A stretch of DNA of 64,000 nt, taken from the NCBI GenBank assembly GCA_025359445.1, contig JANYGB010000034.1, forward strand, positions 1-64,000, given 5' to 3'. A model generated the notes under the pieces. The model was not told the origin of the DNA, ran no database searches, and saw only the letters and a program-made list of their open reading frames with translations. A program made the position numbers and the translations under genes. Each line of letters starts with the position of its first letter. The stretch's first letter is position 1. The stretch is from Sphingomonadaceae bacterium (GTDB taxonomy: Bacteria; Pseudomonadota; Alphaproteobacteria; Sphingomonadales; Sphingomonadaceae). This document shows positions 1 through 64,000 of this stretch, piece by piece.

Positions 1-111
1 AGGGCCGATGTGTTCGATTATATCGAGCGCTTCTACAACCCGACGCGCAGGCACTCGACCTTGGGGTATCTCAGCCCCATGGACTTCGAGAAGAAAGCTG
101 AGGTAGGCTAA
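1..111 (+). CDS. IS3-family transposase OrfB, C-terminal fragment
   Basis: Frame 1 is open from the first base to a TAA at 109-111 and gives 36 residues. It contains the segment YNPTRRHSTLGYLSP followed by a DFE-containing tail, which is the characteristic C-terminal end of the DDE integrase domain of IS3-family OrfB proteins. OrfB catalyses strand transfer of the element, usually as an OrfAB fusion made by frameshifting. The ORF track misses it because no start lies in the window. Nothing can be said about activity because the catalytic part is outside. Confidence 0.85.
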   Translation, partial: RADVFDYIERFYNPTRRHSTLGYLSPMDFEKKAEVG

Positions 112-141
112 CTTGGTGTCCGTGAAACCGGCAGCAGCTCA
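1..141 (+). mobile_element. Right end of an IS3-family insertion sequence (truncated by window edge)
   Basis: The window opens inside an IS3-type element. The first 111 bases encode the C-terminus of the OrfB transposase. After its stop comes a short tail, TTGGTGTCCGTGAAACCGG and on to CAGCTCA, which has the look of an IS3-group right inverted repeat ending in CA near base 141. The left end, OrfA and any target-site duplication lie outside the window, so the element cannot be called complete or broken. The exact right boundary is inferred from the terminal CA and has not been matched to a left repeat. Confidence 0.75.
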
Positions 142-398
142 GAATCCTGTAAGCGGCACCACATTTTTTCAGCACAATCGCAAACTTTAAGTAATCGCAG
201 CGCCAGCTTTGCAGTGGGTGATGGTTAGGCAGTTGGCGTTGAATTTGCACGGTTTGATGCGGCAATTTGTTGCCGGCTCTGCGGCAATCGCGTGCCGGAT
301 TGCGCGCTTCTCCTAAGCGGCGGTTAACCTTTCCCGGTGACCGGCCATTGAGGTTAGCATGTCATTTAGCAACCCGACGAAATCGGGAGGCCGACGAA

Positions 399-830
399 AT
401 GAAGCTCATCAAACCAGTTATCGCGGTCGCTGCGCTGTGCGCCAGCGCACTTCCAGCAGGCGCCTTTGGTCCATCAGTCAATGTTGGCGGGGCGCAGTTT
501 ACGATCGGGCTCGTCGGCTACGTGCCGGTGATCTGCCGCGCCAATGTCGACGCCAGTGCGATTGCGCCAGTCGCCGGTACCACCTCGCTCGGCATGCTCA
601 AGGAATTCTGCAACAGCCCGACCGGCTATCGTGTGATAGCCGACTATTCGCCGCAGCTGGCGCAAGCCAAACTGATCGTCGATGGCGTGCCGGTTCCGCT
701 TCACATGGACGGTGGCTCGACCGTGGTCAGCCAATCGAACAGCGCGGCGATCGCGAGCCATTCGCTGGCGCTGGAATTGCCCAAGGACGGCCAGACCGGC
801 ACGATCAGCTTCCGGATCGAACCGCGTTAA
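399..830 (+). CDS. Secreted SCPU-like (spore coat protein U / pilin-like) small protein
   Basis: The ORF track starts at 267, but the ATG at 399 has a GGGAGG ribosome site eight bases upstream and begins a clear signal peptide (MKLIKPVIAVAALC, then ALPAGA), giving 143 aa. The mature part has two cysteines (VICRAN, EFCNS) and ends in a strand reading TISFRIEPR, matching the C-terminal strand of the pilin-like proteins across the locus (for example the one ending VRIFLEPR). It is therefore probably a divergent member of the SCPU family exported to the periplasm and possibly built into the neighbouring pilus. It is convergent to the ten-gene pilus operon and separated from it by a strong terminator, so it is transcribed independently. 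The 257 bases between the IS remnant and this gene show no other gene. Confidence 0.6.
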   Translation: MKLIKPVIAVAALCASALPAGAFGPSVNVGGAQFTIGLVGYVPVICRANVDASAIAPVAGTTSLGMLKEFCNSPTGYRVIADYSPQLAQAKLIVDGVPVPLHMDGGSTVVSQSNSAAIASHSLALELPKDGQTGTISFRIEPR

Positions 831-852
831 TTCTTCCACGATTACCAAATAT

Positions 853-889
853 GGAAAAGCCCGCATCCCTGGTGGATGCGGGCTTTTCC
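853..889. terminator. Strong bidirectional rho-independent terminator
   Basis: GGAAAAGCCCGCATCC and its exact complement GGATGCGGGCTTTTCC flank a five-base loop, forming a 16-bp perfect stem whose ends are A and T tracts on both strands. It lies between the stop of the + strand SCPU-like gene and the stop of the minus-strand pilus operon, so it can end transcripts from both sides. Confidence 0.92.
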
Positions 890-918
890 ATCTTCAAAGC
901 GTTCGGTGATCCTGTGAA

Positions 919-2004
919 TTACAACGTGGCGCAGGCAAACGACCCTGGATCGCTGTAGATCAGCGGAGTGACAGTCACCGTCAGGATATCGGCGTAAGTT
1001 GGTGATGGGTTCTTGCCCGATCCGCCTTCTTGCAAGGTGGCCTGGATCGGCAGCATATTGCCGGCTGTGGACAAGGTAGCTCGCACACAACTCCGCGAAA
1101 GTGCAGTCGCGTTGGGTAGCGGAGTAGAGGTATTGTCACGGTCAAAACCGAGGAAGTGCAAGCTGTACTTGATCTCGTCCTGCGCTGTAGCCGCGCCCGG
1201 CTTTTTAAGCTTGAAGGCGTTCTGCGAGGACAGTGTCACCGAGTAGGCGCCCGAGCTTTGCACAAAGACATGGTTGGACAAGTTGGTCTTCTGCGCCGTC
1301 GTGCCGAGCGAACCGGTTGTGATGTTGCCAATCTCGCCAAAGTCGAGCGCGGTTCCGGCGTAGTAGGTGCGCAGCGCGCTAAGTACGGTAACCGGGAAGA
1401 CCACGGCGTTGCTGAAACTGCCGGTCTGTTCGAGACCATTGCTTTGCCCGCCTTGGATATTGCAGGCAAAGAACGCGTCAAAGGCTAGGCTTTGGACTGC
1501 TTGCAGATCGAGGTTCGCCGGGAGCGAGACTTGAAAGGTAACCTGCGCGGTGTTCGACGCTGCATTGTTGCCGGTGAAGTTGATTTTGAGAAAGCGGTTG
1601 CTTCCGCTTGGCACCGCACTACTCGGCGCGTAGATCGGTGGCGGAGCGTTGTAATTGTAGAAAATGTTGAGCCCGATCCCGGTGATCGCGGCACTGCCTG
1701 CAACCGCAGTCGGCACAAGCGACGTACCATCGGCCGCAGCTCCCGTTCCGGGATTCGCACGCAGGAAGAAATTCACGATACGCGTGTCACCGCCGCCCGA
1801 GTTATTTACACGGGTCAGGTTTAGTGTGATCGTTGTGGTGGCAAGCCCGCTCGGATTGAACGGATCGTAAACCGCCGGCGCGGCGGTTGCGCTGCCGGTC
1901 ACACCGCAAGTCGATGTTTGGGCCTGGGCCGCAGTGGCAAAGCTGGCTACCACAGCACCAAGCAACAAGGCCAAGTTGCGGAATGTTTTTGTGAAACTGG
2001 ACAT
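919..2004 (-). CDS. SCPU-domain tip adhesin-like protein of a Csu-type pilus
   Basis: The ORF track uses a TTG at 2010, but AAGGA lies about nine bases before the ATG at 2004, giving 361 aa. A signal peptide ends near the AQAQ of residues 25-30. The mature N-terminus CGVTGS, followed by VYDPFNPS, is typical of the spore-coat-U (SCPU) domain. At about twice the length of the other pilins it fits a two-domain subunit such as CsuE, the tip adhesin of Acinetobacter archaic pili. The C-terminal part contains a YADILTVTVTP strand, the usual donor/last strand of this fold. It is the last gene of the operon, two bases after the usher stop, the position csuE holds. The tip role is inferred from length and position. 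Confidence 0.8.
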   Translation of the reverse strand: MSSFTKTFRNLALLLGAVVASFATAAQAQTSTCGVTGSATAAPAVYDPFNPSGLATTTITLNLTRVNNSGGGDTRIVNFFLRANPGTGAAADGTSLVPTAVAGSAAITGIGLNIFYNYNAPPPIYAPSSAVPSGSNRFLKINFTGNNAASNTAQVTFQVSLPANLDLQAVQSLAFDAFFACNIQGGQSNGLEQTGSFSNAVVFPVTVLSALRTYYAGTALDFGEIGNITTGSLGTTAQKTNLSNHVFVQSSGAYSVTLSSQNAFKLKKPGAATAQDEIKYSLHFLGFDRDNTSTPLPNATALSRSCVRATLSTAGNMLPIQATLQEGGSGKNPSPTYADILTVTVTPLIYSDPGSFACATL

Positions 2005-2006
2005 CT

Positions 2007-4499
2007 TCAACGTTCCTTCACCGGGGTGATGTCGCCCAGGCGTACTACGCCGTCGGCATCAGCCGGAATTGTAATAACATAAACCGAATTCTTGGTGTCG
2101 AGCATTTCCAGCCGCCACTGTCCCGGAGCGAGACCGGTTGCGCCAAAGCGGCCCTGCCGGTTGGTGAACAATGTCACCGCCGGCCGTTCGGGATGCGCGA
2201 GTTCGGTCGCCTTGCCCGAGACCAGTGAAACCGGCTGGCCATCCACGTCGAGCATCGTGCCCAGCGCAGTCAGGTGATAGTCCGAGCCGACTTCCAGCAC
2301 GTAGCCGCTGCGGTATGGCGGGAACAGCTTGAACGATCCCTGGCCCACATCGACCCCCGGCTTGGCGCCATCGACGTCGACCGTGATCACGCGTTCGGAA
2401 TAAGACGACAGGCTGGGCATGGTTGCCACTCCAAGCGCGCCGGTGCTGGCCGTGTAGCCATAGCTCGACGGATCGACGATGACGCTGTCGACCTTGAGAC
2501 TGGGGTGGGGTTTGACCACCGCAAAGCTGTCATAGATCGGGCGGCCAATCGAAGTGACGCCATCGGCCACGGCAAACGAGGTGCCAAAGCGGAAGCTGGT
2601 GCGCTGGCCGGTGCTCTGACCGAACCCGTCGGTAAAGCTGCCGAAGTGGCTCAGCCCCAATTCGGCGCGGTTGCCAAAGTAGCTGGCATTGAGCGAGACG
2701 TTGGAGCCGAAGTCCGAGCGTTCGACATCGGCAGTGACGTTATAGCTACCCACGCCGCTGCCATGCAGCGTCTGGTACGAAACGCGGGTGCGGTTGTCGC
2801 GGGTGTCGTATTCGCCGCGCAGGCTGGAATTGCGGCCGAGGCGAACGGTCAGCGTTACGAATCCGCTGAACTCGTGGCCGTTGGCGTCTTCGGTATAGCG
2901 CGCTTCAGCAGTCAGGCTCGCGGTCGGAGAAATCCGGTATCCGCCCGCCAGGCTGTAGTTGTGGACATCCCGGTTCGTGCTGCGGCCCTTCGAGAAGCGC
3001 GCATTGGCACCCATGTAGAAGTTTGAATTGAACGCATGGGTATAGCCGCCACCCAGTTCGTATTCGTACTGGTTATCGGCGAGCAGGAAGGTGATCGGCG
3101 CGAACCGCCGGCTGCGGTGTTCAGCGAACAGGTTGAAGCTGTCCGATGTTCCGTCGGAATGCTGGAGCAGCCGCTGGAAGGTCGCCTGCAAGGCAAAGCC
3201 ATCGCCGTATCCGACCGTGTGGCTGAACGCCGCCTGGGTGCCGATCGTACCGAATTGGGTACCGAACACGGCTTCAAGACCAGCCATCTGGATTTGGTCG
3301 TCGGCCTGGAAATTGGCTCCCAGGGTAACCTGATCGCTAATTCCGCGGCGGTAGAAGCCGGTCGCCGCCCACTGGTCCGAATAGACCGGGCCGTGCAGCC
3401 CGAGCGGTGCCTTGACCCCGGCGTAGAAGCCAAATTCGCTGAGCCCTTTGCCCAGCTGGGTCTGATCGAGGAAAAGGTTGAAACGCAACACTTCGCTGCG
3501 CCCGGTATCGTCGAGCACGTTGAGGCGGATGTCGTTGCCGCCTTGCGCAAACGGGAAGTCGCGCAGGTTGTAGTTGCCTGGGCCAAGCTGAAGGCGGCGG
3601 ACCTGCTGACCGTTGACCAGCACTTCGACTACCGAATTGCGGCTGAGCGTAAAGGTGCGGTCACCGCGCGGGCGGATGATCTGCTGCGGATTGAGAACCG
3701 AATAGGACCGGAAGATCGAGATCCCCGCGATGTCCGGGGCCGACTGGAAGCCGCGGCCCTGGGTATCAAGATCGCCCAGCGTAAAGCGGATCAGCTTTGA
3801 AGTATCGTCATAAACATAGCGGCTGCCGAGCCGCTGGAAATCGACCCCGTCATTGCCCGGTGACCAGATCGCGTCGGTTTCAAACACCGGACCCTTGAGC
3901 CGGATTGCCGCGTTAAGCAGGAATACCGGCGCAGCGAACCCGCTTTGCGGGCCGTCTTCGTAAAGATCGACCGAGCCGCGCACGTTGAGGTAGGCGCTGA
4001 CATCGGCCGGGCGGACAAACGTGCCGACCGATTGCGCGTCGAGCGCCGAGACCGAATAGCTGCGTGAGGCGCGCTTTTCGACCGGGATTTCAAAGCGCAG
4101 TTCAAGCGTGCGGGGATCGTAATTGACGATGATCCCGACGCTGGACAAGTCTTGCGGACCGATTGTGCCCTTGCCCGCCAGATTGGCGCGTAACGCGGTC
4201 ATCACATCAGGCGCGAGGATTGGCTCGAGCACTTGCAGCGTCCGGTCGGTCGGAAAGCTGAGCGCATCGTCGGTGGTGATCGTCAGCGGAACATCGCCGA
4301 GGTAAGCTGCGCCGTCCTTGGCCGGCACGGTCAGCACGATAGTACGCCCGGTCGGGTTAAGTCGTTCGGCGCGCGCGGCGGGTGCCTGCGGGGCCTGGTC
4401 GTCGGCGCTTCCGCCAGCGGTCCCGGCCAAAGCCGGCGATGCCAGCGCTGCCAGACTGGCCCCGAGCATCAAGCTGAAATGTCTGCCCCCGTGTCCCAT
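2007..4499 (-). CDS. Fimbrial outer-membrane usher protein (FimD/PapC/CsuD family)
   Basis: An 830-aa protein with a signal peptide (LGASLAALASPALA). It has the layout of chaperone-usher outer membrane ushers: an N-terminal periplasmic domain, then a long beta-barrel with the segment GDLDTQGRGFQSAPDIAG and the plug-region block VEVLVNGQQVRRLQLGPG, then repeated aromatic beta strands and a C-terminal domain ending KLFPPYRSGYVLEVG and beyond. The usher recruits chaperone-subunit complexes and secretes the growing pilus. It begins two bases after the chaperone stop and ends two bases before the tip gene. No strong ribosome site is seen at this ATG, so it may be translationally coupled to the chaperone gene. 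Confidence 0.93.
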   Translation of the reverse strand: MGHGGRHFSLMLGASLAALASPALAGTAGGSADDQAPQAPAARAERLNPTGRTIVLTVPAKDGAAYLGDVPLTITTDDALSFPTDRTLQVLEPILAPDVMTALRANLAGKGTIGPQDLSSVGIIVNYDPRTLELRFEIPVEKRASRSYSVSALDAQSVGTFVRPADVSAYLNVRGSVDLYEDGPQSGFAAPVFLLNAAIRLKGPVFETDAIWSPGNDGVDFQRLGSRYVYDDTSKLIRFTLGDLDTQGRGFQSAPDIAGISIFRSYSVLNPQQIIRPRGDRTFTLSRNSVVEVLVNGQQVRRLQLGPGNYNLRDFPFAQGGNDIRLNVLDDTGRSEVLRFNLFLDQTQLGKGLSEFGFYAGVKAPLGLHGPVYSDQWAATGFYRRGISDQVTLGANFQADDQIQMAGLEAVFGTQFGTIGTQAAFSHTVGYGDGFALQATFQRLLQHSDGTSDSFNLFAEHRSRRFAPITFLLADNQYEYELGGGYTHAFNSNFYMGANARFSKGRSTNRDVHNYSLAGGYRISPTASLTAEARYTEDANGHEFSGFVTLTVRLGRNSSLRGEYDTRDNRTRVSYQTLHGSGVGSYNVTADVERSDFGSNVSLNASYFGNRAELGLSHFGSFTDGFGQSTGQRTSFRFGTSFAVADGVTSIGRPIYDSFAVVKPHPSLKVDSVIVDPSSYGYTASTGALGVATMPSLSSYSERVITVDVDGAKPGVDVGQGSFKLFPPYRSGYVLEVGSDYHLTALGTMLDVDGQPVSLVSGKATELAHPERPAVTLFTNRQGRFGATGLAPGQWRLEMLDTKNSVYVITIPADADGVVRLGDITPVKER

Positions 4500-4501
4500 G
4501 G

Positions 4502-5251
4502 TCAGTTGTCGAGCGAGAAGCTCGCCTCCACCGTGCCGTCGGCGCTGGGTAGCTCAACCGGCACGGCCACACGCCGGGTCTGGCCGCCGCCAATCAGGCC
4601 AAAACCCATAGTCTGCTGGATTTCTGCGCCCGACAGGGACTTGCTGAACACTTGCGCGCCCGACTTGTCCTTTTCGACAATCCGCAAGTGGCCGTTGGAA
4701 AGGTAGCCGTGCGCCGGGCTTTGGTTGACCATGGTCACCGTGGCGTAAGTCTTGCCGCCGGTCCCGGGAGTCGCCTCGGCGCTTTGCACTTCGATCTTGG
4801 GTTTCACGCCGAGCGGGGCGACACTGATCAGCACCTGGAAGTTGTACAGGATCTGGATCGCCGACTGGCCTTCGGGCAGCTTGATCGGCAGCTGGGCGAC
4901 GGTGACGTAGTAGTGCTTGCTCTTGGCCAGCGCCGGATCGCCGACATACTGCACCCGGAAGGTCTGGGTCTGGCCCGGGGCAATAATCGTCTGCGGCGGG
5001 AACACCAGCAGATCGCCCGGATCCTTGCCGGTCTGCTTGACCCCTTCGGTTGTCAGATCAAGTTCCTGCACCGTCAGCTCGACCGGCAGCGGCGTGGCAA
5101 AGGTGTTTTCGACGGTGATCGTCTGCGACATTTGGCGGCCCGCGGTCTGCAGGTCGATTACCACCGGCTGCACGGTCATTGCCTGCGCCGCCTGGTACGG
5201 CGCGATGGCGGCGCAAAACATGGTTAACGCGTGCTTATAGTTGAGCTTCAC
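4502..5251 (-). CDS. Periplasmic pilus chaperone (PapD/CsuC family)
   Basis: A 249-aa protein starting with GTG at 5251 behind a strong GGGAGGAG ribosome site. After a signal peptide (AAIAPYQAAQA) it shows the two-immunoglobulin-domain PapD-like chaperone pattern: VENTFATPLPVELTVQ in the first domain, FPPQTIIAPGQTQTFRVQY before the G1 strand, and the alternating hydrophobic stretch IQILYNFQVLISVAP. Such chaperones hold pilin subunits by donor-strand complementation and deliver them to the usher. It is placed between the last pilin gene (29-base gap) and the usher, as csuC is in the Csu operon. Confidence 0.93.
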   Translation of the reverse strand: MKLNYKHALTMFCAAIAPYQAAQAMTVQPVVIDLQTAGRQMSQTITVENTFATPLPVELTVQELDLTTEGVKQTGKDPGDLLVFPPQTIIAPGQTQTFRVQYVGDPALAKSKHYYVTVAQLPIKLPEGQSAIQILYNFQVLISVAPLGVKPKIEVQSAEATPGTGGKTYATVTMVNQSPAHGYLSNGHLRIVEKDKSGAQVFSKSLSGAEIQQTMGFGLIGGGQTRRVAVPVELPSADGTVEASFSLDN

Positions 5252-5280
5252 AAGTATTCTCCTCCCGCCCCGGCGGGTAA

Positions 5281-5862
5281 TTAGTTGCTAGGCCGGATCT
5301 CGACCACGACGGCATCGGTGTAAGTCCCTGCCACCAGTGGATTGGTCCCCCGCGGTACCGCGATGTCGACAATAAGGTCACCCTTGGCCGGCTGATTGTA
5401 GGAAATCGCCGCACTGGCAGTCTGCGTGCCGAGCTGGACCGTCCGCTGCTGCCACTGCAAGCCAACATCGTAGGTCTGCATTTCACTGAAGCCGCCGCTG
5501 CCGCTGCGCGCGGCATTGGCTCCCAGCCGGACCAGCGCGCCATTGTAGCTGCGCACGGTGATCAGGTGCGAGGTATTGCAGACCACCGGAACCGCGAGTT
5601 CGATCGAGCTGGCGCGGGTTGCCGCAGTCGATTCGTCGACCAGATTGGGGAACACCACCACGCCGCCGGTTGGCCCGTTGTCCTGGTAAGTCGCGCCGAC
5701 CAGCTTGCTGGCCCGGGCTGAATTGGCAACGCAGCCCACCGGGGCATTGCCGAGCATTTCAAGCCGCTGTGTGGCGCGGTTGATATCCTGCGCCGCAGCG
5801 CCGGTCGTGCTCAGCGCGAACGCGAGCGAGGCTGCTAAGATCGGGATGACGGTCGCGCGCAT
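5281..5862 (-). CDS. SCPU-domain pilin-like protein 7 (closest to chaperone)
   Basis: A 193-aa secreted protein (signal peptide ending STTGAAAQ). Two cysteines (PVGCVAN near residue 43 and PVVCNTS near residue 93) would form the single disulfide usual for archaic pilins. It ends with PLVAGTYTDAVVVEI, the AGxYxDxVxV final strand shared by all subunits of the operon. GGAG sits eight bases before its ATG, and that ATG overlaps the stop of the preceding pilin by one base (TGATG), implying coupled translation. It has a long loop region after the first cysteine that the shorter pilins lack, so it may be a minor or adaptor subunit; that is inference. Confidence 0.8.
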   Translation of the reverse strand: MRATVIPILAASLAFALSTTGAAAQDINRATQRLEMLGNAPVGCVANSARASKLVGATYQDNGPTGGVVVFPNLVDESTAATRASSIELAVPVVCNTSHLITVRSYNGALVRLGANAARSGSGGFSEMQTYDVGLQWQQRTVQLGTQTASAAISYNQPAKGDLIVDIAVPRGTNPLVAGTYTDAVVVEIRPSN

Positions 5863-6449
5863 CAGCGTGGCTCCAGGAAGATGCGCACGGTGTCGACATA
5901 AGTGCCAGCCACTAGCGGCGCGCGGTTTTCGACGTTCGAAGCGCCGTCTTGAATTTCAATCCGCAGGCGGAATTCACCGGCCACGGCATCGTTGACAGCG
6001 ACGATTTGCTGGTTCTGACTGCGCACCTTGGCGGTGGCATCGAACAAGGTATCGACCGGACCCCAGTTAATCCGCGCCGTATAAGGCACGGCATAGGCAA
6101 ACCCGGCCGGCCGGTCGCTGACCCGCCCGTCGATCGGCCACAGTCCGTTGTTCTGCGATTCGATCCGGACTTCGTGCGGGAAGTTGCACACGGCATCGAA
6201 AGCGATGGTCACGCTGGCGGAGCGGACCTGCAGCGTTGCCGGATCGGTGAACTGGATGATCCGCAGCGTATCGCCATCGAGGCCAGCGATATTGTTAAGG
6301 CTGCCGGGAGCGATCTTGCCCTCGGCCATGGCGCAAGTCTGCGGGACCGAGCCGGTCACCGGCAAGGTGCGCACTGCGCTGCTGGTTTGAGCGAATGCGG
6401 GAGTAGTCCCGGCGAGCGCGGCGAGAATAAAGAGGGAGATTGTCCGCAT
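5862..6449 (-). CDS. SCPU-domain pilin-like protein 6
   Basis: A 195-aa protein with a signal peptide (MRTISLFILAALAGTTPAFA). Cysteines lie in PQTCAMAE and AVCNFPHE, and the C-terminus PLVAGTYVDTVRIFLEPR matches the family last strand. It resembles protein 7 in length and in the PLVAGTY ending more than the alanine/threonine-rich proteins 2-5, so proteins 6 and 7 probably form a subgroup. It begins four bases after the stop of protein 5 and has no clear ribosome site of its own, so coupled translation is likely. Confidence 0.8.
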   Translation of the reverse strand: MRTISLFILAALAGTTPAFAQTSSAVRTLPVTGSVPQTCAMAEGKIAPGSLNNIAGLDGDTLRIIQFTDPATLQVRSASVTIAFDAVCNFPHEVRIESQNNGLWPIDGRVSDRPAGFAYAVPYTARINWGPVDTLFDATAKVRSQNQQIVAVNDAVAGEFRLRIEIQDGASNVENRAPLVAGTYVDTVRIFLEPR

Positions 6450-6452
6450 GGC

Positions 6453-7007
6453 TCAGTTCACCGCTGCAATGGTTACGGTCACCAGACCGCGATAGTTGTT
6501 ATCGGCCACCAGCCGCAGCGAACTGCCGCCGCTGGTCGCAAAGCCCGAGATTGCCACGGTGATGTCGCCGGTAAAGGCGCTGGCCCGGGTCTGGGTGGCG
6601 GCGCTGTTGGCCGTAATGGCCGTGTTGTAGCTGGCCGGGGTGATGGTCCACCCGCTGGCAACCGCCACATAGTTGACCGAACGGGCGAACCCGGATGGCG
6701 GCGCGACGGTTGAATTCTGGGCAGCAAGCGGCGTGGCCGCCACGGTGATCGTGCTGCGGCCGGTGCAGAACGATCCGACCAGAACCTTGGCCGGCGCGGT
6801 CAGATCGGTGCGCAACTGGCCGGTGGCGGTATCGATCAGGACCCCCAGATCATAGCTGCCGGTGCCCGTCAGCGTGCCGCCAAAGCACATCGCCGGGGCC
6901 GTGCCGACGACGCCGACGTTCTTGGTGCTGGTGTTGCTCGTCTGCGCCAGCGCGGTGCCGGGCAAGGCCGCGATCAGGACCGGAGCGAGGAGGAAGAGTT
7001 TGCGCAT
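6453..7007 (-). CDS. SCPU-domain pilin-like protein 5
   Basis: The ORF track begins at a TTG overlapping the upstream gene, but the ATG at 7007 has GAGG about nine bases before it and starts a proper signal peptide (MRKLFLLAPVLIAALPGTALAQ), giving 184 aa. Cysteines occur in PAMCFGG and GSFCTGR. The Ser/Thr/Ala-rich body includes GFARSVNYVAVASGW, a segment closely mirrored in protein 4 (GFTRAVNYTATASGW), so these two are recent paralogues. It ends with a LVADNYRGLVTVTI strand, a variant of the LVAGNYSGN pattern. Confidence 0.8.
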   Translation of the reverse strand: MRKLFLLAPVLIAALPGTALAQTSNTSTKNVGVVGTAPAMCFGGTLTGTGSYDLGVLIDTATGQLRTDLTAPAKVLVGSFCTGRSTITVAATPLAAQNSTVAPPSGFARSVNYVAVASGWTITPASYNTAITANSAATQTRASAFTGDITVAISGFATSGGSSLRLVADNNYRGLVTVTIAAVN

Positions 7008-7018
7008 CGCTGGTCGCC

Positions 7019-7591
7019 TCAATCCGCGAACGCTGCCGGACCCAAGGTCACGACGACGTTTCCGCTATAATTGCCTGCAACCAGGATCAGGTCGCCGGGG
7101 GTGGTGAAACTGGACAGGGTCACCGAAAGATCGGCGATCTTGGGCAGCGGCTGAGTAGCACCACTGCCGGTAGCACTGGGCGAGGTACCGTCGCGCAAGG
7201 CCGCCGAGGTTGCCGCAGTGGTGCCGGTAGCCCACCCGCTCGCCGTGGCAGTGTAATTTACTGCGCGGGTGAAGCCGGGCTGAGGCGAGGTCGTATCGCT
7301 CGAAGTGAGCGCGGTGGTCGTCACCCGCACAACCGAGCCGGCAAAGTTGCAGAAGCTGGCCGGCAGGGTGACCGTGCGCGGCGCGATCGTATCGATCTTG
7401 CCGGTGCGCGGCCCCGAGCCGGCCGAGATCTGGCCCAGGTTGACCAGCGCCGGATTGGGGTTGCCCAGAATGCAGACCGAGCGGACTTGCGCGTCGATTG
7501 CGACGGTGCCGGTGGCAGTGGTGCTCTGCGCCATTGCGGGCGCGGCGGTGAGCAAAAATGCCAGGGCGGAAAGGCCGACGGTCTGCTTCAT
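7019..7591 (-). CDS. SCPU-domain pilin-like protein 4
   Basis: The signal peptide MKQTVGLSALAFLLTAAPAMAQ sets the ATG at 7591 as start (190 aa) rather than the track start at 7639. Cysteines lie in RSVCILGN and ASFCNFAG. The protein ends with LILVAGNYSGNVVVTLGP, almost the same last strand as protein 3 (GGYNGNVVVTLTP) and protein 2 (GAYTGNIVVVISP). The strong likeness among proteins 2-5 points to tandem duplication. It is a probable secreted pilus subunit handled by the chaperone encoded downstream. Confidence 0.8.
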   Translation of the reverse strand: MKQTVGLSALAFLLTAAPAMAQSTTATGTVAIDAQVRSVCILGNPNPALVNLGQISAGSGPRTGKIDTIAPRTVTLPASFCNFAGSVVRVTTTALTSSDTTSPQPGFTRAVNYTATASGWATGTTAATSAALRDGTSPSATGSGATQPLPKIADLSVTLSSFTTPGDLILVAGNYSGNVVVTLGPAAFAD

Positions 7592-7619
7592 GGGATTACC
7601 TGTTTCCAATTGCCTGCGG

Positions 7620-8153
7620 TTACAACGGAGGGGGCGCAACTGTCGGGGTCAGCGTAACGACAACATTGCCGTTGTAACCGCCCGCCACCATTAACCCGTT
7701 ACTGGGCGATGATGCTGCCGAGAGCGTTACCAGGATGTTGCCGGTAAACAGTCCGACGGTGGACGGCGTCCCGGCACCAGCAACCAGGCTGGAGTCCGAT
7801 GCGCTGGCCGAGTTCGCCGCCGCAGTTGCGGTATAGTCCACGCGGTTATCGAAGCCGGTTGGGGCTGCGGTGCCGGTGGTCAGCTGGGTGGTCGTGACGG
7901 ACATCGTCGCAGCGGTGTTGTTGCACCAGCCGGTCAGGGTTGCCGTCTTGCCGTTGACCTTGCTGGTGTCGAGCTTGCCGTTGGTGGAGAGCGAAAGCTC
8001 ACCCAGCGACAGCGTTACGCTCGGCAACGTGAAGGTGCAGCGACCAGCCACCGAACCGTCAATATTGACGGTGCCGGTGACGGGCGCGCTCTGGGCAAAT
8101 GCCGGGCTGGCCGCAAGGACCGCCGGAATTGCCAGAAGCATCAGTTTGCGCAT
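7620..8153 (-). CDS. SCPU-domain pilin-like protein 3
   Basis: A 177-aa protein. The ATG at 8153 has an AGGAG ribosome site eight bases upstream and a signal peptide MRKLMLLAIPAVLAASPAFAQ. Cysteines lie in AGRCTFTL and TGWCNNT. The body is rich in Thr, Ala and Ser, and the C-terminus is VAGGYNGNVVVTLTP plus a short proline tail (VAPPPL) not seen in its neighbours. It is one of four close paralogues in a row. Confidence 0.8.
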   Translation of the reverse strand: MRKLMLLAIPAVLAASPAFAQSAPVTGTVNIDGSVAGRCTFTLPSVTLSLGELSLSTNGKLDTSKVNGKTATLTGWCNNTAATMSVTTTQLTTGTAAPTGFDNRVDYTATAAANSASASDSSLVAGAGTPSTVGLFTGNILVTLSAASSPSNGLMVAGGYNGNVVVTLTPTVAPPPL

Positions 8154-8181
8154 CGGAATTCTCCTAGTGGAAGGATCAGGC

Positions 8182-8739
8182 TTAGTTAGGCGAAATCACG
8201 ACCACGATGTTGCCGGTATAGGCTCCCGCAACCAGGATGTCGGATGGGTTGGCGGTGCCGTAAGTGTTGGTGGTGATGTTGATGTTGCTCGCCGCATTGG
8301 CCAGTGAACCGCCACCGATGGTGGTTGCTGCGAGCGGGACTGCGGTGGTTGCATTGGTGAACGGACCGGCGTTAGCGGCGGTCGTATTCACCGCAACGCT
8401 GGCGGTGTAGTTGATCGTGTTGGAATAGCCGGTCGGAGCAGTGCCGCCGGTTACCAACGGATTTGCATCAACCGAGATTTTCGGCGTGCCGGTGTTGCAA
8501 ACCACGGTGGCCGAGCGCGTACCGAAGTCGGTCGTGAGACCGGTGCGCAGCGTGCCGTTGGCCTGTGCCAGTTCAAGGAAATCGACGGTCTGGGCAAAGG
8601 TGCTGCCGTTGCCGGGGGTAACGCTGCACTTAGCGGCAACGTTGCCGTTCAAAGTGATCGTGCCGGTGACGTTCTGCGCCATGGCGGGAGTGGCAAGTGC
8701 GGCACAAGCGGCAGCTGCGAGGAGTGCAATTTTCTTCAT
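8182..8739 (-). CDS. SCPU-domain pilin-like protein 2
   Basis: The track start at 9000 is too far upstream. The signal peptide MKKIALLAAAACAALATPAMAQ fixes the ATG at 8739, behind AAGGAAG, giving 185 aa. Cysteines in AAKCSVTP and VVCNTGTP, a GYSNTINYTASVAV segment parallel to those in proteins 3-5, and the final strand LVAGAYTGNIVVVI place it in the same family. Its strong ribosome site and simple pilin architecture make it one candidate for the major subunit; the sequence does not prove this. Confidence 0.8.
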   Translation of the reverse strand: MKKIALLAAAACAALATPAMAQNVTGTITLNGNVAAKCSVTPGNGSTFAQTVDFLELAQANGTLRTGLTTDFGTRSATVVCNTGTPKISVDANPLVTGGTAPTGYSNTINYTASVAVNTTAANAGPFTNATTAVPLAATTIGGGSLANAASNINITTNTYGTANPSDILVAGAYTGNIVVVISPN

Positions 8740-8828
8740 TTTCTTTCTTCCTTCATCAATGCCGGTCCCTCCCGGCGTTCCTTTTACTCTCCCGCAGCCG
8801 ACCCCAGCCCCGGGCATTCGATCTCCCG

Positions 8829-9500
8829 CTAAACGGCCGGTGAAACTGTCACGATCAACGTGTCGCTGTAATTTCCGGCGACCAGGATGTTCGAACCGCC
8901 ATAGACTGGCGCCGACATCGTGATCGTCGAACCGGCCAGCCCAAAGCTGCGCGGAACTTGCAGGCCGTTGGTGGTGCTTGCCGTGCCTTTGAACGTGCAC
9001 GGCGAGCTGCCCAGCGCCTGGTCGAGCTGTGCGACCGGGCAGGACCCGGTGACCGTTCCGGTGGCTGAACCGGTGTCGTACGGAATGTTGAGCGCCACAT
9101 CATACGGAGCGGCGTTGGTATAGCCGGTCGGTACGCTTGCAGCATTCTTCAGCGCACCATTCGCCGATGACACCGCGATCCGCCATGGGGCCGTGCATTC
9201 CGCCGTAAACGGCACTGTCGCAGTAAAGCCCGGCGTAATCGCGCCAGCGCTGACCGTGGCGTTGGGCGCACCGTTAGTGGCGAACCCGCAGGTGCCGCCG
9301 ACCGAGGCCTTCACGTTGATTGAGAGGATGGCCTGCGCAGGCCCGGGATAAACGTATGTGCCGGGGATGCTCGAGTCGCGATAATAAGCGGTAATCGCAT
9401 TTGCGGCGCTTTGTGCGCTGGCCGGGGCAGCATAGCCGCCGATTGCCAGCACCAGTGCTGCCAACGCCCCTCGCTTGCCTTTGCCTTGCCCGGTCAACAT
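8829..9500 (-). CDS. SCPU-domain pilin-like protein 1 (first gene of pilus operon)
   Basis: Of two in-frame starts the ATG at 9500 has GGAG at nine bases, whereas the TTG at 9509 has no room for one; it gives 223 aa. The signal peptide ends AAPASAQ. It is the longest of the seven pilins and has four cysteines (GGTCGFA, TAECTAP, TGSCPVA, SSPCTFK), so perhaps two disulfides. It ends ILVAGNYSDTLIVTVSP, the family strand. Being the promoter-proximal gene it probably sets the level of the operon. An 89-base gap separates it from protein 2, the largest gap in the operon. Confidence 0.8.
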   Translation of the reverse strand: MLTGQGKGKRGALAALVLAIGGYAAPASAQSAANAITAYYRDSSIPGTYVYPGPAQAILSINVKASVGGTCGFATNGAPNATVSAGAITPGFTATVPFTAECTAPWRIAVSSANGALKNAASVPTGYTNAAPYDVALNIPYDTGSATGTVTGSCPVAQLDQALGSSPCTFKGTASTTNGLQVPRSFGLAGSTITMSAPVYGGSNILVAGNYSDTLIVTVSPAV

Positions 9501-9964
9501 CTCAAACAACTCCGCGAATAATTGCCGCGCCGGGACGAGCCCGTACGGAAAACGATCAATAAAATTTCATGCGGCCCCGAAATTCAGACGGTCGATGGTT
9601 GCGTTCCGACCTGCCTGATTTCCAACACAAGTTAACGCAACCAAGGGGGGGGTTGCCAAGTAGATTCGTCCGTTCAGGAAATCTTAACCATTATCGGCAT
9701 GCAGAAAATTTCAATAAATCCGGCAATAAATTGAAATTACACATTTTTTATGGAGCAGGTGAGCGTCCCATTTTGGACTGATTGCTTGATTGAAATGGTT
9801 AAGACCAAAGGTTACCAAAGCCGCTGTGATGAATCTGCAACGCGACTCGCTCGCGACTCGCGGGTGAATGGCCGGTCCGGTGCAATGGCGAGTCGCAGGC
9901 GCATCCGACTAATTGATTCTATGCGAGACTTGCCTCGCCCGCGCCGCTGTGGGACCGTGCAGCG
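9501..9964. promoter_or_regulatory. AT-rich intergenic region upstream of the pilus operon (divergent promoters)
   Basis: This 464-base gap separates the pilus operon (-) from the lycopene-cyclase-like gene (+) and holds no credible gene; the ORFs listed inside lack ribosome sites and family features. About 9660-9830 is clearly richer in A and T than the surroundings and contains runs such as ACATTTTTTATGG. The pilus promoter probably lies here. A 9-bp inverted repeat is listed separately. No confident -35/-10 pair was identified. Confidence 0.5.
9707..9738. promoter_or_regulatory. Palindrome AATTTCAAT-N14-ATTGAAATT, candidate operator
   Basis: Two perfect 9-bp arms (AATTTCAAT and ATTGAAATT) are separated by 14 bases in the AT-rich stretch upstream of the pilus operon. 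The AT-rich arms and location fit a regulator-binding site better than a terminator, since there is no GC-rich stem. The binding protein is unknown. Confidence 0.4.
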
Positions 9965-10609
9965 ATGGTCGCGCAGCCACTTGCAATCCTTGGACATGGA
10001 CTCCTTCCCGGGTTGCTCGCGGTGCATTTGCTGCAGGTCCGTCCGGATCAGCCAATCCTGCTCCTCTCGTCCGATCATGCGCTGGGTGGCGCGCACCTCG
10101 AGCCGGTTGTCGCCAGCCGGCTAAGCCCCGTTGCGCGCAGTTTGATCGAACCGTTCGTGGTGTCCAGCTGGCCGGCCTATTACCTGGTTCAGGGCGGTAA
10201 CACCGATTTGCAGGAGGACGAGGTCCTACTGCTTGATCCGTTGCAGGTCTGGCTCGAATTGCAGGCGCGGCTCGATCCGGCGGCGCTGATTGCGCCGTGC
10301 GGGCCGGTTGCGCTTAATGGGACCTGGCTTAGCTGGGATGGCGGCCGGGCCGAGATTGACCGGCTGATCGATCTGGGTCCGCTGACCGGATGCAGCGGCG
10401 AAAGCGAGATCGTCGGGGTGGATGCGGCACGGCGGCTGACCTTGCCGGTGCTTGCCGATTACGACGCAGCCTGCGGCGAATGGTCAGCCCGCCAATACCT
10501 GCCGCTGGGCGACGAGCGTCTGGTGGTGCGCAAACTGCCGCGCGCGACGCACTTGATCGGTCAGCAAAGCACCTTTGAGACGTTGCTTAATGGCCTGACC
10601 GCGGCTTGA
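9965..10609 (+). CDS. Lycopene beta-cyclase (CrtY)-like protein, N-terminal part only
   Basis: A 214-aa protein. The N-terminus (LLPGLLAVHLLQVRPDQPILLL, then ALGGAHLE) parallels the dinucleotide-binding start of bacterial CrtY (GGGLAGGLLALxLxxxRPD, then GGNHTW), but the glycine motif is degraded to GHGLLPGLL. LIEPFVVSSWPAYYLV resembles the CrtY stretch ending in WxxYxVxFP, and YLPLGDERLVVRKL resembles its later YVLPLxxxxxxVEDT. The protein then stops, so about the last third of a ~380-aa cyclase is missing. True cyclases turn linear lycopene into beta-carotene with FAD; this copy may have lost that activity. No other carotenoid gene is nearby, and a TonB receptor follows after 16 bases. The family link is a reading by eye and could be wrong. 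Confidence 0.4.
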   Translation: MVAQPLAILGHGLLPGLLAVHLLQVRPDQPILLLSSDHALGGAHLEPVVASRLSPVARSLIEPFVVSSWPAYYLVQGGNTDLQEDEVLLLDPLQVWLELQARLDPAALIAPCGPVALNGTWLSWDGGRAEIDRLIDLGPLTGCSGESEIVGVDAARRLTLPVLADYDAACGEWSARQYLPLGDERLVVRKLPRATHLIGQQSTFETLLNGLTAA

Positions 10610-10625
10610 GCCTGGGAGTTGCACC

Positions 10626-12698
10626 GTGCGCCGCCTGCGCCTAGGCGCGGGAGCGGTTCAACAGGCGCGAAATTCCATGCATCATCGTCACCTTCTCGCC
10701 GCGCTGGTCGTCGCGCTTCCAGCGGCCGCTCTGGCACACGAAACCGCGCCGCCAGAACAGGCGGCCCCGGCAGAAATCGTCGTCACCGGTACCGGGCTCG
10801 CCCCGCCGCCCGCCGCGCCGGCTTATGATACGCAAGTGATCGGTGCCGACCGGCTCGCCGCCAGCGCCTCGGGGCGGATCGAAGATGCACTGGGCGCAGT
10901 CGCGGGCTTCCAGCAGTTTCGCCGTTCGGACAGCCGCAGCGCCAATCCCTCGGCGCAAGGGGTGACGCTGCGCGCGCTCGGCGGCAATGCCACCAGCCGC
11001 AGCCTGGTGCTGCTCGACGGGGTGCCGTTGGCCGATCCGTTCTTCGGCTATATCCCGCTGTCGGCGCTGGCACCCGAACGACTGGTGCGGGCCAGAGTAA
11101 CGCGCGGCGGCGGGGCAGGGGCGTTCGGCGCGGGCGCGGTGGCCGGGACGATCGAGCTGGAAAGTGCCGGCCCAAGCGAGCTTGGGCTGGTCAGCGGGCA
11201 GGCACTGGCCAGCGATCGCGGCGAGAGCGAACTGTCGGGCACCATCGCGCCAAGGCTGGGCGCTGGCTTCGCGGTGTTGTCTGCGCGGTGGGACCGCGGG
11301 CAGGGGTTCTGGACCACGCCGCTGAGCCAGCGCGTGCCGGCCAGCGCGCGGGCGCGTTATGACAGCTGGTCAACCTCGCTGCGCGCGGTTGCGCCGCTGA
11401 CCCCCGATGTCGAGCTGCAAGCAAGCGGCCTGGTGTTCGGTGATGCGCGGACTTTGCGTTTCAAGGGCGCCGATTCAACCAGCAGCGGTGAAGATGCGAG
11501 CTTGCGCGTGGTCGGCAAGGGTGCCTGGCAGTTCGATGCGCTGGCATACATTCAGGCACGCAACTTCTCCAACGTGGTGATCTCGTCGACCAGCTTCAGG
11601 AAGACGCTCGATCAGCGTGCTGCCCCGTCGACCGGGTGGGGCGGCAAGCTCGAGCTGCGCCCGCCGGTGAGCGGCGGCCTGCTGCTGCGGCTCGGCACCG
11701 ACTGGCGCGTGGCCAGCGGCACAATGTTCGAAGATGCCTATTCCGCTGTCTCCGGCCTCGTCACCGCGCGGCGGCATGCCGGCGGCCGGACCAGCGATCT
11801 GGGGTTCTACGCCGAAACCGACTGGCGGCTGGGCGCGCTCACTTTGACGGGCGGGCTGCGCGCCGATCGCTGGGCGATCACCGGCGGCAACTTCACTGAG
11901 GCCAATGCCGCCGGGACCGTCACCACCAACAATACCTTCGCGAACCGCACAGGCTGGCAGACCTCAGTGCGCGGCGGGGCGGTGCTGCGGCTGGGCCAAG
12001 GCGTCGACTTGCGCGGGTCGACATATACCGGGTTGCGGCTGCCCACGCTCAACGAATTGTACCGCCCGTTTACGGTCTTCCCGGTCACCACCCGGGCCAA
12101 TGCGGCGTTGATCAACGAGCGCTTGGTCGGGTTCGAAGCCGGCTTCGACTGGAAGCCTGCCGCAGACATCAGCTTGTCGGCCACCGCCTTCGACAACCGC
12201 GTCGAGCACGCCATCGCCAATGTCACGATCGGCCCCAATTTGCGCGAGCGGCGCAATGTGGATGCGATTCACGCGCGCGGGATCGAGCTTGGCGCAGCGG
12301 TGCGCCGCGGTCCGGTCAGCCTCGATGCTTCGCTCGCCTGGACCGATGCCAAGCTGGAGGCGAGCGGGGCCTCGGTGGGCCTCAATGGCAAGCGCCCGGC
12401 GCAGACGCCCAAGCTGGCCGCGAGCGCCACGCTGGCATGGCAGCCGCGCCCCGGCTGGCGGCTGGCGCTGACGCTCAAGCACACCGGCGCCCAGTTTGAA
12501 GACGATCTGCAAACCGACTTGCTCCCGGCTGCGACCACGCTCGATGCTTTTGCCGTGCTCCCGCTCGGGGCCCGCGTTCAGCTGGTGCTGCGCGCCGAGA
12601 ACCTGACTGACACCGAAGTCGTCACGCGAAAACAGGCCGGTTCGATTGACCTTGGTACCCCGCGGACGCTGTGGGCCGGATTGCGGATTTCCATGTAG
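10626..12698 (+). CDS. TonB-dependent outer-membrane receptor (690 aa)
   Basis: The GTG at 10626 has GGGAG seven bases upstream; an ATG at 10677 gives a neater signal peptide (MHHRHLLAALVVALPAAALA) but a poor ribosome site, so the start is open. A TonB-box-like AEIVVTGTG follows the signal sequence, then a plug domain (VTLRALGGNATSRSLVLLDGVPL, ARVTRGGGAGAFGAGAVAGTIEL) and a 22-strand type barrel. The C-terminus LWAGLRISM ends the last strand with a hydrophobic residue. Such receptors import scarce substrates by energy from TonB-ExbBD. It is probably co-transcribed with the cyclase-like gene before it. Its substrate cannot be read from the sequence. Confidence 0.9.
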   Translation: MRRLRLGAGAVQQARNSMHHRHLLAALVVALPAAALAHETAPPEQAAPAEIVVTGTGLAPPPAAPAYDTQVIGADRLAASASGRIEDALGAVAGFQQFRRSDSRSANPSAQGVTLRALGGNATSRSLVLLDGVPLADPFFGYIPLSALAPERLVRARVTRGGGAGAFGAGAVAGTIELESAGPSELGLVSGQALASDRGESELSGTIAPRLGAGFAVLSARWDRGQGFWTTPLSQRVPASARARYDSWSTSLRAVAPLTPDVELQASGLVFGDARTLRFKGADSTSSGEDASLRVVGKGAWQFDALAYIQARNFSNVVISSTSFRKTLDQRAAPSTGWGGKLELRPPVSGGLLLRLGTDWRVASGTMFEDAYSAVSGLVTARRHAGGRTSDLGFYAETDWRLGALTLTGGLRADRWAITGGNFTEANAAGTVTTNNTFANRTGWQTSVRGGAVLRLGQGVDLRGSTYTGLRLPTLNELYRPFTVFPVTTRANAALINERLVGFEAGFDWKPAADISLSATAFDNRVEHAIANVTIGPNLRERRNVDAIHARGIELGAAVRRGPVSLDASLAWTDAKLEASGASVGLNGKRPAQTPKLAASATLAWQPRPGWRLALTLKHTGAQFEDDLQTDLLPAATTLDAFAVLPLGARVQLVLRAENLTDTEVVTRKQAGSIDLGTPRTLWAGLRISM

Positions 12699-12747
12699 CG
12701 TTGTTTGGACTAAGACCGGTGGCGAAAAGCAACCCGGAGAGAAACTC

Positions 12748-13521
12748 ATGGCCACCCAGCTAAACGCCCATGCCCGCAATTACGATTGCACCGAAGCGGA
12801 ATGGCAGGCCCGGCTGGAACTCGCCGCATGCTACCGCATCTTCGATCATCTGGGCTGGTCCGAATCAATCTACAACCACATCTCGGTCAAGGTCCCCGGT
12901 GAGGACGGCGCGTTCCTGATCAACCCGTTCGGGCTGCTCTATTCGGAAGTCTGCGCCTCGAACCTGGTCAAGATCGATGGCGAGGGCAACAAGCTCGACG
13001 GCAATCCTTATCCGGTCAACAAGGCTGGGTTTGTCCAGCACGGGCTGTTCCACCGCAATGTTCCATGGGCCCACGCGGTCTGCCATACGCACACCACCGC
13101 GACGATGGCGGTGTGCAGCCTTGAAGGCGGGCTCCAGCCGGTCAATTTCTATGCCTGCAACTTCGCGGGGCGGCTCGCCTATCACGATTTCGAAGGGATC
13201 ACCGTGCGCGAGGAAGAAGGCGCGCGGCTCCTGTCGAACTTGGGCGAAGGCCGAATCCTGATGCTCAAGAACCACGGCCCGGTTATCCTCGGCCGCTCGC
13301 TCCCCGAAGTGTTCGTTACGCACTGGTCACTGCAACGCGCTTGCGAAATCCAGCTCGCGACGATGTCGATGGGCCAGCCGCTGAAGGTGACGGACGAAGT
13401 GGTCGCGGTGCACCAGCGCGATCTCCACGAAGGCGGCGTGCCCGGCACCCTGCCCGGCCAAGCCGATTTCGACGCCTGGACCCGCAAAATCGACAAGATC
13501 GACCGCAGCTGGCGCGACTAG
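12748..13521 (+). CDS. Class II aldolase/adducin family protein
   Basis: The track start at 12646 lies inside the receptor gene; the ATG at 12748 follows CGGAGAG at the right distance and gives 257 aa. Features of the zinc class II aldolase/adducin fold are visible: IYNHISVKVPG near the start, HTHTTATMAVCSL with the metal-binding HxH, LKNHGPVILG with the later metal histidine, and a C-terminal helical region. Members cleave or epimerise sugar phosphates such as fuculose- or ribulose-phosphate, but many in Proteobacteria have no known substrate. It lies 49 bases after the TonB receptor and 10 bases before the iron-sulfur protein gene, so it is probably part of the same transcript. Confidence 0.88.
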   Translation: MATQLNAHARNYDCTEAEWQARLELAACYRIFDHLGWSESIYNHISVKVPGEDGAFLINPFGLLYSEVCASNLVKIDGEGNKLDGNPYPVNKAGFVQHGLFHRNVPWAHAVCHTHTTATMAVCSLEGGLQPVNFYACNFAGRLAYHDFEGITVREEEGARLLSNLGEGRILMLKNHGPVILGRSLPEVFVTHWSLQRACEIQLATMSMGQPLKVTDEVVAVHQRDLHEGGVPGTLPGQADFDAWTRKIDKIDRSWRD

Positions 13522-13531
13522 CACTTCGCCA

Positions 13532-14068
13532 GTGCCAAGCCTGACGATCAATGGCCGCGCGGTCGAGTTGCGGATGGACCCGCAGACGCCCTTGCTGTGG
13601 GGGCTGCGCGATGCTGCCAATCTGACCGGGACCAAATACGGTTGCGGTAATGGCGATTGCGGGGCCTGCATGGTGCTGGTCGATGGTGAAGCGCTGCGCG
13701 CTTGCCTGATCAGCCTGGCCGAAGCCGAGGGCCGCAGCGTTACCACGATCGAAGGCCTGTCGCCAGATCGCAGTCATCCGGTGCAGCAGGCGCTGGTCGC
13801 CGAACAGGCGATCCAGTGCGGGTTCTGCACGCCGGGCATCGTGATCGCAGCGGCCGCGCTGCTCGCCAAAAACGCCGACCCCAGCGCCGAAGATATAGCC
13901 GCCGCAGTGCCCAATCTGTGCCGCTGCGGGGTCTATCCGCGGCTGGTCCACGCCGTCCAGCGCGCGGGCCGGGTGATGCGGCGATTGGAAACGATCAGCG
14001 CCGCGCCGGTGCCGGGGATTTCGCCCGCAGACGCGGCGCGGGCAGTGCCGGCGCTAAAACCCGCTTAA
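13532..14068 (+). CDS. [2Fe-2S] small subunit of a xanthine-dehydrogenase/isoquinoline-oxidoreductase type enzyme (orphan)
   Basis: A 178-aa protein with a GTG start ten bases after the aldolase gene. The N-terminal ferredoxin domain has the first cluster motif GCGNGDCGACMVLVDG with a fourth cysteine in RACLISL. The second all-helical domain has CGFCTPGIVI and CRCGVYPR. This is the complete two-cluster layout of IorA/CoxS-type small subunits, which pass electrons from a molybdenum cofactor subunit. That large subunit is not adjacent: the next gene is a TonB receptor on the other strand. The C-terminal tail after residue 150 is a little longer than usual and alanine-rich. Confidence 0.9.
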   Translation: MPSLTINGRAVELRMDPQTPLLWGLRDAANLTGTKYGCGNGDCGACMVLVDGEALRACLISLAEAEGRSVTTIEGLSPDRSHPVQQALVAEQAIQCGFCTPGIVIAAAALLAKNADPSAEDIAAAVPNLCRCGVYPRLVHAVQRAGRVMRRLETISAAPVPGISPADAARAVPALKPA

Positions 14069-14072
14069 TCGT

Positions 14073-14152
14073 CGTCCCGGGCTTGACCCGGGACCGCTGG
14101 CCGCCGGGTCGGACTTTGCGGCCAGCGATCCCGGGTCAAGCCCGGGATGACG
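14073..14152. repeat. 80-bp intergenic palindromic repeat (copy 1)
   Basis: CGTCCCGGGCTTGACCCGGG begins the element and its complement ending CCCGGGATGACG closes it; inner arms read CGCTGGCCGC and GCGGCCAGCG. The whole unit lies in the gap between two convergent genes, ending directly at the TonB receptor stop. A second copy lies at 41837-41923. It resembles the REP-like palindromes common in sphingomonad intergenic DNA and may also act as a bidirectional terminator. Confidence 0.85.
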
Positions 14153-16231
14153 TCAAAACTTCACCCGCGCCGTTACCCGCGCGGTGAGCAGTTCGCCCGG
14201 CTGGATATTGTTATCGGTATGCGCGCTGGCGAAGTACTTTGTGTCGGTCAGGTTTTCGACATTGAGCTGGAACGAGACACTCTCGCTCACCGTTACAAAG
14301 GCTGCGGCGTCCACCCGGGTGAAACCGGGCAGCACCACCGCGTTGCTGATTGTGGCAAACTGGCTCGACTGATGGACGACACCCAACCCCAGCCCGAAGC
14401 GCTTGGTCAGGTCATACCGGGTCCAGGCCGAAGCCTGGCTGCGGGGCAACTTGTCGAGCTGGCGACCAGCCGGGGCGGCGCTGGTGGCCGAACGGATTTC
14501 ACCCTCTTGATAGGTGTAGCCAACACTGAGCTGCCACTGCGGGGTAATCTTGCCCGTCAGCCCGAATTCCGCGCCGCGCACCCGGCTGCTGCCGGTCAGG
14601 ACGAGGAAGCCGGGGTTGGCCGGATCGGCGACGCGCGTATTCTTGCGGTCAACCTGGAACACCGCGCCGGTAATGCCGAGGGAGGGGGTTACGTCCCACT
14701 TCACACCCAATTCCAGATTGCGGAACGCCTCGGGCTCGAGTGACTGGAACGCTGGATCGAGTGTGTTGAACTGGTCGCCGGTCTGCGGCAGGAAGCTTTT
14801 GGAATAGCTTGCGTAAAGTGACAATTCCTCGCGCGGTTTAAGCACCAGACCCAGCCGCGGTGACCATTTGCCGTCATCGCGGCCGGTCGCCGCAGTGGTA
14901 AGCCGGTTAGTCGCTGCAACGCTGAAATGATCGTAGCGCGCCCCGCCGATAACTTGCAGCCACGGGGCCAGTTCGACCTGGTCTTGAAGGTACACCGAAC
15001 GGCTCTCGACGCTTGAATTGCTCGCGCTGTTGGGGGTGGAGAAGCTCAGCGCAGGCAGCGCCAGCGTGCGGGTCAGCGGCACCGTAACGGACTGCGCGGT
15101 GCCGCTCCCGAATACCACATTGCGGCGTTGCGCAGTCGAATCCTGGCTGCCCAGCTCGATCCCGGCCAGCAGCGTGTGGCCGATCGTCCCGGTGCGGCCG
15201 TGCCATACCAGGTTGGCTTGCCCGATCCAGTTGTCGCGGGTGTTGACGGTGTCATAGCCGGTCAGCGTGACGGTGGTTGCGGTGGCGGCGCTGGGCAGCA
15301 CGTTGCCGTAGTATTTGTTGTAGGTCGCGAACTGGCCCGTGACATCGAGCGTGAGCCCGTCGGCGAGCTCGTGGACGATCCGCGCGCGGGCGAAATGCGC
15401 ATCGACGGTGCCATGATTGAGCGCCGGGCTGCCAAAGAAGGTCCGGTCATAGCCGGCGATCGGCCGCCCGCCGAGTGACGGCACGCCGCGATCGACCACC
15501 CGGTCATCGCGGTCATACTCGTAGGCCAGGGTCACTTTGGTGCGCTCGCCAAGTTCGAGGCCAAGGGTGGGCGCTACCCCAATGAACGATCCGCCGAAAA
15601 AATCACGGTGATTGTCGAAATTTTCGTACGTCGCGTTAAGCCGCAGCGCCGCGCCTGTGCCCAGCACCACGTTACCGTCACCCGCCAGCGACCATGCGCC
15701 GAAGTTGTTCACTCCGCCGGCAATCGTCGCTGAACTGCTGGTCAGGTCGGGAGTCTTGGACACCCGATTGACCACGCCGCCGCCGCCGCCCCGGCCGAAC
15801 AGCAGCGCATTGGCCCCCTTGAGCACCTCGATCCGCTGGACGTTGAACAGCGGGCGATAATACTGCGCATCGTCGCGCAAACCGTCGAGGAAGAAGTCGG
15901 CAGTGCTGGACTGTCCGCGCACAACGATCTGGTCGCGATGGCCTTCGCCTTGTCCCAGCGTGACGCCGGGGACGTAGCGCAGCGCTTCACCCAGCTGCTG
16001 CACGCCTTGATCGTCGAGCCGTTCACGGTCGAGCGTGACCACGCTTTGCGGAGTATCGCGCAGGACTGTGCCGGTCTTGATGCTGAAGACCTCGGGTTCG
16101 CTCACCCGCTCGCCGGTCACGACGATCGGCGCCGATGCAGCGTCATCTGATTCGTCCGCGAATGCGGTGCCCGGCACCGCGAGTAGCGAGGCGGCGAGTA
16201 GCGACGAAGAGTGACGAAGCAGGGGCGACAT
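14153..16231 (-). CDS. TonB-dependent siderophore receptor (catecholate type)
   Basis: Start is the ATG at 16231, behind AAGGAAG, giving 692 aa; the track start at 16294 would run through the candidate Fur box. Signal peptide (LLAASLLAVPGTAFA), then a TonB-box-like APIVVTGERV. The plug contains DTPQSVVTLDRERL, YVPGVTLGQGEGHRDQIVVRGQ and FLDGLRDDAQYYRPLFNVQRIEVLKG, the pattern of siderophore receptors such as Fiu or FhuA. The barrel ends TARVTARVKF with the terminal phenylalanine. It most probably imports ferric siderophore under iron limitation. The particular siderophore is not deducible; no biosynthesis genes are nearby. Confidence 0.93.
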   Translation of the reverse strand: MSPLLRHSSSLLAASLLAVPGTAFADESDDAASAPIVVTGERVSEPEVFSIKTGTVLRDTPQSVVTLDRERLDDQGVQQLGEALRYVPGVTLGQGEGHRDQIVVRGQSSTADFFLDGLRDDAQYYRPLFNVQRIEVLKGANALLFGRGGGGGVVNRVSKTPDLTSSSATIAGGVNNFGAWSLAGDGNVVLGTGAALRLNATYENFDNHRDFFGGSFIGVAPTLGLELGERTKVTLAYEYDRDDRVVDRGVPSLGGRPIAGYDRTFFGSPALNHGTVDAHFARARIVHELADGLTLDVTGQFATYNKYYGNVLPSAATATTVTLTGYDTVNTRDNWIGQANLVWHGRTGTIGHTLLAGIELGSQDSTAQRRNVVFGSGTAQSVTVPLTRTLALPALSFSTPNSASNSSVESRSVYLQDQVELAPWLQVIGGARYDHFSVAATNRLTTAATGRDDGKWSPRLGLVLKPREELSLYASYSKSFLPQTGDQFNTLDPAFQSLEPEAFRNLELGVKWDVTPSLGITGAVFQVDRKNTRVADPANPGFLVLTGSSRVRGAEFGLTGKITPQWQLSVGYTYQEGEIRSATSAAPAGRQLDKLPRSQASAWTRYDLTKRFGLGLGVVHQSSQFATISNAVVLPGFTRVDAAAFVTVSESVSFQLNVENLTDTKYFASAHTDNNIQPGELLTARVTARVKF

Positions 16232-16278
16232 GGGAACTTCCTTCTTGATAACAATTCGCAATACCAGATGGCCGCTAA

Positions 16279-16293
16279 TGCGAATCGTTCGCA
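16279..16293 (-). promoter_or_regulatory. Candidate Fur box upstream of the siderophore receptor
   Basis: TGCGAA-TCG-TTCGCA forms a 6-bp inverted repeat 47 bases before the receptor start codon, with a further half-site AATTCGCAA near 16253. The sequence is close to the TTGCGAAT-type palindromes seen upstream of iron-uptake receptors in Proteobacteria. Iron repression by Fur is inferred from this and from the gene type. Confidence 0.6.
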
Positions 16294-16366
16294 CTTACAA
16301 GCGGTGATTTGCGATTTGCGGGATTTGTCTCTAGTCCGCCGCGAGGCTCAGCAGACAAGGACGATC

Positions 16367-16711
16367 ATGAAAGCGACGATCTGGCACAACCCCGCTTGCG
16401 GCACTTCGCGCAAGACCCTCGCGATCCTAGAGGAAACGCCGGGCGTGGAGCTGACGGTGACCGAGTACCTCAGCCATCCGCCCAGCGCCGCCAAGCTCGC
16501 CCAGCTTTACCGCGACGCCGGGCTGACCCCGCAGCAAGGTCTACGGCTGCGCGGCACCGATGCGGCCGAACGCGGCTTGCCCGGTGCCACCGACGCTACG
16601 GTGCTGGCCGCGATGCAGGCCGAACCGAAACTGATCGAGCGGCCCCTGGTGGAAACCGGCAAAGGTGTGCGGCTGTGCCGCCCGCAAGACGTGGTGCGCG
16701 AGATCCTCTAA
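16367..16711 (+). CDS. arsC: ArsC-like arsenate reductase (glutaredoxin type)
   Basis: The ATG at 16367 follows AAGGA at six bases and gives 114 aa, the usual size. The N-terminus IWHNPACGTSRKTLAIL contains the single reactive cysteine in the NPxCGTSR motif. The conserved later motifs are EYLSHPPS, the arginine in GLRLRGTDAAE, and ERPLVETGKGVRLCRP. The family reduces arsenate with glutathione/glutaredoxin. No arsenite pump or ArsR lies beside it, so it could also be a housekeeping YfgD-like member. It is divergent from the siderophore receptor, with the Fur-like box lying between them. Confidence 0.85.
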   Translation: MKATIWHNPACGTSRKTLAILEETPGVELTVTEYLSHPPSAAKLAQLYRDAGLTPQQGLRLRGTDAAERGLPGATDATVLAAMQAEPKLIERPLVETGKGVRLCRPQDVVREIL

Positions 16712-16756
16712 GGGACCGCGCCTACGCGATGGGCCGGATGTAGGAAAGTGCCGAGA

Positions 16757-18151
16757 TCAGCCAGATTGGCCATCTTGATCCATCAGTGCGGCATCGCTGG
16801 TCATGCCCTTGATCCCCAGCACGATCACCGCGCCGCATAGCGCCAGGATCGTGCCGAACCCGACCCACGGATTATGCCCGTAGAGCCACACGCCGATCGC
16901 GGGCGCGACAATGTAGCCCGCGCCATTGACCGAGGCGACGATCCCGGCTGACTGGCCTTGCTCGGCGCGGCTCATCGCCAGCGACGCGCCGGCAGTAAAG
17001 CCAGGGCGGAACATCCCGAAGCCGAGCGAGAGCACCGCAAAGCTGACGGTGATAGCGTGCAAGGTGGTGGCCACGGACAACGCGGCGACTCCCGCTGCGC
17101 CGATTGAGATGCCCCACAGACACGAGGCGCGCGGGCCCAGCTTGAGGGTGGGGATCACCCCCCATTGCGCAAACAGCGTCGCCGCCGCGCCGGCAAACAT
17201 CACCACCGCGATGTTCTGCGCGCCAGCGCCGGGATCGCCGCGCAGCCCGAGCCGGTCGAGCACGAGAAACCCGACCAGCCCCATGGTCGCCGCCTGGGCG
17301 TGGCCGCCAAGCAGCCCGGCAATCATCCATGGGCGCAGCCGCTGGTCGAACCAGCTGACTTTGGCGACATCGCCGAACAAGGTTGGCTCGGCCGCATCAT
17401 CTTCGCTCGGGCGGGGCTGCGAATCGGAACTGGCACTGAACGGCGCCGCGATCACGTCGCCGCGCGCGGCATAGGCGGGCGAATCGTCGGGCAGGCGCAG
17501 CCGCAAGGCGATCAGCACGACGATCGCGATCGCAGTAAACCCCGCGAACGGCCCGACCAGTCCGATCCCGGGCAGGATGAAGAACGGCGCCAGCGTTGGG
17601 CCAACGATGGTGCCGAGGCCAAAACTGGAGGAGATCAGCGACAGCGCCTTGGTCCGCTCCTCGCGGCTGGTCCGGCTCGCGACATAGGCTTGCACTGCGG
17701 GCGGCGCGGCCGAGCCGAACCCGCCGTAAAGCGAGCGGAACAGCGCGAAAGTCAGCAGCGTGCCGATCCCGGAGAGATAGCCGTTGAGCCCGAACCACAG
17801 CGCCAGCCCGCACAGGCTGAAGCTGGCGATGAAGCCCATTAGCCCGATTGCCATCATTTCCTTGCGCCCGCGCTGGTCCGATTTGCGCGCCCATACCGGG
17901 GCGCAGATCATCCACAGCAGCGCCGACCAGGTGTAAGCGAGCGAGATCCAGAAATCGTGGACGTGCAGCGCGGTGCCGATCGAGGGCATGACCGATTGCA
18001 TCGCGGTGTTGCCCGCCGCGGTAACCAGGCTGACGGTGAACAACAACGCGACCCGCCCGCGCGGCAAGTGCGCGGTGGTGCCTGACAGGTGTGGGGCGGC
18101 TGAATCCATCGGTTCGTCGCTAGTCCTCTCGCTCTTGCCTTGCAATGGCAT
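16757..18151 (-). CDS. MFS transporter
   Basis: A 464-aa protein with 12 predicted membrane segments and the major-facilitator loop signature ARKSDQRGRKEMMAIG between segments 2 and 3. A hydrophilic central loop (around SASSDSQPRPSEDD) splits the two halves of six segments, as usual for the family. SLYGGFGSAAPPAVQAY and FGLGTIVGPTLAP follow the typical drug/metabolite exporter pattern. Two starts are possible (18151 and an ATG at 18109); neither has a good ribosome site. It is probably a proton-coupled exporter in the inner membrane; substrate unknown. It diverges from the methyltransferase gene at 18203. Confidence 0.88.
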   Translation of the reverse strand: MPLQGKSERTSDEPMDSAAPHLSGTTAHLPRGRVALLFTVSLVTAAGNTAMQSVMPSIGTALHVHDFWISLAYTWSALLWMICAPVWARKSDQRGRKEMMAIGLMGFIASFSLCGLALWFGLNGYLSGIGTLLTFALFRSLYGGFGSAAPPAVQAYVASRTSREERTKALSLISSSFGLGTIVGPTLAPFFILPGIGLVGPFAGFTAIAIVVLIALRLRLPDDSPAYAARGDVIAAPFSASSDSQPRPSEDDAAEPTLFGDVAKVSWFDQRLRPWMIAGLLGGHAQAATMGLVGFLVLDRLGLRGDPGAGAQNIAVVMFAGAAATLFAQWGVIPTLKLGPRASCLWGISIGAAGVAALSVATTLHAITVSFAVLSLGFGMFRPGFTAGASLAMSRAEQGQSAGIVASVNGAGYIVAPAIGVWLYGHNPWVGFGTILALCGAVIVLGIKGMTSDAALMDQDGQSG

Positions 18152-18202
18152 GGCGAATTTGGGAAGGGCGGGAACTTCCCGAAGTCAGGACCATTTACCA
18201 AC

Positions 18203-18829
18203 ATGACCACTTCCGAGCTCGCCCAACGATCATTGGGCAACCGCGCGAAGCGCCGGATCATGCGGGCCATGGGTCCGTGGGGAGTGTTCCTGCAGGGGTT
18301 TATGGAACACCCGGTGATGGTCGGCTCGATCATCCCCTCGTCGCGCTTCACCATCACGAAAATGCTCGCCCCGGTAAAATGGAACGAGTGCAAGCTGTTC
18401 GTCGAATACGGCCCCGGGGTCGGCACTTTCTGCCACCCGGTGCTCGACCGGCTGCCGCGCGACGGCATGCTGATCGTGATCGACACCAACCCGCTGTTCA
18501 TCGATTACCTGAAGGCGACGATCACCGACAGCCGGTTCGTGCCGGTGCTCGGCTCAGCCTCAGATGTCGAGGCGATCGTCCGCGCGCACGGGCACGACCA
18601 TGCCGATTATGTGCTGTCCGGCCTGCCGTTCTCGACCTTGCCCGACAAGGTTGGCCCGGCCATCGCCGCCGCAACCTATCGCGTGCTGCGCCCCGGCGGG
18701 GCGTTTTTGGTCTATCAGTTCAGCGCCAAGGCGCGCGATTTCATGGCCAAGCACTTCAAGCACATCGATGCCGCTTACGAGCCGCTTAACGTGCTGCCGT
18801 GCAAGTTGTTCTGGGGCTGGAAAGACTGA
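18203..18829 (+). CDS. Class I SAM-dependent methyltransferase, phospholipid N-methyltransferase (PmtA)-like
   Basis: The ATG at 18203 begins a 208-aa protein; the track start at 18140 runs into the MFS gene region. MEHPVMVGSIIPSSRF near the N-terminus and the SAM-binding motif FVEYGPGVGTFCHPVL, then IVIDTNPLFIDYL, followed by YVLSGLPFSTLP in motif IV, are features of the Rhodobacter-type PmtA/KsgA-like group, which methylates phosphatidylethanolamine towards phosphatidylcholine. The late motif VLRPGGAFLVYQFS is the usual post-IV segment. The substrate is inferred from the family pattern only; the gene stands alone between divergent and convergent neighbours. Confidence 0.75.
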   Translation: MTTSELAQRSLGNRAKRRIMRAMGPWGVFLQGFMEHPVMVGSIIPSSRFTITKMLAPVKWNECKLFVEYGPGVGTFCHPVLDRLPRDGMLIVIDTNPLFIDYLKATITDSRFVPVLGSASDVEAIVRAHGHDHADYVLSGLPFSTLPDKVGPAIAAATYRVLRPGGAFLVYQFSAKARDFMAKHFKHIDAAYEPLNVLPCKLFWGWKD

Positions 18830-18832
18830 ACT

Positions 18833-19540
18833 TTATTCGAAGGCTTCAGCAGTAAGTTCGGCTGACGAAGGCGAAAGCTGGTTGTAGATCGCGGTGGTCA
18901 GCGTGACCATATAGAGGCCGACCGTCAGCCCGATTACAATCATCGCGATAAAGAACCCGATCGACGCCATCGGACTTGCCAGCGTTCCGGGGCCTGGCAT
19001 CCCGACGGTGACCAGGAACACCACGAAATAGACCGCGATCATCGCAATCAGCACGAGCGCCCAAATCAACGCAACCTTGACCGAATTGCCCGCGGTCAGT
19101 TTCCAGGCCCGGCCGATCGCGGCGAACGGATTGCGCACTTCATCGATGGCAATAATCGGCAGCAGCAGGCTGAACCGCGCGAACAGGTAAAAGAACGCCA
19201 GCAGCATCATCAGCCCGAGCAGAAACGACACCGCCGCGGACTGGGTCGCCGCAATCAGTCCGGCAAAGATCAGACCAATGACGAAACCGCCGCCGATCCC
19301 GGCAATCATGTAGAGCAAAAGGACCCCCAGCATTGGCAAAGCGCCGCGCAGTCCGGCGCCGAGCGCGACCGCAAACGTATCGTCAGCGCGTCCGGTACTC
19401 GCCCGCGATAGCGCGATCTGCTGGGCGAAAATCACCAGGAAATAGAGGATGTAGAAAATGAAGATCGAGAACCCCATGCCGGCCAACGGGTTTTGTCCGG
19501 GAGTCAGCGTGCCGCCCGCGCCCAGCGACATCCGCATCAT
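18833..19540 (-). CDS. Membrane protein, downstream part of a split gene (glycerophosphodiesterase membrane-domain-like)
   Basis: A 235-aa hydrophobic protein starting MMRMSLGAG with about five to six membrane segments (FIFYILYFLVIF, LGVLLLYMIAGIGGGFVIGLIF, FLLGLMMLLAFFYLF, ALIWALVLIAMIAVYFVVFL, FFIAMIVIGLTVGLYMV). NPFAAIGRAWKLTAGN matches the position of NPVYALRRSFFATKG in the next gene upstream, so the two are paralogues. Its ATG overlaps the stop of the 47-aa reading frame before it by four bases (ATGA). The two frames together would make one protein of normal length, so this is either a frameshifted gene or a coupled pair. The track start at 19720 lies in the wrong frame for the N-terminus. 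Confidence 0.65.
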   Translation of the reverse strand: MMRMSLGAGGTLTPGQNPLAGMGFSIFIFYILYFLVIFAQQIALSRASTGRADDTFAVALGAGLRGALPMLGVLLLYMIAGIGGGFVIGLIFAGLIAATQSAAVSFLLGLMMLLAFFYLFARFSLLLPIIAIDEVRNPFAAIGRAWKLTAGNSVKVALIWALVLIAMIAVYFVVFLVTVGMPGPGTLASPMASIGFFIAMIVIGLTVGLYMVTLTTAIYNQLSPSSAELTAEAFE

Positions 19541-19680
19541 CGAAAGAACACGCCGCCAAAGGCCGCGATCACCGCGATGATGCCGACAAAGAACGTCAGC
19601 CAGATCCCGACCAACATCCCAAAGCGCGCGCCGAGTAGCTGAAAGGCCTCGGTGAAAGCCCGCGATGCGCTGAACTGCAT
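19537..19680 (-). CDS. Membrane protein, upstream part of the split gene (47 aa)
   Basis: The ATG at 19680 has GGGGGG seven to eight bases upstream and opens a 47-residue frame: an amphipathic start (MQFSASRAFTEAFQLLGARF) followed by one membrane segment (GMLVGIWLTFFVGIIAVIAAFGG) and then FFR and TGA. The N-terminal pattern, a short helix and a first membrane segment, is what the beginning of the downstream protein should look like. A one-base change before the stop would join both frames. It is too short for independent annotation by the track in this form and may be missed by gene callers. Confidence 0.55.
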   Translation of the reverse strand: MQFSASRAFTEAFQLLGARFGMLVGIWLTFFVGIIAVIAAFGGVFFR

Positions 19681-19747
19681 GATAAATCCCCCCAATTTCC
19701 CCAAGGAGCATCCTGCGCAAAGCCGGCGGCGATGTCCAGCCGGGAAA

Positions 19748-20617
19748 TTATCCGGCCCGCCCGCCAACCTGGCCGCCAACCTGCCGGTAGCTCGCGGCGA
19801 TCACCGCGACGAAGGTTGCGGCGAGCGCGGCTTGCACAAAACAGGCAATCAGCGCGCCGACCAACTCTCCGCCCGCCGCTCCGGCGACAAGCGTGGTCAC
19901 CAGCACCACTGCGGCAGTGATTAACCAGCCGACGATGCGGAACGCGACGAAAATCAGCAGGATGAACACCAGCAATTGCCAGCCGATCCCCTTGGTTGCG
20001 AAGAACGAGCGGCGCAGCGCGTAAACCGGGTTGCGCTCACCGCTGAGCGATACCGCCGGGCCAATAAAGGCGAACCGCACCATCATATAGAGGATGACCA
20101 CGGTGCCGATGACCGCCGCCAACTGGGTGAGCGCAAGCGACCCGGACAGGCCGATCAGGACCACCGGGATTAATCCGGTCAGAAACGCCAGCGCCAGCCC
20201 GCCCAGCAGTGCCACCAGGAAACTGGGCGCACCGCGCGCGGCTTGGCGCATCGCTTCGCGCACGGTCGGCCGCGCCGGATCGCCGAGCAGCGCCAAGGCC
20301 GCCAGCATCCCGATGAACTGCACCGCCACCACGGCGACCACCGGCAGCCAGTTCGCATCGAAATAGAGCCCCAGCCTGGTCAGCAACTGCTCGGGCGTTT
20401 GCCCGCTCACCGGCTCGGGCACTGGCGCGAGCATCTGCAGCGCAAAGTTGGGCAGCACCGAGAACACCCCCAGCACCGCCAGCAGCACATCGCGGTTGGC
20501 GAGCAGCGCGCCGGTCGCCTCGTCCCAGATCTTCATCGTATCAAAGCGCGGCCGGGCGCGGCGTTCAACTGGCGGGTGGGGCGGCGGGGGCGAGGCGGGC
20601 TGGAAGGGATTGCTCAT
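19748..20617 (-). CDS. Membrane protein, glycerophosphoryl diester phosphodiesterase membrane-domain-like
   Basis: The ATG at 20617 gives 289 aa, with a proline-rich cytoplasmic N-terminus (ASPPPPHPPVERRARP) and six hydrophobic segments. KIWDEATGALLANRDVLLAV resembles the start of the membrane domain found in some glycerophosphodiester phosphodiesterases, where a helix precedes the first segment. No catalytic phosphodiesterase domain is present. It lies 67 bases before the split paralogue on the same strand, so they are probably co-transcribed and may work together in the membrane. A second ATG (MKIWDEA) is a possible alternative start. Confidence 0.6.
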   Translation of the reverse strand: MSNPFQPASPPPPHPPVERRARPRFDTMKIWDEATGALLANRDVLLAVLGVFSVLPNFALQMLAPVPEPVSGQTPEQLLTRLGLYFDANWLPVVAVVAVQFIGMLAALALLGDPARPTVREAMRQAARGAPSFLVALLGGLALAFLTGLIPVVLIGLSGSLALTQLAAVIGTVVILYMMVRFAFIGPAVSLSGERNPVYALRRSFFATKGIGWQLLVFILLIFVAFRIVGWLITAAVVLVTTLVAGAAGGELVGALIACFVQAALAATFVAVIAASYRQVGGQVGGRAG

Positions 20618-20660
20618 GCCCCCTTGATAACCACAGCATTTGCCGCCACGCAAATTATCG

Positions 20661-21335
20661 ATGCCCCAGAGCCTGCCTGCTGACCTCGAATGGCGCTGCG
20701 ATAGCGCCCCGGTGCCGTACCGCGCCGCACTTCAGGACATGACCGCACGCAACGCCGCGATCGCAGAGGGCACTGCGCAAGAGCTGATCTGGTTGCTCGA
20801 GCATCCGCCGGTTTACACCGCCGGGACCAGCTCCAATCCCGCCGAAATGCTCGATCCCCAGTTCGAAGTGGTCGAAGCCGGACGCGGCGGGCGCTATACC
20901 TATCACGGCCCGGGCCAGCGGATCGGTTACGTCCTCCTCGATCTCAAACGCCGCGCGCGCGATGTGCGCGGCTTCGTGCATGCGATGGAGGGCTGGGTGA
21001 TCGACACGCTCGGCGATTTCGGCGTGGAAAGCTGGCGCGCAGCCGGACGGATCGGGATCTGGACCACCGATATCGACGGGCGCGAGGCCAAGATCGGCGC
21101 AATCGGGGTGCGCATCCGCCGCTGGGTGACGATGCACGGCTTTTCGGTCAACTTGTCGCCCGATCTGTCGCATTTCGCGGGCATTGTTCCATGCGGGATC
21201 GAACTCTTCGGAGTGACCAGTCTCGAACGCCTCGGGATTGCGGTTGATTCGGCTGCATGGGATGCGGCACTACAGGCGCGCGCTGCGAGCTTCCTCGCCG
21301 CGCTCGAGCGCCCTTGCGGCGAGGAGGCTGCGTAA
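20661..21335 (+). CDS. lipB: Octanoyltransferase LipB
   Basis: A 224-aa protein starting at the ATG at 20661. LipB moves octanoyl groups from acyl carrier protein to lipoyl domains of the 2-oxoacid dehydrogenases and the glycine cleavage system. The family signature is complete: [28 protein letters not shown], the catalytic lysine in [11 protein letters not shown] and the acyl-accepting cysteine in GIVPCGI. The length is normal. Its TAA overlaps the ATG of the following lipoprotein gene by one base. LipA is not in the window. Confidence 0.96.
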
Positions 21336-21649
21336 TGAAGCTTGGTTTGATCGTGGCTGTGGGCTTGATCGCACTCGCCGGCTGCAAAGGCGAACCCAAG
21401 AAGGACGCGGGCGCTGGCACCGCCCAAGGCGAGGTGTTGCCAGGTTCAACCAGCGACGCGATGCTGCCGCTCGATACGGTCAAATCGCAAGCCCCGCTCG
21501 CGCCCAAGAGCGAGGGCGGCGAAGCTGGCGATACGAAGGGCGCGAAGGCGGGGAAAGCCGGGGCGAAGCCCAGCGCTGCGGCGACTGATCAGGCGGCGGT
21601 TGCGCCCGAGCCCGGCCCCAGCGCAGCGGATGCGCCCGCGCCGGACTAA
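21335..21649 (+). CDS. Small lipoprotein, Ala/Lys/Pro-rich
   Basis: A 104-aa protein whose ATG overlaps the lipB stop (TAATG) and has GAGGAGG eight bases before it. The lipobox LIALAGC marks signal peptidase II cleavage and lipidation at Cys17. The rest is low-complexity (repeats of KAGKAGAKP, APEPGPSAADAPAPD) with no recognisable domain, so it is probably an unstructured tether in the periplasm. Translation appears coupled to lipB. Function unknown. Confidence 0.75.
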   Translation: MKLGLIVAVGLIALAGCKGEPKKDAGAGTAQGEVLPGSTSDAMLPLDTVKSQAPLAPKSEGGEAGDTKGAKAGKAGAKPSAAATDQAAVAPEPGPSAADAPAPD

Positions 21650-22356
21650 TGCACCAATAGCCCGGCCGGCCGAAGGCCGCCGGGGTGGACAAGGGACTGA
21701 AGACCGGCGCGGGGTTGCCGCATTTTGTGCCCGGACTCGGCGGCGCTGGTTGTAGGCTACTATAACGCGCCGAGATTTGATGCCGCCAGCCGATGTCCCC
21801 CCTCCAGCAAAAACGCGGCGGAGTGAGGCGCAAACGTGGCGGACCTGCTTGGCGAACGTTCGGCTTGTAATGCCGGGACGCCCGCGCCGGTCGTCTCCCG
21901 CGCCTGATTGCCCGAAGGCGATCATCGCGGGATGGTCCATCCGATCAGGCTGCAGCCACACCGGACGATTCGGTGGGTAAGCTTTTCGGCTATGTGTAGG
22001 AAAGTGAAAACTGCGCGACCTCCGTTCGTGTCGAGCGAAGTCGAGGCACCGGCCGAGCGAAGCCGAGGGGGCCCGCGCTAGAGTAAGTTTCCATAAATCA
22101 GAACCGTCATCCCGGCGGAGGCCGGGACCCAGTCCAAACAAGAACAACGACGCTTTGCGGTTTCACTTTCAGAAGTGCTGGGTCCCGGCCTCCGCCGGGA
22201 TGACGAGTGGTTTAGAAACTACGGATCCGCTCGAGAGGTTCTCGGCTGCGCTCGAACCGACCCCTCGACTTCGGCCTTCGGCCGAAGTTTATCCTGAACG
22301 CGGCTGCTCAGCCGCAAGCCGAAGGGCTCGAGGCGAACGGGCCGGGCTGGAACGCC
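21650..22356. other. Non-coding, repeat-rich gap of about 700 bases
   Basis: No credible gene was found; the 233-aa ORF on the minus strand (21446-22147) overlaps the lipoprotein gene and has no family features. The stretch holds a short palindrome near 21660 (CCGGCCGGCCGAAGGCCG), the repeat-like GTTCGTGTCGAGCGAAGTCGAG near 22026, a perfect 28-bp inverted repeat at 22105-22205, and near 22260 further repeat-like text (CCCTCGACTTCGGCCTTCGG, then TTTATCCTGAACGCGGCT). These are typical clutter of sphingomonad intergenic DNA. It is the longest gap in the window. Confidence 0.7.
22105..22205. repeat. Long inverted repeat with perfect 28-bp arms
   Basis: CGTCATCCCGGCGGAGGCCG and on to GGGACCCAG is exactly complementary to CTGGGTCCCGGCCTCCGCCG and on to GGATGACG, with a 45-base loop. 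It lies alone in the repeat-rich gap. It is similar in design to, but different in sequence from, the elements at 14073 and 41837. Confidence 0.9.
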
Positions 22357-23241
22357 CTACTCCTCCAACCCCAGCACCCGCAGCGCCAGCTTGTAATGCG
22401 GCATGTCGATCATCCGGCGGTCGATCTGCAGCGCGCCTGCGCCCGGGTTGGCCTTGAATGCCGCAACGATTGCGCGGGCTTCGCCCAGTTCTTCTTCGCT
22501 GGGCGTAAACGCCGCGTTGATGATCTCGACTTGCGCGGGGTGGATCGCGAGCATTCCTGCAAAGCCATCGGCGCGGGCCTCTTCGGCGGCGCGTTTGAGG
22601 CCTTTGGTGTCGGCAAAATCGGCGTGGAGGGTGTCGATTGCCGTGACCCCGGCGGCGTGCGCGGTAAGCAGCGTTTGGGCGCGGGCGTAACGGAAGGTGT
22701 CGGTCCAGCGGCCGTCCTTGTCACGCTTGCGAGTCGCGCCCAGCGCGGCGGAGAGGTCTTCTGCGCCCCAGGTCAACCCGGCGAGCCGCGGCATGGCGGC
22801 ATCGGCATAGCGCGCAATCGTCAGCGCCGCCTGCGCGGTTTCGCTCACCAACGGCAGGATCTTGACCGAATTGGGGGCGAGCCCGCTGCGCCCTTCGAGC
22901 TCGTAAATCTCGGCCGCAAGCTGCTGGACCGATTCTGGCCCGGCGCTTTTGGGCAGCATGATCCCGTCGGGCGCGCCGGGCAGCACGGCGATCAGATCTT
23001 CGCGCCACTGGCGGCTGTCGAGCGCGTTGATCCGCACCCACCGGCCCTGCCGCTTGCCGTCCGTCACCTGCTGCCGGTGCGCCGTGAGCCATGACCCCGC
23101 CATCGCCCGCGCCGCCGCCTTGTTTTCCGCCGCGACCGAATCCTCAAGATCGAGGATCAGCACATCGGCTCCGGTCGCAATGGCCTTGCCGAGCTTCTTT
23201 TCGCTGTCCCCCGGGACAAACAACCATGACCGCACTGGCAT
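22357..23241 (-). CDS. HpcH/HpaI-family CoA ester lyase (CitE-like)
   Basis: A 294-aa TIM-barrel protein. RSWLFVPGDSEKKLGKA at the N-terminus, VLILDLEDSVA with the metal-binding acidic residues, RINALDSRQW with the CoA/acid-binding arginine, and LTWGAEDLSAALG are the defining motifs of CitE-like lyases. Members cleave malyl-, citramalyl- or related CoA esters; without citrate lyase alpha and gamma subunits nearby this is a stand-alone enzyme, perhaps a beta-methylmalyl- or citramalyl-CoA lyase. It starts 18 bases after the stop of the old yellow enzyme gene, so they form an operon. Confidence 0.9.
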   Translation of the reverse strand: MPVRSWLFVPGDSEKKLGKAIATGADVLILDLEDSVAAENKAAARAMAGSWLTAHRQQVTDGKRQGRWVRINALDSRQWREDLIAVLPGAPDGIMLPKSAGPESVQQLAAEIYELEGRSGLAPNSVKILPLVSETAQAALTIARYADAAMPRLAGLTWGAEDLSAALGATRKRDKDGRWTDTFRYARAQTLLTAHAAGVTAIDTLHADFADTKGLKRAAEEARADGFAGMLAIHPAQVEIINAAFTPSEEELGEARAIVAAFKANPGAGALQIDRRMIDMPHYKLALRVLGLEE

Positions 23242-23259
23242 TGCCTTTGCCTCTTCGCC

Positions 23260-24351
23260 TTAAGCCGGCACCAGCGCCGGGTAATCGATATAACCCTCTG
23301 GCCCGGGCAGATACCAGCTTTTCGGCACATTGGTGTTGGGCGCCCAGTCCGCGCCGACCTTGATCCGCTCGGCCAGGTCCGGGTTGGAGATATAGGGGCG
23401 GCCAAAACTGATCGCATCGCAGCGTCCGCTCGTCACGTCAGCGGCGGCCTGCTCTGCGCTGTAGTCCGAATTAAGCATCAGCGGGCCAGAGTAGATCGAG
23501 CGGATCAGGCCGTCCTGCTGCGGCACATCGGTCTGGCCGAAGGTGCCTTCGGGGCCGGGCTGGCGCAGTTCGACGAAGCTGACGCCGAGTTCCTGCACGA
23601 CACGCGCGGCCTCACCAAAGATGCTTTCCGGATCGGGATCGTCGCAGCCCTGCGACATGCCGTTGGGCGAAAGCCGGATCGAGACGCCGTCCGCGCCCCA
23701 CACTTCGATCAGCGCCTCGAGCACTTCGCGCATGAAACGGGTGCGGTTGGCCGGGCTGCCGCCATATTCATCGGTGCGCAGATTGGTCCCGGCGCGGAGG
23801 AACTGATCGACCAGATAGCCGTTCGCGCCGTGCAGCTGGACCCCGTCGAAGCCTGCTTCCTTGGCGTTGCGCGCGGCGTGGGCATAATCGCCGACGATCC
23901 GCGCGATGTCATCCAGTGTGGCGGCGCGGGCCTGCTCGTGCGGCTTGCGCCCGGTGGGGGTGTGCGCGTGATCGGGGGCGGTGGTGGCGCTGGCCGAAAC
24001 GCCCGGCTGGCCGCCGAGGAAATCTGGATGGACGATCCGCCCCATGTGCCACAGCTGCAGCACGATCTTGCCGCCTTCGGCATGGACCGCCTGCGTCACC
24101 GGCTTCCAGCCCTCAACTTGCGCGTCGCTCCAGATGCCGGGCGCTGCGGGCCAGCCCAGCCCTTCGACGCTGATCCCGGTCGCTTCGGAAATGATCAGGC
24201 CAGCCCCGGCGCGCTGGCGGTAATATTCCACCATCATGGCATTCGGGACCGATCCGGGTTCGGACCGGCCGCGGGTCAGCGGGGCCATGATAATGCGGTT
24301 TTTCGCGGTGAACGCGCCTAGCTGAAGCGGCTGGAACAGGACGTCGTGCAA
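23260..24351 (-). CDS. Old yellow enzyme family alkene reductase (NemA-like)
   Basis: A 363-aa FMN-dependent ene-reductase. The best start is an unusual TTG at 24351 with GGAG seven bases before it; the next in-frame ATGs fall after the conserved LFQPLQLGAFTAKNRIIMAPLTR and would remove it. LQLWHMGRIVHPDFLGGQ, FDGVQLHGANGYLVDQFL with the catalytic HGAN motif, and NLRTDEYGGSPANRTRF are standard. It uses NAD(P)H to reduce activated alkenes, nitro compounds or nitrate esters. It is followed by the CoA ester lyase in one operon and is divergent from an EamA transporter. Confidence 0.95.
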   Translation of the reverse strand: MHDVLFQPLQLGAFTAKNRIIMAPLTRGRSEPGSVPNAMMVEYYRQRAGAGLIISEATGISVEGLGWPAAPGIWSDAQVEGWKPVTQAVHAEGGKIVLQLWHMGRIVHPDFLGGQPGVSASATTAPDHAHTPTGRKPHEQARAATLDDIARIVGDYAHAARNAKEAGFDGVQLHGANGYLVDQFLRAGTNLRTDEYGGSPANRTRFMREVLEALIEVWGADGVSIRLSPNGMSQGCDDPDPESIFGEAARVVQELGVSFVELRQPGPEGTFGQTDVPQQDGLIRSIYSGPLMLNSDYSAEQAAADVTSGRCDAISFGRPYISNPDLAERIKVGADWAPNTNVPKSWYLPGPEGYIDYPALVPA

Positions 24352-24408
24352 GCGGGATCTCCATCACATTTCGTTTTGCAATCGGTTTGGTCCAGCTAAG
24401 GACTGCGC

Positions 24409-25299
24409 ATGACGATTGCAACCGCGCGCGCAGAAACACCGGGCAAGAGCTGGTCGTGGTTGCATTTCGGCGCGCTGATGCTCGGCAATGTGGCGCTGGC
24501 GCTGGGGCCGTGGTCCGTGCGGCTGGCCGATACCGGACCGGTTTCGTCGGCGTTCTGGCGGCTTGCGCTGGCGGTCCCGGTGCTGGTTCTGCTGGCACGA
24601 TTCACCGGGCAGAAACTGACCGGGCTGGGCGCCGGGGTGTGGTGGGCGCTGATGGCGGCGGGGGTGTTCTTCGCGCTCGACATCGGGGCCTGGCATATCG
24701 GCATCGGCATGACCCGGATGGCCAATGCCTCGCTGTTCGGCAATGCCGGCAGCCTGGTGGTGATGATCTGGGGCTTGATCAGCCTGCACCGCAAGCCGCG
24801 CCTGCGTGAGGGCCTTGCGCTGCTGGCGGCGCTGGGCGGCGGGGCGATCCTGCTGGGCCGCAGCCTTGAGATCGACCGCACCACCATGATCGGCGATCTT
24901 TACTGCGTGACCGCCGGATTGCTCTATTCGGGCTACATCATCATCCTGCAGAAATACCGCGCCAAGCTGGGCGGCTGGTCATTGCTGACCTGGTCAAGCA
25001 TCGCCGGGCTGCCGGTGCTGCTGGGGATTGCGTTGCTGCACGGCGAACCGGTCTGGCCCACCCACTGGTGGCCGCTGATCGCGCTGGCGGTGTTCAGTCA
25101 GCTGCTGGGGCAGGGCCTGCTGGTCTATGCGCTCAAGCATTTCAGCCCGCTGGTGATCGGGCTGGCTCTGCTGACTCAACCGGCGGTGGCGGTCGCGGTG
25201 GGCTGGCTGGTGTTCCACGAAAGCCTGGGGCTGCTTGATTTTGCGGGCATGGGCGCGGTCGCCGTCGGTCTTGCGCTGGCGCGCTCGACGCAGGACTAA
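24409..25299 (+). CDS. EamA/DMT-family transporter
   Basis: A 296-aa protein with ten membrane segments in two EamA repeats; AAGGA lies seven bases before the ATG. The stretches FWRLALAVPVLVLLARF and YALKHFSPLVIGLALLTQPAVAVAVGWLVFHE are the conserved end of repeat one's start and of repeat two. The family exports amino acids and other small metabolites. Divergent from the old yellow enzyme gene with a 57-base gap. Substrate unknown. Confidence 0.9.
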   Translation: MTIATARAETPGKSWSWLHFGALMLGNVALALGPWSVRLADTGPVSSAFWRLALAVPVLVLLARFTGQKLTGLGAGVWWALMAAGVFFALDIGAWHIGIGMTRMANASLFGNAGSLVVMIWGLISLHRKPRLREGLALLAALGGGAILLGRSLEIDRTTMIGDLYCVTAGLLYSGYIIILQKYRAKLGGWSLLTWSSIAGLPVLLGIALLHGEPVWPTHWWPLIALAVFSQLLGQGLLVYALKHFSPLVIGLALLTQPAVAVAVGWLVFHESLGLLDFAGMGAVAVGLALARSTQD

Positions 25300-25345
25300 T
25301 GCGGCGCTAACCTTACCCTGATGACACCTTGGGGAGACTAAGCCC

Positions 25346-27160
25346 GTGAAGCACCTCGCACTGTTCGCCGCCCTGCCGCTTGCCGCGCTGGCTTTGACGC
25401 AATTGCCCGCCGATGCGGCCCGGCCTGCGCACCATGCCAAAATGCTCAGCGCGGACCGGCAATTCCAGTCCATCGCCAGCCGCTTCATCGCCGCCGCGAT
25501 GAAAGCCTCGCCGGTCGAAGCGACCGCGCTGGGCGAGCACAAATACGACAGCTTGCTACCCGATATTACCGCCAACGGCCGAGCCGAACGGCGTCAGACC
25601 TGGCAAGGTTTTCTTGCCGAACTGGCCCGGATCAAACCGGCTCAATTGAACCGCGACAACCAGGTCGATCTCGCGCTGCTGCGCAACGAGCTGCAATACC
25701 GTGTCTGGGCCGACCAGTCCGAGCAGGGCTGGGCGTGGAACGCGCAGATCTACAACGATGTGGCCGCAGGTTCGCTCTACACCCTCGCCGCGCGCGATTT
25801 TGCGCCGTGGGACGTCCGCCTGAAAAGCGCGACCGCGCGGATGGAAGCGCTCCCCGCGCTGCTCATCCAAAGCCGCAGCCAGCTGGTCCCGGCGCGGGTG
25901 CCGCTGGTCTATGCGCAGACCGTGTCCAAACAGAACTCGGGGATCATCGAGATTGCCGAGGGGATGCTCGCCCCGCATTCAGATAGCCTGACGGGTGCCG
26001 ATCGCGTGCGGTTCGATCAGGCGCTCGCCGGGCTGAAGGCTGCGGTGGCTGACCAGCAGACTTGGCTCGACACCGTGCTGATCCCGGCGGCCAAGGGCGA
26101 CTTCCGGCTGGGGACGAAGCTCTACGACCAGAAGATGAAATTCGGTTTGATGAGCGACATGACCCGGCCGCAGCTCAAGGCTCGCGCGCTCAAAGCCAAG
26201 GCCGATGCCCGCGCTGAAATGTATGCGCTGGCGCGGCAGGTGCTGTCTGCCTTGCCAAGCGACAAGTCGCTGGCGATGCCCGACCATCCCACGCCCGCTC
26301 AGCAGCAAAGCGTAATCGCCGCCGCGCTCAAGATCAGTTACGCCAAGCACCCCGCGCGCGGCGATCTTGAAAAACGCGCCCGCGAAACGCTGGCCGAGGC
26401 GACCCAGTTCGTCGCCAAGGCCGGGTTCGTGCGGATGCCCGACGGGCCGGTCAAGGTCATCACCATGCCCAAGTTCCAGCAGGGCAACGCGGTCGCTTAC
26501 AACGATCCGCCGGGGCTGTTCGAAAAGGGCCAGCAGAACTTCTACGCGGTATCCCCGATCCCCGACGACTGGACCGACGCACAGGCGGAAAGCTTCCTGT
26601 CCGAATACAACGATTACATGATCCACGACTTGTCGATCCATGAGGCGATGCCGGGGCATTACCTCCAGCTCGATCATTCAAACAAGTCACCCGACGTGCT
26701 GCGCGCTTATCTGGGCTCGGGGCCGTTCGTCGAAGGCTGGGCGGTCTATGCCGAAGGGATGATGAAGGACGAGGGGTACCTCGGCGCCGATCCGCAGGAG
26801 CAACGCTTGTTCCAGCTCACCGTGCTCAAGATGCGGCTGCGCTCGGTCACCAACACGCTGCTCGATATCGGCATCCAGACCGAAGGTATGACCCGCGACC
26901 AGGCGATGGATCTGATGCAGCGCGGCGCGTTCCAGGCCGAGCGCGAGGCGGCGGGCAAATGGACCCGGGCGAGCCTGTCATCGGTGCAACTGCTCAGCTA
27001 CTTCACCGGTTTTTCCGAACACATGGCGCTGCGCGAGGAAGCCAAACAGCGCTGGGGCAAGAGCTTCACCCTGCGGCGGTATAACGACACGGTACTGAGC
27101 TACGGCTCGCCCCCGGTGAAGTTCGTGCGCGAGCTGATGTTCGGATTGCCGGTGCGGTAG
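25346..27160 (+). CDS. DUF885-family secreted metallopeptidase-like protein
   Basis: A 604-aa protein beginning with GTG behind GGGGAG. A signal peptide (ALFAALPLAALALTQLPADA) sends it to the periplasm. The body is the all-helical DUF885 fold; the motif HEAMPGHYLQ carries the HExxPGH zinc-binding signature and is followed by EGWAVYAEGMM, as in related carboxypeptidase-like proteins. Members are thought to be peptidases, but no substrate is assigned. It stands alone behind the transporter gene with its own promoter space of about 46 bases. Confidence 0.9.
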   Translation: MKHLALFAALPLAALALTQLPADAARPAHHAKMLSADRQFQSIASRFIAAAMKASPVEATALGEHKYDSLLPDITANGRAERRQTWQGFLAELARIKPAQLNRDNQVDLALLRNELQYRVWADQSEQGWAWNAQIYNDVAAGSLYTLAARDFAPWDVRLKSATARMEALPALLIQSRSQLVPARVPLVYAQTVSKQNSGIIEIAEGMLAPHSDSLTGADRVRFDQALAGLKAAVADQQTWLDTVLIPAAKGDFRLGTKLYDQKMKFGLMSDMTRPQLKARALKAKADARAEMYALARQVLSALPSDKSLAMPDHPTPAQQQSVIAAALKISYAKHPARGDLEKRARETLAEATQFVAKAGFVRMPDGPVKVITMPKFQQGNAVAYNDPPGLFEKGQQNFYAVSPIPDDWTDAQAESFLSEYNDYMIHDLSIHEAMPGHYLQLDHSNKSPDVLRAYLGSGPFVEGWAVYAEGMMKDEGYLGADPQEQRLFQLTVLKMRLRSVTNTLLDIGIQTEGMTRDQAMDLMQRGAFQAEREAAGKWTRASLSSVQLLSYFTGFSEHMALREEAKQRWGKSFTLRRYNDTVLSYGSPPVKFVRELMFGLPVR

Positions 27161-27213
27161 CGATCATGAGAAGCAACACAGAATAGTACTCAATTGTCGT
27201 TAAGACTTTCTAA

Positions 27214-28038
27214 CTAGCTTAGCGAATTTGTCAATAAATTGATAGCAATCGGTAATACTACCATAGTTAGGAAAAATATAATTACGGTTCTCTTACTAGC
27301 CATAAACCTCCCGGATCGCCCCCAAGAAAATTCTATGTTTGGGAATGCTTTGTTGTAAAACTCAATAAAACTCATCGATAAGTAAGTGGAAGCGCCAATA
27401 GCCATAAAGATAAATAGACTAATATTCTCCTCAATTTTGACTTTACTTACAAATAATCCGAGCATCTTAATAATCGAAATTGCTGCGGCAATACCAAAGA
27501 CGATGGACAAAACAGCCTTGAAAGCAACAGTTCTAAATACGCCATGAGAAATTTGACAGTTCGCAATTAAATGCCTGGCATCCTCCGAAATTGATGAAAC
27601 GGTTTCGTCGGACCCAGACACCTCAATTTTCACGGCCTGCGGAATGCTCGAATTTACAGCATCAATATCGACCTTTGCGTAATTGTAAGATCCAGCAGTA
27701 AGAGATATCCGATCTGGTTCGGCGCTATATCGCCTCAAACGATCAATAAATTCCTCTACGATTGTGGTTTTTATGTCTCTCCCATCTTTGAACCTGCACC
27801 GCATTTCTATACAAATTGATTTCACCTCGTGTTGGAAGGCCCATTCGGACGCATCAAGATTGTCGTTATCTTCAACTTGAAGGATTTTATCCGCATCTTC
27901 CTGAGAGATATTTCTCTTAATTCGCGACATTTCAACGCATCGATCGTGAACCCTCCCGCAGATTGCTACGGCACCTTCGACAAAACTCTCGTCGATTTTT
28001 GTTGGCGATGCCGAACTGGTTACTTGGGTATGCCTCAT
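27214..28038 (-). CDS. Unknown AT-rich membrane protein following nadA
   Basis: A 274-aa protein whose base composition (rich in A/T, with AAA, AAT and ATA codons) is unlike every neighbour. The ATG at 28038 shares a base with the nadA stop (TGATG) and has a run of G behind it as ribosome site; the track's first codon, GTG, is one position upstream. About 170 hydrophilic residues (RIKRNISQEDADKILQVED, SICIEMRCRFKDGRDIKT) precede two membrane segments (AVLSIVFGIAAAISIIKMLGLFV, LFIFMAIGASTYLSMSF) and a third at the C-terminus (VIIFFLTMVVLPIAINLL). No family was recognised. The composition suggests recent acquisition by transfer. Confidence 0.7.
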   Translation of the reverse strand: MRHTQVTSSASPTKIDESFVEGAVAICGRVHDRCVEMSRIKRNISQEDADKILQVEDNDNLDASEWAFQHEVKSICIEMRCRFKDGRDIKTTIVEEFIDRLRRYSAEPDRISLTAGSYNYAKVDIDAVNSSIPQAVKIEVSGSDETVSSISEDARHLIANCQISHGVFRTVAFKAVLSIVFGIAAAISIIKMLGLFVSKVKIEENISLFIFMAIGASTYLSMSFIEFYNKAFPNIEFSWGRSGRFMASKRTVIIFFLTMVVLPIAINLLTNSLS

Positions 28039-29024
28039 CACCGCCCCCCCAGATCACCCTTGCCAACCGTCCCGCCGGCCATCTCGAGCATCCGGTCAAG
28101 GCTCTTCTTCGCCTGCAGCCGCAGCCCTTCCTCGATCTCGATCCGCGGGGTCAAGTCGCGCAGGGCGAGGTACAGTTTCTCGAGCGTATTGAGCGCCATG
28201 TAGGGGCAGATGTTGCAGGCGCATTGGCCGTCGGCGCCGGGCGCGCCGATGAAGGTTTTGCCGGGCACCGCGAGTTCCATCTGGTGGATGATGTGCGGCT
28301 CGGTCGCGACGATCAGGGTGTCGCCGGTGAAGGTCTTGGCGAATTGCAGGATGCCGGAGGTAGAGCCGATATAGTCGGCGTGGTCGGCGATATGCGGCGG
28401 ACATTCGGGGTGCGCGGCGATCGGTGCGCCGGGATGCTGGGCCTTAAGCTTGAGCAACTCGGTTTCCGAAAACGCCTCATGGACGATGCACACGCCGGGC
28501 CACAGCAGCATCTCGCGGTCGAACTTGCGGCTGAGGTATCCGCCCAGATGCCGGTCGGGTCCGAAGATGATCTTCTGATCCTTGGGGATCTGCGACAGGA
28601 TTGTCTCGGCGCTCGAGCTGGTGACGATGATGTCGCTGAGCGCCTTAACCTCGGTCGAGCAGTTGATGTAGGTGAGCGCGATGTGATCGGGGTTGGCTTT
28701 GCGGAATTGCGCGAATTTCTCGGGCGGGCAGCTGTCTTCCAGGCTGCACCCGGCGTTGAGATCGGGCAGCACCACGATCTTTTCGGGCGCGAGGATCTTG
28801 GCGGTTTCGGCCATGAATTTGACCCCGCAGAACGCGATGACCTCGGCGTCGGTTGCGGCGGCCTTTTTCGATAACTCGAGGCTGTCCCCGATGTAGTCGG
28901 CAAGGTCCTGAATCTCGGGGCGCTGATAATAATGCGCCAGGATGATTGCGTTGCGGTCTTTGCGCAGGCGGTCGATTTCGGCGCGCAGGTCAAGGCCGGT
29001 GAGGTTGGGAGTGTGCTGGGTCAT
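28038..29024 (-). CDS. nadA: Quinolinate synthase NadA
   Basis: A 328-aa enzyme condensing iminoaspartate with dihydroxyacetone phosphate to quinolinate in NAD synthesis. It has AIILAHYYQRPEIQDLADYIGDSL, VIAFCGVKFMAETAKIL, INCSTEVKAL, FGPDRHLGGY, the cluster cysteine region HPECPP, and near the C-terminus CACNICPYMALNTLEK, where the remaining [4Fe-4S] cysteine lies. NadB and NadC are not next to it. Its stop is overlapped by the AT-rich gene downstream. Confidence 0.97.
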   Translation of the reverse strand: MTQHTPNLTGLDLRAEIDRLRKDRNAIILAHYYQRPEIQDLADYIGDSLELSKKAAATDAEVIAFCGVKFMAETAKILAPEKIVVLPDLNAGCSLEDSCPPEKFAQFRKANPDHIALTYINCSTEVKALSDIIVTSSSAETILSQIPKDQKIIFGPDRHLGGYLSRKFDREMLLWPGVCIVHEAFSETELLKLKAQHPGAPIAAHPECPPHIADHADYIGSTSGILQFAKTFTGDTLIVATEPHIIHQMELAVPGKTFIGAPGADGQCACNICPYMALNTLEKLYLALRDLTPRIEIEEGLRLQAKKSLDRMLEMAGGTVGKGDLGGR

Positions 29025-29042
29025 ACCCGGTTCAATGGGCCT

Positions 29043-29846
29043 TCACCGCCCGGTGATCAAGCCTCCAGCGGGCGGCGCGGGGAATGCCAGGCCGGGCACT
29101 GCAGCCCCGGGCGAACCGGCGGTAGCGAAGTGATAGATGCTGGTCCCCAGCGGCGAATAAGCGATCAGATCGAACAGCAGAATGTTGCCGATGATTGCCG
29201 CCGCGCCCAGCAGCCAGGCCGGGTGCACGCGGCCCAGCTTGCGTTTGTCGCGGATCATCCCGGCCAGCGGGAAGATCAGCGTGGCTGTTCCGGCCGCTTC
29301 GAAGGCGTAGGGCGAGAGCAAGGGCATTGGCAGCAAGCGCCCAAACGCTGGCGCGATGATGACCGCCATCCCGCAGATATGCAGCCGCGCGTGCCAATCG
29401 GTGCGCTTGCGGTTAGCGATGGCATAAGCGGTGATCGCGGCAAACGTCAGCACGGTCAGCGGATCGGCGATCAGGAATTGCTGCGGCATGAAGAAGAACG
29501 GCACCGTGCCATTGCGCGCCATCGTCACGGTCACGACAAAGCCCATCACGACCATCAGCCCGGCCCAGCCGGCCGCGACCCAGCCGAGTTTGCGGTGCAG
29601 CGCCACTGGTCCGCGCGTCGCGAGGTACGATTGGGTCAGGAAAATCGCCACCCAGCCCATGAACACCATCGCATGAAGGTGGACCCTGAGCGGCGAAGCA
29701 AAGGTCGAGCGGCCCATCGCCAGCTGGGTCGAAAAACCGAGCACGACGGTGAGCGCCATGGCGATCGCCATCTTGAACGAAAAGCGTTCGGCGAGCGCGG
29801 GTTCATCGTCCAGTGGTGCAAGCGTTGCCGGTGCCAGTGTGGCCAT
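29043..29846 (-). CDS. Polytopic membrane protein of unknown function
   Basis: A 267-aa protein with about seven membrane segments. Histidines at or near membrane ends (VHLHAMVFMGW, ALHRKLGWVAAG, DWHARLHICGM) give it a look of heme- or metal-binding membrane proteins, and the HRKLGW motif occurs in a widespread uncharacterised family of proteobacterial membrane proteins. It lies 18 bases before nadA on the same strand and may be transcribed with it. The last 40 residues are glycine/alanine/proline-rich and soluble. No function is assigned. Confidence 0.7.
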   Translation of the reverse strand: MATLAPATLAPLDDEPALAERFSFKMAIAMALTVVLGFSTQLAMGRSTFASPLRVHLHAMVFMGWVAIFLTQSYLATRGPVALHRKLGWVAAGWAGLMVVMGFVVTVTMARNGTVPFFFMPQQFLIADPLTVLTFAAITAYAIANRKRTDWHARLHICGMAVIIAPAFGRLLPMPLLSPYAFEAAGTATLIFPLAGMIRDKRKLGRVHPAWLLGAAAIIGNILLFDLIAYSPLGTSIYHFATAGSPGAAVPGLAFPAPPAGGLITGR

Positions 29847-29928
29847 GCAGGTGCCTCCCCTTCAATCCGCGACCGAGGGTTTTATAGCGCGGTTTTTGCC
29901 GGTTGGAAGAGCGGGCCTTGCGCCGGGC

Positions 29929-30606
29929 TCAATTGCCCGCCGGTTCGCCGTCGAAGTGCACCGTCACGGTGACCGCGCCATAGCCCGCGACTTGGAGCGG
30001 GATTGCCAGGTTCTGCCGGATCGCGTCCTTGGCGGCATTGCGCGCCAGCGTCAGCAGCGCAGGGTTTTTGGCTTGCTCCGCAGCCTGCTGTTCGGCGACC
30101 AGCGTATTGTCGCGGGTCAGCTTGGCTTGCGCCGCGCCGGTGATCCACACCCCTTCGCGCAGGTATTGCGCGTGGGCCTCGTCAAGATTGGGGCGTGACA
30201 TTTGCAGCGTCGGCAGGGTCACATCGAGATGGCTCGAAGCATCGTCCCATTTCATCCGTGCCTTGTCCATTTGCGTCAGGTCGATGGTGTAATCGACCCG
30301 CGCCGGGATCACCGCGACCTGCTTGCTTTTGAGCAGCCCGAACGCGCGCTCGTCTTGCGAGGCGCTGACCAGCGCGAGCTGGGCGGAAAACACCGTCAGC
30401 CGGTCCTGCTTTTCGAAGGCCAGCAGGCTCGCCGCGACCGGATCGCCGTGATCGGGGGTCAGGCTGCGGATCGCGTACCACCCGCCTATTGCGAGCAGCC
30501 CCAGTCCGAGCACGGCGGGCAGGGTGAACAGCGGACGCCGCTGCACCGGCCTGGCCCGGTCGCTGGCCCGGTCATATGTCAGTTCATTGGTCAGCTCAGT
30601 TGCCAT
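29929..30606 (-). CDS. DUF4230-family membrane-anchored protein
   Basis: A 225-aa protein with one membrane segment (LPAVLGLGLLAIGGWYAI, residues about 28-46) after a short charged cytoplasmic N-terminus, and a large periplasmic part. The conserved family core is visible: SKQVAVIPARVDYTIDL followed by MKWDDASSHLDVTLPTLQMSRPNLD, then a helical region (LTRDNTLVAEQQAAEQAKN) and a C-terminal strand VTVHFDGEPAGN. DUF4230 has no known function. Its start overlaps the end of the MBL hydrolase gene by 16 bases, so the two are coupled. Confidence 0.82.
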   Translation of the reverse strand: MATELTNELTYDRASDRARPVQRRPLFTLPAVLGLGLLAIGGWYAIRSLTPDHGDPVAASLLAFEKQDRLTVFSAQLALVSASQDERAFGLLKSKQVAVIPARVDYTIDLTQMDKARMKWDDASSHLDVTLPTLQMSRPNLDEAHAQYLREGVWITGAAQAKLTRDNTLVAEQQAAEQAKNPALLTLARNAAKDAIRQNLAIPLQVAGYGAVTVTVHFDGEPAGN

Positions 30607-31493
30607 TTTTCGCCTTCGCTGGCTACCCGTTCGCGGTGCCTAAGGTCGATCAGGTGAGCGAGGACTGAACGACCCGCTGCACCCTCAAGCCGTGGGTCGA
30701 GCCCTTTGTACATGGCCTTGACCATCTCCGGGATCGCCTGCGGCGCCTCGCCCAGCAACCGCAGGATCTGTGCCTCGCGGCTGCGGCGATGGCCGAGCAT
30801 CCCGCGCACCAGTTGTTTCGGGTTGGTAATCGCCGGGCCGTGCGCGGGGTAAAGCACCTTGTCATCGCGGTCATGGAGCTTTTGCAGGCTCGCCATATAG
30901 GCCGCCATGTCGCCGTCGGGCGGGGAGACGACGCTGGTCGACCAGGCCATCACGTGATCGCCGGTGAACAACGCACCGCTTTGCTCCAGCGCATAGCACA
31001 GGTGATTGCTGGTATGGCCGGGGGTGGCGACGGCGGTGATCGTCCAATCGGGGCCGCGCAATTGCTCGCCGTCGCTCAGCACCCGGTCTGGAGCATAAGT
31101 CGGATCGAACGCGGCATCGGCGCGCGGGCCATCATCTTCGAGCACCAGCGGCGCACAGCCGATGATCGCTGCGCCAGTCAGCCGTTTCAGTTCAACCGCA
31201 GCGGGCGAATGATCGCGGTGAGTATGCGTGCACATGATCGCGCTCAGCCGGGCATTGCCGATGGCTGTGATGATCGCCGCGACGTGGCCTTCGCCGTGCG
31301 TATCGGCGTGGCCTGCCGCGCCGGTTCCAGCCGGGCCCGGATCGATCACCGCCAGCTCAGCGCCCGCGCCGACGACATAAGTCTGCGTCCCGGTAAAGGT
31401 ATAGGGAGAAGCATTTGGCGCGAGCACGCGGCGCACGAGCGGCTCGCATTGTTCGGACAGGCCGGTCGGCCAGGGCTGGGGCGGGGCATCCAT
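30591..31493 (-). CDS. MBL-fold metallo-hydrolase (LACTB2-like)
   Basis: The track start at 31625 lies in the neighbouring gene; the ATG at 31493 (MDAPPQPWPTGLSEQ) is the natural start, giving 300 aa. Zinc ligands are in MCTHTHRDHSPAAVEL (HxHxDH), ATPGHTSNHLCY, FTGDHVMAW and LYPAHGPAI. NASPYTFTGTQTYVVG matches the N-terminus of LACTB2/RNase Z-like hydrolases, and the C-terminal helix-turn region (HRRSREAQILRLL) is the extra domain of that subfamily. The substrate could be RNA ends or a thioester. It overlaps the DUF4230 gene and lies 43 bases after DUF1465. Confidence 0.9.
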   Translation of the reverse strand: MDAPPQPWPTGLSEQCEPLVRRVLAPNASPYTFTGTQTYVVGAGAELAVIDPGPAGTGAAGHADTHGEGHVAAIITAIGNARLSAIMCTHTHRDHSPAAVELKRLTGAAIIGCAPLVLEDDGPRADAAFDPTYAPDRVLSDGEQLRGPDWTITAVATPGHTSNHLCYALEQSGALFTGDHVMAWSTSVVSPPDGDMAAYMASLQKLHDRDDKVLYPAHGPAITNPKQLVRGMLGHRRSREAQILRLLGEAPQAIPEMVKAMYKGLDPRLEGAAGRSVLAHLIDLRHRERVASEGEKWQLS

Positions 31494-31536
31494 GACAACG
31501 GATATGGGAACTGCGGCCCCGCCTGTCGAGCCGCAA

Positions 31537-32007
31537 TCAGGTCCTGAGCTGCTGACCCAGCCGTTCGCGCAGCGCGGCGATCGCGCTGGGCTCGTCCGCC
31601 GAACGCTCGCGCCAGCCATTATCAAGTCGCTTCAGCCGCGCGTGGAAACGCTCGGTCGCGGTCACCAGTTCGCGGGTCGGGCTATCGAGCAGCGCCAGCC
31701 GCTCCAGTTCGCTTTCGGGGAAATCGGCGAGCTTGCCGTACCGGCGCAGCTGAAATTCGCTGAGCTCGCCCGAAAAGTAGGCGCGGTGATTAAGCAGCCA
31801 GGCGAGCGCGTGCATCATCCGCGTGGTGGTGCGCAGCGCCTCGCACGACAATGCGATCCGCACCTCGTCCGCTTCGACCGCCGCTTCCCCGGCAGCGTCC
31901 ATCCGCCCGGACAAGGCAAAGGCCCCCCGCACGTCGTCCGATAGGACGAGCGCTTCGCAATAGAGCCCTTCGATGATCCGGGGATTTATACTGGCGGGTT
32001 TTCCCAT
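31537..32007 (-). CDS. DUF1465 family protein (RcdA-like)
   Basis: A 156-aa helical protein: FALSGRMDAAG and MMHALAWLLNHRAYFSGELSEFQLRRYGKL are the conserved central helices of DUF1465. To my knowledge this family includes RcdA, the Caulobacter adaptor that helps ClpXP degrade CtrA and other cell-cycle proteins; whether this copy does so is inferred. It sits near DUF465 and ptsP, an arrangement I associate with sphingomonads. It is followed by the MBL hydrolase gene. Confidence 0.8.
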   Translation of the reverse strand: MGKPASINPRIIEGLYCEALVLSDDVRGAFALSGRMDAAGEAAVEADEVRIALSCEALRTTTRMMHALAWLLNHRAYFSGELSEFQLRRYGKLADFPESELERLALLDSPTRELVTATERFHARLKRLDNGWRERSADEPSAIAALRERLGQQLRT

Positions 32008-32137
32008 CCCGCCCGATTGGCCGAGTGCGCCCCGCCTGCCAACCGGCGTCGCCCAAGTTGCTCACACCATTTTGGGACTGTCCCTTGGGGGGACGTATTT
32101 TCGTTAGCACAATTGGCCAGCTGTGCCGCTTTTGCGG

Positions 32138-32335
32138 TCAGGCGATGATGTCAGGAATGAGGTAATCCTCGATAATCGCGATCTGGTCCTTGAGCCGCAA
32201 TTTGCGCTTTTTGAGGCGGGCGATCTGCAGCTGGTCAGCCGATCCGGCACCGGTCAGCGCGTCGATTGCGGCATCCAGATCGCGGTGCTCGGTGCGGAAC
32301 ACTTCGAGGCGCTTTTTCATTTCCTCTTCGTTCAC
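32138..32335 (-). CDS. DUF465 (YdcH-like) small protein
   Basis: The track ORF (32138-32536) is far too long: the conserved part is a 65-residue helical hairpin rich in charged residues, RTEHRDLDAAIDALTG followed by DQLQIARLKKRKLRLKDQI, the signature of DUF465. The GTG at 32335 has AGGTGA upstream and gives the family-typical start VNEEEMKKRLEV; an ATG at 32320 has no spaced ribosome site. Function unknown. It lies between DUF1465 (same strand) and a second DUF465 gene pointing the other way. Confidence 0.75.
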   Translation of the reverse strand: MNEEEMKKRLEVFRTEHRDLDAAIDALTGAGSADQLQIARLKKRKLRLKDQIAIIEDYLIPDIIA

Positions 32336-32521
32336 GCGCTCGTCACCTGTTGCTGCCAACTCGTCGCGGCATGGAATCGCCTTATCGCATAGCGATACGC
32401 ATGCCCTTCGCAAGGTAAGCTTAATATGCTTCGATGACAATTGCAGTGACCCGCCAGTTACCGAGTCGGAGCCGGTGGCGATCCGCAAGCCCTTGGGGGC
32501 GAACGACAAGGAGAACCCTGT

Positions 32522-32677
32522 ATGGAACAGTCGCATGTCAGCGCATTACAGCTCAAGCACGCCGGTCTCGAACGCAAGCTGGCAGATGAATTGAGCCGAC
32601 CAATGCCTGATCTATCGGCCATCCAGCTCCTCAAAAAACGAAAGCTTCGGATAAAGGAAGAACTGTCGCAGCACTGA
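32522..32677 (+). CDS. Second DUF465 (YdcH-like) small protein, 51 aa, absent from ORF track
   Basis: An ATG at 32522 with AAGGAG eight bases upstream opens 51 codons to TGA at 32675-32677. The product reads SALQLKHAGLERKLADELSR, then MPDLSAIQLLKKRKLRIKEEL, the same LKKRKLxLKxxI/L hairpin as the minus-strand neighbour. Spacing, codon use and family resemblance make it a real gene too short for the track. It is 117 bases before ptsP and 186 bases from the divergent DUF465 gene, so the two small genes share a promoter region. Confidence 0.8.
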   Translation: MEQSHVSALQLKHAGLERKLADELSRPMPDLSAIQLLKKRKLRIKEELSQH

Positions 32678-32794
32678 GGTTGTGATCGGCCGGGCCTCGC
32701 CGCGCTGGCGGGGCCGGCTATCGCTGCAGAAATAATGCTATTCAGCCCAACTCGCGCCGTTCCCTTCGCGGTAAGTTTGCGATAGTGACGGCGC

Positions 32795-35074
32795 ATGACC
32801 GCACCCAGCGCCGTTTCCTCCGCTCGGCAAATTCTTACCGGCCTGCACGATGTGATGGCTTCGCGCAGCAATGCGCAGGCCAAGCTCAACACGGTGGTTG
32901 AGGTGATCGGCGAAGGTCTCGATAGCGAGGTCTGCTCGATCTATCTGCTGCGCGAGGGGATGCTCGAATTGTTCGCCACCAAAGGGCTGGCGCAGGAAGC
33001 GGTGCACGTCACCCGGATGGACATCGGCGAGGGGCTGGTCGGCACGATCGCCGAAACCAGCGAGATGCTCAACCTGGCCGAAGCCACCGCGCACCCGGAC
33101 TTTTCATATCGGCCTGAAACCGGCGAAGACAAATACCATTCGTTTGCCGGCGTCCCGATCGTCCGGCGCGAGCGCGCGGTGGGCGTGCTGTGCGTCCAGC
33201 ATGCCGATCCGCGCCGCTACGAAGAGGTCGAGATCGAGGCATTGCAGACTGTGGCGATGGTGTTGAGCGAACTGATCGCCAACGCCGATCTGGTCGACGA
33301 GGAAGACGCAGCCTTGCTTGGGCCGCAGCAGACCGGGCCGGTGCGGCTGACCGGGCTGGCGCTGGTCAAGGGACTGGCGGTCGGCAATGCGGTCTACCAC
33401 CAGCCGCGCATCACCATTGAACACGTGATGGCCGATGACCGCGATGCCGAACTCCAGCGCGTTTATCTAGCGTTCGACAAGATGCGTGAGCAGATCGACC
33501 GGATGGCCAGCCAGGCCGAATTCGGCGTGGGCGGAGAGCACGACGAAGTGCTCGAAACCTACAAGATGTTCGCTTACGATGAAGGCTGGAGCCGCCGGAT
33601 AATCGAGGCGATCGACACCGGGCTGACCGCCGAGGCGGCGATCGAGCGGGTCCAGCAACGCACCCGGATGCGGATGCGCCAGATCGACGATCCTTTGCTA
33701 GCCGACCGGATGCACGATCTGGAAGATCTGGCGAACCGCCTGCTGCGGATCGTGTCGGGCCAGATGGGGACGGCTGCAAGCCAGGGGCTGCGTTCGGACA
33801 CGATCCTGATCGCGCGCAACCTTGGCCCGGCCGAGCTGCTCGAATACGACAAGCGGCGCCTCAAGGGCGTGATCCTCGAGGAAGGCTCGCTCACCGCGCA
33901 CGTTGTCATCGTTGCCCGCGCGATGGGCATTCCGGTCCTCGGGCGGGTGCGCGGCCTGCGCGGCGCGGTGCGCGACGGCGATGCGCTGCTGCTCGATGCC
34001 GATCAGGGCAATGCCACCGTCCGTGCCGCCCCGCCGATGATCGAGGCGTTCGAAGCGCGCTTCGCCAAAAGCAAGGAACGCCAAGCTAGCTATGCCAAGC
34101 TGCGCGATGTCGAACCGTTTACCAAGGACGGCACCCGCATCACGGTGATGATGAATGCCGGGCTGCGCGATGATATGCCCGGCCTCGCTCAGACCGGGGC
34201 CGACGGGATCGGCTTGTTCCGCACCGAATTTCAGTTCCTGGTCAGCGCCACGCTGCCCGCGTGCGAACGCCAGACCCGGCTGTACCGCGATGTGCTCGAG
34301 GTTGCGGGTGACAAACCCGTGGTGTTCCGCACGGTCGATATCGGCGGCGACAAGGTGCTGCCGTACTTGCGCCACAACAACGGCGAGCATGAAGAAAACC
34401 CGGCGATGGGCTGGCGTGCGCTGCGCGTGGCGCTGGAACGCGAAGGATTGATGAAAGTGCAGGCTCGCGCGCTGCTCGAAGCAGCCGCAGGGCGCACGCT
34501 CAACGTGATGTTCCCGATGGTTTCCGAACCGTGGGAGTTCGATGCAGCGCGCGAAGTGTTCGAGAATCAGCGCAGCTACCTCAAAAAGCTCAAAAAGCCG
34601 TTGCCCGAAGCGATCCGCTACGGCGCAATGCTCGAAGTTCCGGCGCTGGCCGAAACGCTCGATCTGCTGGCCCCCAGGTTGTCGTTCCTGTCGATCGGGA
34701 CCAACGATCTCACCCAGTTCCTGTTCGCTGCCGACCGGTCCAACCCCAAACTGGCCGAACGCTATGACTGGCTGTCGATTTCGATCATGCGCTTTTTGCG
34801 CCGGGTTCAGACAAGCCTGATCGGTCACGCCGTAGATGTGACCGTCTGCGGGGAGATGGGCGGGCGGCGGCTTGAAGCGCTCGCCCTGATGGGCATCGGC
34901 ATTCACCGGTTGTCGATTACGCCAGCCGCAGTCGGTCCGATCAAGGAACTGGTCCGCAAGGTCGACTTGACCGAGATCGGCGAGGCGATGGCCCAGTGGC
35001 TTGCAGCGCCGCCGCCCAGCTTGCGTGAGGCGCTGACCGCGTGGGCCGAAGCGCGCGGAATTGAAATCGATTGA
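32795..35074 (+). CDS. ptsP: PTS enzyme I-Ntr (phosphoenolpyruvate-protein phosphotransferase) PtsP
   Basis: A 759-aa protein. Residues about 10-160 form a GAF domain (LNTVVEVIGEGLDSEVCSIYLL, YHSFAGVPIVRRERAVGVLC), which in EI-Ntr senses glutamine. The HPr-binding N-domain follows, then the swivelling domain whose phosphorylated histidine is His369 in EEGSLTAHVVIVARAMGIPVLG. The C-terminal PEP-binding barrel has GIGLFRTEFQFL, TVDIGGDKVLPYL, MLEVPALAETLDLL, FLSIGTNDLTQFLFAADR and VTVCGEMGG with its catalytic cysteine. It transfers phosphate from PEP to the nitrogen-related HPr. NPr and EIIA-Ntr are not in the window. Confidence 0.96.
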   Translation: MTAPSAVSSARQILTGLHDVMASRSNAQAKLNTVVEVIGEGLDSEVCSIYLLREGMLELFATKGLAQEAVHVTRMDIGEGLVGTIAETSEMLNLAEATAHPDFSYRPETGEDKYHSFAGVPIVRRERAVGVLCVQHADPRRYEEVEIEALQTVAMVLSELIANADLVDEEDAALLGPQQTGPVRLTGLALVKGLAVGNAVYHQPRITIEHVMADDRDAELQRVYLAFDKMREQIDRMASQAEFGVGGEHDEVLETYKMFAYDEGWSRRIIEAIDTGLTAEAAIERVQQRTRMRMRQIDDPLLADRMHDLEDLANRLLRIVSGQMGTAASQGLRSDTILIARNLGPAELLEYDKRRLKGVILEEGSLTAHVVIVARAMGIPVLGRVRGLRGAVRDGDALLLDADQGNATVRAAPPMIEAFEARFAKSKERQASYAKLRDVEPFTKDGTRITVMMNAGLRDDMPGLAQTGADGIGLFRTEFQFLVSATLPACERQTRLYRDVLEVAGDKPVVFRTVDIGGDKVLPYLRHNNGEHEENPAMGWRALRVALEREGLMKVQARALLEAAAGRTLNVMFPMVSEPWEFDAAREVFENQRSYLKKLKKPLPEAIRYGAMLEVPALAETLDLLAPRLSFLSIGTNDLTQFLFAADRSNPKLAERYDWLSISIMRFLRRVQTSLIGHAVDVTVCGEMGGRRLEALALMGIGIHRLSITPAAVGPIKELVRKVDLTEIGEAMAQWLAAPPPSLREALTAWAEARGIEID

Positions 35075-35240
35075 ACTTGCGGGGCCGCGCCCCATCCACT
35101 GGCCGGTCACCGGCCCGTCACAAATCCCGCGCAACTTGCCGCCATGCCAGCCTGCCAACCATGTTTAGCCGTTGACTCGCTGGGATTAAACAGGCTGGTT
35201 GCAATCAGAACAAAACAACGCGCTAAAATCCGGGGTCGGC

Positions 35241-36233
35241 ATGTCAGATGAATTAGTTGCAGAGGCACAATTGCCTCTCGAAACGGTGGGCGCGCGTTTG
35301 CGGCGCGCACGCGAACAAGCCGGTCTGGGCATAGCCGCCCTGGCCGCACAGACCCGTATTTCACAGCGTCAGATCGAGGCCATCGAAGCGAGCGATTTTG
35401 GCGCATTGCCGGGGCGAACCTATGCGGTGGGCTTCTCGCGATCGATCGCGCGAGCGGTCGGGCTCGACGAGACCGAGGTCGCAGCCGCGACCCGTGCGGA
35501 GCTGACCCAGCAACAGGCCGAAAATCCGCGCCGCCCGGTCCAGACCTTTGAACCGGGCGATCCGGCGCGGGTGCCCAGCGCGCGGTTGACTTGGCTGGCC
35601 TTGGCAGGGGTTGCACTGGCAGTGCTGCTGGGAATTATGTTCCTGCCCAGCTTGTTCTCGCCTGCTGGGTCATTGCCATCGATCCTTCCCGCCGATCAGC
35701 CGGTGAATACTGCTGCCGGATCTGCGCTACCGCCCGCCGCGCCGACTGCGGCTGGGCCGGTCGTGTTCACCGCGCTCCAACCGGGCGTGTGGGTCAAATT
35801 CTACGATGCCGCCGGGACCCAGTTGTTGCAGAAGGAACTGGCGCAAGGCGAAAGCTATACTGTTCCGGCAGGCCAAGGCGAAGTGTTACTGCGGACCGCC
35901 CGCCCCGATCAGCTGGCAATCACCGTCAGCGGCCAGCCGGTGCCCAAACTGTCCGATGTGCAGCAGACGATGAAGGATGTGCCGGTCAGCGCGGCGGCAT
36001 TGCTCGCTCGGGGTAGCGCGGCACAGACGCCGGTCGTCCCGGTGCCAACCGCAACCGGTAATTCAGCCGCGCCGCGCGAGGCCGCTGTTGTGCAGCCGCG
36101 CGAACAACGCATCCCCACCCCGCGGGTCGAAGCATCGCCCGCGCCATCATCGCTGCCTTCTGCCGCGCCCGCTGCGGCCAGCCCGGCTCCGACCCCTGCC
36201 CCTACTCCTTCGCGTGGCCCGGGGGCGACATAG
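35241..36233 (+). CDS. RodZ-like helix-turn-helix membrane protein
   Basis: The ATG at 35241 has CGGGG upstream and gives 330 aa. Residues 11-80 form a lambda-repressor-type helix-turn-helix (GARLRRAREQAGLGIAALA, SQRQIEAIEASDFGALPGRTYAVGF), followed by one membrane segment (about 115-138) and a periplasmic beta domain (PGVWVKFYDAAGTQLLQKELAQGESYTVP) of the DUF4115/RodZ type. The C-terminus is a long Pro/Ala tail. RodZ links MreB to the cell-wall synthesis machinery. Here the protein is between ptsP and a CpoB-like gene. A 15-bp palindrome (GGCCGGTCACCGGCC at 35101) lies in the gap before it. Confidence 0.85.
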   Translation: MSDELVAEAQLPLETVGARLRRAREQAGLGIAALAAQTRISQRQIEAIEASDFGALPGRTYAVGFSRSIARAVGLDETEVAAATRAELTQQQAENPRRPVQTFEPGDPARVPSARLTWLALAGVALAVLLGIMFLPSLFSPAGSLPSILPADQPVNTAAGSALPPAAPTAAGPVVFTALQPGVWVKFYDAAGTQLLQKELAQGESYTVPAGQGEVLLRTARPDQLAITVSGQPVPKLSDVQQTMKDVPVSAAALLARGSAAQTPVVPVPTATGNSAAPREAAVVQPREQRIPTPRVEASPAPSSLPSAAPAAASPAPTPAPTPSRGPGAT

Positions 36234-36364
36234 ATTGCGGATAGCATCGCCCGCTCGCTCGACAGCAGTGATCTGCTCGCGCTAACACACGCCTCGTGGT
36301 TAATGGCCGGTTCGGAAAAATCCGGGCAATGCTGCGGGCGGACTTACTGGATGGATACCGAACG

Positions 36365-37333
36365 ATGAACTTGCTCCCCTGGAAACAGCGGTCGCTGTGC
36401 GTGGTCGCCGCAATTGCCATGGTCGCTCCGGCGGCAATCCCGCTCCATGCGCAGACCAGCGGCGAAACCGAGATACGCCTGCGCAAGGTTGAGGCCGAAG
36501 TTACCGCGCTGCAGCGGGTTGTATTTCCCGGCGGCGGCGGCCAGTTCTTCCCGCAGCTTCAGGCCGGTCAGTCGGTAACAGTGCAGCCGGGATCACCGGC
36601 GAGTTCGACCAGTTCGGACATGCTGGTGCGGATGGACGCGCTTGAGGGTCAAGTCGCACGGCTGACGGGGCAGGTCGAGGAAGACCGCCACCGGATCGAA
36701 AAGCTTGAGGCGCGGCTGGCGGGGATTGAGGCCCCGAGTAAAGTCCAGACGGTCACTGACGCGAGCACGACTGCTCCGGCCAGCAGCACCGACAGCAACC
36801 TTGCGGCAATGGGCGCTGCGCCCAAGCCGGCGCTGGTGGTACCCAAGCCTGCTCCCAAACCCGCTGCCAAGCCCGCCACGAGCAGCGATGCAGCAGCCAA
36901 GCGCGTCGCCGCAGTGCGCGCGGTAGTCAAGCCGAGCACGCGGGACGCCGGCGACGATGAATATTCTTATGGGTTCCGCCTGTGGGAAGCCAAGTTTTAC
37001 CCCGAATCCCAGCAGCAGCTGAAGATGTTCCTGCAAAAGTATCCCAAGCACGCGCGCACCAGCTATGCCCGCAACCTCCTCGGCCGCGACTATCTTGATG
37101 ATGGCAACGCACATGAGGCCGCTGGGTGGTTCCTGCAGAACTACAAGCTTGAACCCAAGGGTGACCGCGCGCCTGACAGCCTGCTGATGCTGGCCGAAGC
37201 GATGCGCCAGCTGGGCGATACGACGCGCGGTTGTGTTGCGATCAAGCAGTTCGCTGGTACTTTTCCGGCCGAAGCTTCGGGCCGGCTCCAGAGCCAGTAC
37301 GACGTGACCAGCTCCGGGCTGAAGTGCAAGTAG
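36365..37333 (+). CDS. CpoB/YbgF-like periplasmic coiled-coil and TPR protein
   Basis: The signal peptide (MNLLPWKQRSLCVVAAIAMVAPAAIPLHAQ) sets the start at 36365 and gives 322 aa. The order is: short coiled coil (IRLRKVEAEVTALQRVV), a second coiled coil (MLVRMDALEGQVARLTGQVEEDRHRIEKLEARL), a Pro/Ala-rich linker, then C-terminal TPR units (YGFRLWEAKFYPESQQQLKMF, TSYARNLLGRDYLDDGNAHEA, DSLLMLAEAMRQLGDTTRG). This matches YbgF/CpoB, which coordinates outer-membrane constriction and peptidoglycan synthesis, though the tol-pal genes are not adjacent. The next gene (tilS) overlaps it. Confidence 0.85.
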   Translation: MNLLPWKQRSLCVVAAIAMVAPAAIPLHAQTSGETEIRLRKVEAEVTALQRVVFPGGGGQFFPQLQAGQSVTVQPGSPASSTSSDMLVRMDALEGQVARLTGQVEEDRHRIEKLEARLAGIEAPSKVQTVTDASTTAPASSTDSNLAAMGAAPKPALVVPKPAPKPAAKPATSSDAAAKRVAAVRAVVKPSTRDAGDDEYSYGFRLWEAKFYPESQQQLKMFLQKYPKHARTSYARNLLGRDYLDDGNAHEAAGWFLQNYKLEPKGDRAPDSLLMLAEAMRQLGDTTRGCVAIKQFAGTFPAEASGRLQSQYDVTSSGLKCK

Positions 37334-38304
37334 CCAGCCTCGGCGTTGAGGGACTGACTGCACGGTTTGTCGCAGCGCTCGATGCGCTGTGGCCAGGGTT
37401 TCTGCCGAATACTGCGCTTCGCTTGGGCCTCGCCGTTTCGGGCGGGCCGGACAGCTTGGCGATGCTTTTGCTCGCCCATGAGGTGCTGCCCGGCCGGATC
37501 GCGGCGGCGACGGTCGATCACGGTTTAAGGGCGGAAAATGCCGACGAAGCCGAGATGGTCGCGCAGGTCTGTAGCACGCTGGGGGTCGCGCACGCAGTGC
37601 TGCCAGTGACCTTGGCTTCCGGCAATGTGCAGTCGCAAGCCCGCACCGCGCGTTATGCTGCCCTGGCCGAATGGGCAGGGGAGGCGGGTCTGGCCGCGCT
37701 CGCCACCGCGCATCATGCCGACGATCAGGCCGAAACCCTGCTGCTGCGGTTGAACCGGGGCAGCGGGGTGGCGGGCCTCGCCGGGGTGCGCGCGCGCGGG
37801 CGGGTGCCGGGCACCCAATTGCCGCTGGTACGCCCCTTGCTAGGGTTCCGCCGCGCCGAACTGGGGGGGGTAGTCGCCGCCGCTGGGGTGAAGGCCGCGA
37901 ACGATCCCTCCAATCAGGACGACCGCTTCGATCGGGCCCGGTTGCGCAAGGCGCTTGGCGCGGCAGACTGGCTCGATGTGCCCGCGCTGGCGGCGAGCGC
38001 CGCGCACCTCGCCGATGCCGATGCCGCGCTCGACTGGGCGGTGCAGCGCGAATGGACCGAATGCGTGGTGTCCGCGCCGATGGGGCTGGTCTATCGCCCA
38101 CAAGCCCCGCGCGCGGTGGCCTTGCGCGTGATCGCAAGGATCGTGCGCGAACTGGACGGCGAACAACCACGCGGCGGGGCGGCCGCGCGGGTGTTCCAGA
38201 ACTTGCTGGCGCGGGAAACCTGCTCGATCGGCGAACTTGTGGCGCGGGTAACAGCGGAGGGCTGGAGCTTCAGTAAGGCCCCTGCGCGACGTTCAGCGCA
38301 CTAG
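37324..38304 (+). CDS. tilS: tRNA(Ile)-lysidine synthase TilS
   Basis: TilS puts lysine on the C34 of the AUA-reading tRNA-Ile. The PP-loop SGGPDS lies at residues 39-44 when started at the GTG at 37324, which overlaps the CpoB stop by ten bases; the track start at 37231 is inside CpoB. Further motifs are VDHGLRAENADEAEMV, HHADDQAETLLLRLNRGSGVAGLAG and RPLLGFRRAEL, then the DPSNQDDRFDRARLR segment. About 326 aa, so it lacks most of the long C-terminal domain found in E. coli TilS, as often in Alphaproteobacteria. It ends 12 bases into the convergent isomerase gene. Confidence 0.93.
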   Translation: MQVASLGVEGLTARFVAALDALWPGFLPNTALRLGLAVSGGPDSLAMLLLAHEVLPGRIAAATVDHGLRAENADEAEMVAQVCSTLGVAHAVLPVTLASGNVQSQARTARYAALAEWAGEAGLAALATAHHADDQAETLLLRLNRGSGVAGLAGVRARGRVPGTQLPLVRPLLGFRRAELGGVVAAAGVKAANDPSNQDDRFDRARLRKALGAADWLDVPALAASAAHLADADAALDWAVQREWTECVVSAPMGLVYRPQAPRAVALRVIARIVRELDGEQPRGGAAARVFQNLLARETCSIGELVARVTAEGWSFSKAPARRSAH

Positions 38305-38943
38305 CAACCCCTGCTGCTGCATCCGCCACAGCAACTGGTCGAAGCGGTCCTGCCCGAAGAATGGCTCGCCTTCGTAGACCATCAGCGGCACGCCGTAGTG
38401 TCCGCCGGTGCGCTGGTCGGCCTCGCTCTGCTTGATCGCGGCATCGAGGCGGCCTGCCTCGGCCTCAATAGTGCGGTCCATCTCGGCCAGGTCGCCGCCC
38501 GCCGCTGCCGCCGCCTTGGCCAGGTGATCACCCTCGTGCCACGCATCGACCTCGCCCGACCAGATCAGGTGGCTGACCTTGCGCAGCAGAGCGAGGCCGA
38601 ACCCGCGCTCGCTCGCCAGCTGGCCAAGCCGGGTCAGCCGGTGGATGTACGGTTGTTCCTTTGGATAGGTCCGCGTGGCCATATCCATCACCACCGGATC
38701 GGGCCGGGGCCAGCGCAGCGGCAGGCCGGCGAAATCGGCGCTGCGTTTGCAATCGCGCATCAGGTATCCAAACCACAGCGGATCGGCGTTGGCGAAAAAG
38801 TCCGGCTGACGCACCGCGATCGGCAGCACCGGGCGGACGTTGATCTGCGCGTCCCAATCGCGCTCAAGTTCGATCAGCCGCGGCGTCACCAGGTACGAAT
38901 AGGGCGACCGGAACGACCAGAACAGGTCGACCTGATGCGTCAC
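38293..38943 (-). CDS. 2-hydroxychromene-2-carboxylate isomerase-like (DsbA/GST-kappa family)
   Basis: The GTG at 38943 overlaps the alcohol dehydrogenase stop in a GTGA, giving 216 aa; the track start at 39189 is wrong. The thioredoxin fold opens with VDLFWSFRSPYSYLV, with the SPYSY motif replacing the CxxC of DsbA, and closes with GGHYGVPLMVYEGEPFFGQDRFDQLLWRM. This is the pattern of NahD-type isomerases and GST kappa. The enzyme isomerises a chromene carboxylate with glutathione in naphthalene degradation, but no other such gene is near, so the substrate here is uncertain. Confidence 0.88.
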   Translation of the reverse strand: MTHQVDLFWSFRSPYSYLVTPRLIELERDWDAQINVRPVLPIAVRQPDFFANADPLWFGYLMRDCKRSADFAGLPLRWPRPDPVVMDMATRTYPKEQPYIHRLTRLGQLASERGFGLALLRKVSHLIWSGEVDAWHEGDHLAKAAAAAGGDLAEMDRTIEAEAGRLDAAIKQSEADQRTGGHYGVPLMVYEGEPFFGQDRFDQLLWRMQQQGLLVR

Positions 38944-39983
38944 AGCGTGCTCATATCGATCACGAAGCGGTACTTCACGTCGGCTTTTTCCATCCGCTCG
39001 TAAGCATGATTGATCTCGTCCATCCGGATCATCTCGATTTCCGAGACGATGCCCTTCTCGGCGCAGAAATCGAGCATCTCCTGCGTCTGGGCGATCCCGC
39101 CCACGCCTGACCCCGCGACCGCCTTCTGCCCGCCGAGCAGCAGCCCCGAATGGAAGCTTTCCATCATGTCGATCATGCCGACGAGGCACAGCACGCCCTT
39201 GCGGTCGAGCAGCAGCAAGTACGGCGTCACGTCATGCTTCACCGGGATCGTATCGAGCAGGAAATCGAAGCTGCGCGTGGCCGCTTTCATCGCCGCCTTG
39301 TCGGTCGAGACCAGCACGTGGTCCGCGCCGAGCTTCTTCGCATCTTCGCCCTTGGCCGGCGAGGTGGTGATCATGGTAACTTCGGCACCCAGCGCCTTGG
39401 CAAACTTCACCCCCATATGGCCAAGCCCGCCCAGCCCGACCACGCCAACCTTGCTGCCGAGTCCGATATTCCAGTTCTTGAGCGGCGACCAGGTTGTGAT
39501 CCCGGCGCACAGCAGCGGTGCGGCGGCGGCCATGTCGAGGCTATCTGGCACCCGCAGCACATAGGGTTCTGCAACCACGATCCCGGCCGAATAACCGCCA
39601 TAGGTCGGGGTGCCGTCGATCCGGTCCTTGGCGTTGTACGTCCCGGTCACGCCCTCGCGGCAATAGTTCTCCTCGCCGTCCTCACACGAATCGCACTTGC
39701 GGCAGCTGTCGACCACGGTGCCGATCGCGGCGCGGTCGCCCGGCTTGAACTTGGTCACCCCCTTGCCGACTGCGCGGACGATGCCTACGATTTCGTGTCC
39801 GGGGACGAACGGGTAGTTGGAACGGCCCCAGTCGTTGCGCGCGACGTGGAGGTCCGAATGGCACACCCCGCAATAAGTGATGTCGATCGCCACATCCTCA
39901 TCGCGCAATTCGCGGCGCTCGATGGTGAAGGGGTTGAGGCCCGAATCGGGGGCGGTCGCGCCCCATGCGGCAGTGGCGGTCAT
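38940..39983 (-). CDS. Zinc-dependent NAD(P)-alcohol dehydrogenase (CAD/YahK type)
   Basis: A 347-aa medium-chain dehydrogenase. Catalytic zinc ligands lie in YCGVCHSDLHVARNDWG and VPGHEIVGIV; the structural zinc has four cysteines in DSCRKCDSCEDGEENYC. The coenzyme fold has GVVGLGGLGHMGVKFAKALGAEVT. The subfamily (YahK, Adh/CAD) reduces a broad range of aldehydes with NADPH. The last four bases overlap the isomerase start, so the two are expressed together. Confidence 0.94.
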   Translation of the reverse strand: MTATAAWGATAPDSGLNPFTIERRELRDEDVAIDITYCGVCHSDLHVARNDWGRSNYPFVPGHEIVGIVRAVGKGVTKFKPGDRAAIGTVVDSCRKCDSCEDGEENYCREGVTGTYNAKDRIDGTPTYGGYSAGIVVAEPYVLRVPDSLDMAAAAPLLCAGITTWSPLKNWNIGLGSKVGVVGLGGLGHMGVKFAKALGAEVTMITTSPAKGEDAKKLGADHVLVSTDKAAMKAATRSFDFLLDTIPVKHDVTPYLLLLDRKGVLCLVGMIDMMESFHSGLLLGGQKAVAGSGVGGIAQTQEMLDFCAEKGIVSEIEMIRMDEINHAYERMEKADVKYRFVIDMSTL

Positions 39984-40083
39984 TGCTTCTCTCCTGGTTG
40001 ATTACGCCCATGCTGTAATCCCGCTTGCCCCAGGTCAATGCCCGCGTCATTAACCGGACGATTAAATATTGGGAGAGACGGCA

Positions 40084-40866
40084 ATGCGGATCGATTCGGA
40101 CACGGCGGCAGTGGTGACAGGCGGTGCCTCGGGGCTGGGTCGGGCGAGCGCCGAGGCCTTGGCAGCGGCTGGCGCGAAAGTTGCGATCTTCGATGTCAAC
40201 GAGGCCGCCGGGCAGGAAGTTGCCGACGCGATCGGCGGCGTGTTCTGCAAGGTCGATATCACCAGCGAGGAATCGGTGGTGGCAGGCTTTGCCAAGGCGC
40301 GCGCGGCGCACGGGCAGGAACGCATCACGGTTCACTGCGCGATGACCAGCCGCCGCGGCAAGACGCTCGCTTGGGACAAGGAAGCGGGCCAGCTCAAACG
40401 CCTGTCGACCGAGGATTATTTCTACGGCGTGCAGGGCATTCTGGTCGCCAGTTACCGCATCGCCTCGCTTTCTGCCGAGGGTATGGCCGGGCTCGAACCC
40501 AATGAGGACGGCGAACGCGGCTGCATAACGCTGACTGCGTCGGTCGCGGCGCAGGACGGGCAGATCGGTCAGATCATTTACGGCTCGGCCAAAGCCGGGG
40601 TAAACGGTCTGGTCCTGCCGATGGCACGCGATCTGTCGGACCTCGGCATCCGGGTCAATTCGATCATGCCGGGCATTTTCGCTACCCCGCTGATGCTTGG
40701 CGCGAAGCAGAACGTGCTCGACAGCCTTGCCGCTTCGGTGCCGTTCCCCAAACGGTTGGGCAAGCCGGAAGAATTCGGCAGCCTGGTGCTCGAACTCGCC
40801 CGCAACGGCTACTTCAACGCCCAATGCATCCGCCTCGATGGCGCGATCCGCATGGCCCCGCGCTAA
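40084..40866 (+). CDS. SDR-family 3-hydroxyacyl-CoA dehydrogenase-like enzyme
   Basis: The ATG at 40084 follows GGGAGAG and gives 260 aa. VVTGGASGLGRASAEALAAAGAKVAIFDVN is the nucleotide-binding start, ITLTASVAAQDGQIGQIIYGSAKAGVNGL has the catalytic Ser, Tyr and Lys, and NSIMPGIFATPL follows. The pattern is that of type II 3-hydroxyacyl-CoA dehydrogenase (HSD10). The usual NNAG strand is changed to VHCAMTSRRG. A second SDR gene follows after a repeat-filled gap; both may act on acyl-CoA intermediates. Confidence 0.88.
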   Translation: MRIDSDTAAVVTGGASGLGRASAEALAAAGAKVAIFDVNEAAGQEVADAIGGVFCKVDITSEESVVAGFAKARAAHGQERITVHCAMTSRRGKTLAWDKEAGQLKRLSTEDYFYGVQGILVASYRIASLSAEGMAGLEPNEDGERGCITLTASVAAQDGQIGQIIYGSAKAGVNGLVLPMARDLSDLGIRVNSIMPGIFATPLMLGAKQNVLDSLAASVPFPKRLGKPEEFGSLVLELARNGYFNAQCIRLDGAIRMAPR

Positions 40867-40870
40867 AAAA

Positions 40871-41021
40871 GATCCTCTCCATTTTTGGCGAAGGCCACAA
40901 ATGGGGAGGTGGATCGCCGCAGGCGAGACGGAGGGGTCTCGGCGCTGGCGTCCAATACCCCTCCGGCAGTCGCAAGAGCGACTGCCACCTCCCCATTTGG
41001 CTTCGCAAAATGGAGAGGACC
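40871..41021. repeat. Intergenic inverted repeat between two SDR genes
   Basis: CCTCTCCATTTTTGGCGAAGGCCACAAATGGGGAGGTGG and so on at the left is nearly complementary to CCACCTCCCCATTTGGCTTCGCAAAATGGAGAGG at the right; inside are smaller arms (GGAGGGGT and ACCCCTCC, GTCGC and GCGAC). The element fills the 170-base gap between the stop of one SDR gene and the start of the next and can fold into one long stem. It is distinct from the other palindromes in the window. Confidence 0.85.
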
Positions 41022-41036
41022 TAGAAAGGACTGACT

Positions 41037-41831
41037 ATGACCTCACCGTTCAAAGATGGCCTGCTCGACGGCAAAGTCGCCTTCATCGCCGGCGGCACCA
41101 GCGGCATCAATCTGGGCATCGCCAAGCGCATGGCAGAGCTTGGCGCAAAGGTCGCGGTGTGCGGTCGCAATCCCGTCAAAGCGGGCAACGCTGCTAGCGA
41201 GATCGGCTATGACGCATTGGGCCTATCCGCCGACGTGCGCGATTTTGGCGCAATCCGCGGCGCGATGGAGCAAACCCGCAACCAGTTCGGCCCGCTCGAC
41301 ATTGTCGTCTCAGGCGCGGCGGGGAACTTCCTCGCCCCGGTGCTGGGGATGAGCGCGAACGCGTTCAAGACCGTGGTCGATATCGACCTGCTCGGCACTT
41401 TCAATGTGTTCCGTGGCTGCCACGATCTGCTCGCCGTTCCGGGCGCCTCGCTGATCGCGATCACGGCGGGCCAAGCGGTCAACCCGATGCAAATGCAAGC
41501 GCACGCCTGCGCCGCCAAGGCCGGGATCAACCAGCTGGTCCGCGTGCTCGCGCTCGAATGGGGCGGCGATGTGCGGGTCAACGGCATCTCTCCGGGACCG
41601 ATCGAAGGCACCGAAGGCATGGCGCGGCTCGCCCCCGATCCGGCGACCAAGGCGATGCATTTCGAGCGCATTGCGCTGAAGCGCTGGGGCTTTATCGACG
41701 AGATTGCCGAGGGCGCGGTGTTCCTGTGCTCGGACGCGGCGAAGTACATCACCGGGACGATCCTCGATATCGATGGCGGCAGCCAGTTGGGGGACGCGAC
41801 GCAAAGGAATGTGGAGCGCGGGTTGGCGTGA
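41037..41831 (+). CDS. SDR-family oxidoreductase, 2,4-dienoyl-CoA reductase-like
   Basis: A 264-aa protein. The nucleotide-binding motif is FIAGGTSGINLGIAKRMAELGAKVAVCGRN, and VVSGAAGNFLAPVLGMSANAFKTVVDIDLLGTFNV is the family's central strand. The catalytic tyrosine of ordinary SDRs is absent: QMQAHACAAKAGINQLVRVLALEWG retains only the lysine, exactly as in peroxisomal-type 2,4-dienoyl-CoA reductases. RVNGISPGPIEGTEG also fits. It would help beta-oxidation of unsaturated fatty acids. Its upstream gap holds a long inverted repeat. Confidence 0.88.
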   Translation: MTSPFKDGLLDGKVAFIAGGTSGINLGIAKRMAELGAKVAVCGRNPVKAGNAASEIGYDALGLSADVRDFGAIRGAMEQTRNQFGPLDIVVSGAAGNFLAPVLGMSANAFKTVVDIDLLGTFNVFRGCHDLLAVPGASLIAITAGQAVNPMQMQAHACAAKAGINQLVRVLALEWGGDVRVNGISPGPIEGTEGMARLAPDPATKAMHFERIALKRWGFIDEIAEGAVFLCSDAAKYITGTILDIDGGSQLGDATQRNVERGLA

Positions 41832-41836
41832 CTCGT

Positions 41837-41923
41837 CGTCCCGGGCTTGACCCGGGACCGCTGGCCTCCGGGCGCAAGTCGGGATGATCTGGCCAGCGAT
41901 CCCGGGTCAAGCCCGGGATGACG
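41837..41923. repeat. Intergenic palindromic repeat (copy 2 of the 14073 element)
   Basis: The element begins CGTCCCGGGCTTGACCCGGG and then reads ACCGCTGG, as in copy 1, and ends with CCAGCGATCCCGGGTCAAGC and GGGATGACG. The middle differs (CGGGCGCAAGTCGGGATGAT) and is slightly longer. Like copy 1 it fills the gap between two convergent genes. Confidence 0.88.
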
Positions 41924-41924
41924 G

Positions 41925-42563
41925 TTAGATCAAACTCTCGCCCTTACCCACCATCTTGCCTCGCGTGATGTAAACCTTGGTGCCGACCGGCGTAATCGCG
42001 AAGATCTTCCGGGCAAAATCATTCGGCACCCCGACGCAGCCGTGGCTGGCGTAGCCTTTCTCAACCGTAGTTCCGTGGATTGAAACCCCGTCCGGGGTCA
42101 GGTTCATGGTGAAGGGCATCGGCGCGTTATCGTACGTCGAGGAATGGTGATCGGCGTCCTTCCACTTGACCGGAAACACCCCGAGCGGGGTCGGCGTCTC
42201 GCCGAACCCGAGCAGCACCGCAGTCGCGCCAATTTCATAACCGCCGCGGAACACCGAGAGCACCCGCGCGTCGAGATCGACCGTAATCACCAGCGGCCCG
42301 GACGGAACATCCGTCTCGTCCCAGTGCCATTCGCCGTATTTGATCGGGCCAGCGATCGGCAGGATCCGTTTGATGACGAATTTCTCGTCCTTTGGCGCGG
42401 CAGGGGCGGGTTTGGCCGCTTCGGCTTGGGCGAGCTGCGCCGGCGCTGACGCGGGACCGGTAACTTGCGCAGATTCCCCGAATGGGCGCGCCAGCATTGT
42501 CCCAAGCAGGACCACGCCAAGCACCAACGCTCCGATAACTGCGTAAAGGGGATTGAACTTCAT
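41925..42563 (-). CDS. L,D-transpeptidase (YkuD domain)
   Basis: The track start at 42644 is upstream of the natural ATG at 42563 (MKFNPLYAVIGALVLGVVLL), which gives 212 aa with an uncleaved membrane anchor or signal peptide. The YkuD domain has GVFPVKWKDADHHSSTYD, the conserved histidine in GVSIHGTT and the catalytic site YASHGCVGVPN with its cysteine. It forms 3-3 cross-links or attaches proteins to peptidoglycan in the periplasm. It is convergent to the SDR gene, and the palindromic repeat lies between them. Confidence 0.93.
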   Translation of the reverse strand: MKFNPLYAVIGALVLGVVLLGTMLARPFGESAQVTGPASAPAQLAQAEAAKPAPAAPKDEKFVIKRILPIAGPIKYGEWHWDETDVPSGPLVITVDLDARVLSVFRGGYEIGATAVLLGFGETPTPLGVFPVKWKDADHHSSTYDNAPMPFTMNLTPDGVSIHGTTVEKGYASHGCVGVPNDFARKIFAITPVGTKVYITRGKMVGKGESLI

Positions 42564-42663
42564 GCACCGGACATCGCCCAATCGCGGCACAATTGCCAGC
42601 CCTCGTACGCTGCGCGTTTCGCTGCGGGACTGCGGCGTCGGCAAAGGTTAACGAAGAACCGCC

Positions 42664-45438
42664 TCAGCCATGCGCGCCAAAAGTGTTGGCGATCGCGGTG
42701 GTGATCCGCAACGCAAGAGCCTGCGCTTCGGCGATCGGGTCGATGAAATCGCGGTTGATCGCGTCATACCCGACCGCCGCATCGTCAGGATAATCGCTCG
42801 GCTCGTCCACCTGAAAGTAGGTAATCTGCGGGAAGCTGACCGGAAAGGCGCGGCGCATTTGTGCCAACGCTTCATCGATCCGAAGCGTGAACACCATTTC
42901 AAGCACGTCCTCGCGGCTGATATCGTTGGCGCGGCTGAACGCCGGGACTGACACGGCTTTCAGGAACATGTGTTGGAACAGCGCGAGCCGCAGCGCTTGG
43001 AGCACGCCCAGCATGCGCCGGGTATGCTCGCGCCCGGCCAGCGGCGCTTCGTCGGGGATCAGGTCAAGCAACCGGTGGAGCTTGAGCGCATCGACCCGTA
43101 GCCGCGAAGCGAGGCGGCGGAACACGCCGGTGCGGTCATCGGTGGTGAGGTATTCGGCCAGCGCGAGGCAGCTTTCAGACACTCCGGTCTCATCGCCGCG
43201 ATAAGGCCGGCTGGCCCAGTAAGCCGAATTGAACAGCTCGCCGAAAGCCGCGACGGTCTTGATGCTGGCCAGCGCATTGGCCGCCCGAACCAGCCGGACC
43301 AATTGCCGCCCGCGTTCGCTGGTGGTCAGCAGCTCGGCCAGCGCCTCGTAATTGCCTTCCGCCGCGGTGCCGAACCCGGCGATCACGTTGACCGGATAGC
43401 CCAGCTGCTGAAGTACCGCGTTGTGCGGAATCGCGCGGATCTGGCGCAGGTTCATCTCGCGGTCGGCGGCAAGGTCGGACTGACGGCGGCTCTTGCGGCT
43501 GCCGGTGTCATTAAGCAGACCCAGACCGAAGGCAGTGACCGCGCGGGCATACGTCCGGCTGTGCAGGTAATCCTGCTGGATCCGCCGGATCGCGCGGTAG
43601 AAATCAAGGCTCAAATCGGTGCGGCGATAAAACGGATCGGGCTGGGCGTCCGTGTCGGTGCTGGCCGGTGCTGCCTCGGCAAAACGGGTGAGCGTGGCGA
43701 GCGCCAGCTCGGGCGTGCCAAAGAACAGATAGCCGTCACCGCCCTGAAAGCTGACCTCGGGCTCAAGCTGTACCCCAGCACGCACGAACCGCCGCCGCGC
43801 CCACGGCGATAGCGGCCAGGCCACGCGGTCGGCAAAGCTCGATGGATGCGCGCCGCGGCCCATGCTTTCGCCGTGAGTGTTGAACACCAAGGCGGCCACA
43901 TCGGTCAGGCCGTTGGCGACCATCGCTTCGCTGAGCCGACCTTGCAGCCGCTCGATTGCCAGCGCGGCGGGGATTTGCCCGACGAATCGGCCAGCGTCGG
44001 AAAAGCCGGTCTGGATCGCGACCCGACCGCGCGCGCGGGCGTAATCGCGGAAAGCATCTTCGGCGAGCAAGGCATCGAGAAACCGGCCGCCGTGTTCCAG
44101 CGCAGATTCGGTCTCGAACAAGGGCGAGACATCGACTTTGTCCGCGATCCCGAACAAGCGCGTGAAATACAGCGCGGCGAGCACGGTCGAAGGCTGCTCG
44201 CATTCGGCCACCAGCATGCGGATCGGGCTGTCGGCATCGACGTGATGGAGGATCTGCGCCATCGCGAGGAACTGGCGCACGGCGGTTGAATTCTCGATCG
44301 CGAGCGCGGCGAAGTTGGCGCGCAATGGCTGAACGCCGGCGAGCAGTTCGCGCATCCGCACCAGCGCCGCCTGGCTCGCGAGATCGAGTTTGCCGGCGGG
44401 ATCGATCCGGCGGCGGATCGCGTTTTGCAGTTGGCTCGAATTTACCCGGAAGTGGATCCAGCCCATCCCGAGGCCATCGGCGCGCATCGCAGCGGCGGCG
44501 ACGAGCAGGGTCTCAGCGGTGTGGTCGTCGGTAGTGGTGGCTTTCCTTTCGAGTTCGGTAATCACGCCCGAGAGGCTGGTCAGCTTGGCGGGATGATCGC
44601 TGGTCAGTTCATTGGCAATTGAAGACAGCGCGGCCGGATCGGCCAGATCGAACGCTGCCAGCCGCTCGGCCTGCTTTTCGGCATAGTCCCCGGCGGCGCG
44701 CAGCCGGGCCGATACATCTGGCGCGGCTTGCCCGAGCATCGCGGCATAGCCCGCCAGCCGTTCGGCCTTTTCCGCCAGCCGGTAACGCAGCGAGGTCGCC
44801 CACGAAATGTCGGTGCGCCCGTCCATGTCGTAACCGACCCAGCTGGCAAAGCGCAGCGGCATGGGATTGAGGCTGCGCCACTCACTGGGCCACTTGCGCC
44901 GCGCTTCGCTCAGCAGCTGGCGGTTGATGGTATCGCGAGCAAACTGCGCGCGGGCGATCGCTGCCATCGCATCGGCGTTTTCGCTGTCGAGCGTGATCAC
45001 GTCGCGCTCGTGCGGCGCGATACACGTGGTGCCTGCGCCGATCTCGCCCGCAGCAGCCGAAGCTGCGACCGCTACGGACTGCGCTGCGGTGAGCAGAAAG
45101 GTGGGGTGGCCGGTGAAGACGACGTGAACCAGAGGCTGCCGCCATTTGGCCGCGAAAGCCGCAAAGTCGTCAGCACTGGCGATGGCCGCGATCCGGCGGA
45201 TATTCTCGCCCGGATCGACCGGCCCTACCAACCGGGTCAGCCGCACTGCGCGGGCTTGCAACCCTTCGCACTCCAACTCCGCCACCAGCTTGGCAACTTC
45301 GCCGAGCGGCAAGTCGCCGCTCTCGATCCGCCGCGAAAGTTCATGGCTGAGCTGGAACACCGGGTTGAACAGCGGGGTTTCCGCGGTGCGCGGGTGCAGC
45401 TCGTTGAGCCGCGCATCGAGTTGGGCGAGCAGGCTCAT
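42664..45438 (-). CDS. Phosphoenolpyruvate-carboxylase-family protein with altered active-site loops
   Basis: A 924-aa protein; the ATG at 45438 overlaps the eda stop (ATGA). Its length and motif order follow PEPC: TGHPTF at residues 109-114 (canonical TAHPTE), GYDMDGRTD at 202-210 (GGDRDGNP), GFSDAGRF near 477 (GYSDSAKD), FNTHGESMGRGAHP near 517 (FHGRGGSIGRGGAP), then RQIRAIPHN (RAIPW) and a C-terminus NTFGAHG (NTG). The first catalytic histidine is kept, but the HGRGG loop has lost its histidine and first arginine and the lysine of GYSDSAKD is an arginine. PEPC makes oxaloacetate from PEP and bicarbonate. Whether this one does is unclear. It is the last gene of the Entner-Doudoroff operon. 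Confidence 0.75.
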   Translation of the reverse strand: MSLLAQLDARLNELHPRTAETPLFNPVFQLSHELSRRIESGDLPLGEVAKLVAELECEGLQARAVRLTRLVGPVDPGENIRRIAAIASADDFAAFAAKWRQPLVHVVFTGHPTFLLTAAQSVAVAASAAAGEIGAGTTCIAPHERDVITLDSENADAMAAIARAQFARDTINRQLLSEARRKWPSEWRSLNPMPLRFASWVGYDMDGRTDISWATSLRYRLAEKAERLAGYAAMLGQAAPDVSARLRAAGDYAEKQAERLAAFDLADPAALSSIANELTSDHPAKLTSLSGVITELERKATTTDDHTAETLLVAAAAMRADGLGMGWIHFRVNSSQLQNAIRRRIDPAGKLDLASQAALVRMRELLAGVQPLRANFAALAIENSTAVRQFLAMAQILHHVDADSPIRMLVAECEQPSTVLAALYFTRLFGIADKVDVSPLFETESALEHGGRFLDALLAEDAFRDYARARGRVAIQTGFSDAGRFVGQIPAALAIERLQGRLSEAMVANGLTDVAALVFNTHGESMGRGAHPSSFADRVAWPLSPWARRRFVRAGVQLEPEVSFQGGDGYLFFGTPELALATLTRFAEAAPASTDTDAQPDPFYRRTDLSLDFYRAIRRIQQDYLHSRTYARAVTAFGLGLLNDTGSRKSRRQSDLAADREMNLRQIRAIPHNAVLQQLGYPVNVIAGFGTAAEGNYEALAELLTTSERGRQLVRLVRAANALASIKTVAAFGELFNSAYWASRPYRGDETGVSESCLALAEYLTTDDRTGVFRRLASRLRVDALKLHRLLDLIPDEAPLAGREHTRRMLGVLQALRLALFQHMFLKAVSVPAFSRANDISREDVLEMVFTLRIDEALAQMRRAFPVSFPQITYFQVDEPSDYPDDAAVGYDAINRDFIDPIAEAQALALRITTAIANTFGAHG

Positions 45439-46049
45439 CCGGCCACGGCACGCGCAGCGCGCGCCGCCGCTTCGATCGCCGCCACATCTGGCGCGCCCTT
45501 CCCAACCAGCCACGACCCGCCGCAGCACAGCACCGCATCGAGCGCCAACCAAGCCGGCGCGCTTGCCTGCGTGATCCCCCCGGTCGGGCAAAACCGCGCC
45601 ATCCCGAACGGCGCGGCGATGGCTTTCAGCGCAGGGATGCCGCCGTTGGCTTCGGCGGGGAAGAATTTGAACCGGTCGAGCCCGAGGTCGAGCCCGCGCA
45701 TGATATCGGCCGATGTCGCGATCCCCGGCAGGAACGGCACATTGCCCGCAATCGCCGCCTTGGCGAGGCTGTCGGTCAACCCCGGCGAGACGATGAATTC
45801 GCTCCCCGCCTCCAGCGCATCGTCAAGCGCGTGCTCGTTGAGTACTGTGCCCGCGCCGACAATCGCGCCGGGGACCTGCTTCATCGCACGGATCACTGCC
45901 AAGGCGCTGGCGGTGCGCAGCGTCACTTCGAGTACTGGCAGCCCGCCGGCGACCAGCGCCCGGGCAATCGGCACCGCGTGCGCCACATCCTCGATCACCA
46001 GCACCGGAATGACGGGCGCCATCCGCATGATTTCTTCGATGCGTGTCAT
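45435..46049 (-). CDS. eda: 2-dehydro-3-deoxy-6-phosphogluconate aldolase (KDPG aldolase) Eda
   Basis: A 204-aa TIM-barrel class I aldolase, the last step of the Entner-Doudoroff path, splitting KDPG to pyruvate and glyceraldehyde-3-phosphate. PVIPVLVIEDVAHAVPIARALVAGGLPVLEVTLRT is the N-terminal signature, VGAGTVLN the second, and RFKFFPAEANGG contains the Schiff-base lysine; CPTGGI follows. It overlaps glk upstream and the PEPC-like gene downstream by four bases each, a tight coupled operon. Confidence 0.97.
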   Translation of the reverse strand: MTRIEEIMRMAPVIPVLVIEDVAHAVPIARALVAGGLPVLEVTLRTASALAVIRAMKQVPGAIVGAGTVLNEHALDDALEAGSEFIVSPGLTDSLAKAAIAGNVPFLPGIATSADIMRGLDLGLDRFKFFPAEANGGIPALKAIAAPFGMARFCPTGGITQASAPAWLALDAVLCCGGSWLVGKGAPDVAAIEAAARAARAVAG

Positions 46050-47038
46050 TGCAGGTGTTCCTTGGCGAAAGCCGCCGCGGCACCGAACAGGCCGGGCTGG
46101 GGATGGGTGATCAGTTTTACCGGCAGCGCGGCCATCAGGCCCTCAAACCGCCCTTTGGCAGTGAAACGATTGGCGAAACCGGACCTGATCAATGTGTCCT
46201 TGATCCGCAGCCCAAGCCCGCCTGCGATGACCACGGCGCTCGCGCCCTGCGCCAAGGCAATGTCGCCCGCGAACGAGCCGAGTGCCAAGCAGAACCGGTC
46301 AACCGCGGCGGCGGCGAGGCTGTCTTCACCGCTGGTGCCGAGGCCCCACAGGGTCTTGTCGTCGACTTGCTGGATCGCGCGCCCTTCCATGCCGGCGAGG
46401 GCCTCGTAGATATCGACGAGCCCCGGTCCCGAAACCACGCGCTCAGCCGAAACCCGGCGATAGCGCTGGCGCAGCCGGGCGAGGATTGCATCTTCGATCG
46501 AGTCCACCGGGGCGTAATCGACGTGGCCACCCTCGGTCGCCTGGACGCGGTAATCGCCGCTTCCGTCGCGCCAGACGTGCGCGACGCCCATGCCGGTTCC
46601 GGGGCCGAGCACCGACAAGGTTCCGCGGTTTGGTAATGGCTGGTCCGGGCCGGCGAGGTGGAGGAAGAATTCTGCGCCTGCCCGCGCCACCGCATGGCCG
46701 ACTGCGCCGAAATCGTTTATCACGGTATAGCGTTCTGCGCCGAGCTTCTCAGGGATCAGCGCGGGGCGGATTACCCACGGATTGTTGGTGAAGCGGATCA
46801 TGCGTTCATGGTCTTCTTGGCGCCCTACCGGCCCGGCGATGGCGATCGCGACGGCGGGGGGCAGCGTGCCGCCCTGCAGCTGCGCAAAATGCTCCCACGC
46901 GGTCTGAAAGCTGGCGTGGTCGTGGGTGTGCAGCGTGACCGGTTCGCCCAGCGTGATCGCGCCGCCCGCAGCAATCCCGGCCAAAGCAAAGCGCGCATGC
47001 GTGCCACCGATATCGACGGTGACGAGGGTGGTGCTCAC
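46046..47038 (-). CDS. glk: Glucokinase
   Basis: A 330-aa enzyme starting with GTG in a GTGA overlap with the edd stop. [14 protein letters not shown] is the phosphate-binding start, [25 protein letters not shown] and [12 protein letters not shown] carry the glucose-contact and catalytic aspartate residues, and [16 protein letters not shown] and EGGHVDYAP are typical of the bacterial Glk group. It phosphorylates glucose to feed the operon's zwf and edd products. Its stop overlaps the eda start (ATGA). Confidence 0.95.
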
Positions 47039-48849
47039 AGCCCCGCCTCGGCCAATATGGCGGAAGCCCCTTTTTCGGCCCCATCGGCGTGGTTGCGCAG
47101 CATGGCGAACAATTCGCGGCCCATGCCCATTTCGGCGCGCGGGGCGAGCGCAGGCGTGCGGCCCGACAAGTCGGCCTTGATCTGCAGCAGCCCGTCATGC
47201 CCGCACAGCTTGATCACATCGCCGTCCTGCACATAAGCGAGCGGGCCATCCCCCAGCGCTTCAGGGGTCACATGGATTGCGGCGGGAACCTTGCCCGATG
47301 CGCCCGACATCCGCCCATCGGTGACCAGCGCGACCTTGAAGCCCTTGTCCTGCAGCACCCCCAATGGCGGGGTCAGCTTGTGCAGTTCGGGCATGCCGTT
47401 GGCGCGCGGACCCTGAAAGCGCACCACCACGATCACGTCGCGGTCAAGCTCGCCCGCCTTGAACGCAGCCTGGACTTCGTCTTGCGTGGTGAAGACGCGG
47501 CACGGGGCTTCAATCGTCCAGCGGGCGCTATCGACCGCGCTGGTCTTGAAGGTGGCGCGGCCAAGGTTGCCCTTGACCAGCCGCATCCCGCCGTCGGGCA
47601 TGAAGGCGCGAGTAACCGGGCGCAAGATCGTGTCGTCGCCGCTTTCCTGTGGGACGGGCCGCGACGTAAGTGCACTGTCAATCAGCGCTGGTTCGGTGGC
47701 ATAATCGGCCATGCCGCCTGCGGACACCGTCAGCACTTCGCCGTGAGCGAGCCCCGCATCCAGCAATTCGCGGACCACGAACGAGATCCCGCCAGCGGCG
47801 TGGAAGTGATTCACATCGCCCGCGCCGTTGGGATAGACCCGCGCCAGCAGCGGCACTGCGCCGGACAGTTCGTCGAGGTCCTGCCAATCGAGCTTGATCC
47901 CGGCGGCGCGGGCCATGGCCGGCAAGTGGATCGCGTGGTTGGTCGATCCGCCGGTGCACAGCAGGCCCACGGCCGCGTTCACGATCGCCTTTTCATCGAC
48001 CACCCGCGCCATCGGGCGGTAATCCGCGCCTTCACGCCCGATCACGGCCAGCCGGTGAACTGCAGCCCGGGTTAGCGCTGAACGCAGCGGGGTGTTCGGC
48101 GGCACGAACGAGGCTGCCGGCAGATGCAGTCCCATCAGCTCGAGCATGATCTGGTTTGAATTGGCGGTGCCGTAAAAGGTGCAGGTGCCGGGGCTGTGAT
48201 AGCTCGCGCTTTCGCTCTCCAGCAAGTCGGCGCGGCTCGCCTTACCCTCGGCGTAGAGCTGGCGGACCTTCTGCTTCTCGCGGTTGGCTAGGCCCGAGGG
48301 CATCGGTCCCGAGGGGATGAAAATCGCTGGAAGGTGCCCAAAGCGCAGCGCGCCGATCACCAGCCCCGGCACGATCTTGTCGCAGATGCCGAGCAGCGCC
48401 ATCCCGTCGAACATCGCGTGGCTCAGCGCCACGGCGGTGGCCATGGCGATGGAATCGCGGCTGAACAGCGACAGCTCCATCCCGTCCTGGCCCTGGGTGA
48501 CCCCGTCGCACATCGCCGGAACTCCGCCCGCAACTTGTGCCGTGGCGCCCACTTCGCGCGCATAAAGTTTCATCGCCTCGGGGTAACGGCCATAGGGCTG
48601 GTGGGCCGAAAGCATGTCGTTGTAAGCAGTGACAATCGCCAGGTTGGGCCCGCGGCCGTGCGCGATAGCGGGCTTGTCTTCCAGCGCAGCGGCGAAGCCA
48701 TGCGCCAGATTGGAACACGATAACGCCCCGCGTCCGGGGAACTTCTCCGCTTCGCGCTCGGTCAGTTCGAGATAACGGCGGCGGCTGTCCTTCGATTTGT
48801 CGATGATCCGCGCGGTGACGCGTTCGATCACCGGGTGGAGGTTAGTCAT
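47035..48849 (-). CDS. edd: 6-phosphogluconate dehydratase Edd
   Basis: A 604-aa IlvD/Edd-family dehydratase turning 6-phosphogluconate to KDPG. The start is the ATG at 48849, inside the last eight bases of zwf; the track start lies within zwf. Iron-sulfur ligands are in [29 protein letters not shown] and [18 protein letters not shown], with [25 protein letters not shown] between. The C-terminal domain includes [25 protein letters not shown]. The overlapping arrangement zwf-edd-glk-eda is the standard sphingomonad glucose operon. Confidence 0.97.
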
Positions 48850-50281
48850 GCCAGGTGACCCCGTCGCGCTCGGCCAGCGCGATGGCGGCGCTCGGCCCCC
48901 AGTTGCCCGCCGAATAGGCCTTGGGCTTGACGTCATGCTCGGCCCAACTGGCGCGAATCTGGTCGATCCAGCCCCATTGCGCTTCAACCTCGTCGCGCCG
49001 AACGAACAGCGTCTGGTCGCCTTCGATCAGATCGAGCAACAGCCGTTCGTAAGCGATGCGCTTTTTGGGGCCGGCGAAGGCGTCGGGCATGGTGATGTTG
49101 AGCGGCACCGGGCGCAGCCGGATCCCGTCGCGGTCGAGTCCGGGCTCCTTGGCCATCAGTTGCAACTGAATGTTTTCCTCTGGCTGGATCCCGATCACCA
49201 GCGCATTGGGCTGGGTCTTGGCCCCGCGTGCGGCGAAGATCGAATGCGGGATGCAGCGGAAGTTGACCACGATCTCGGTCTTGCGTTCGGGCAGCCGCTT
49301 GCCGGTGCGCAGATAGAACGGCACCCCGGCCCAGCGCCAGTTGTCGACATGCGCCTTGATCGCCACAAAGGTCTCAGTGTCCGACGGTTTGCCCAGCTCC
49401 TCGTCGTAGCCCGGGACCGGCTGGGCATCGATCGCGCCCTTGCGGTACTGCCCGGTGACCGTCTCGGCCGGGGCGACCACGCGCAGCGCGCGCAGCACCT
49501 TGACCTTTTCGTCCTGAATCGGGGTCGCGTCGTAGCTCGTTGGCGGTTCCATCGCGACCAGCGCGAGCAGCTGGAGCATGTGGTTCTGAACCATGTCGCG
49601 CAGCGCCCCGGCGCCGTCATAATAACCGACCCGGCTTTCAAGGCCCACGGTCTCGGCGATGGTGATCTGGACGTGATCGATATGCGCTGCGTTCCACAGC
49701 GGTTCGAACATGATGTTGGCAAAGCGCAGCGCCAGCAGGTTCTGCACGGTCTCCTTGCCGAGGTAATGGTCGATCCGGAAAATCCGGTCCTCGCTGAACG
49801 CGGCGGCGACCGCATCGTTGATTTCGCGGCTGGTCTCAAGGCTGGTACCGAGCGGCTTTTCCAGCCCGATCCGCACCTTGTCGCCAGTGAGCCCAGCCTT
49901 GGTCAGCCCGGCGATAGTCGGCTCGAACAGGCTCGGCGCGGTCGAGAGGAAGATCGCCATCCCCTTTTTGGCTTCGCCAATCTCATCGGCAAGCTCAGTA
50001 AAATGATCAGCCTGGGTGGCATCGAGCACCTGGTATTTCAGACGCGGCAAGAAACTGTCGATCGCGTGCTTGCGGAAATCGGGCAGGTACTTCTCCAGCG
50101 CCACCCGCGCGAAGGCCTGGTAGGTATCATCGTCGTATTCGGAGCGGGCAGTGCCGATGATCGTCAGCTCAGGCGCGATCAGCTTGTCGTCGTGCAGCGC
50201 GCAGAGCGAGGGAAGCAGCATCCGCTGGGTAAGATCACCCGTCGCGCCGAACAGCAGCAATCGGTCAGCAGTGAAGCTCAT
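48842..50281 (-). CDS. zwf: Glucose-6-phosphate 1-dehydrogenase Zwf
   Basis: A 479-aa enzyme beginning the Entner-Doudoroff operon. [19 protein letters not shown] is the cofactor-binding start, [21 protein letters not shown] contains the substrate lysine and catalytic histidine, and [19 protein letters not shown] the later substrate motif. It oxidises glucose-6-phosphate to phosphogluconolactone. Pgl is not in the operon. The 93 bases between this start and the stop of the next upstream gene (PAS-GGDEF-EAL) hold its likely promoter; no clear regulator site was found. Confidence 0.97.
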
Positions 50282-50374
50282 GCCAAGTCACTCCGCGCCG
50301 GGACTTGCCATGTGTCCGGGCTGGAGCGGGGTTAGCAGCAGGGGGAGGGGCGCGCCAGTGCGGCGCATGCCCAA

Positions 50375-52750
50375 TCAGGCGCGCTTGCGGCCTGAATACG
50401 TCTGCGAAAGACGCATCTTGCGCGCGCGCGGCAAGCGCACCGGGGGCACGGCTTCGACCGGCAGCTGGAGGGCGCGCGGGTGGTATTCCTCGCTAGGCAG
50501 CGCTTTGCCGAACAGCCAGCCCTGCACCATGCGGCAACCTTGAGCTTTCAACTGGTCAAGTTGTTCGGGTTCTTCCACGCCTTCAGCCAGCGTGCACATC
50601 CCCAGCGCATTGGCGAGCCCGATCATCGAGGCGACGATTGCGCGCGATTCCTCGCGCGTCGAGAGGCTGGAAATGAAGCTGCGGTCGATCTTGATCTTAT
50701 CGAACGGGAAGCTCAGCAGATAGTTCAGCGAGGCATAGCCGGTGCCGAAATCATCCAGCGCGATCTTCAGGCCGAGCGCCTGCATCCGGCACAGGATGTC
50801 GATATTGGCTTCCGTATCGCCCAGCAGCACACCTTCGGCAATCTCGAATTCGACCCGGCCCGGATCAATCCCGCTGTCGCCCAGTGCATTAACGATGACG
50901 GGCAGCAGATTGGGGCTGGCGAACTGCACCGGCGACAGGTTGATCGCGATCACTTCCTGGCCTGGCCAGGTCGCGGCCTCGGCAAAGGCGGTGCGGATGA
51001 CCCATTCACCGATCGGCACGATCAGCCCGGTTTCCTCGGCAATTGGAATGAACGTGTCCGGCGCGACCAGCCCGCGGACCGGGTGCTGCCAGCGCAGCAG
51101 CGCCTCATAGCCGGTCTTCTTCTCGCTTGCGACGTCGACCAGCGGCTGGAGGAACATGCGCAGCTCGCCGCGTGACACTGCATGGCGCAAGTCGCGCGCC
51201 AGCGTGTGGCGTTCGTGCAGCCGCGCGTCCATGCCGGGCTCGAACATCTCCCAGTTACCACGCCCGCCGGTCTTGGCCGCGCCCAGCGCGATGTCGGCAT
51301 AGCTTTGCAGCTGGGCTTGCTGGTCGGTGTGGAACGGGGCGAGCGCGATCCCTAGGCTGATCGCGCACGGCAGTTCGGTGCCATCAGTCACCAACGGTTC
51401 GCTCAGCGTCAAGATCAGCAGTTCGGCCAGCCGCACCGCATGGTCGCAGGCATCGCCGCCGCTGACCGCAATCGCAAATTCGTCGCTCCCCAGCCGCGCC
51501 ACGACCGGCTGGCACCCGCCAAGGCCGCTGCTTGACACTACCGAGGTTAGCCGCGCCGCGAACAGCCGCAGGAACGCGTCACCCACCGGGTGCCCATGCA
51601 TATCGTTGATGCTTTTGAAATGATCGATATCGAGCAGCAGCAGCGCGATATGATCGCCGTCCTGGTGCGTGTTGAACAGGCCGCTCAGCGCCTGGTTGAA
51701 CTGGGTGCGGTTGGGCAGCCCGGTCAGCGCATCGAAATGCGCCATTTGCTGCGCGCGCTGTTCGGCCTGGCGCAGCTCGGTCACGTCGGAAATGACCCCG
51801 CGGTAGTGCACGCCGTCGTCCGAATGGCTCGGGCGGCCGCTGATCGACCACCAGCGCGGTTCAGCTTCGCCCAGGCCATCGAGCGCGACCACCAACGAGC
51901 GTAGCGGGCGTGCGCCGGATAGCGATGCATCAAGCTCGTCACAGCTGGCACCGGGCGCGAACAGCGTGGCCAGTTGGCGCCCGGCGAGTTGTTCGGCGGG
52001 TTCACCGGCAGCTTGCGCAAAACGGCGCGAAACATTGGTCAGCCGCAGCTGGTCATCGAGTTCGAACAACCAGTCGAAGCCGCTTTCCTCGTATTCGTTC
52101 AGCAGCAGCTTAACCGTACGCGCGGCGCTGTGGAGGTCGCGGTCGGACAGGATGCGGGTTACGAACATGTCGTGCGCGGTAAAGGCCATGCGGACCAGCA
52201 GGCCGCTGGCCATTGCCAGCACAGCGATGGTCGCCAATGCGGTCAGGCTGCCCAGCTGGGCCAGGCCGATGGCCAGCCCCAGCGCCTGCGCCGCCACATA
52301 GATTTTGGCCGCCTGCGGCAATGTACGCACGGTGTAGGCCGCCGAAGCGATCTGGCTGACCACGCAAACCGCCACCAGCAGTTGCACCCCCGCTGACATT
52401 TGCGGCAGCCACAGTGCGCAGAGGATCCCGAAGGTCAGCCCCAGCCACAACGAATTCCAATTGAACGCGGCCATGATCTTGACAGTTCGCCGCCGCCGGC
52501 GGCCACGCTCGATCCCTTCGGCGAGCCACAGGCGGTGCAGGCAGGCAGCAAAGATCGAGCTGGCGAACAGGGCAATATAGACTGCGGGAATCTGCCCGAT
52601 CAGCGCCATCACAACGACGCCCGCGTTGAGCAGCGTGCCCAGCACGATGGAACGCACCATGCGGATATGCGCAGAAATGAGCCGATTATCGACCCAATCG
52701 CGCAATTCTTCCGGGATGACGACGCGGAGCGCCGCCTGCTTGCTGACCAT
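50375..52750 (-). CDS. Membrane PAS-GGDEF-EAL protein (cyclic di-GMP turnover)
   Basis: A 791-aa protein with about five to six membrane segments (residues about 30-195), then a PAS domain (about 225-340, FDWLFELDDQLRLTNVS), a GGDEF domain (345-510) and an EAL domain (525-765). The GGDEF start DALTGLPNRTQF is normal, but the signature reads RLGSDEF, with serine for the second glycine, so cyclase activity may be weak. EAL motifs are intact: GYEALLRWQHP, ALDDFGTGYASLNYL, KIDRSFI and TLAEGVEE. It is more probably a cyclic di-GMP phosphodiesterase whose GGDEF part may have a regulatory role, controlling surface attachment and perhaps the pilus. Confidence 0.92.
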   Translation of the reverse strand: MVSKQAALRVVIPEELRDWVDNRLISAHIRMVRSIVLGTLLNAGVVVMALIGQIPAVYIALFASSIFAACLHRLWLAEGIERGRRRRRTVKIMAAFNWNSLWLGLTFGILCALWLPQMSAGVQLLVAVCVVSQIASAAYTVRTLPQAAKIYVAAQALGLAIGLAQLGSLTALATIAVLAMASGLLVRMAFTAHDMFVTRILSDRDLHSAARTVKLLLNEYEESGFDWLFELDDQLRLTNVSRRFAQAAGEPAEQLAGRQLATLFAPGASCDELDASLSGARPLRSLVVALDGLGEAEPRWWSISGRPSHSDDGVHYRGVISDVTELRQAEQRAQQMAHFDALTGLPNRTQFNQALSGLFNTHQDGDHIALLLLDIDHFKSINDMHGHPVGDAFLRLFAARLTSVVSSSGLGGCQPVVARLGSDEFAIAVSGGDACDHAVRLAELLILTLSEPLVTDGTELPCAISLGIALAPFHTDQQAQLQSYADIALGAAKTGGRGNWEMFEPGMDARLHERHTLARDLRHAVSRGELRMFLQPLVDVASEKKTGYEALLRWQHPVRGLVAPDTFIPIAEETGLIVPIGEWVIRTAFAEAATWPGQEVIAINLSPVQFASPNLLPVIVNALGDSGIDPGRVEFEIAEGVLLGDTEANIDILCRMQALGLKIALDDFGTGYASLNYLLSFPFDKIKIDRSFISSLSTREESRAIVASMIGLANALGMCTLAEGVEEPEQLDQLKAQGCRMVQGWLFGKALPSEEYHPRALQLPVEAVPPVRLPRARKMRLSQTYSGRKRA

Positions 52751-52909
52751 CGATGTGTTACCGGACCCTGTTTCCTAGTGAGCGGGGCTTAGCCTGCCCC
52801 CGTTAATTTTGTATGAGGTCGCGGGGGTTTTGTATGCGCTCGATCAGAGCCCGCGCTTTACCCTTGGGGCAGCATGGGCCTAGACATTGCGCCAACAGGA
52901 GATTCGCCC

Positions 52910-54325
52910 ATGCGTCCAGTATTCGTGCCCGTCATTCTTGCGCTGCTGGCTGGCGTTGACGCCCCCAACCTGGCCGCGCGCCCGGCCAGGCTGCCATCGC
53001 ATCCGGTCGCTGAGGCGCAGACGCTGGATCTGGCCAAGCAGCTGATCGCGATCCGGTCGGTGCAGGGCGAGGGCAATCGCACCGGCGATGCGCTGCAAGT
53101 GGTCAAAGGCGCGCTGGTTGCCGGCGGCTGGCGCGATAGCGACGTGACGATCACTCCGCTGGACGACACAGCCTACATGATCGCGGTCTGGCCGGGCACC
53201 GATGCCGCACTCAAGCCGCTGATAATTTCGGGGCATATGGACGTGGTCGAGGCCAAGCCGGCTGACTGGCAGCGCGATCCGTTCACCCCGGTGATCGAGG
53301 AGGGCTATATGTTCGGGCGCGGGGCGAGCGACATGAAATATAGCGCGGCGATGGCGGTATCATCGCTGATCGAGCTGCGCCGCGAAGGTTACAAACCCCG
53401 GCGCAGCATTGTCATCGCGTTGTCGGGGGACGAGGAAACCTCGATGAAGACCACCCGCGTGCTCGCCGGTAAGCTGAGTAATGCCGGGATGGTGCTCAAC
53501 ATCGATGGCGGCGGCGGCCTGCTTGATGAGAAGAACGGCAAAGCCCTGTATCTGGCGTGGGACGGGGCCGAAAAAACCTACGTCGATTACAAGCTGGAGG
53601 TGACCAACCCGGGCGGGCACAGTTCCGCCCCGCGCCCGGACAACGCGATCGTTCAGCTGGCTCAGGCGCTTGAAAAAGTCGGGGCCTATCGTTTCAAGCC
53701 CGAACAGAACCCGGTGACCAAAGCTTGGTTCGAAAAGGCCGCGCAGTTTGAGGGCAAGCCGGAATTGGCCGCAGCAATGCGGGCATATGCCGCCAACATC
53801 GACGACACTGCCGCAATCGCGACCCTGCGCGCCAGTCCGGCGCACGTCGGCAAAGTCAGCACCACCTGCGTGCCGACCATGCTCAGCGGCGGCCATGCCC
53901 AGAATGCGCTGCCGCAGCGCGCCACCGCCAACATCAACTGCCGGGTCTTCCCGGGTCACACCCGCGAAGAGGTACGCGCTGAACTTGAGCGCGCGATCGG
54001 GATGCCGATGGTCAAGGTCACCGATGTCTCGGGCGGGGACACCACCGAATCGCCCGCCTCGGCGATGCGCCCCGATTTTGAGGCGGCGCTCAATAAAGCG
54101 GTCAAGCTTAGCTATCCGGGGATCGCAATCATCCCCAGCCAGGCCTCGGGCGCATCGGATTCGATGTGGTTCCGCGCCAAGGGGATCGACAGCTACGGGA
54201 TGAGCCCGATCTTCATGAAGGATTCGGACGACTTTTCGCACGGCCTCAACGAACGTGTGCCGCTCAGTAACACCGCGCCGGGGATCGTCTATTTCCTCAG
54301 CATGCTGACCGACTTGTCGAAATAA
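52910..54325 (+). CDS. M20-family metallopeptidase (secreted)
   Basis: The ATG at 52910 has AGGAG eight bases upstream and a signal peptide (FVPVILALLAGVDAPNLAARP), giving 471 aa. M20 motifs are complete: IISGHMDVVEAKP and GRGASDMKYSAA with zinc ligands, LSGDEETSMK with the catalytic glutamate region, and NPGGHSSAPRPDNAIVQLAQAL for the dimerisation lid. The family removes N-terminal or acylated amino acids or dipeptides. The coding region overlaps the end of the convergent TetR gene by 29 bases. Confidence 0.93.
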   Translation: MRPVFVPVILALLAGVDAPNLAARPARLPSHPVAEAQTLDLAKQLIAIRSVQGEGNRTGDALQVVKGALVAGGWRDSDVTITPLDDTAYMIAVWPGTDAALKPLIISGHMDVVEAKPADWQRDPFTPVIEEGYMFGRGASDMKYSAAMAVSSLIELRREGYKPRRSIVIALSGDEETSMKTTRVLAGKLSNAGMVLNIDGGGGLLDEKNGKALYLAWDGAEKTYVDYKLEVTNPGGHSSAPRPDNAIVQLAQALEKVGAYRFKPEQNPVTKAWFEKAAQFEGKPELAAAMRAYAANIDDTAAIATLRASPAHVGKVSTTCVPTMLSGGHAQNALPQRATANINCRVFPGHTREEVRAELERAIGMPMVKVTDVSGGDTTESPASAMRPDFEAALNKAVKLSYPGIAIIPSQASGASDSMWFRAKGIDSYGMSPIFMKDSDDFSHGLNERVPLSNTAPGIVYFLSMLTDLSK

Positions 54326-54911
54326 GCGCATCGAGCTGGGCGCGGGCGATTGCGCTGGCTTCGGCCGCGCTGAACGCGCCAGGAGACAGGCTCAGCTCGA
54401 GCCACAGGCCGTCGACCAGCGCGGTGACGGCAATGGCAGTATGGCGCAGCGTGGCTGGCGCGATGCCGCAAGCGGCGAGCAGCGCTTCGAGCCGGGATCG
54501 GAACCGGGCGTATTGTTCGTCGTGCTGGCGGGCGATGGCGGGCTGGGCGCGGACCAGGCTCCAGAACGCGATCCAGGTGGCAAGCAGTTCTCCCGATGCG
54601 ACCGGCGGGGTAAAGCTGGCGGTGACGTAGGCATCGAGCTGCGCGCGCGGATCGGCTGCGGCAGTGGCCAAGGCCTGATTGAGCGCGGCGCCGACTTGCG
54701 CTTCGACGTGGGTGTAGCTGGCCGCCACCAAAGCATCGATCCCGGCAAAGTAGTGCCCCACCAGCCCGGACGAAACGCCTGCCTCAAGCGCAATCGCCCG
54801 TACCGAGGTTCCGGCCGCTCCGGAGCGCGCCAGGACCCGCGCGCAGGCCTCGATCAGGCTTTGTCGCCGGGCATCTGGTTCGGCGCGGGTGAAGGCTGGT
54901 GAGGAGCTCAC
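54297..54911 (-). CDS. TetR/AcrR-family transcriptional regulator (BetI-like)
   Basis: The GTG at 54911 with AGG nine bases upstream gives 204 aa; the track start at 55058 would pass through the palindrome. The N-terminal DNA-binding domain (RRQSLIEACARVLARSGAAGTSVRAIALEAGVSSGLVGHYF) is a standard TetR helix-turn-helix with the last helix SSGLVGHYFAG. The ligand domain has the BetI-like AIARQHDEQYARFRSRLEALL. It is divergent from the Rieske/PYROXD2 pair with a 24-bp palindrome between, so it most likely represses that pair and itself. Confidence 0.88.
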   Translation of the reverse strand: MSSSPAFTRAEPDARRQSLIEACARVLARSGAAGTSVRAIALEAGVSSGLVGHYFAGIDALVAASYTHVEAQVGAALNQALATAAADPRAQLDAYVTASFTPPVASGELLATWIAFWSLVRAQPAIARQHDEQYARFRSRLEALLAACGIAPATLRHTAIAVTALVDGLWLELSLSPGAFSAAEASAIARAQLDALISTSRSAC

Positions 54912-54927
54912 TTGCGGGAACCTAACA

Positions 54928-54951
54928 CTTGTTATACGATCGTCCAACAAG
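54928..54951. promoter_or_regulatory. 24-bp palindrome, probable TetR operator
   Basis: CTTGTT-AT-ACGATCGT-CC-AACAAG matches its own reverse complement at 20 of 24 positions and is centred in the short gap between the divergent TetR regulator and the Rieske gene. The location and size fit a TetR-family dimer site that controls both promoters. Confidence 0.65.
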
Positions 54952-54970
54952 CAATGCGGGATTCGGCACA

Positions 54971-56173
54971 GTGGCGACCAATGCGTTTCAGTACCGGGCA
55001 GAGATCGATGGCCCGTCGGCTGATCCCGACGCTGATTTTTCGTTGCCTGGCTGGACATACCGTGATCCTGAATTCTTCGCCGCCGAGATGGAGCGGGTGA
55101 TCCACCCGTCGTGGCAAATCGTTTGCCATATCAATGAGATCGCTCAGCCGGGCGACTATCGGACGCTCGACTATCTTGGTGAAAGCGTGATCGTTATTCG
55201 CGGGGTCGATGGCGAAGTGCGCGCCTTTACCAACGTCTGCCGCCACCGCGCGATGCGGCTGGTGCAGGGTCCGGGCGGCTGCGCGAAGAAGCTGGTCTGC
55301 CCGTATCACGCCTGGACTTATGAGGCCGACGGGCGGCTGAGCGGTGTGCCGCACAAAGCGGAATACCCCGCGCTCAACATGGCAACGAGTGGTCTAGCCC
55401 CGGTTGCGCTTGAGCAATGGCGCGGGTTTCTGTTCGTGCGGCTTGAAGATAGCGGCTTTCCCTCGGTGGCCGAAATGATGGCCCCGTTCGAGGCCGAGAT
55501 TGCGCCCTACAAGTTTGAAGCGATGCAGCCGATGGGTCCGGTCCGTCATCGCCCGCGCGCGGCCAACTGGAAGAACGTCGGCGATAATTATTCGGACAAT
55601 CTGCACATCCCGGTCGCGCACGATGGGCTGACGCGGCTGGTGGGCAAAAGCTACCGGATCGAAGCCCACGGCTGGGCCGACCGCCTGCTCGGCGATGTCA
55701 CCACCGGCGATAAGCATAACTTCTGGGAGCGATTTTATACCGCGCACCTGCCGCAGGTCGATCACTTGCCCGAGGTCGCGCAGGGGCGTTGGCTCTATTA
55801 CAAGCTGTGGCCCAATATGGCGTTCGATATCTACGCCGACCAGATCGATTTCATGCAGTGGATCCCAACTTCGCCGACCACCTGCGAGTTGCGCGAAGTG
55901 ACCTATTGCCTGCCCGATGAATTCACCCCTCCGGCTGAACGCCGCGCGATGAAGCTGGCGCGTTATGCCAACTGGCGGATCAACCGCGTGGTCAATGCCG
56001 AGGACACCTGGCTGATCGGGCAAGTCCAGCAAGGCATGGCCAGCCGCAGCTATACCGTGGGGCCGATTGCGACGAGCGAGGTCTGCCTGCGCAGTTTCGC
56101 GCGCAAGATTCGAACCCTGATTCCCGAGGCACGCCAACCTCACGCGCCCGCGCCGGGCTGGAGCAAAGCATGA
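54971..56173 (+). CDS. Rieske non-heme iron oxygenase, alpha subunit
   Basis: The GTG at 54971 gives 400 aa; the track start at 54929 lies in the palindrome. The Rieske cluster is C90-x-H92 and C110-x2-H113 in VCRHRAMRL and VCPYHAW. The mononuclear iron site starts with NWKNVGDNYSDNLHIPVAH, holding two histidine ligands and the bridging aspartate. The arrangement is that of ring-hydroxylating or quaternary-amine monooxygenases. No ferredoxin or reductase gene is near. The stop overlaps the start of the PYROXD2-like gene (ATGA), so the two are coupled. Substrate unknown. Confidence 0.9.
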   Translation: MATNAFQYRAEIDGPSADPDADFSLPGWTYRDPEFFAAEMERVIHPSWQIVCHINEIAQPGDYRTLDYLGESVIVIRGVDGEVRAFTNVCRHRAMRLVQGPGGCAKKLVCPYHAWTYEADGRLSGVPHKAEYPALNMATSGLAPVALEQWRGFLFVRLEDSGFPSVAEMMAPFEAEIAPYKFEAMQPMGPVRHRPRAANWKNVGDNYSDNLHIPVAHDGLTRLVGKSYRIEAHGWADRLLGDVTTGDKHNFWERFYTAHLPQVDHLPEVAQGRWLYYKLWPNMAFDIYADQIDFMQWIPTSPTTCELREVTYCLPDEFTPPAERRAMKLARYANWRINRVVNAEDTWLIGQVQQGMASRSYTVGPIATSEVCLRSFARKIRTLIPEARQPHAPAPGWSKA

Positions 56174-57768
56174 CCAAAACCTACGACGCATTGATCATCG
56201 GCGGCGGGCATAACGGCCTCGTTTGCGCGTTTTACCTCGCCAAGGCAGGGATGCGGGTGCGGGTGCTCGAACGGCGGCACATCGTCGGCGGCGCGGCGGT
56301 GACCGAGGAATTCCATCCCGGCTTCCGCAATTCGACCGCCAGCTATACGGTCAGCCTGCTGCGCCCGAAGGTCATCGCCGACATGCGGCTGCACGAATAC
56401 GGCTACCGGGTGATCGAGCGGACGATCTCAAACTTTTTTCCGTTCGCCGACGATTACATCAAGCTGGGCGGCGGGGCTGGCCGGACCGAGGCGGAGTTTG
56501 CGCGGTTTTCGGCAAAGGACGCCGCAGCTTACCCCAAATACGATGCTGCGCTGGAAAAGGTCGCCAATGTGCTGCGCGACCTCAGCCTCAAGATCCCGCC
56601 CAATGTGGGCGGCGGGGTGTCATCGATGCTCGCGGCGGCCAAGCAGGGCTGGCCGATGGCGCAGCGCGATATCGAGGTCCAGCGCGACCTGCTCGACATG
56701 TTCACCAAATCGGCGCGCAGCTTCCTCGATGGCTGGTTCGAGCATGACTATGTGCAGAGCGCCTTCGCCTTCGACGCGGTAGTCGGCAATTACGCCGGGG
56801 TTTCAACCCCCGGATCGGCCTATGTGCTGCTTCACCACGTGTTCGGTGAGGTCAACGGCAAGCTGGGCGCATGGGGCCACGCGGTTGGCGGGATGGGCGC
56901 GATCACCCAGGCGATGGCGCGGGCTTGCGAAGATGCCGGGGTCGAGATCAGCCTTGAGGCCCCAGTGTCGCAAGTGCTGGTCGATGGCGGCAAGGTGTCA
57001 GGGGTGCGGCTGGAAAGCGGCGAAGAGATCGCGGCGAGCATCGTCGCCTCAAACGCGGGCCCAGCTCTGCTGTACCCGCAGCTGATCGATCCGAGCGACC
57101 TCGATGACGATTTCAAACGCCGGATCAAGGGCTTCAAGACCTGCTCGGGCACTTTCCGGATGAATGTCGCGCTGTCCGAATTGCCCTCGTTCACGGTGCT
57201 CCCGGGCAAGGAACAGGCCGAGCATCACACCGCCGGGATCATCATCGCGCCGGGCATGGATTACATGGACCAGGCGTTTTACGATGCCGAGCAGCACGGC
57301 TGGTCAAAAAAGCCGATTGTCGAGATCAAGATCCCCTCGACCGTGGATGACAGCCTCGCCCCTCCCGGCCAGCACGTCGCCAGCCTGTTCTGCCAGCAGT
57401 TCGATCCCAAGGTCGATTGGGACACTCACCGCGAGGCTGTCGCCGATATGATTATCGACACGGTCAATGACCATGCTCCCAATTTCAAGGCCAGCGTGAT
57501 CGCCACCCAGATCCATTCACCGACCGATCTGGAGCGCAAGTTCGGACTGATCGGCGGCGATATCATGCACGGCAACATGGGGCTCGATCAGCTGTGGGCG
57601 GCGCGCCCGGTGCTAGGTCACGGCGATTATCGCGGGTCGATCAAAGGGCTCTACATGTGCGGCGCGGGCACGCATCCCGGCGGCGGCGTAACCGGCGCAC
57701 CGGGGCACAATGCGGCGGCGGCTATTCTGGCTGACCGGCCGTTGTTGCGGAAGATTTTGCGGAGCTGA
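56170..57768 (+). CDS. Phytoene-desaturase-like FAD oxidoreductase (PYROXD2 group)
   Basis: A 532-aa flavoprotein. DALIIGGGHNGLVCAFYLAKAGMRVRVLERRHIVGGAAVTEEF is the FAD-binding start with the GxGHNGL form seen in PYROXD2 and carotenoid desaturase relatives. GAWGHAVGGMGAITQAMARACEDAG and the C-terminal CGAGTHPGGGVTGAPGHNAAAAIL complete the fold. It probably oxidises a hydrophobic or cyclic substrate together with the Rieske enzyme whose stop it overlaps. It is not a pigment gene in this setting. Its 3' end overlaps the convergent permease gene by 47 bases. Confidence 0.88.
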   Translation: MTKTYDALIIGGGHNGLVCAFYLAKAGMRVRVLERRHIVGGAAVTEEFHPGFRNSTASYTVSLLRPKVIADMRLHEYGYRVIERTISNFFPFADDYIKLGGGAGRTEAEFARFSAKDAAAYPKYDAALEKVANVLRDLSLKIPPNVGGGVSSMLAAAKQGWPMAQRDIEVQRDLLDMFTKSARSFLDGWFEHDYVQSAFAFDAVVGNYAGVSTPGSAYVLLHHVFGEVNGKLGAWGHAVGGMGAITQAMARACEDAGVEISLEAPVSQVLVDGGKVSGVRLESGEEIAASIVASNAGPALLYPQLIDPSDLDDDFKRRIKGFKTCSGTFRMNVALSELPSFTVLPGKEQAEHHTAGIIIAPGMDYMDQAFYDAEQHGWSKKPIVEIKIPSTVDDSLAPPGQHVASLFCQQFDPKVDWDTHREAVADMIIDTVNDHAPNFKASVIATQIHSPTDLERKFGLIGGDIMHGNMGLDQLWAARPVLGHGDYRGSIKGLYMCGAGTHPGGGVTGAPGHNAAAAILADRPLLRKILRS

Positions 57769-59026
57769 CGAACGGATAGAGCGCCAGCCCGGCTGCAATC
57801 AGTCCGCCGCCGTACAGCATTGCCTCAAGCCCCAGCCCCCACTCGGCCCACAGCGTGAACAGCGCCGCAACCAGCGCGGCCAGCACCGGCTTTGCGCCGT
57901 GCAGCAACTTGAGCGCGGCCAGCGCGCTGAGCAGATAGGCCACCAATCCGGCGGCAATGCTGACCGAACCGATGAATTCGAACAACTTGCCCATGCCCTT
58001 TTGCGCGTTGAGCAGCGCCATGGCCGAGAGCAGCAAGCTCGACACGATATGGCCGCGCAATGGAAGGCCGCGGGAGGTTTCCTTGGCAAACCAGGCCGGG
58101 AACACCCCGCCGCGCGCCATTGCCCAGGGCATTTCGCCTTGCACCAGGATCCATCCGTTAAGCGCTCCGAAGGCGCTGATCGCGGCAAACAGTGCAACGA
58201 CTTGCGCGATCCCGCTTCCGAACGTCTTGCCCAGAAACGCCGCCACCGGGGCGGGGGATGCCGCCGCTTCGCCAACCGGCATGTAGAACGCAAAGGCCAA
58301 CGAAATGCCAAGGTAAATGAGGCCGGTGAACGCGACCCCGATCATCGTCGCGCGGGGCACGTTGCGCGCCGGGTCCTGAACTTTGTCCGCCGGAACAGTC
58401 GCCGATTCGAGCCCGAGAAAGCCCCAGAAGGTAAGACCAGCGGCAGCTGCAATGTTGCCCGAAGTCAGCGGAACGCCAGGATCGGGTGCATGCGGCGCGC
58501 CGCTCAGCGCGAACCACAATGCCAGCAGGATCAGGCCCAGCAGCGGGATGATCTTCAGAATTGTGGTAACGGCTTGAACCCGTCCCGCCGCACGAACTCC
58601 AATGAGGTTGACGAGTGTGAGTAGCCAAACGAACCCGACCGCCAGCACTGCGGGCAGCCCCGCCACCGTTGCAATAACCGGAAATATCAGGCTGAGGTTG
58701 CTGACCACCGCAATCGCAATCGCGCCGTTCCCGACCCAGGTCATCACCCAATAGGACCATGCAGCGACATAACCGGCGAGCGGCCCGAACGCGGCATCGG
58801 CATAAGCATAAGGACCGCCAGCACGCGGTATTTTGGCGCTGAGCCCGGCAAAGATCACCGCCAGGCACAGCGCGCCGCCCAGCGTGATGATCCACCCGAT
58901 CGCCTGATTCCAGCCCAGCGGCGCAAGCGTTGCGGGCAGCAGGTAAATGCCCGATCCGATCATGTTGCCGATCACCAACGCGAGCAAGGCCCAGAAACCC
59001 AGCGCGCGTTTGCTCGTGGTGGTCAT
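57722..59026 (-). CDS. APC-superfamily amino-acid permease
   Basis: A 434-aa protein with 12 membrane segments. GFWALLALVIGNMIGSGIYLLPATLAPLG is the first segment with its conserved G-S-G-I motif; GPYAYADAAFGPLAGYVAAWSYW and GFLGLESATVPADKVQDPARNVPRAT are the later signatures. The pattern is closest to the arginine/agmatine or cationic antiporter branch, without clear proof of substrate. It is divergent from the TPR-sulfotransferase gene with 66 bases between. Confidence 0.9.
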   Translation of the reverse strand: MTTTSKRALGFWALLALVIGNMIGSGIYLLPATLAPLGWNQAIGWIITLGGALCLAVIFAGLSAKIPRAGGPYAYADAAFGPLAGYVAAWSYWVMTWVGNGAIAIAVVSNLSLIFPVIATVAGLPAVLAVGFVWLLTLVNLIGVRAAGRVQAVTTILKIIPLLGLILLALWFALSGAPHAPDPGVPLTSGNIAAAAGLTFWGFLGLESATVPADKVQDPARNVPRATMIGVAFTGLIYLGISLAFAFYMPVGEAAASPAPVAAFLGKTFGSGIAQVVALFAAISAFGALNGWILVQGEMPWAMARGGVFPAWFAKETSRGLPLRGHIVSSLLLSAMALLNAQKGMGKLFEFIGSVSIAAGLVAYLLSALAALKLLHGAKPVLAALVAALFTLWAEWGLGLEAMLYGGGLIAAGLALYPFVSSAKSSATTAGQPE

Positions 59027-59092
59027 ATGTTATCCCCTTTGCCGGGCAGACTATCGCTTGAACTCGGCGCGTCACCATGTTTCTGAAGCACA

Positions 59093-60715
59093 ATGACAAC
59101 CGTCACCACCAACGCTTTTGGGCACAGCTGGCTCTCGCGGCTTGGCCAGTACCACCCCCGGCTGGTCGAGGCCGCGCTGGCGATGAACGAGAACGACGTG
59201 CCGCGCGCCGAGCCGTTGTTGCGCGCGCAGCTCAAGGAGTTCCCGTTCGATGTCGCCGCGATCCGCTTGTTTGCCGAGCTGGCCGGGCGGATCGGGCGCT
59301 ACAAGGATGCGGAGAATCTGCTGCGCCGCGCGCTTGACCTGTCACCTTCGTTCACCGCCGCGCGGGCCAATCTGGCGCTTGTGCTTTACCGCCAGAATCG
59401 CCCCGAAGAAGCAATTGCCGAGCTGAACAAGGTGGCCGAGGAGGAGCCCGACTATCAGGGCCGGGCCAACTTGCAGGCCGCTGCGCTGGGCCGGATCGGC
59501 GAGTTTGAAGAAGCGCTGGGGCTTTACGAGCAGGTCCTCGCCACCGCCGCGCGCCAGCCGCGCATCTGGATGAGCTATGGTCACATGCTCAAAACTGTCG
59601 GGCGCAGCGCCGATGGCATCGCGGCTTACCGCAAGGCGATCGAACTGATGCCCGAACTGGGCGAGGCCTGGTGGAGCCTCGCCAATCTCAAGACGGTGCG
59701 GTTCAGCGACGAGGACATTGCGGCGATGGAAGCGGCCCTGGCGTCCGGTGATATCGCGGAGGAAGACCGCTTTCACCTCGATTTCGCGCTGGGCAAAGCG
59801 CTTGAAGATCGCGGCCAGGCGGCGGCATCGTTTGCGCATTACGATGCGGGCAACGCGCTGCGCCGTCAGTCGCTCGAATATTCGGCAAGCGAAACCAGCC
59901 GCTATGTCGACAAGCTGATCGAGGTTGCCAGCGGCGCGTTCATGGCCTCGCGCCAAGGGCAGGGCTGCGATGCCCCCGATCCCATTTTCGTGCTCGGCAT
60001 GCCGCGCGCCGGATCTACTTTGATTGAGCAAATCCTCGCCAGCCACAGCCAGATCGAAGGTACGACCGAACTGCCCGATATCCCGGTGCTGGCCCGACGG
60101 GGTCCGCACTACCCGGCGAACTTGCCCGATCTGTCGGCGGAAGATTTGCGGGCGCTGGGCGAGGAATACCTCCAGCGCACCCGGATCCAGCGCAAGTCCG
60201 CGCGCCCGCTGTTCATCGACAAGCTGCCCAACAACTGGGCGCACGCGGTGTTCATCCGGCTAATCTTGCCGAACGCGAAAATCATCGACGCCCGCCGCCA
60301 TCCGCTCGGGTGCTGCTTTTCCAACTTCAAGCAGCATTTCGCGCGGGGCCAGGCGTTCAGTTACAGCCTGGACGATATCGGGCGCTATTATGCCGACTAT
60401 GTCCGGCTGATGGCGCATCTCGACCGGGTGCAGCCAGGCGCAGTGCACCGGGTTATCTATGAAAACATGATCGACGATACCGAGGCTGAGGTCCGGCGCT
60501 TGCTGGCCCATTGCGGAGTGGAATTCGAGCCTGCCTGCCTGTCGTTCCACCAGACCGAACGCGCGGTGCGCACCGCAAGTTCCGAACAGGTCCGCCGGCC
60601 GATCTACCGCGATGGGACCGAGGCGTGGAAAGCGTTCGATCCTTATCTCGATCCCTTGCGCGGGGCGCTGGGGCCAACACTCGATTGTTATCCGGATCCT
60701 CCGGCGTCGTTGTAA
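59093..60715 (+). CDS. TPR-containing sulfotransferase-like protein
   Basis: A 540-aa protein. Residues about 20-280 consist of TPR units (AIRLFAELAGRIGRYKDAENLLRRAL, ANLALVLYRQNRPEEAIAELNKV, IWMSYGHMLKTVGRSADGIAAYRKAIELMPELGEAWWSLANL). The C-terminal sulfotransferase domain starts FVLGMPRAGSTLIEQILASHS, the cofactor-binding loop for PAPS, and ends with a conserved aromatic-acid region. In sphingomonads such proteins often lie beside TonB receptors; the role is unknown. The next gene is a TonB receptor after 109 bases. Confidence 0.9.
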   Translation: MTTVTTNAFGHSWLSRLGQYHPRLVEAALAMNENDVPRAEPLLRAQLKEFPFDVAAIRLFAELAGRIGRYKDAENLLRRALDLSPSFTAARANLALVLYRQNRPEEAIAELNKVAEEEPDYQGRANLQAAALGRIGEFEEALGLYEQVLATAARQPRIWMSYGHMLKTVGRSADGIAAYRKAIELMPELGEAWWSLANLKTVRFSDEDIAAMEAALASGDIAEEDRFHLDFALGKALEDRGQAAASFAHYDAGNALRRQSLEYSASETSRYVDKLIEVASGAFMASRQGQGCDAPDPIFVLGMPRAGSTLIEQILASHSQIEGTTELPDIPVLARRGPHYPANLPDLSAEDLRALGEEYLQRTRIQRKSARPLFIDKLPNNWAHAVFIRLILPNAKIIDARRHPLGCCFSNFKQHFARGQAFSYSLDDIGRYYADYVRLMAHLDRVQPGAVHRVIYENMIDDTEAEVRRLLAHCGVEFEPACLSFHQTERAVRTASSEQVRRPIYRDGTEAWKAFDPYLDPLRGALGPTLDCYPDPPASL

Positions 60716-60824
60716 TTGTGTCACGCCCCACCGGCGTTGTGGGATTTATTAATCTGGGGGCTTGACGGTGAGGCGGTCAGGAATCAGGCTGGTGCAACTA
60801 AAAGCAAAATACGGGGCGGGTACC

Positions 60825-63374
60825 ATGTCAAAATTTTCGCGCAGCCACATCGCATGTTTCCTTGCCTCGAGCGCGCTTTATGCGGCCCCGGCTTTCGCGC
60901 AGGACACCGCGCCCTCTGGCGATGCCACCGTCACCGATCCCGAAATCATCGTTACCGCGCAAAAGCGCAGTGAAAACATGCAGAATGTGCCGATCTCGAT
61001 CCAGGCGCTCGGCACCAAAAAGCTTGATGACCTCAATATCACCGACTTCAAAGGATATGCCCAGCAGCTCCCTTCAGTGTCATTCCAAGCACTTGGAGGA
61101 ACGCCGGGAACCAACGTGGTCTATATGCGCGGAGTGGCGAGCGGGGGCGACGGCAATCATTCGGGCTCGCTGCCATCGGTCGGTGTCTATCTCGACGAAC
61201 AACCGGTCACGACGATTGGCGGCAACCTCGACGTCCACATCTACGATATCGCCCGGATCGAGAGCCTGTCGGGCCCGCAGGGAACACTTTACGGTGCATC
61301 GTCTGAAGCCGGAACAATCCGCATCATCGCGAATAAGCCGAGCACCGCCGGGTTCGAAGGTCGAATCGATGGTGAACTGAATACGGTTCATCTGGGCGGG
61401 GTCGGCGGCAAGGTCGAAGGCTTGATCAACGCTCCGCTATCAAGCAACGCCGCGCTGCGCGTGGTCGGGTTCTACCAGCACGACGCTGGATTTATCGACA
61501 ATGTGGCAGGATGCCGGGCGTTTCGGCCTGAACCCAACCCGTTCGGGTGTCCGCCAGCCACTAACGGCGGGATCCGGGTCAGCAACGCCGCCTTCGTTGA
61601 GAAGGACTACAATGACACCGAGACCTGGGGCGGCCGCGCCGCGCTCAAGGTCGATCTGGACGACAGCTGGACGGTCACTCCCTCGGTTATCTACCAGGAC
61701 ACCCGCAGCCATGGCTCTTACGGCTATGATCCCAAGCTGGGCGATCTGAAGGTGCAGCATTTCTTCCCCGAATTCCGCAAGGACAAATTCGTTCAGGCGG
61801 CGTTGACGATTGAGGGTAAGCTGGGCAACTGGGACGTTACCTACGCCGGTGCCTATCTCGACCGCAAGACCGCCAGTTCGTCAGATTACACTGATTATTC
61901 AGAGGCTTACGATTCGCTCTATGCCTCGGTCGGCGGGCTCGCCGGGTACTTCTATTACAACGATGCGCTCGGCAACACCGTTGATCCGCGCCAGAAGGTG
62001 CTCGGCACCGATCACTTCAAGAAGTTCAGCCAGGAACTGCGCGTTGCATCCCCGGCGGATTCGCCGCTGCGGGTGGTCGCAGGCGTGTTCTATCAGCGCC
62101 AGTCGAACGACATCCACCAGGATTACCAGATCGCCAATCTGGCGCCGAATTTGTCGGTTAACGGTCTGCCCGGCACACTATGGCTGACCCAGCAGCACCG
62201 GATAGACCGCGACTATGCGGCGTTCGGGGAACTGACTTACGACCTTACCGACAAACTGTCGGTCACCGCTGGCGTGCGCGGGTTCCGGTACGACAATACG
62301 CTGATCGGGTTCTTCGGTTTTGGCCGCAATCCGGCGGGCAATTACTCTACCACTCCGTACAATGCTGCAGGTAGCTCGCGCACCGGGGTCGCCGGGTGCT
62401 TTACCAGCACTGGCGCGCGGTTGCGTACGGTCGCCGGGACGCCGGGGATTACGCTCGCGCCGGCAGCGGTCGCAGGTGGGCCGTGCACCAATCTTGGCGT
62501 GTGGAATGGCAGTTCGGTCGATCCCGTGCGCGCCAAGGGTGACGGGGTCACCTATCGCCTCAATCTCAACTATAAGCCCAATAGCGATCTGTTGCTCTAT
62601 GGCACAGTAAGCCGCGGGTTCCGTCCGGGCGGGATCAACCGCCGCGCCAGCGTGCTGCCTTATCAGCCTGACTATCTGCTCAATTTTGAATTCGGCTGGA
62701 AGGCAACGCTCGCGCCGGGCGTACGGCTCAACGGCGCGATCTATCAGCAGGAATGGAAGAAGTTCCAGTTCTCGTTCCTGGGCGCGAACAGCTTCACCGA
62801 AATCCACAACGGCCCGAACGCCCGGATTCGCGGCGTCGAGATGGATCTTGCCTACAATGGCGGACCGCTTAGCCTGAACCTGGCCGGGGCCTATACCAAT
62901 GCCAAAACCTTGCAGAACCTCTGCCTGTTCGACGATCCAACCTTTGCCTGCACCGGAGCGGGAAATCTGGTCTCTGCGGCCAAGGGAACAAGACTTCCGA
63001 TTACTCCCAGGTGGAAGCTCTCCGGAACCGCGCGCTACACCGTGACAAGCGGCTCGGCGAAATACTACGGCCAGCTCAACGCTGCTTATCAAAGCAGCGC
63101 TACCAGTGACATTCGCACGGCAGTGTTCGAGGTGTTCTCGGGCAATGTCATCAATCCGGCGGCCAATCTTGGTGACTTGCCGGGCTTTGCGACGGTCAAC
63201 CTTGCGCTTGGGGTGGACTGGAACAGTTTTAACATCGAAGGATTTGTCTCGAACGTATTCGATGAACGCGGCCAGCTGTCGCGGTTCCAGGAATGCGGTT
63301 CGTGCGGCCAGCGGCCCTATATCGTGCCGATCCAGCCGCGCACGATCGGAGTGCGGGTCGGGACCAAGTTCTAG
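60825..63374 (+). CDS. TonB-dependent receptor (849 aa)
   Basis: The ATG at 60825 has a GGGGCGGG stretch before it and begins a signal peptide (IACFLASSALYAAPAFAQ); the track start at 60762 is a poor one. The TonB box EIIVTAQKRSENMQNVPISIQAL is typical of large sphingomonad receptors. The plug has VVYMRGVASGG, VGVYLDEQPV and GPQGTLYGASSEAGTIRIIANKPS, and the barrel ends IGVRVGTKF with the terminal phenylalanine. The lack of siderophore-type plug motifs suggests a carbohydrate, peptide or other organic substrate. It is probably in one transcript with the sulfotransferase gene. Confidence 0.93.
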   Translation: MSKFSRSHIACFLASSALYAAPAFAQDTAPSGDATVTDPEIIVTAQKRSENMQNVPISIQALGTKKLDDLNITDFKGYAQQLPSVSFQALGGTPGTNVVYMRGVASGGDGNHSGSLPSVGVYLDEQPVTTIGGNLDVHIYDIARIESLSGPQGTLYGASSEAGTIRIIANKPSTAGFEGRIDGELNTVHLGGVGGKVEGLINAPLSSNAALRVVGFYQHDAGFIDNVAGCRAFRPEPNPFGCPPATNGGIRVSNAAFVEKDYNDTETWGGRAALKVDLDDSWTVTPSVIYQDTRSHGSYGYDPKLGDLKVQHFFPEFRKDKFVQAALTIEGKLGNWDVTYAGAYLDRKTASSSDYTDYSEAYDSLYASVGGLAGYFYYNDALGNTVDPRQKVLGTDHFKKFSQELRVASPADSPLRVVAGVFYQRQSNDIHQDYQIANLAPNLSVNGLPGTLWLTQQHRIDRDYAAFGELTYDLTDKLSVTAGVRGFRYDNTLIGFFGFGRNPAGNYSTTPYNAAGSSRTGVAGCFTSTGARLRTVAGTPGITLAPAAVAGGPCTNLGVWNGSSVDPVRAKGDGVTYRLNLNYKPNSDLLLYGTVSRGFRPGGINRRASVLPYQPDYLLNFEFGWKATLAPGVRLNGAIYQQEWKKFQFSFLGANSFTEIHNGPNARIRGVEMDLAYNGGPLSLNLAGAYTNAKTLQNLCLFDDPTFACTGAGNLVSAAKGTRLPITPRWKLSGTARYTVTSGSAKYYGQLNAAYQSSATSDIRTAVFEVFSGNVINPAANLGDLPGFATVNLALGVDWNSFNIEGFVSNVFDERGQLSRFQECGSCGQRPYIVPIQPRTIGVRVGTKF

Positions 63375-63859
63375 GCTGGACCGGCCGGGTCTGCGCCGGG
63401 AATGGTGCAGACCTCGGCCCAGCGCGCCCCGATCAGCTCGGCCAGCCGCATGGGTTCGATCTCGACCGAACTGGTGCGCGATCCGGCTGCCGGGAATACC
63501 GTGGGGTAAGCCAGCAATGAGCGGTCGGCGATGATCGGCAGCGGACTCGCTAGTCCGAACGGGCAGACTCCGCCTACTGCGTGACCGGTTGCGGCCAGCG
63601 TCGCCTCGGCGTCCAGCATGCGCGGACGCCCGCCCAGCTCGGCTTTGCACCGCGCGTTGTCGAGCCGCGCATCGCCGCGCGCGATTACCAGCACGATCTC
63701 GTCGCCGACCCGCAGCGCCAAGGTCTTGGCGATCCGGCCAGGTTCGACCCCGATGACTTCGGCGGCCTCGGCAACGGTGGCGGTGGAACGGCTATGCTCG
63801 ATCAGTTTGAGATCGGGCGCGTGTTCGGCAAGCCAGGCGAGCACGGATTCGGCGCTCAT
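63371..63859 (-). CDS. YbaK/EbsC-family aminoacyl-tRNA deacylase
   Basis: A 162-aa protein of the prolyl-tRNA editing fold. SRSTATVAEAAEVIGVEPGRIAKTLALRVGDEIVLVIARGDARLD contains the catalytic lysine in IAKTL and the conserved strand; AVGGVCPFGL and YPTVFPAAGSRTSSVEIEP follow. Such enzymes hydrolyse mischarged tRNAs such as Ala- or Cys-tRNA-Pro. Its start overlaps the stop of the truncated gene upstream by four bases (ATGA), and its stop overlaps that of the TonB receptor by four. Confidence 0.92.
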   Translation of the reverse strand: MSAESVLAWLAEHAPDLKLIEHSRSTATVAEAAEVIGVEPGRIAKTLALRVGDEIVLVIARGDARLDNARCKAELGGRPRMLDAEATLAATGHAVGGVCPFGLASPLPIIADRSLLAYPTVFPAAGSRTSSVEIEPMRLAELIGARWAEVCTIPGADPAGPA

Positions 63860-64000
63860 TCACCCTCTCCGAACCGCTCCATCCGGAACGCGGCGCTGAG
63901 GTATTCGTCGGCGGCGGCCTTGAGCTTGGGTTCCTTGGCGAAGGCCTCGGCCGGCAGCGGCGCGATGGCCAAGGCTTCCATCAGGCACCACAGCGCAAAC
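63856..64000 (-). CDS. C-terminal fragment of an unidentified protein (cut by window edge)
   Basis: One frame is open from the window end to TGA at 63856-63858, giving 47 residues with LWCLMEALAIAPLPAEAFA, then KLKAAADEYLSAAFRMERF. It overlaps the YbaK start by four bases, so it is probably the preceding gene of the same operon. The track does not list it. Too little is visible to assign a family; the residues look helical. Confidence 0.6.
   Translation of the reverse strand, partial: FALWCLMEALAIAPLPAEAFAKEPKLKAAADEYLSAAFRMERFGEGE

Follow-up and report, generated by a model that had tools for sequence, protein, structure and literature searches.

Archaic (sigma) chaperone-usher pili are the closest described systems to the locus analyzed here. 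In the Csu pilus of Acinetobacter baumannii, csuA/B encodes the major subunit, CsuA and CsuB are adaptors and CsuE is the tip (PMC9452303, PMC4654587). Assembly starts from the tip and proceeds by donor-strand exchange (PMC9452303, PMC4654587), and Arg89 of the archaic chaperones, a super-conserved residue, binds the C-terminal carboxylate of the subunit (PMC4654587). CupE pili of Pseudomonas aeruginosa are archaic as well and have one major and several minor pilins, three in all. Their minor pilin genes cupE2 and cupE3 are coupled, as are the usher and tip genes; how the minor pilins are arranged, and what they do, has been described as unknown (PMC10104325).

Gene content and order of the locus

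The window, a stretch of 64,000 nucleotides from a member of the Sphingomonadaceae, contains on its minus strand (9500 to 919) ten tightly packed, intact ORFs encoding seven pilin-like subunits (S1–S7), a chaperone, an usher and a tip-sized subunit. Signal peptides are present on the pilins, the chaperone and the tip. The gene starts were refined using relatives and signal peptides, and are the higher coordinates of the minus-strand genes listed here, with position 2004 as a second candidate start for the tip gene.

8829–9500, minus strand: S1, first pilin-like subunit, approximately 223 aa (own clade, support 0.996)
8182–8739, minus strand: S2, pilin-like subunit with putative N-terminal donor strand VTGTITLNGNVAAKC (clade support 0.988)
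7620–8153, minus strand: S3, pilin-like subunit (clade support 0.997)
7019–7591, minus strand: S4, pilin-like subunit (clade support 0.999)
6453–7007, minus strand: S5, pilin-like subunit (clade support 0.845)
5862–6449, minus strand: S6, pilin-like subunit, C-terminus ...IFLEPR (clade support 0.995)
5281–5862, minus strand: S7, pilin-like subunit nearest the chaperone gene (Pfam SCPU E = 0.019)
4502–5251, minus strand: periplasmic chaperone (PapD_N), GTG start; nearest solved relative CsuC
2007–4499, minus strand: outer-membrane usher (PF00577)
919–2010, minus strand: tip subunit, two-domain-sized, mature start at the first cysteine
848–894: inverted repeat between X0 and the tip gene, likely a bidirectional terminator
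399–830, plus strand: X0, secreted pilin-like protein of 143 aa, same donor-strand pattern as the pilins

The order of pilins, chaperone, usher and tip is the one found in the Csu operon. Further similarities with Csu are the CsuC-like chaperone, the two conserved cysteines in each pilin, and the presence of a predicted donor strand on the pilins but not on the tip. The differences are as follows: there are seven pilins instead of three, the pilin-like X0 is an addition, no subunit of the window matches the SCPU family above the cut-off, the Arg89/Arg174/Tyr196 anchor of the chaperone is replaced, and the C-termini of the subunits run past the last strand. CupE, too, has three pilins where we find seven; the remaining differences are expected to apply to CupE as well.

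Our preferred interpretation, to which we assign a probability of roughly 70%, is that the locus encodes a divergent archaic-type chaperone-usher fiber with seven specialized, ordered pilins. Fibers of this kind usually have two to four different subunits, and the Csu and CupE clusters both have three pilins. A set of seven distinct pilins kept in order across genera provides a natural system for studying how the order and number of subunits are set.

Affiliation with the archaic pathway

The chaperone and the usher both exceed the Pfam cut-offs (PF00345, 30.9 bits; PF00577, 30.7 bits), and each of these is the single match to its family in the whole 2.96-Mb genome; no second usher was found in a search of the Novosphingobium-type genome. 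Against NCBIfam, usher and chaperone gave weak matches and the pilins chance matches. When the chaperone profile (A7) was compared with the PDB, CsuC was the sole match at E ≤ 0.01 (E = 7e-8); a single-sequence PDB search with the usher returned nothing. The usher is 23–28% identical, over partial length, to the ushers of SCPU operons in relatives and forms a clade separate from them. It is only 27% identical to FimD over 89 residues (E = 0.025), and BLAST gave no match to EcpC at E ≤ 10. Given the CsuC match of the chaperone, a weak CsuE match of the S6/S7 profile, the distance from SCPU-operon ushers, the marginal resemblance to FimD and the missing EcpC match, the system classifies by sequence as a relative of the archaic (sigma) pathway that lies outside its SCPU branch. 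Membership of the alternative (alpha) pathway was also considered and is not supported: the EcpC match is missing, and the mature chaperone of the window contains no cysteine, whereas chaperones of that pathway have a conserved pair.

The initial annotation had called the operon Csu-like and treated its pilins as SCPU-like. A profile search of each pilin does not bear out an assignment to the SCPU family. No subunit of the window reaches the cut-off of Pfam SCPU (PF05229), and S7, the nearest of the seven to this family, is alone in scoring at all (E = 0.019). Among the relatives, SCPU matches are found for 0/35 members of the S2–S5 group, 0/13 of S1, 8/24 of S6/S7 (best 9.5e-7) and 1/14 of the tip, while genuine SCPU operons in relatives score 63–121 bits. 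The S6/S7 profile has CsuE as its best PDB match, a weak one (E = 0.0095); the profiles of S2–S5, S1 and the tip retrieved no pilus protein from the PDB above noise. The locus could still be an ordinary archaic SCPU operon of the Csu/CupE kind with some extra minor pilins, as its gene order, its CsuC-like chaperone and the weak SCPU matches among the S6/S7 relatives would suggest. We regard this as unlikely, as the usher sits in a separate clade with low partial-length identity to its SCPU-operon counterparts, none of the 35 S2–S5 members matches SCPU, and the archaic anchor residue Arg89 is missing. The archaic affiliation is broadly retained, on account of CsuC and the weak CsuE match, as is the observation that there are more pilins than in Csu, but "Csu-like" is too narrow for a system with its own usher clade, subunits below the SCPU cut-off and altered anchor residues.

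In an alignment of the chaperones, the positions of Arg89, Arg174 and Tyr196 are occupied by Tyr, Tyr and Phe in the window protein; these assignments derive from the sequence alignment, with the columns of R174 and Y196 (the latter aligned by eye) less certain than that of R89. The Arg89 position is changed in all 20 chaperones of the clade that were compared, mostly to Tyr and otherwise to Phe, Met or Leu. It is kept in 7/7 chaperones of SCPU operons, in the Leptolyngbya chaperone and in one of the two Vibrio chaperones. Inspection of the window chaperone by eye did not reveal the classical Arg of strand A1 either. The subunits show a corresponding change. In nearly all of the SCPU pilins compared, the chain ends at the last strand, strand F, with an aromatic residue (Phe, Tyr or Trp), whereas S1–S7 carry tails beyond this strand, such as ISPN, LGPAAFAD, FLEPR and IRPSN. 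The aromatic chain end held by the lost Arg89/Arg174/Tyr196 anchor is missing from these subunits. That chaperone anchor and subunit C-termini have changed together suggests, at the level of sequence, that the subunit is held in another way. In our model, this clade would have replaced the carboxylate anchor of its archaic-related chaperone, with the C-termini of the subunits altered to match. More tentatively, and in our judgment doubtful as a complete description, the system may represent a separate subtype, defined by an anchor with neither the archaic Arg/Tyr nor the classical Arg/Lys, a programmed order of seven pilins and a separately controlled terminator, X0.

The usher clade also includes sister operons (28–40% usher identity), for example on pLA5 of Novosphingobium pentaromativorans, in Sphingobium sp. 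TomTYG65 and, more distantly, in Vibrio alginolyticus and Leptolyngbya. The sister operons encode a chaperone, usually a tip, and one to three pilins. Pilins are annotated as 'hypothetical protein' in the records examined, so that an SCPU-based survey would easily miss this branch. Sister operons L061 and L063–L066 have a different gene order, with pilin genes on both sides of the tip gene and the chaperone gene downstream of it.

Conservation and orthology of the seven pilins

With the usher as query, 196 genomes of the genus yielded homologs in 33 cases (E ≤ 1e-50) and 401 genomes of the order in 61 (E ≤ 1e-40), the latter all within one family and distributed over 19 genera. More distant relatives of the usher come from further Alphaproteobacteria and from Vibrio, Photobacterium and Leptolyngbya. 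The genes of the retrieved operons were assigned with group profiles. The exact arrangement S1-S2-S3-S4-S5-S6-S7-chaperone-usher-tip with a convergent X0 is present in 19 distinct loci (20 with one duplicate) from five genera. Such repeated occurrence of the same order, with each of the seven positions filled, excludes chance. At least 18 related genomes share the ordered set, which identifies it as an old, organized machine rather than a product of recent gene copying. The initial annotation named, as grounds against its own reading, a seven-subunit order that is both standard and described in close relatives, and half of this holds: the order is standard among close relatives, but searches of the open literature found no paper on this operon. 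The expanded chaperone-usher variant is real and conserved, and undescribed in the open literature searched.

Exceptions in pilin number are few: eight in L024 and L060, six in L059 and five in L027/L083. L060 has expanded independently: it lacks S3 and S4 but has four pilins of the S2 type. Sister operons whose usher is 31–50% identical mostly have two or three pilins.

A tree was built from 273 pilins, and each of the positions S1–S7 forms its own clade in it, with support values between 0.85 and 0.999. S2–S5 group together, S6 groups with S7 (support 0.98), and S1 falls on the side of S6/S7. S2–S5 had been taken for close paralogs with a common last strand; their paralogy and the shared last-strand motif AGxYxGxVxVT stand, but they are not very close, as S3 and S4 are approximately 38% identical and the other pairs approximately 30–35%. 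The pairing of S6 with S7 is upheld by the tree, at approximately 24% identity. S1 indeed has four cysteines, two core and two extra, and all of these are conserved in the 20 loci examined. The cysteine pair is invariant in the alignments of the S1, S2–S5 and S6–S7 groups. S5 is the most conserved of the seven pilins, with a mean identity of 65%.

All of S1–S7, as well as X0, have hydrophobic residues at positions -10 and -8 from the first cysteine, and nearly all have one at -4. Judged by sequence pattern, the segment just before the first cysteine of S1–S7 corresponds to a donor strand. The mature tip begins at its first cysteine and is consequently predicted to have no donor strand; it has the size of two domains and conserved cysteines. 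An AlphaFold model of S5 and S6 as one chain, translated across the TGA stop of S5 to look at donor-strand pairing, was poor (pLDDT 55), and its fold matches have little meaning for that reason.

That each position forms its own clade while the order is kept dates the duplications to before the divergence of the species. It was suggested earlier that the fiber might vary in phase or composition, or that the pilins are tandem duplicates serving as alternative major subunits. Related sequences with a common donor-strand pattern speak for pilins that are interchangeable in this manner, with fiber composition varying from cell to cell, as do the subunit numbers of five, six and eight in a few relatives. 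We nevertheless consider this very improbable. Old orthologous groups in a fixed order, seen in 19 loci, argue against recent tandem copies and alternative major subunits, and S4–S7 are tightly coupled, as expected for genes that are co-produced. Moreover, the operon contains no homopolymer of at least 7 nt and no tandem-repeat array, and those inverted repeats that were detected over long range are both short and imperfect.

The coupling is visible in the gene spacing, which is regular across loci, with median gaps of 83 nt between S1 and S2, 27 (S2–S3), 37 (S3–S4), 6 (S4–S5), 3 (S5–S6) and -1 nt (S6–S7), the last reflecting a 1-nt overlap of the S6 stop with the S7 start. RNA hairpins between S1 and S2, a possible sign of differential expression, gave inconsistent z-scores.

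For the ordered fiber that we favor, we infer the following model of assembly and stoichiometry. One adhesive surface fiber would be assembled via the chaperone-usher pathway, with the chaperone delivering eight subunits (S1–S7 and the tip) to the usher. Assembly would start at the tip, the N-terminal strand of each incoming subunit filling the groove of the previous one. The seven pilins, as old specialized paralogs, would take different and probably ordered positions. By analogy with the roles of csuA/B, CsuA, CsuB and CsuE and with the coupling of cupE2 and cupE3, the translationally coupled S7–S4 may act as adaptors near the tip, made in similar amounts, and S1, encoded by the first gene and followed by the largest gap, may form the main shaft. 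Judged by the gene order of Csu, the likeliest major subunit is S1.

X0, leader sequences and neighborhood

X0 is separated from the tip gene by the inverted repeat, which has 21-nt arms (848–868 and 874–894), a 5-nt loop and a T run on either strand. The initial annotation recorded here an additional SCPU-like gene across the terminator; the gene is real and its product pilin-like, but X0 has no match in Pfam, SCPU included. Weak profile matches link it to the pilin groups in several loci. The model of X0 is a beta-sandwich of moderate confidence (pLDDT 80), whose PDB matches include the pilins CS20, PsaA, CsuA/B and FimG at E-values of 0.004–0.03, short of significance. All complete seven-subunit loci have X0 next to the tip gene. 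In several sister operons (L032, the second operon of L069, L072, L073, L075 and L079) X0 comes after the tip gene and has the same direction. Its donor-strand pattern, the GTTAAC(C) box that it has in common with the operon and this co-direction make X0 probably part of the system, as a component of the fiber machinery. In classical type 1 pili, the fim operon encodes tip, adaptor and rod subunits as well as the chain-terminating FimI. FimI is a possible parallel for X0, which differs in lying outside the operon and whose role is proposed by analogy. In the model, X0, separately transcribed in this lineage, would probably either be one more subunit or terminate assembly; it is tempting to speculate that it acts as a chain terminator or base subunit.

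Three features were annotated in the leaders of S1 and X0.

9645–9652, minus strand: C8 tract of the S1 leader, with TTGGCA on one side and GTTAAC on the other
9631–9636: GTTAAC box of the S1 leader, a candidate site of CtrA type
318–330 (approximate), plus strand: GGTTAACC-type box approximately 76 nt upstream of X0, conserved in most relatives

GTTAAC/TTAACCAT boxes upstream of S1 (about 9618–9800) and X0 (about 318–330) are strongly enriched across the relatives. A GTTAAC(C) box is found upstream of X0 in 11 of 18 loci (0.17 expected by chance) and upstream of S1 in 9 of 18 (0.63 expected), compared with 0 of 18 for the internal chaperone and S5 genes and 2 of 88 for other ORFs. From their sequence these boxes resemble CtrA binding sites, and we take them to be candidate sites of this type. 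The arrangement TTGGCA-N17-GTTAAC was considered as a putative promoter, for which GTTAAC would be a poor -10 element; it may equally well contain a CtrA-type box. Scans for sigma-70 promoters and terminators gave no more matches than in shuffled sequences.

The C tract raises the question whether expression of the whole fiber is phase-variable through slippage in the S1 leader. At this position the tract reads C7, C8, C8, C10, C10 and C10 in a further six genomes of the same clade, so that the length ranges from C7 to C10 in seven genomes of one clade, and there is a precedent in the Bordetella pertussis fim3 promoter, in which a single C deletion switches expression and phenotype (PMC10172299). 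The distance between TTGGCA and GTTAAC, on the other hand, is held at 17–19 nt despite the changing tract length, as though the spacing were constant, which makes constrained spacing as likely an explanation as switching. In addition, the remaining seven-subunit operons, which are more distant, lack the tract, no variation was seen within a strain, and the promoter itself is putative. On balance a poly-C switch seems rather improbable.

In three metagenome assemblies (L021–L023; G023, G163 and G183) the contig with the operon begins inside or at S3 and the S1 leader lies on a separate contig, possibly because of assembly problems at the paralogous genes. Beside the operon, a conserved ORF of 214 aa (9965–10609, plus strand) has no Pfam match, and homologs of it (39–58% identity) are likewise neighbors of the operon in L025, L044, L081 and L082. 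At the other side, positions 1–110 of the window, which are the start of the contig, look like the C-terminus of a transposase of IS3 type (...FDYIERFYNPTRRHSTLGYLSPMDFEKKAEVG), which places the operon beside an insertion element at the contig end.
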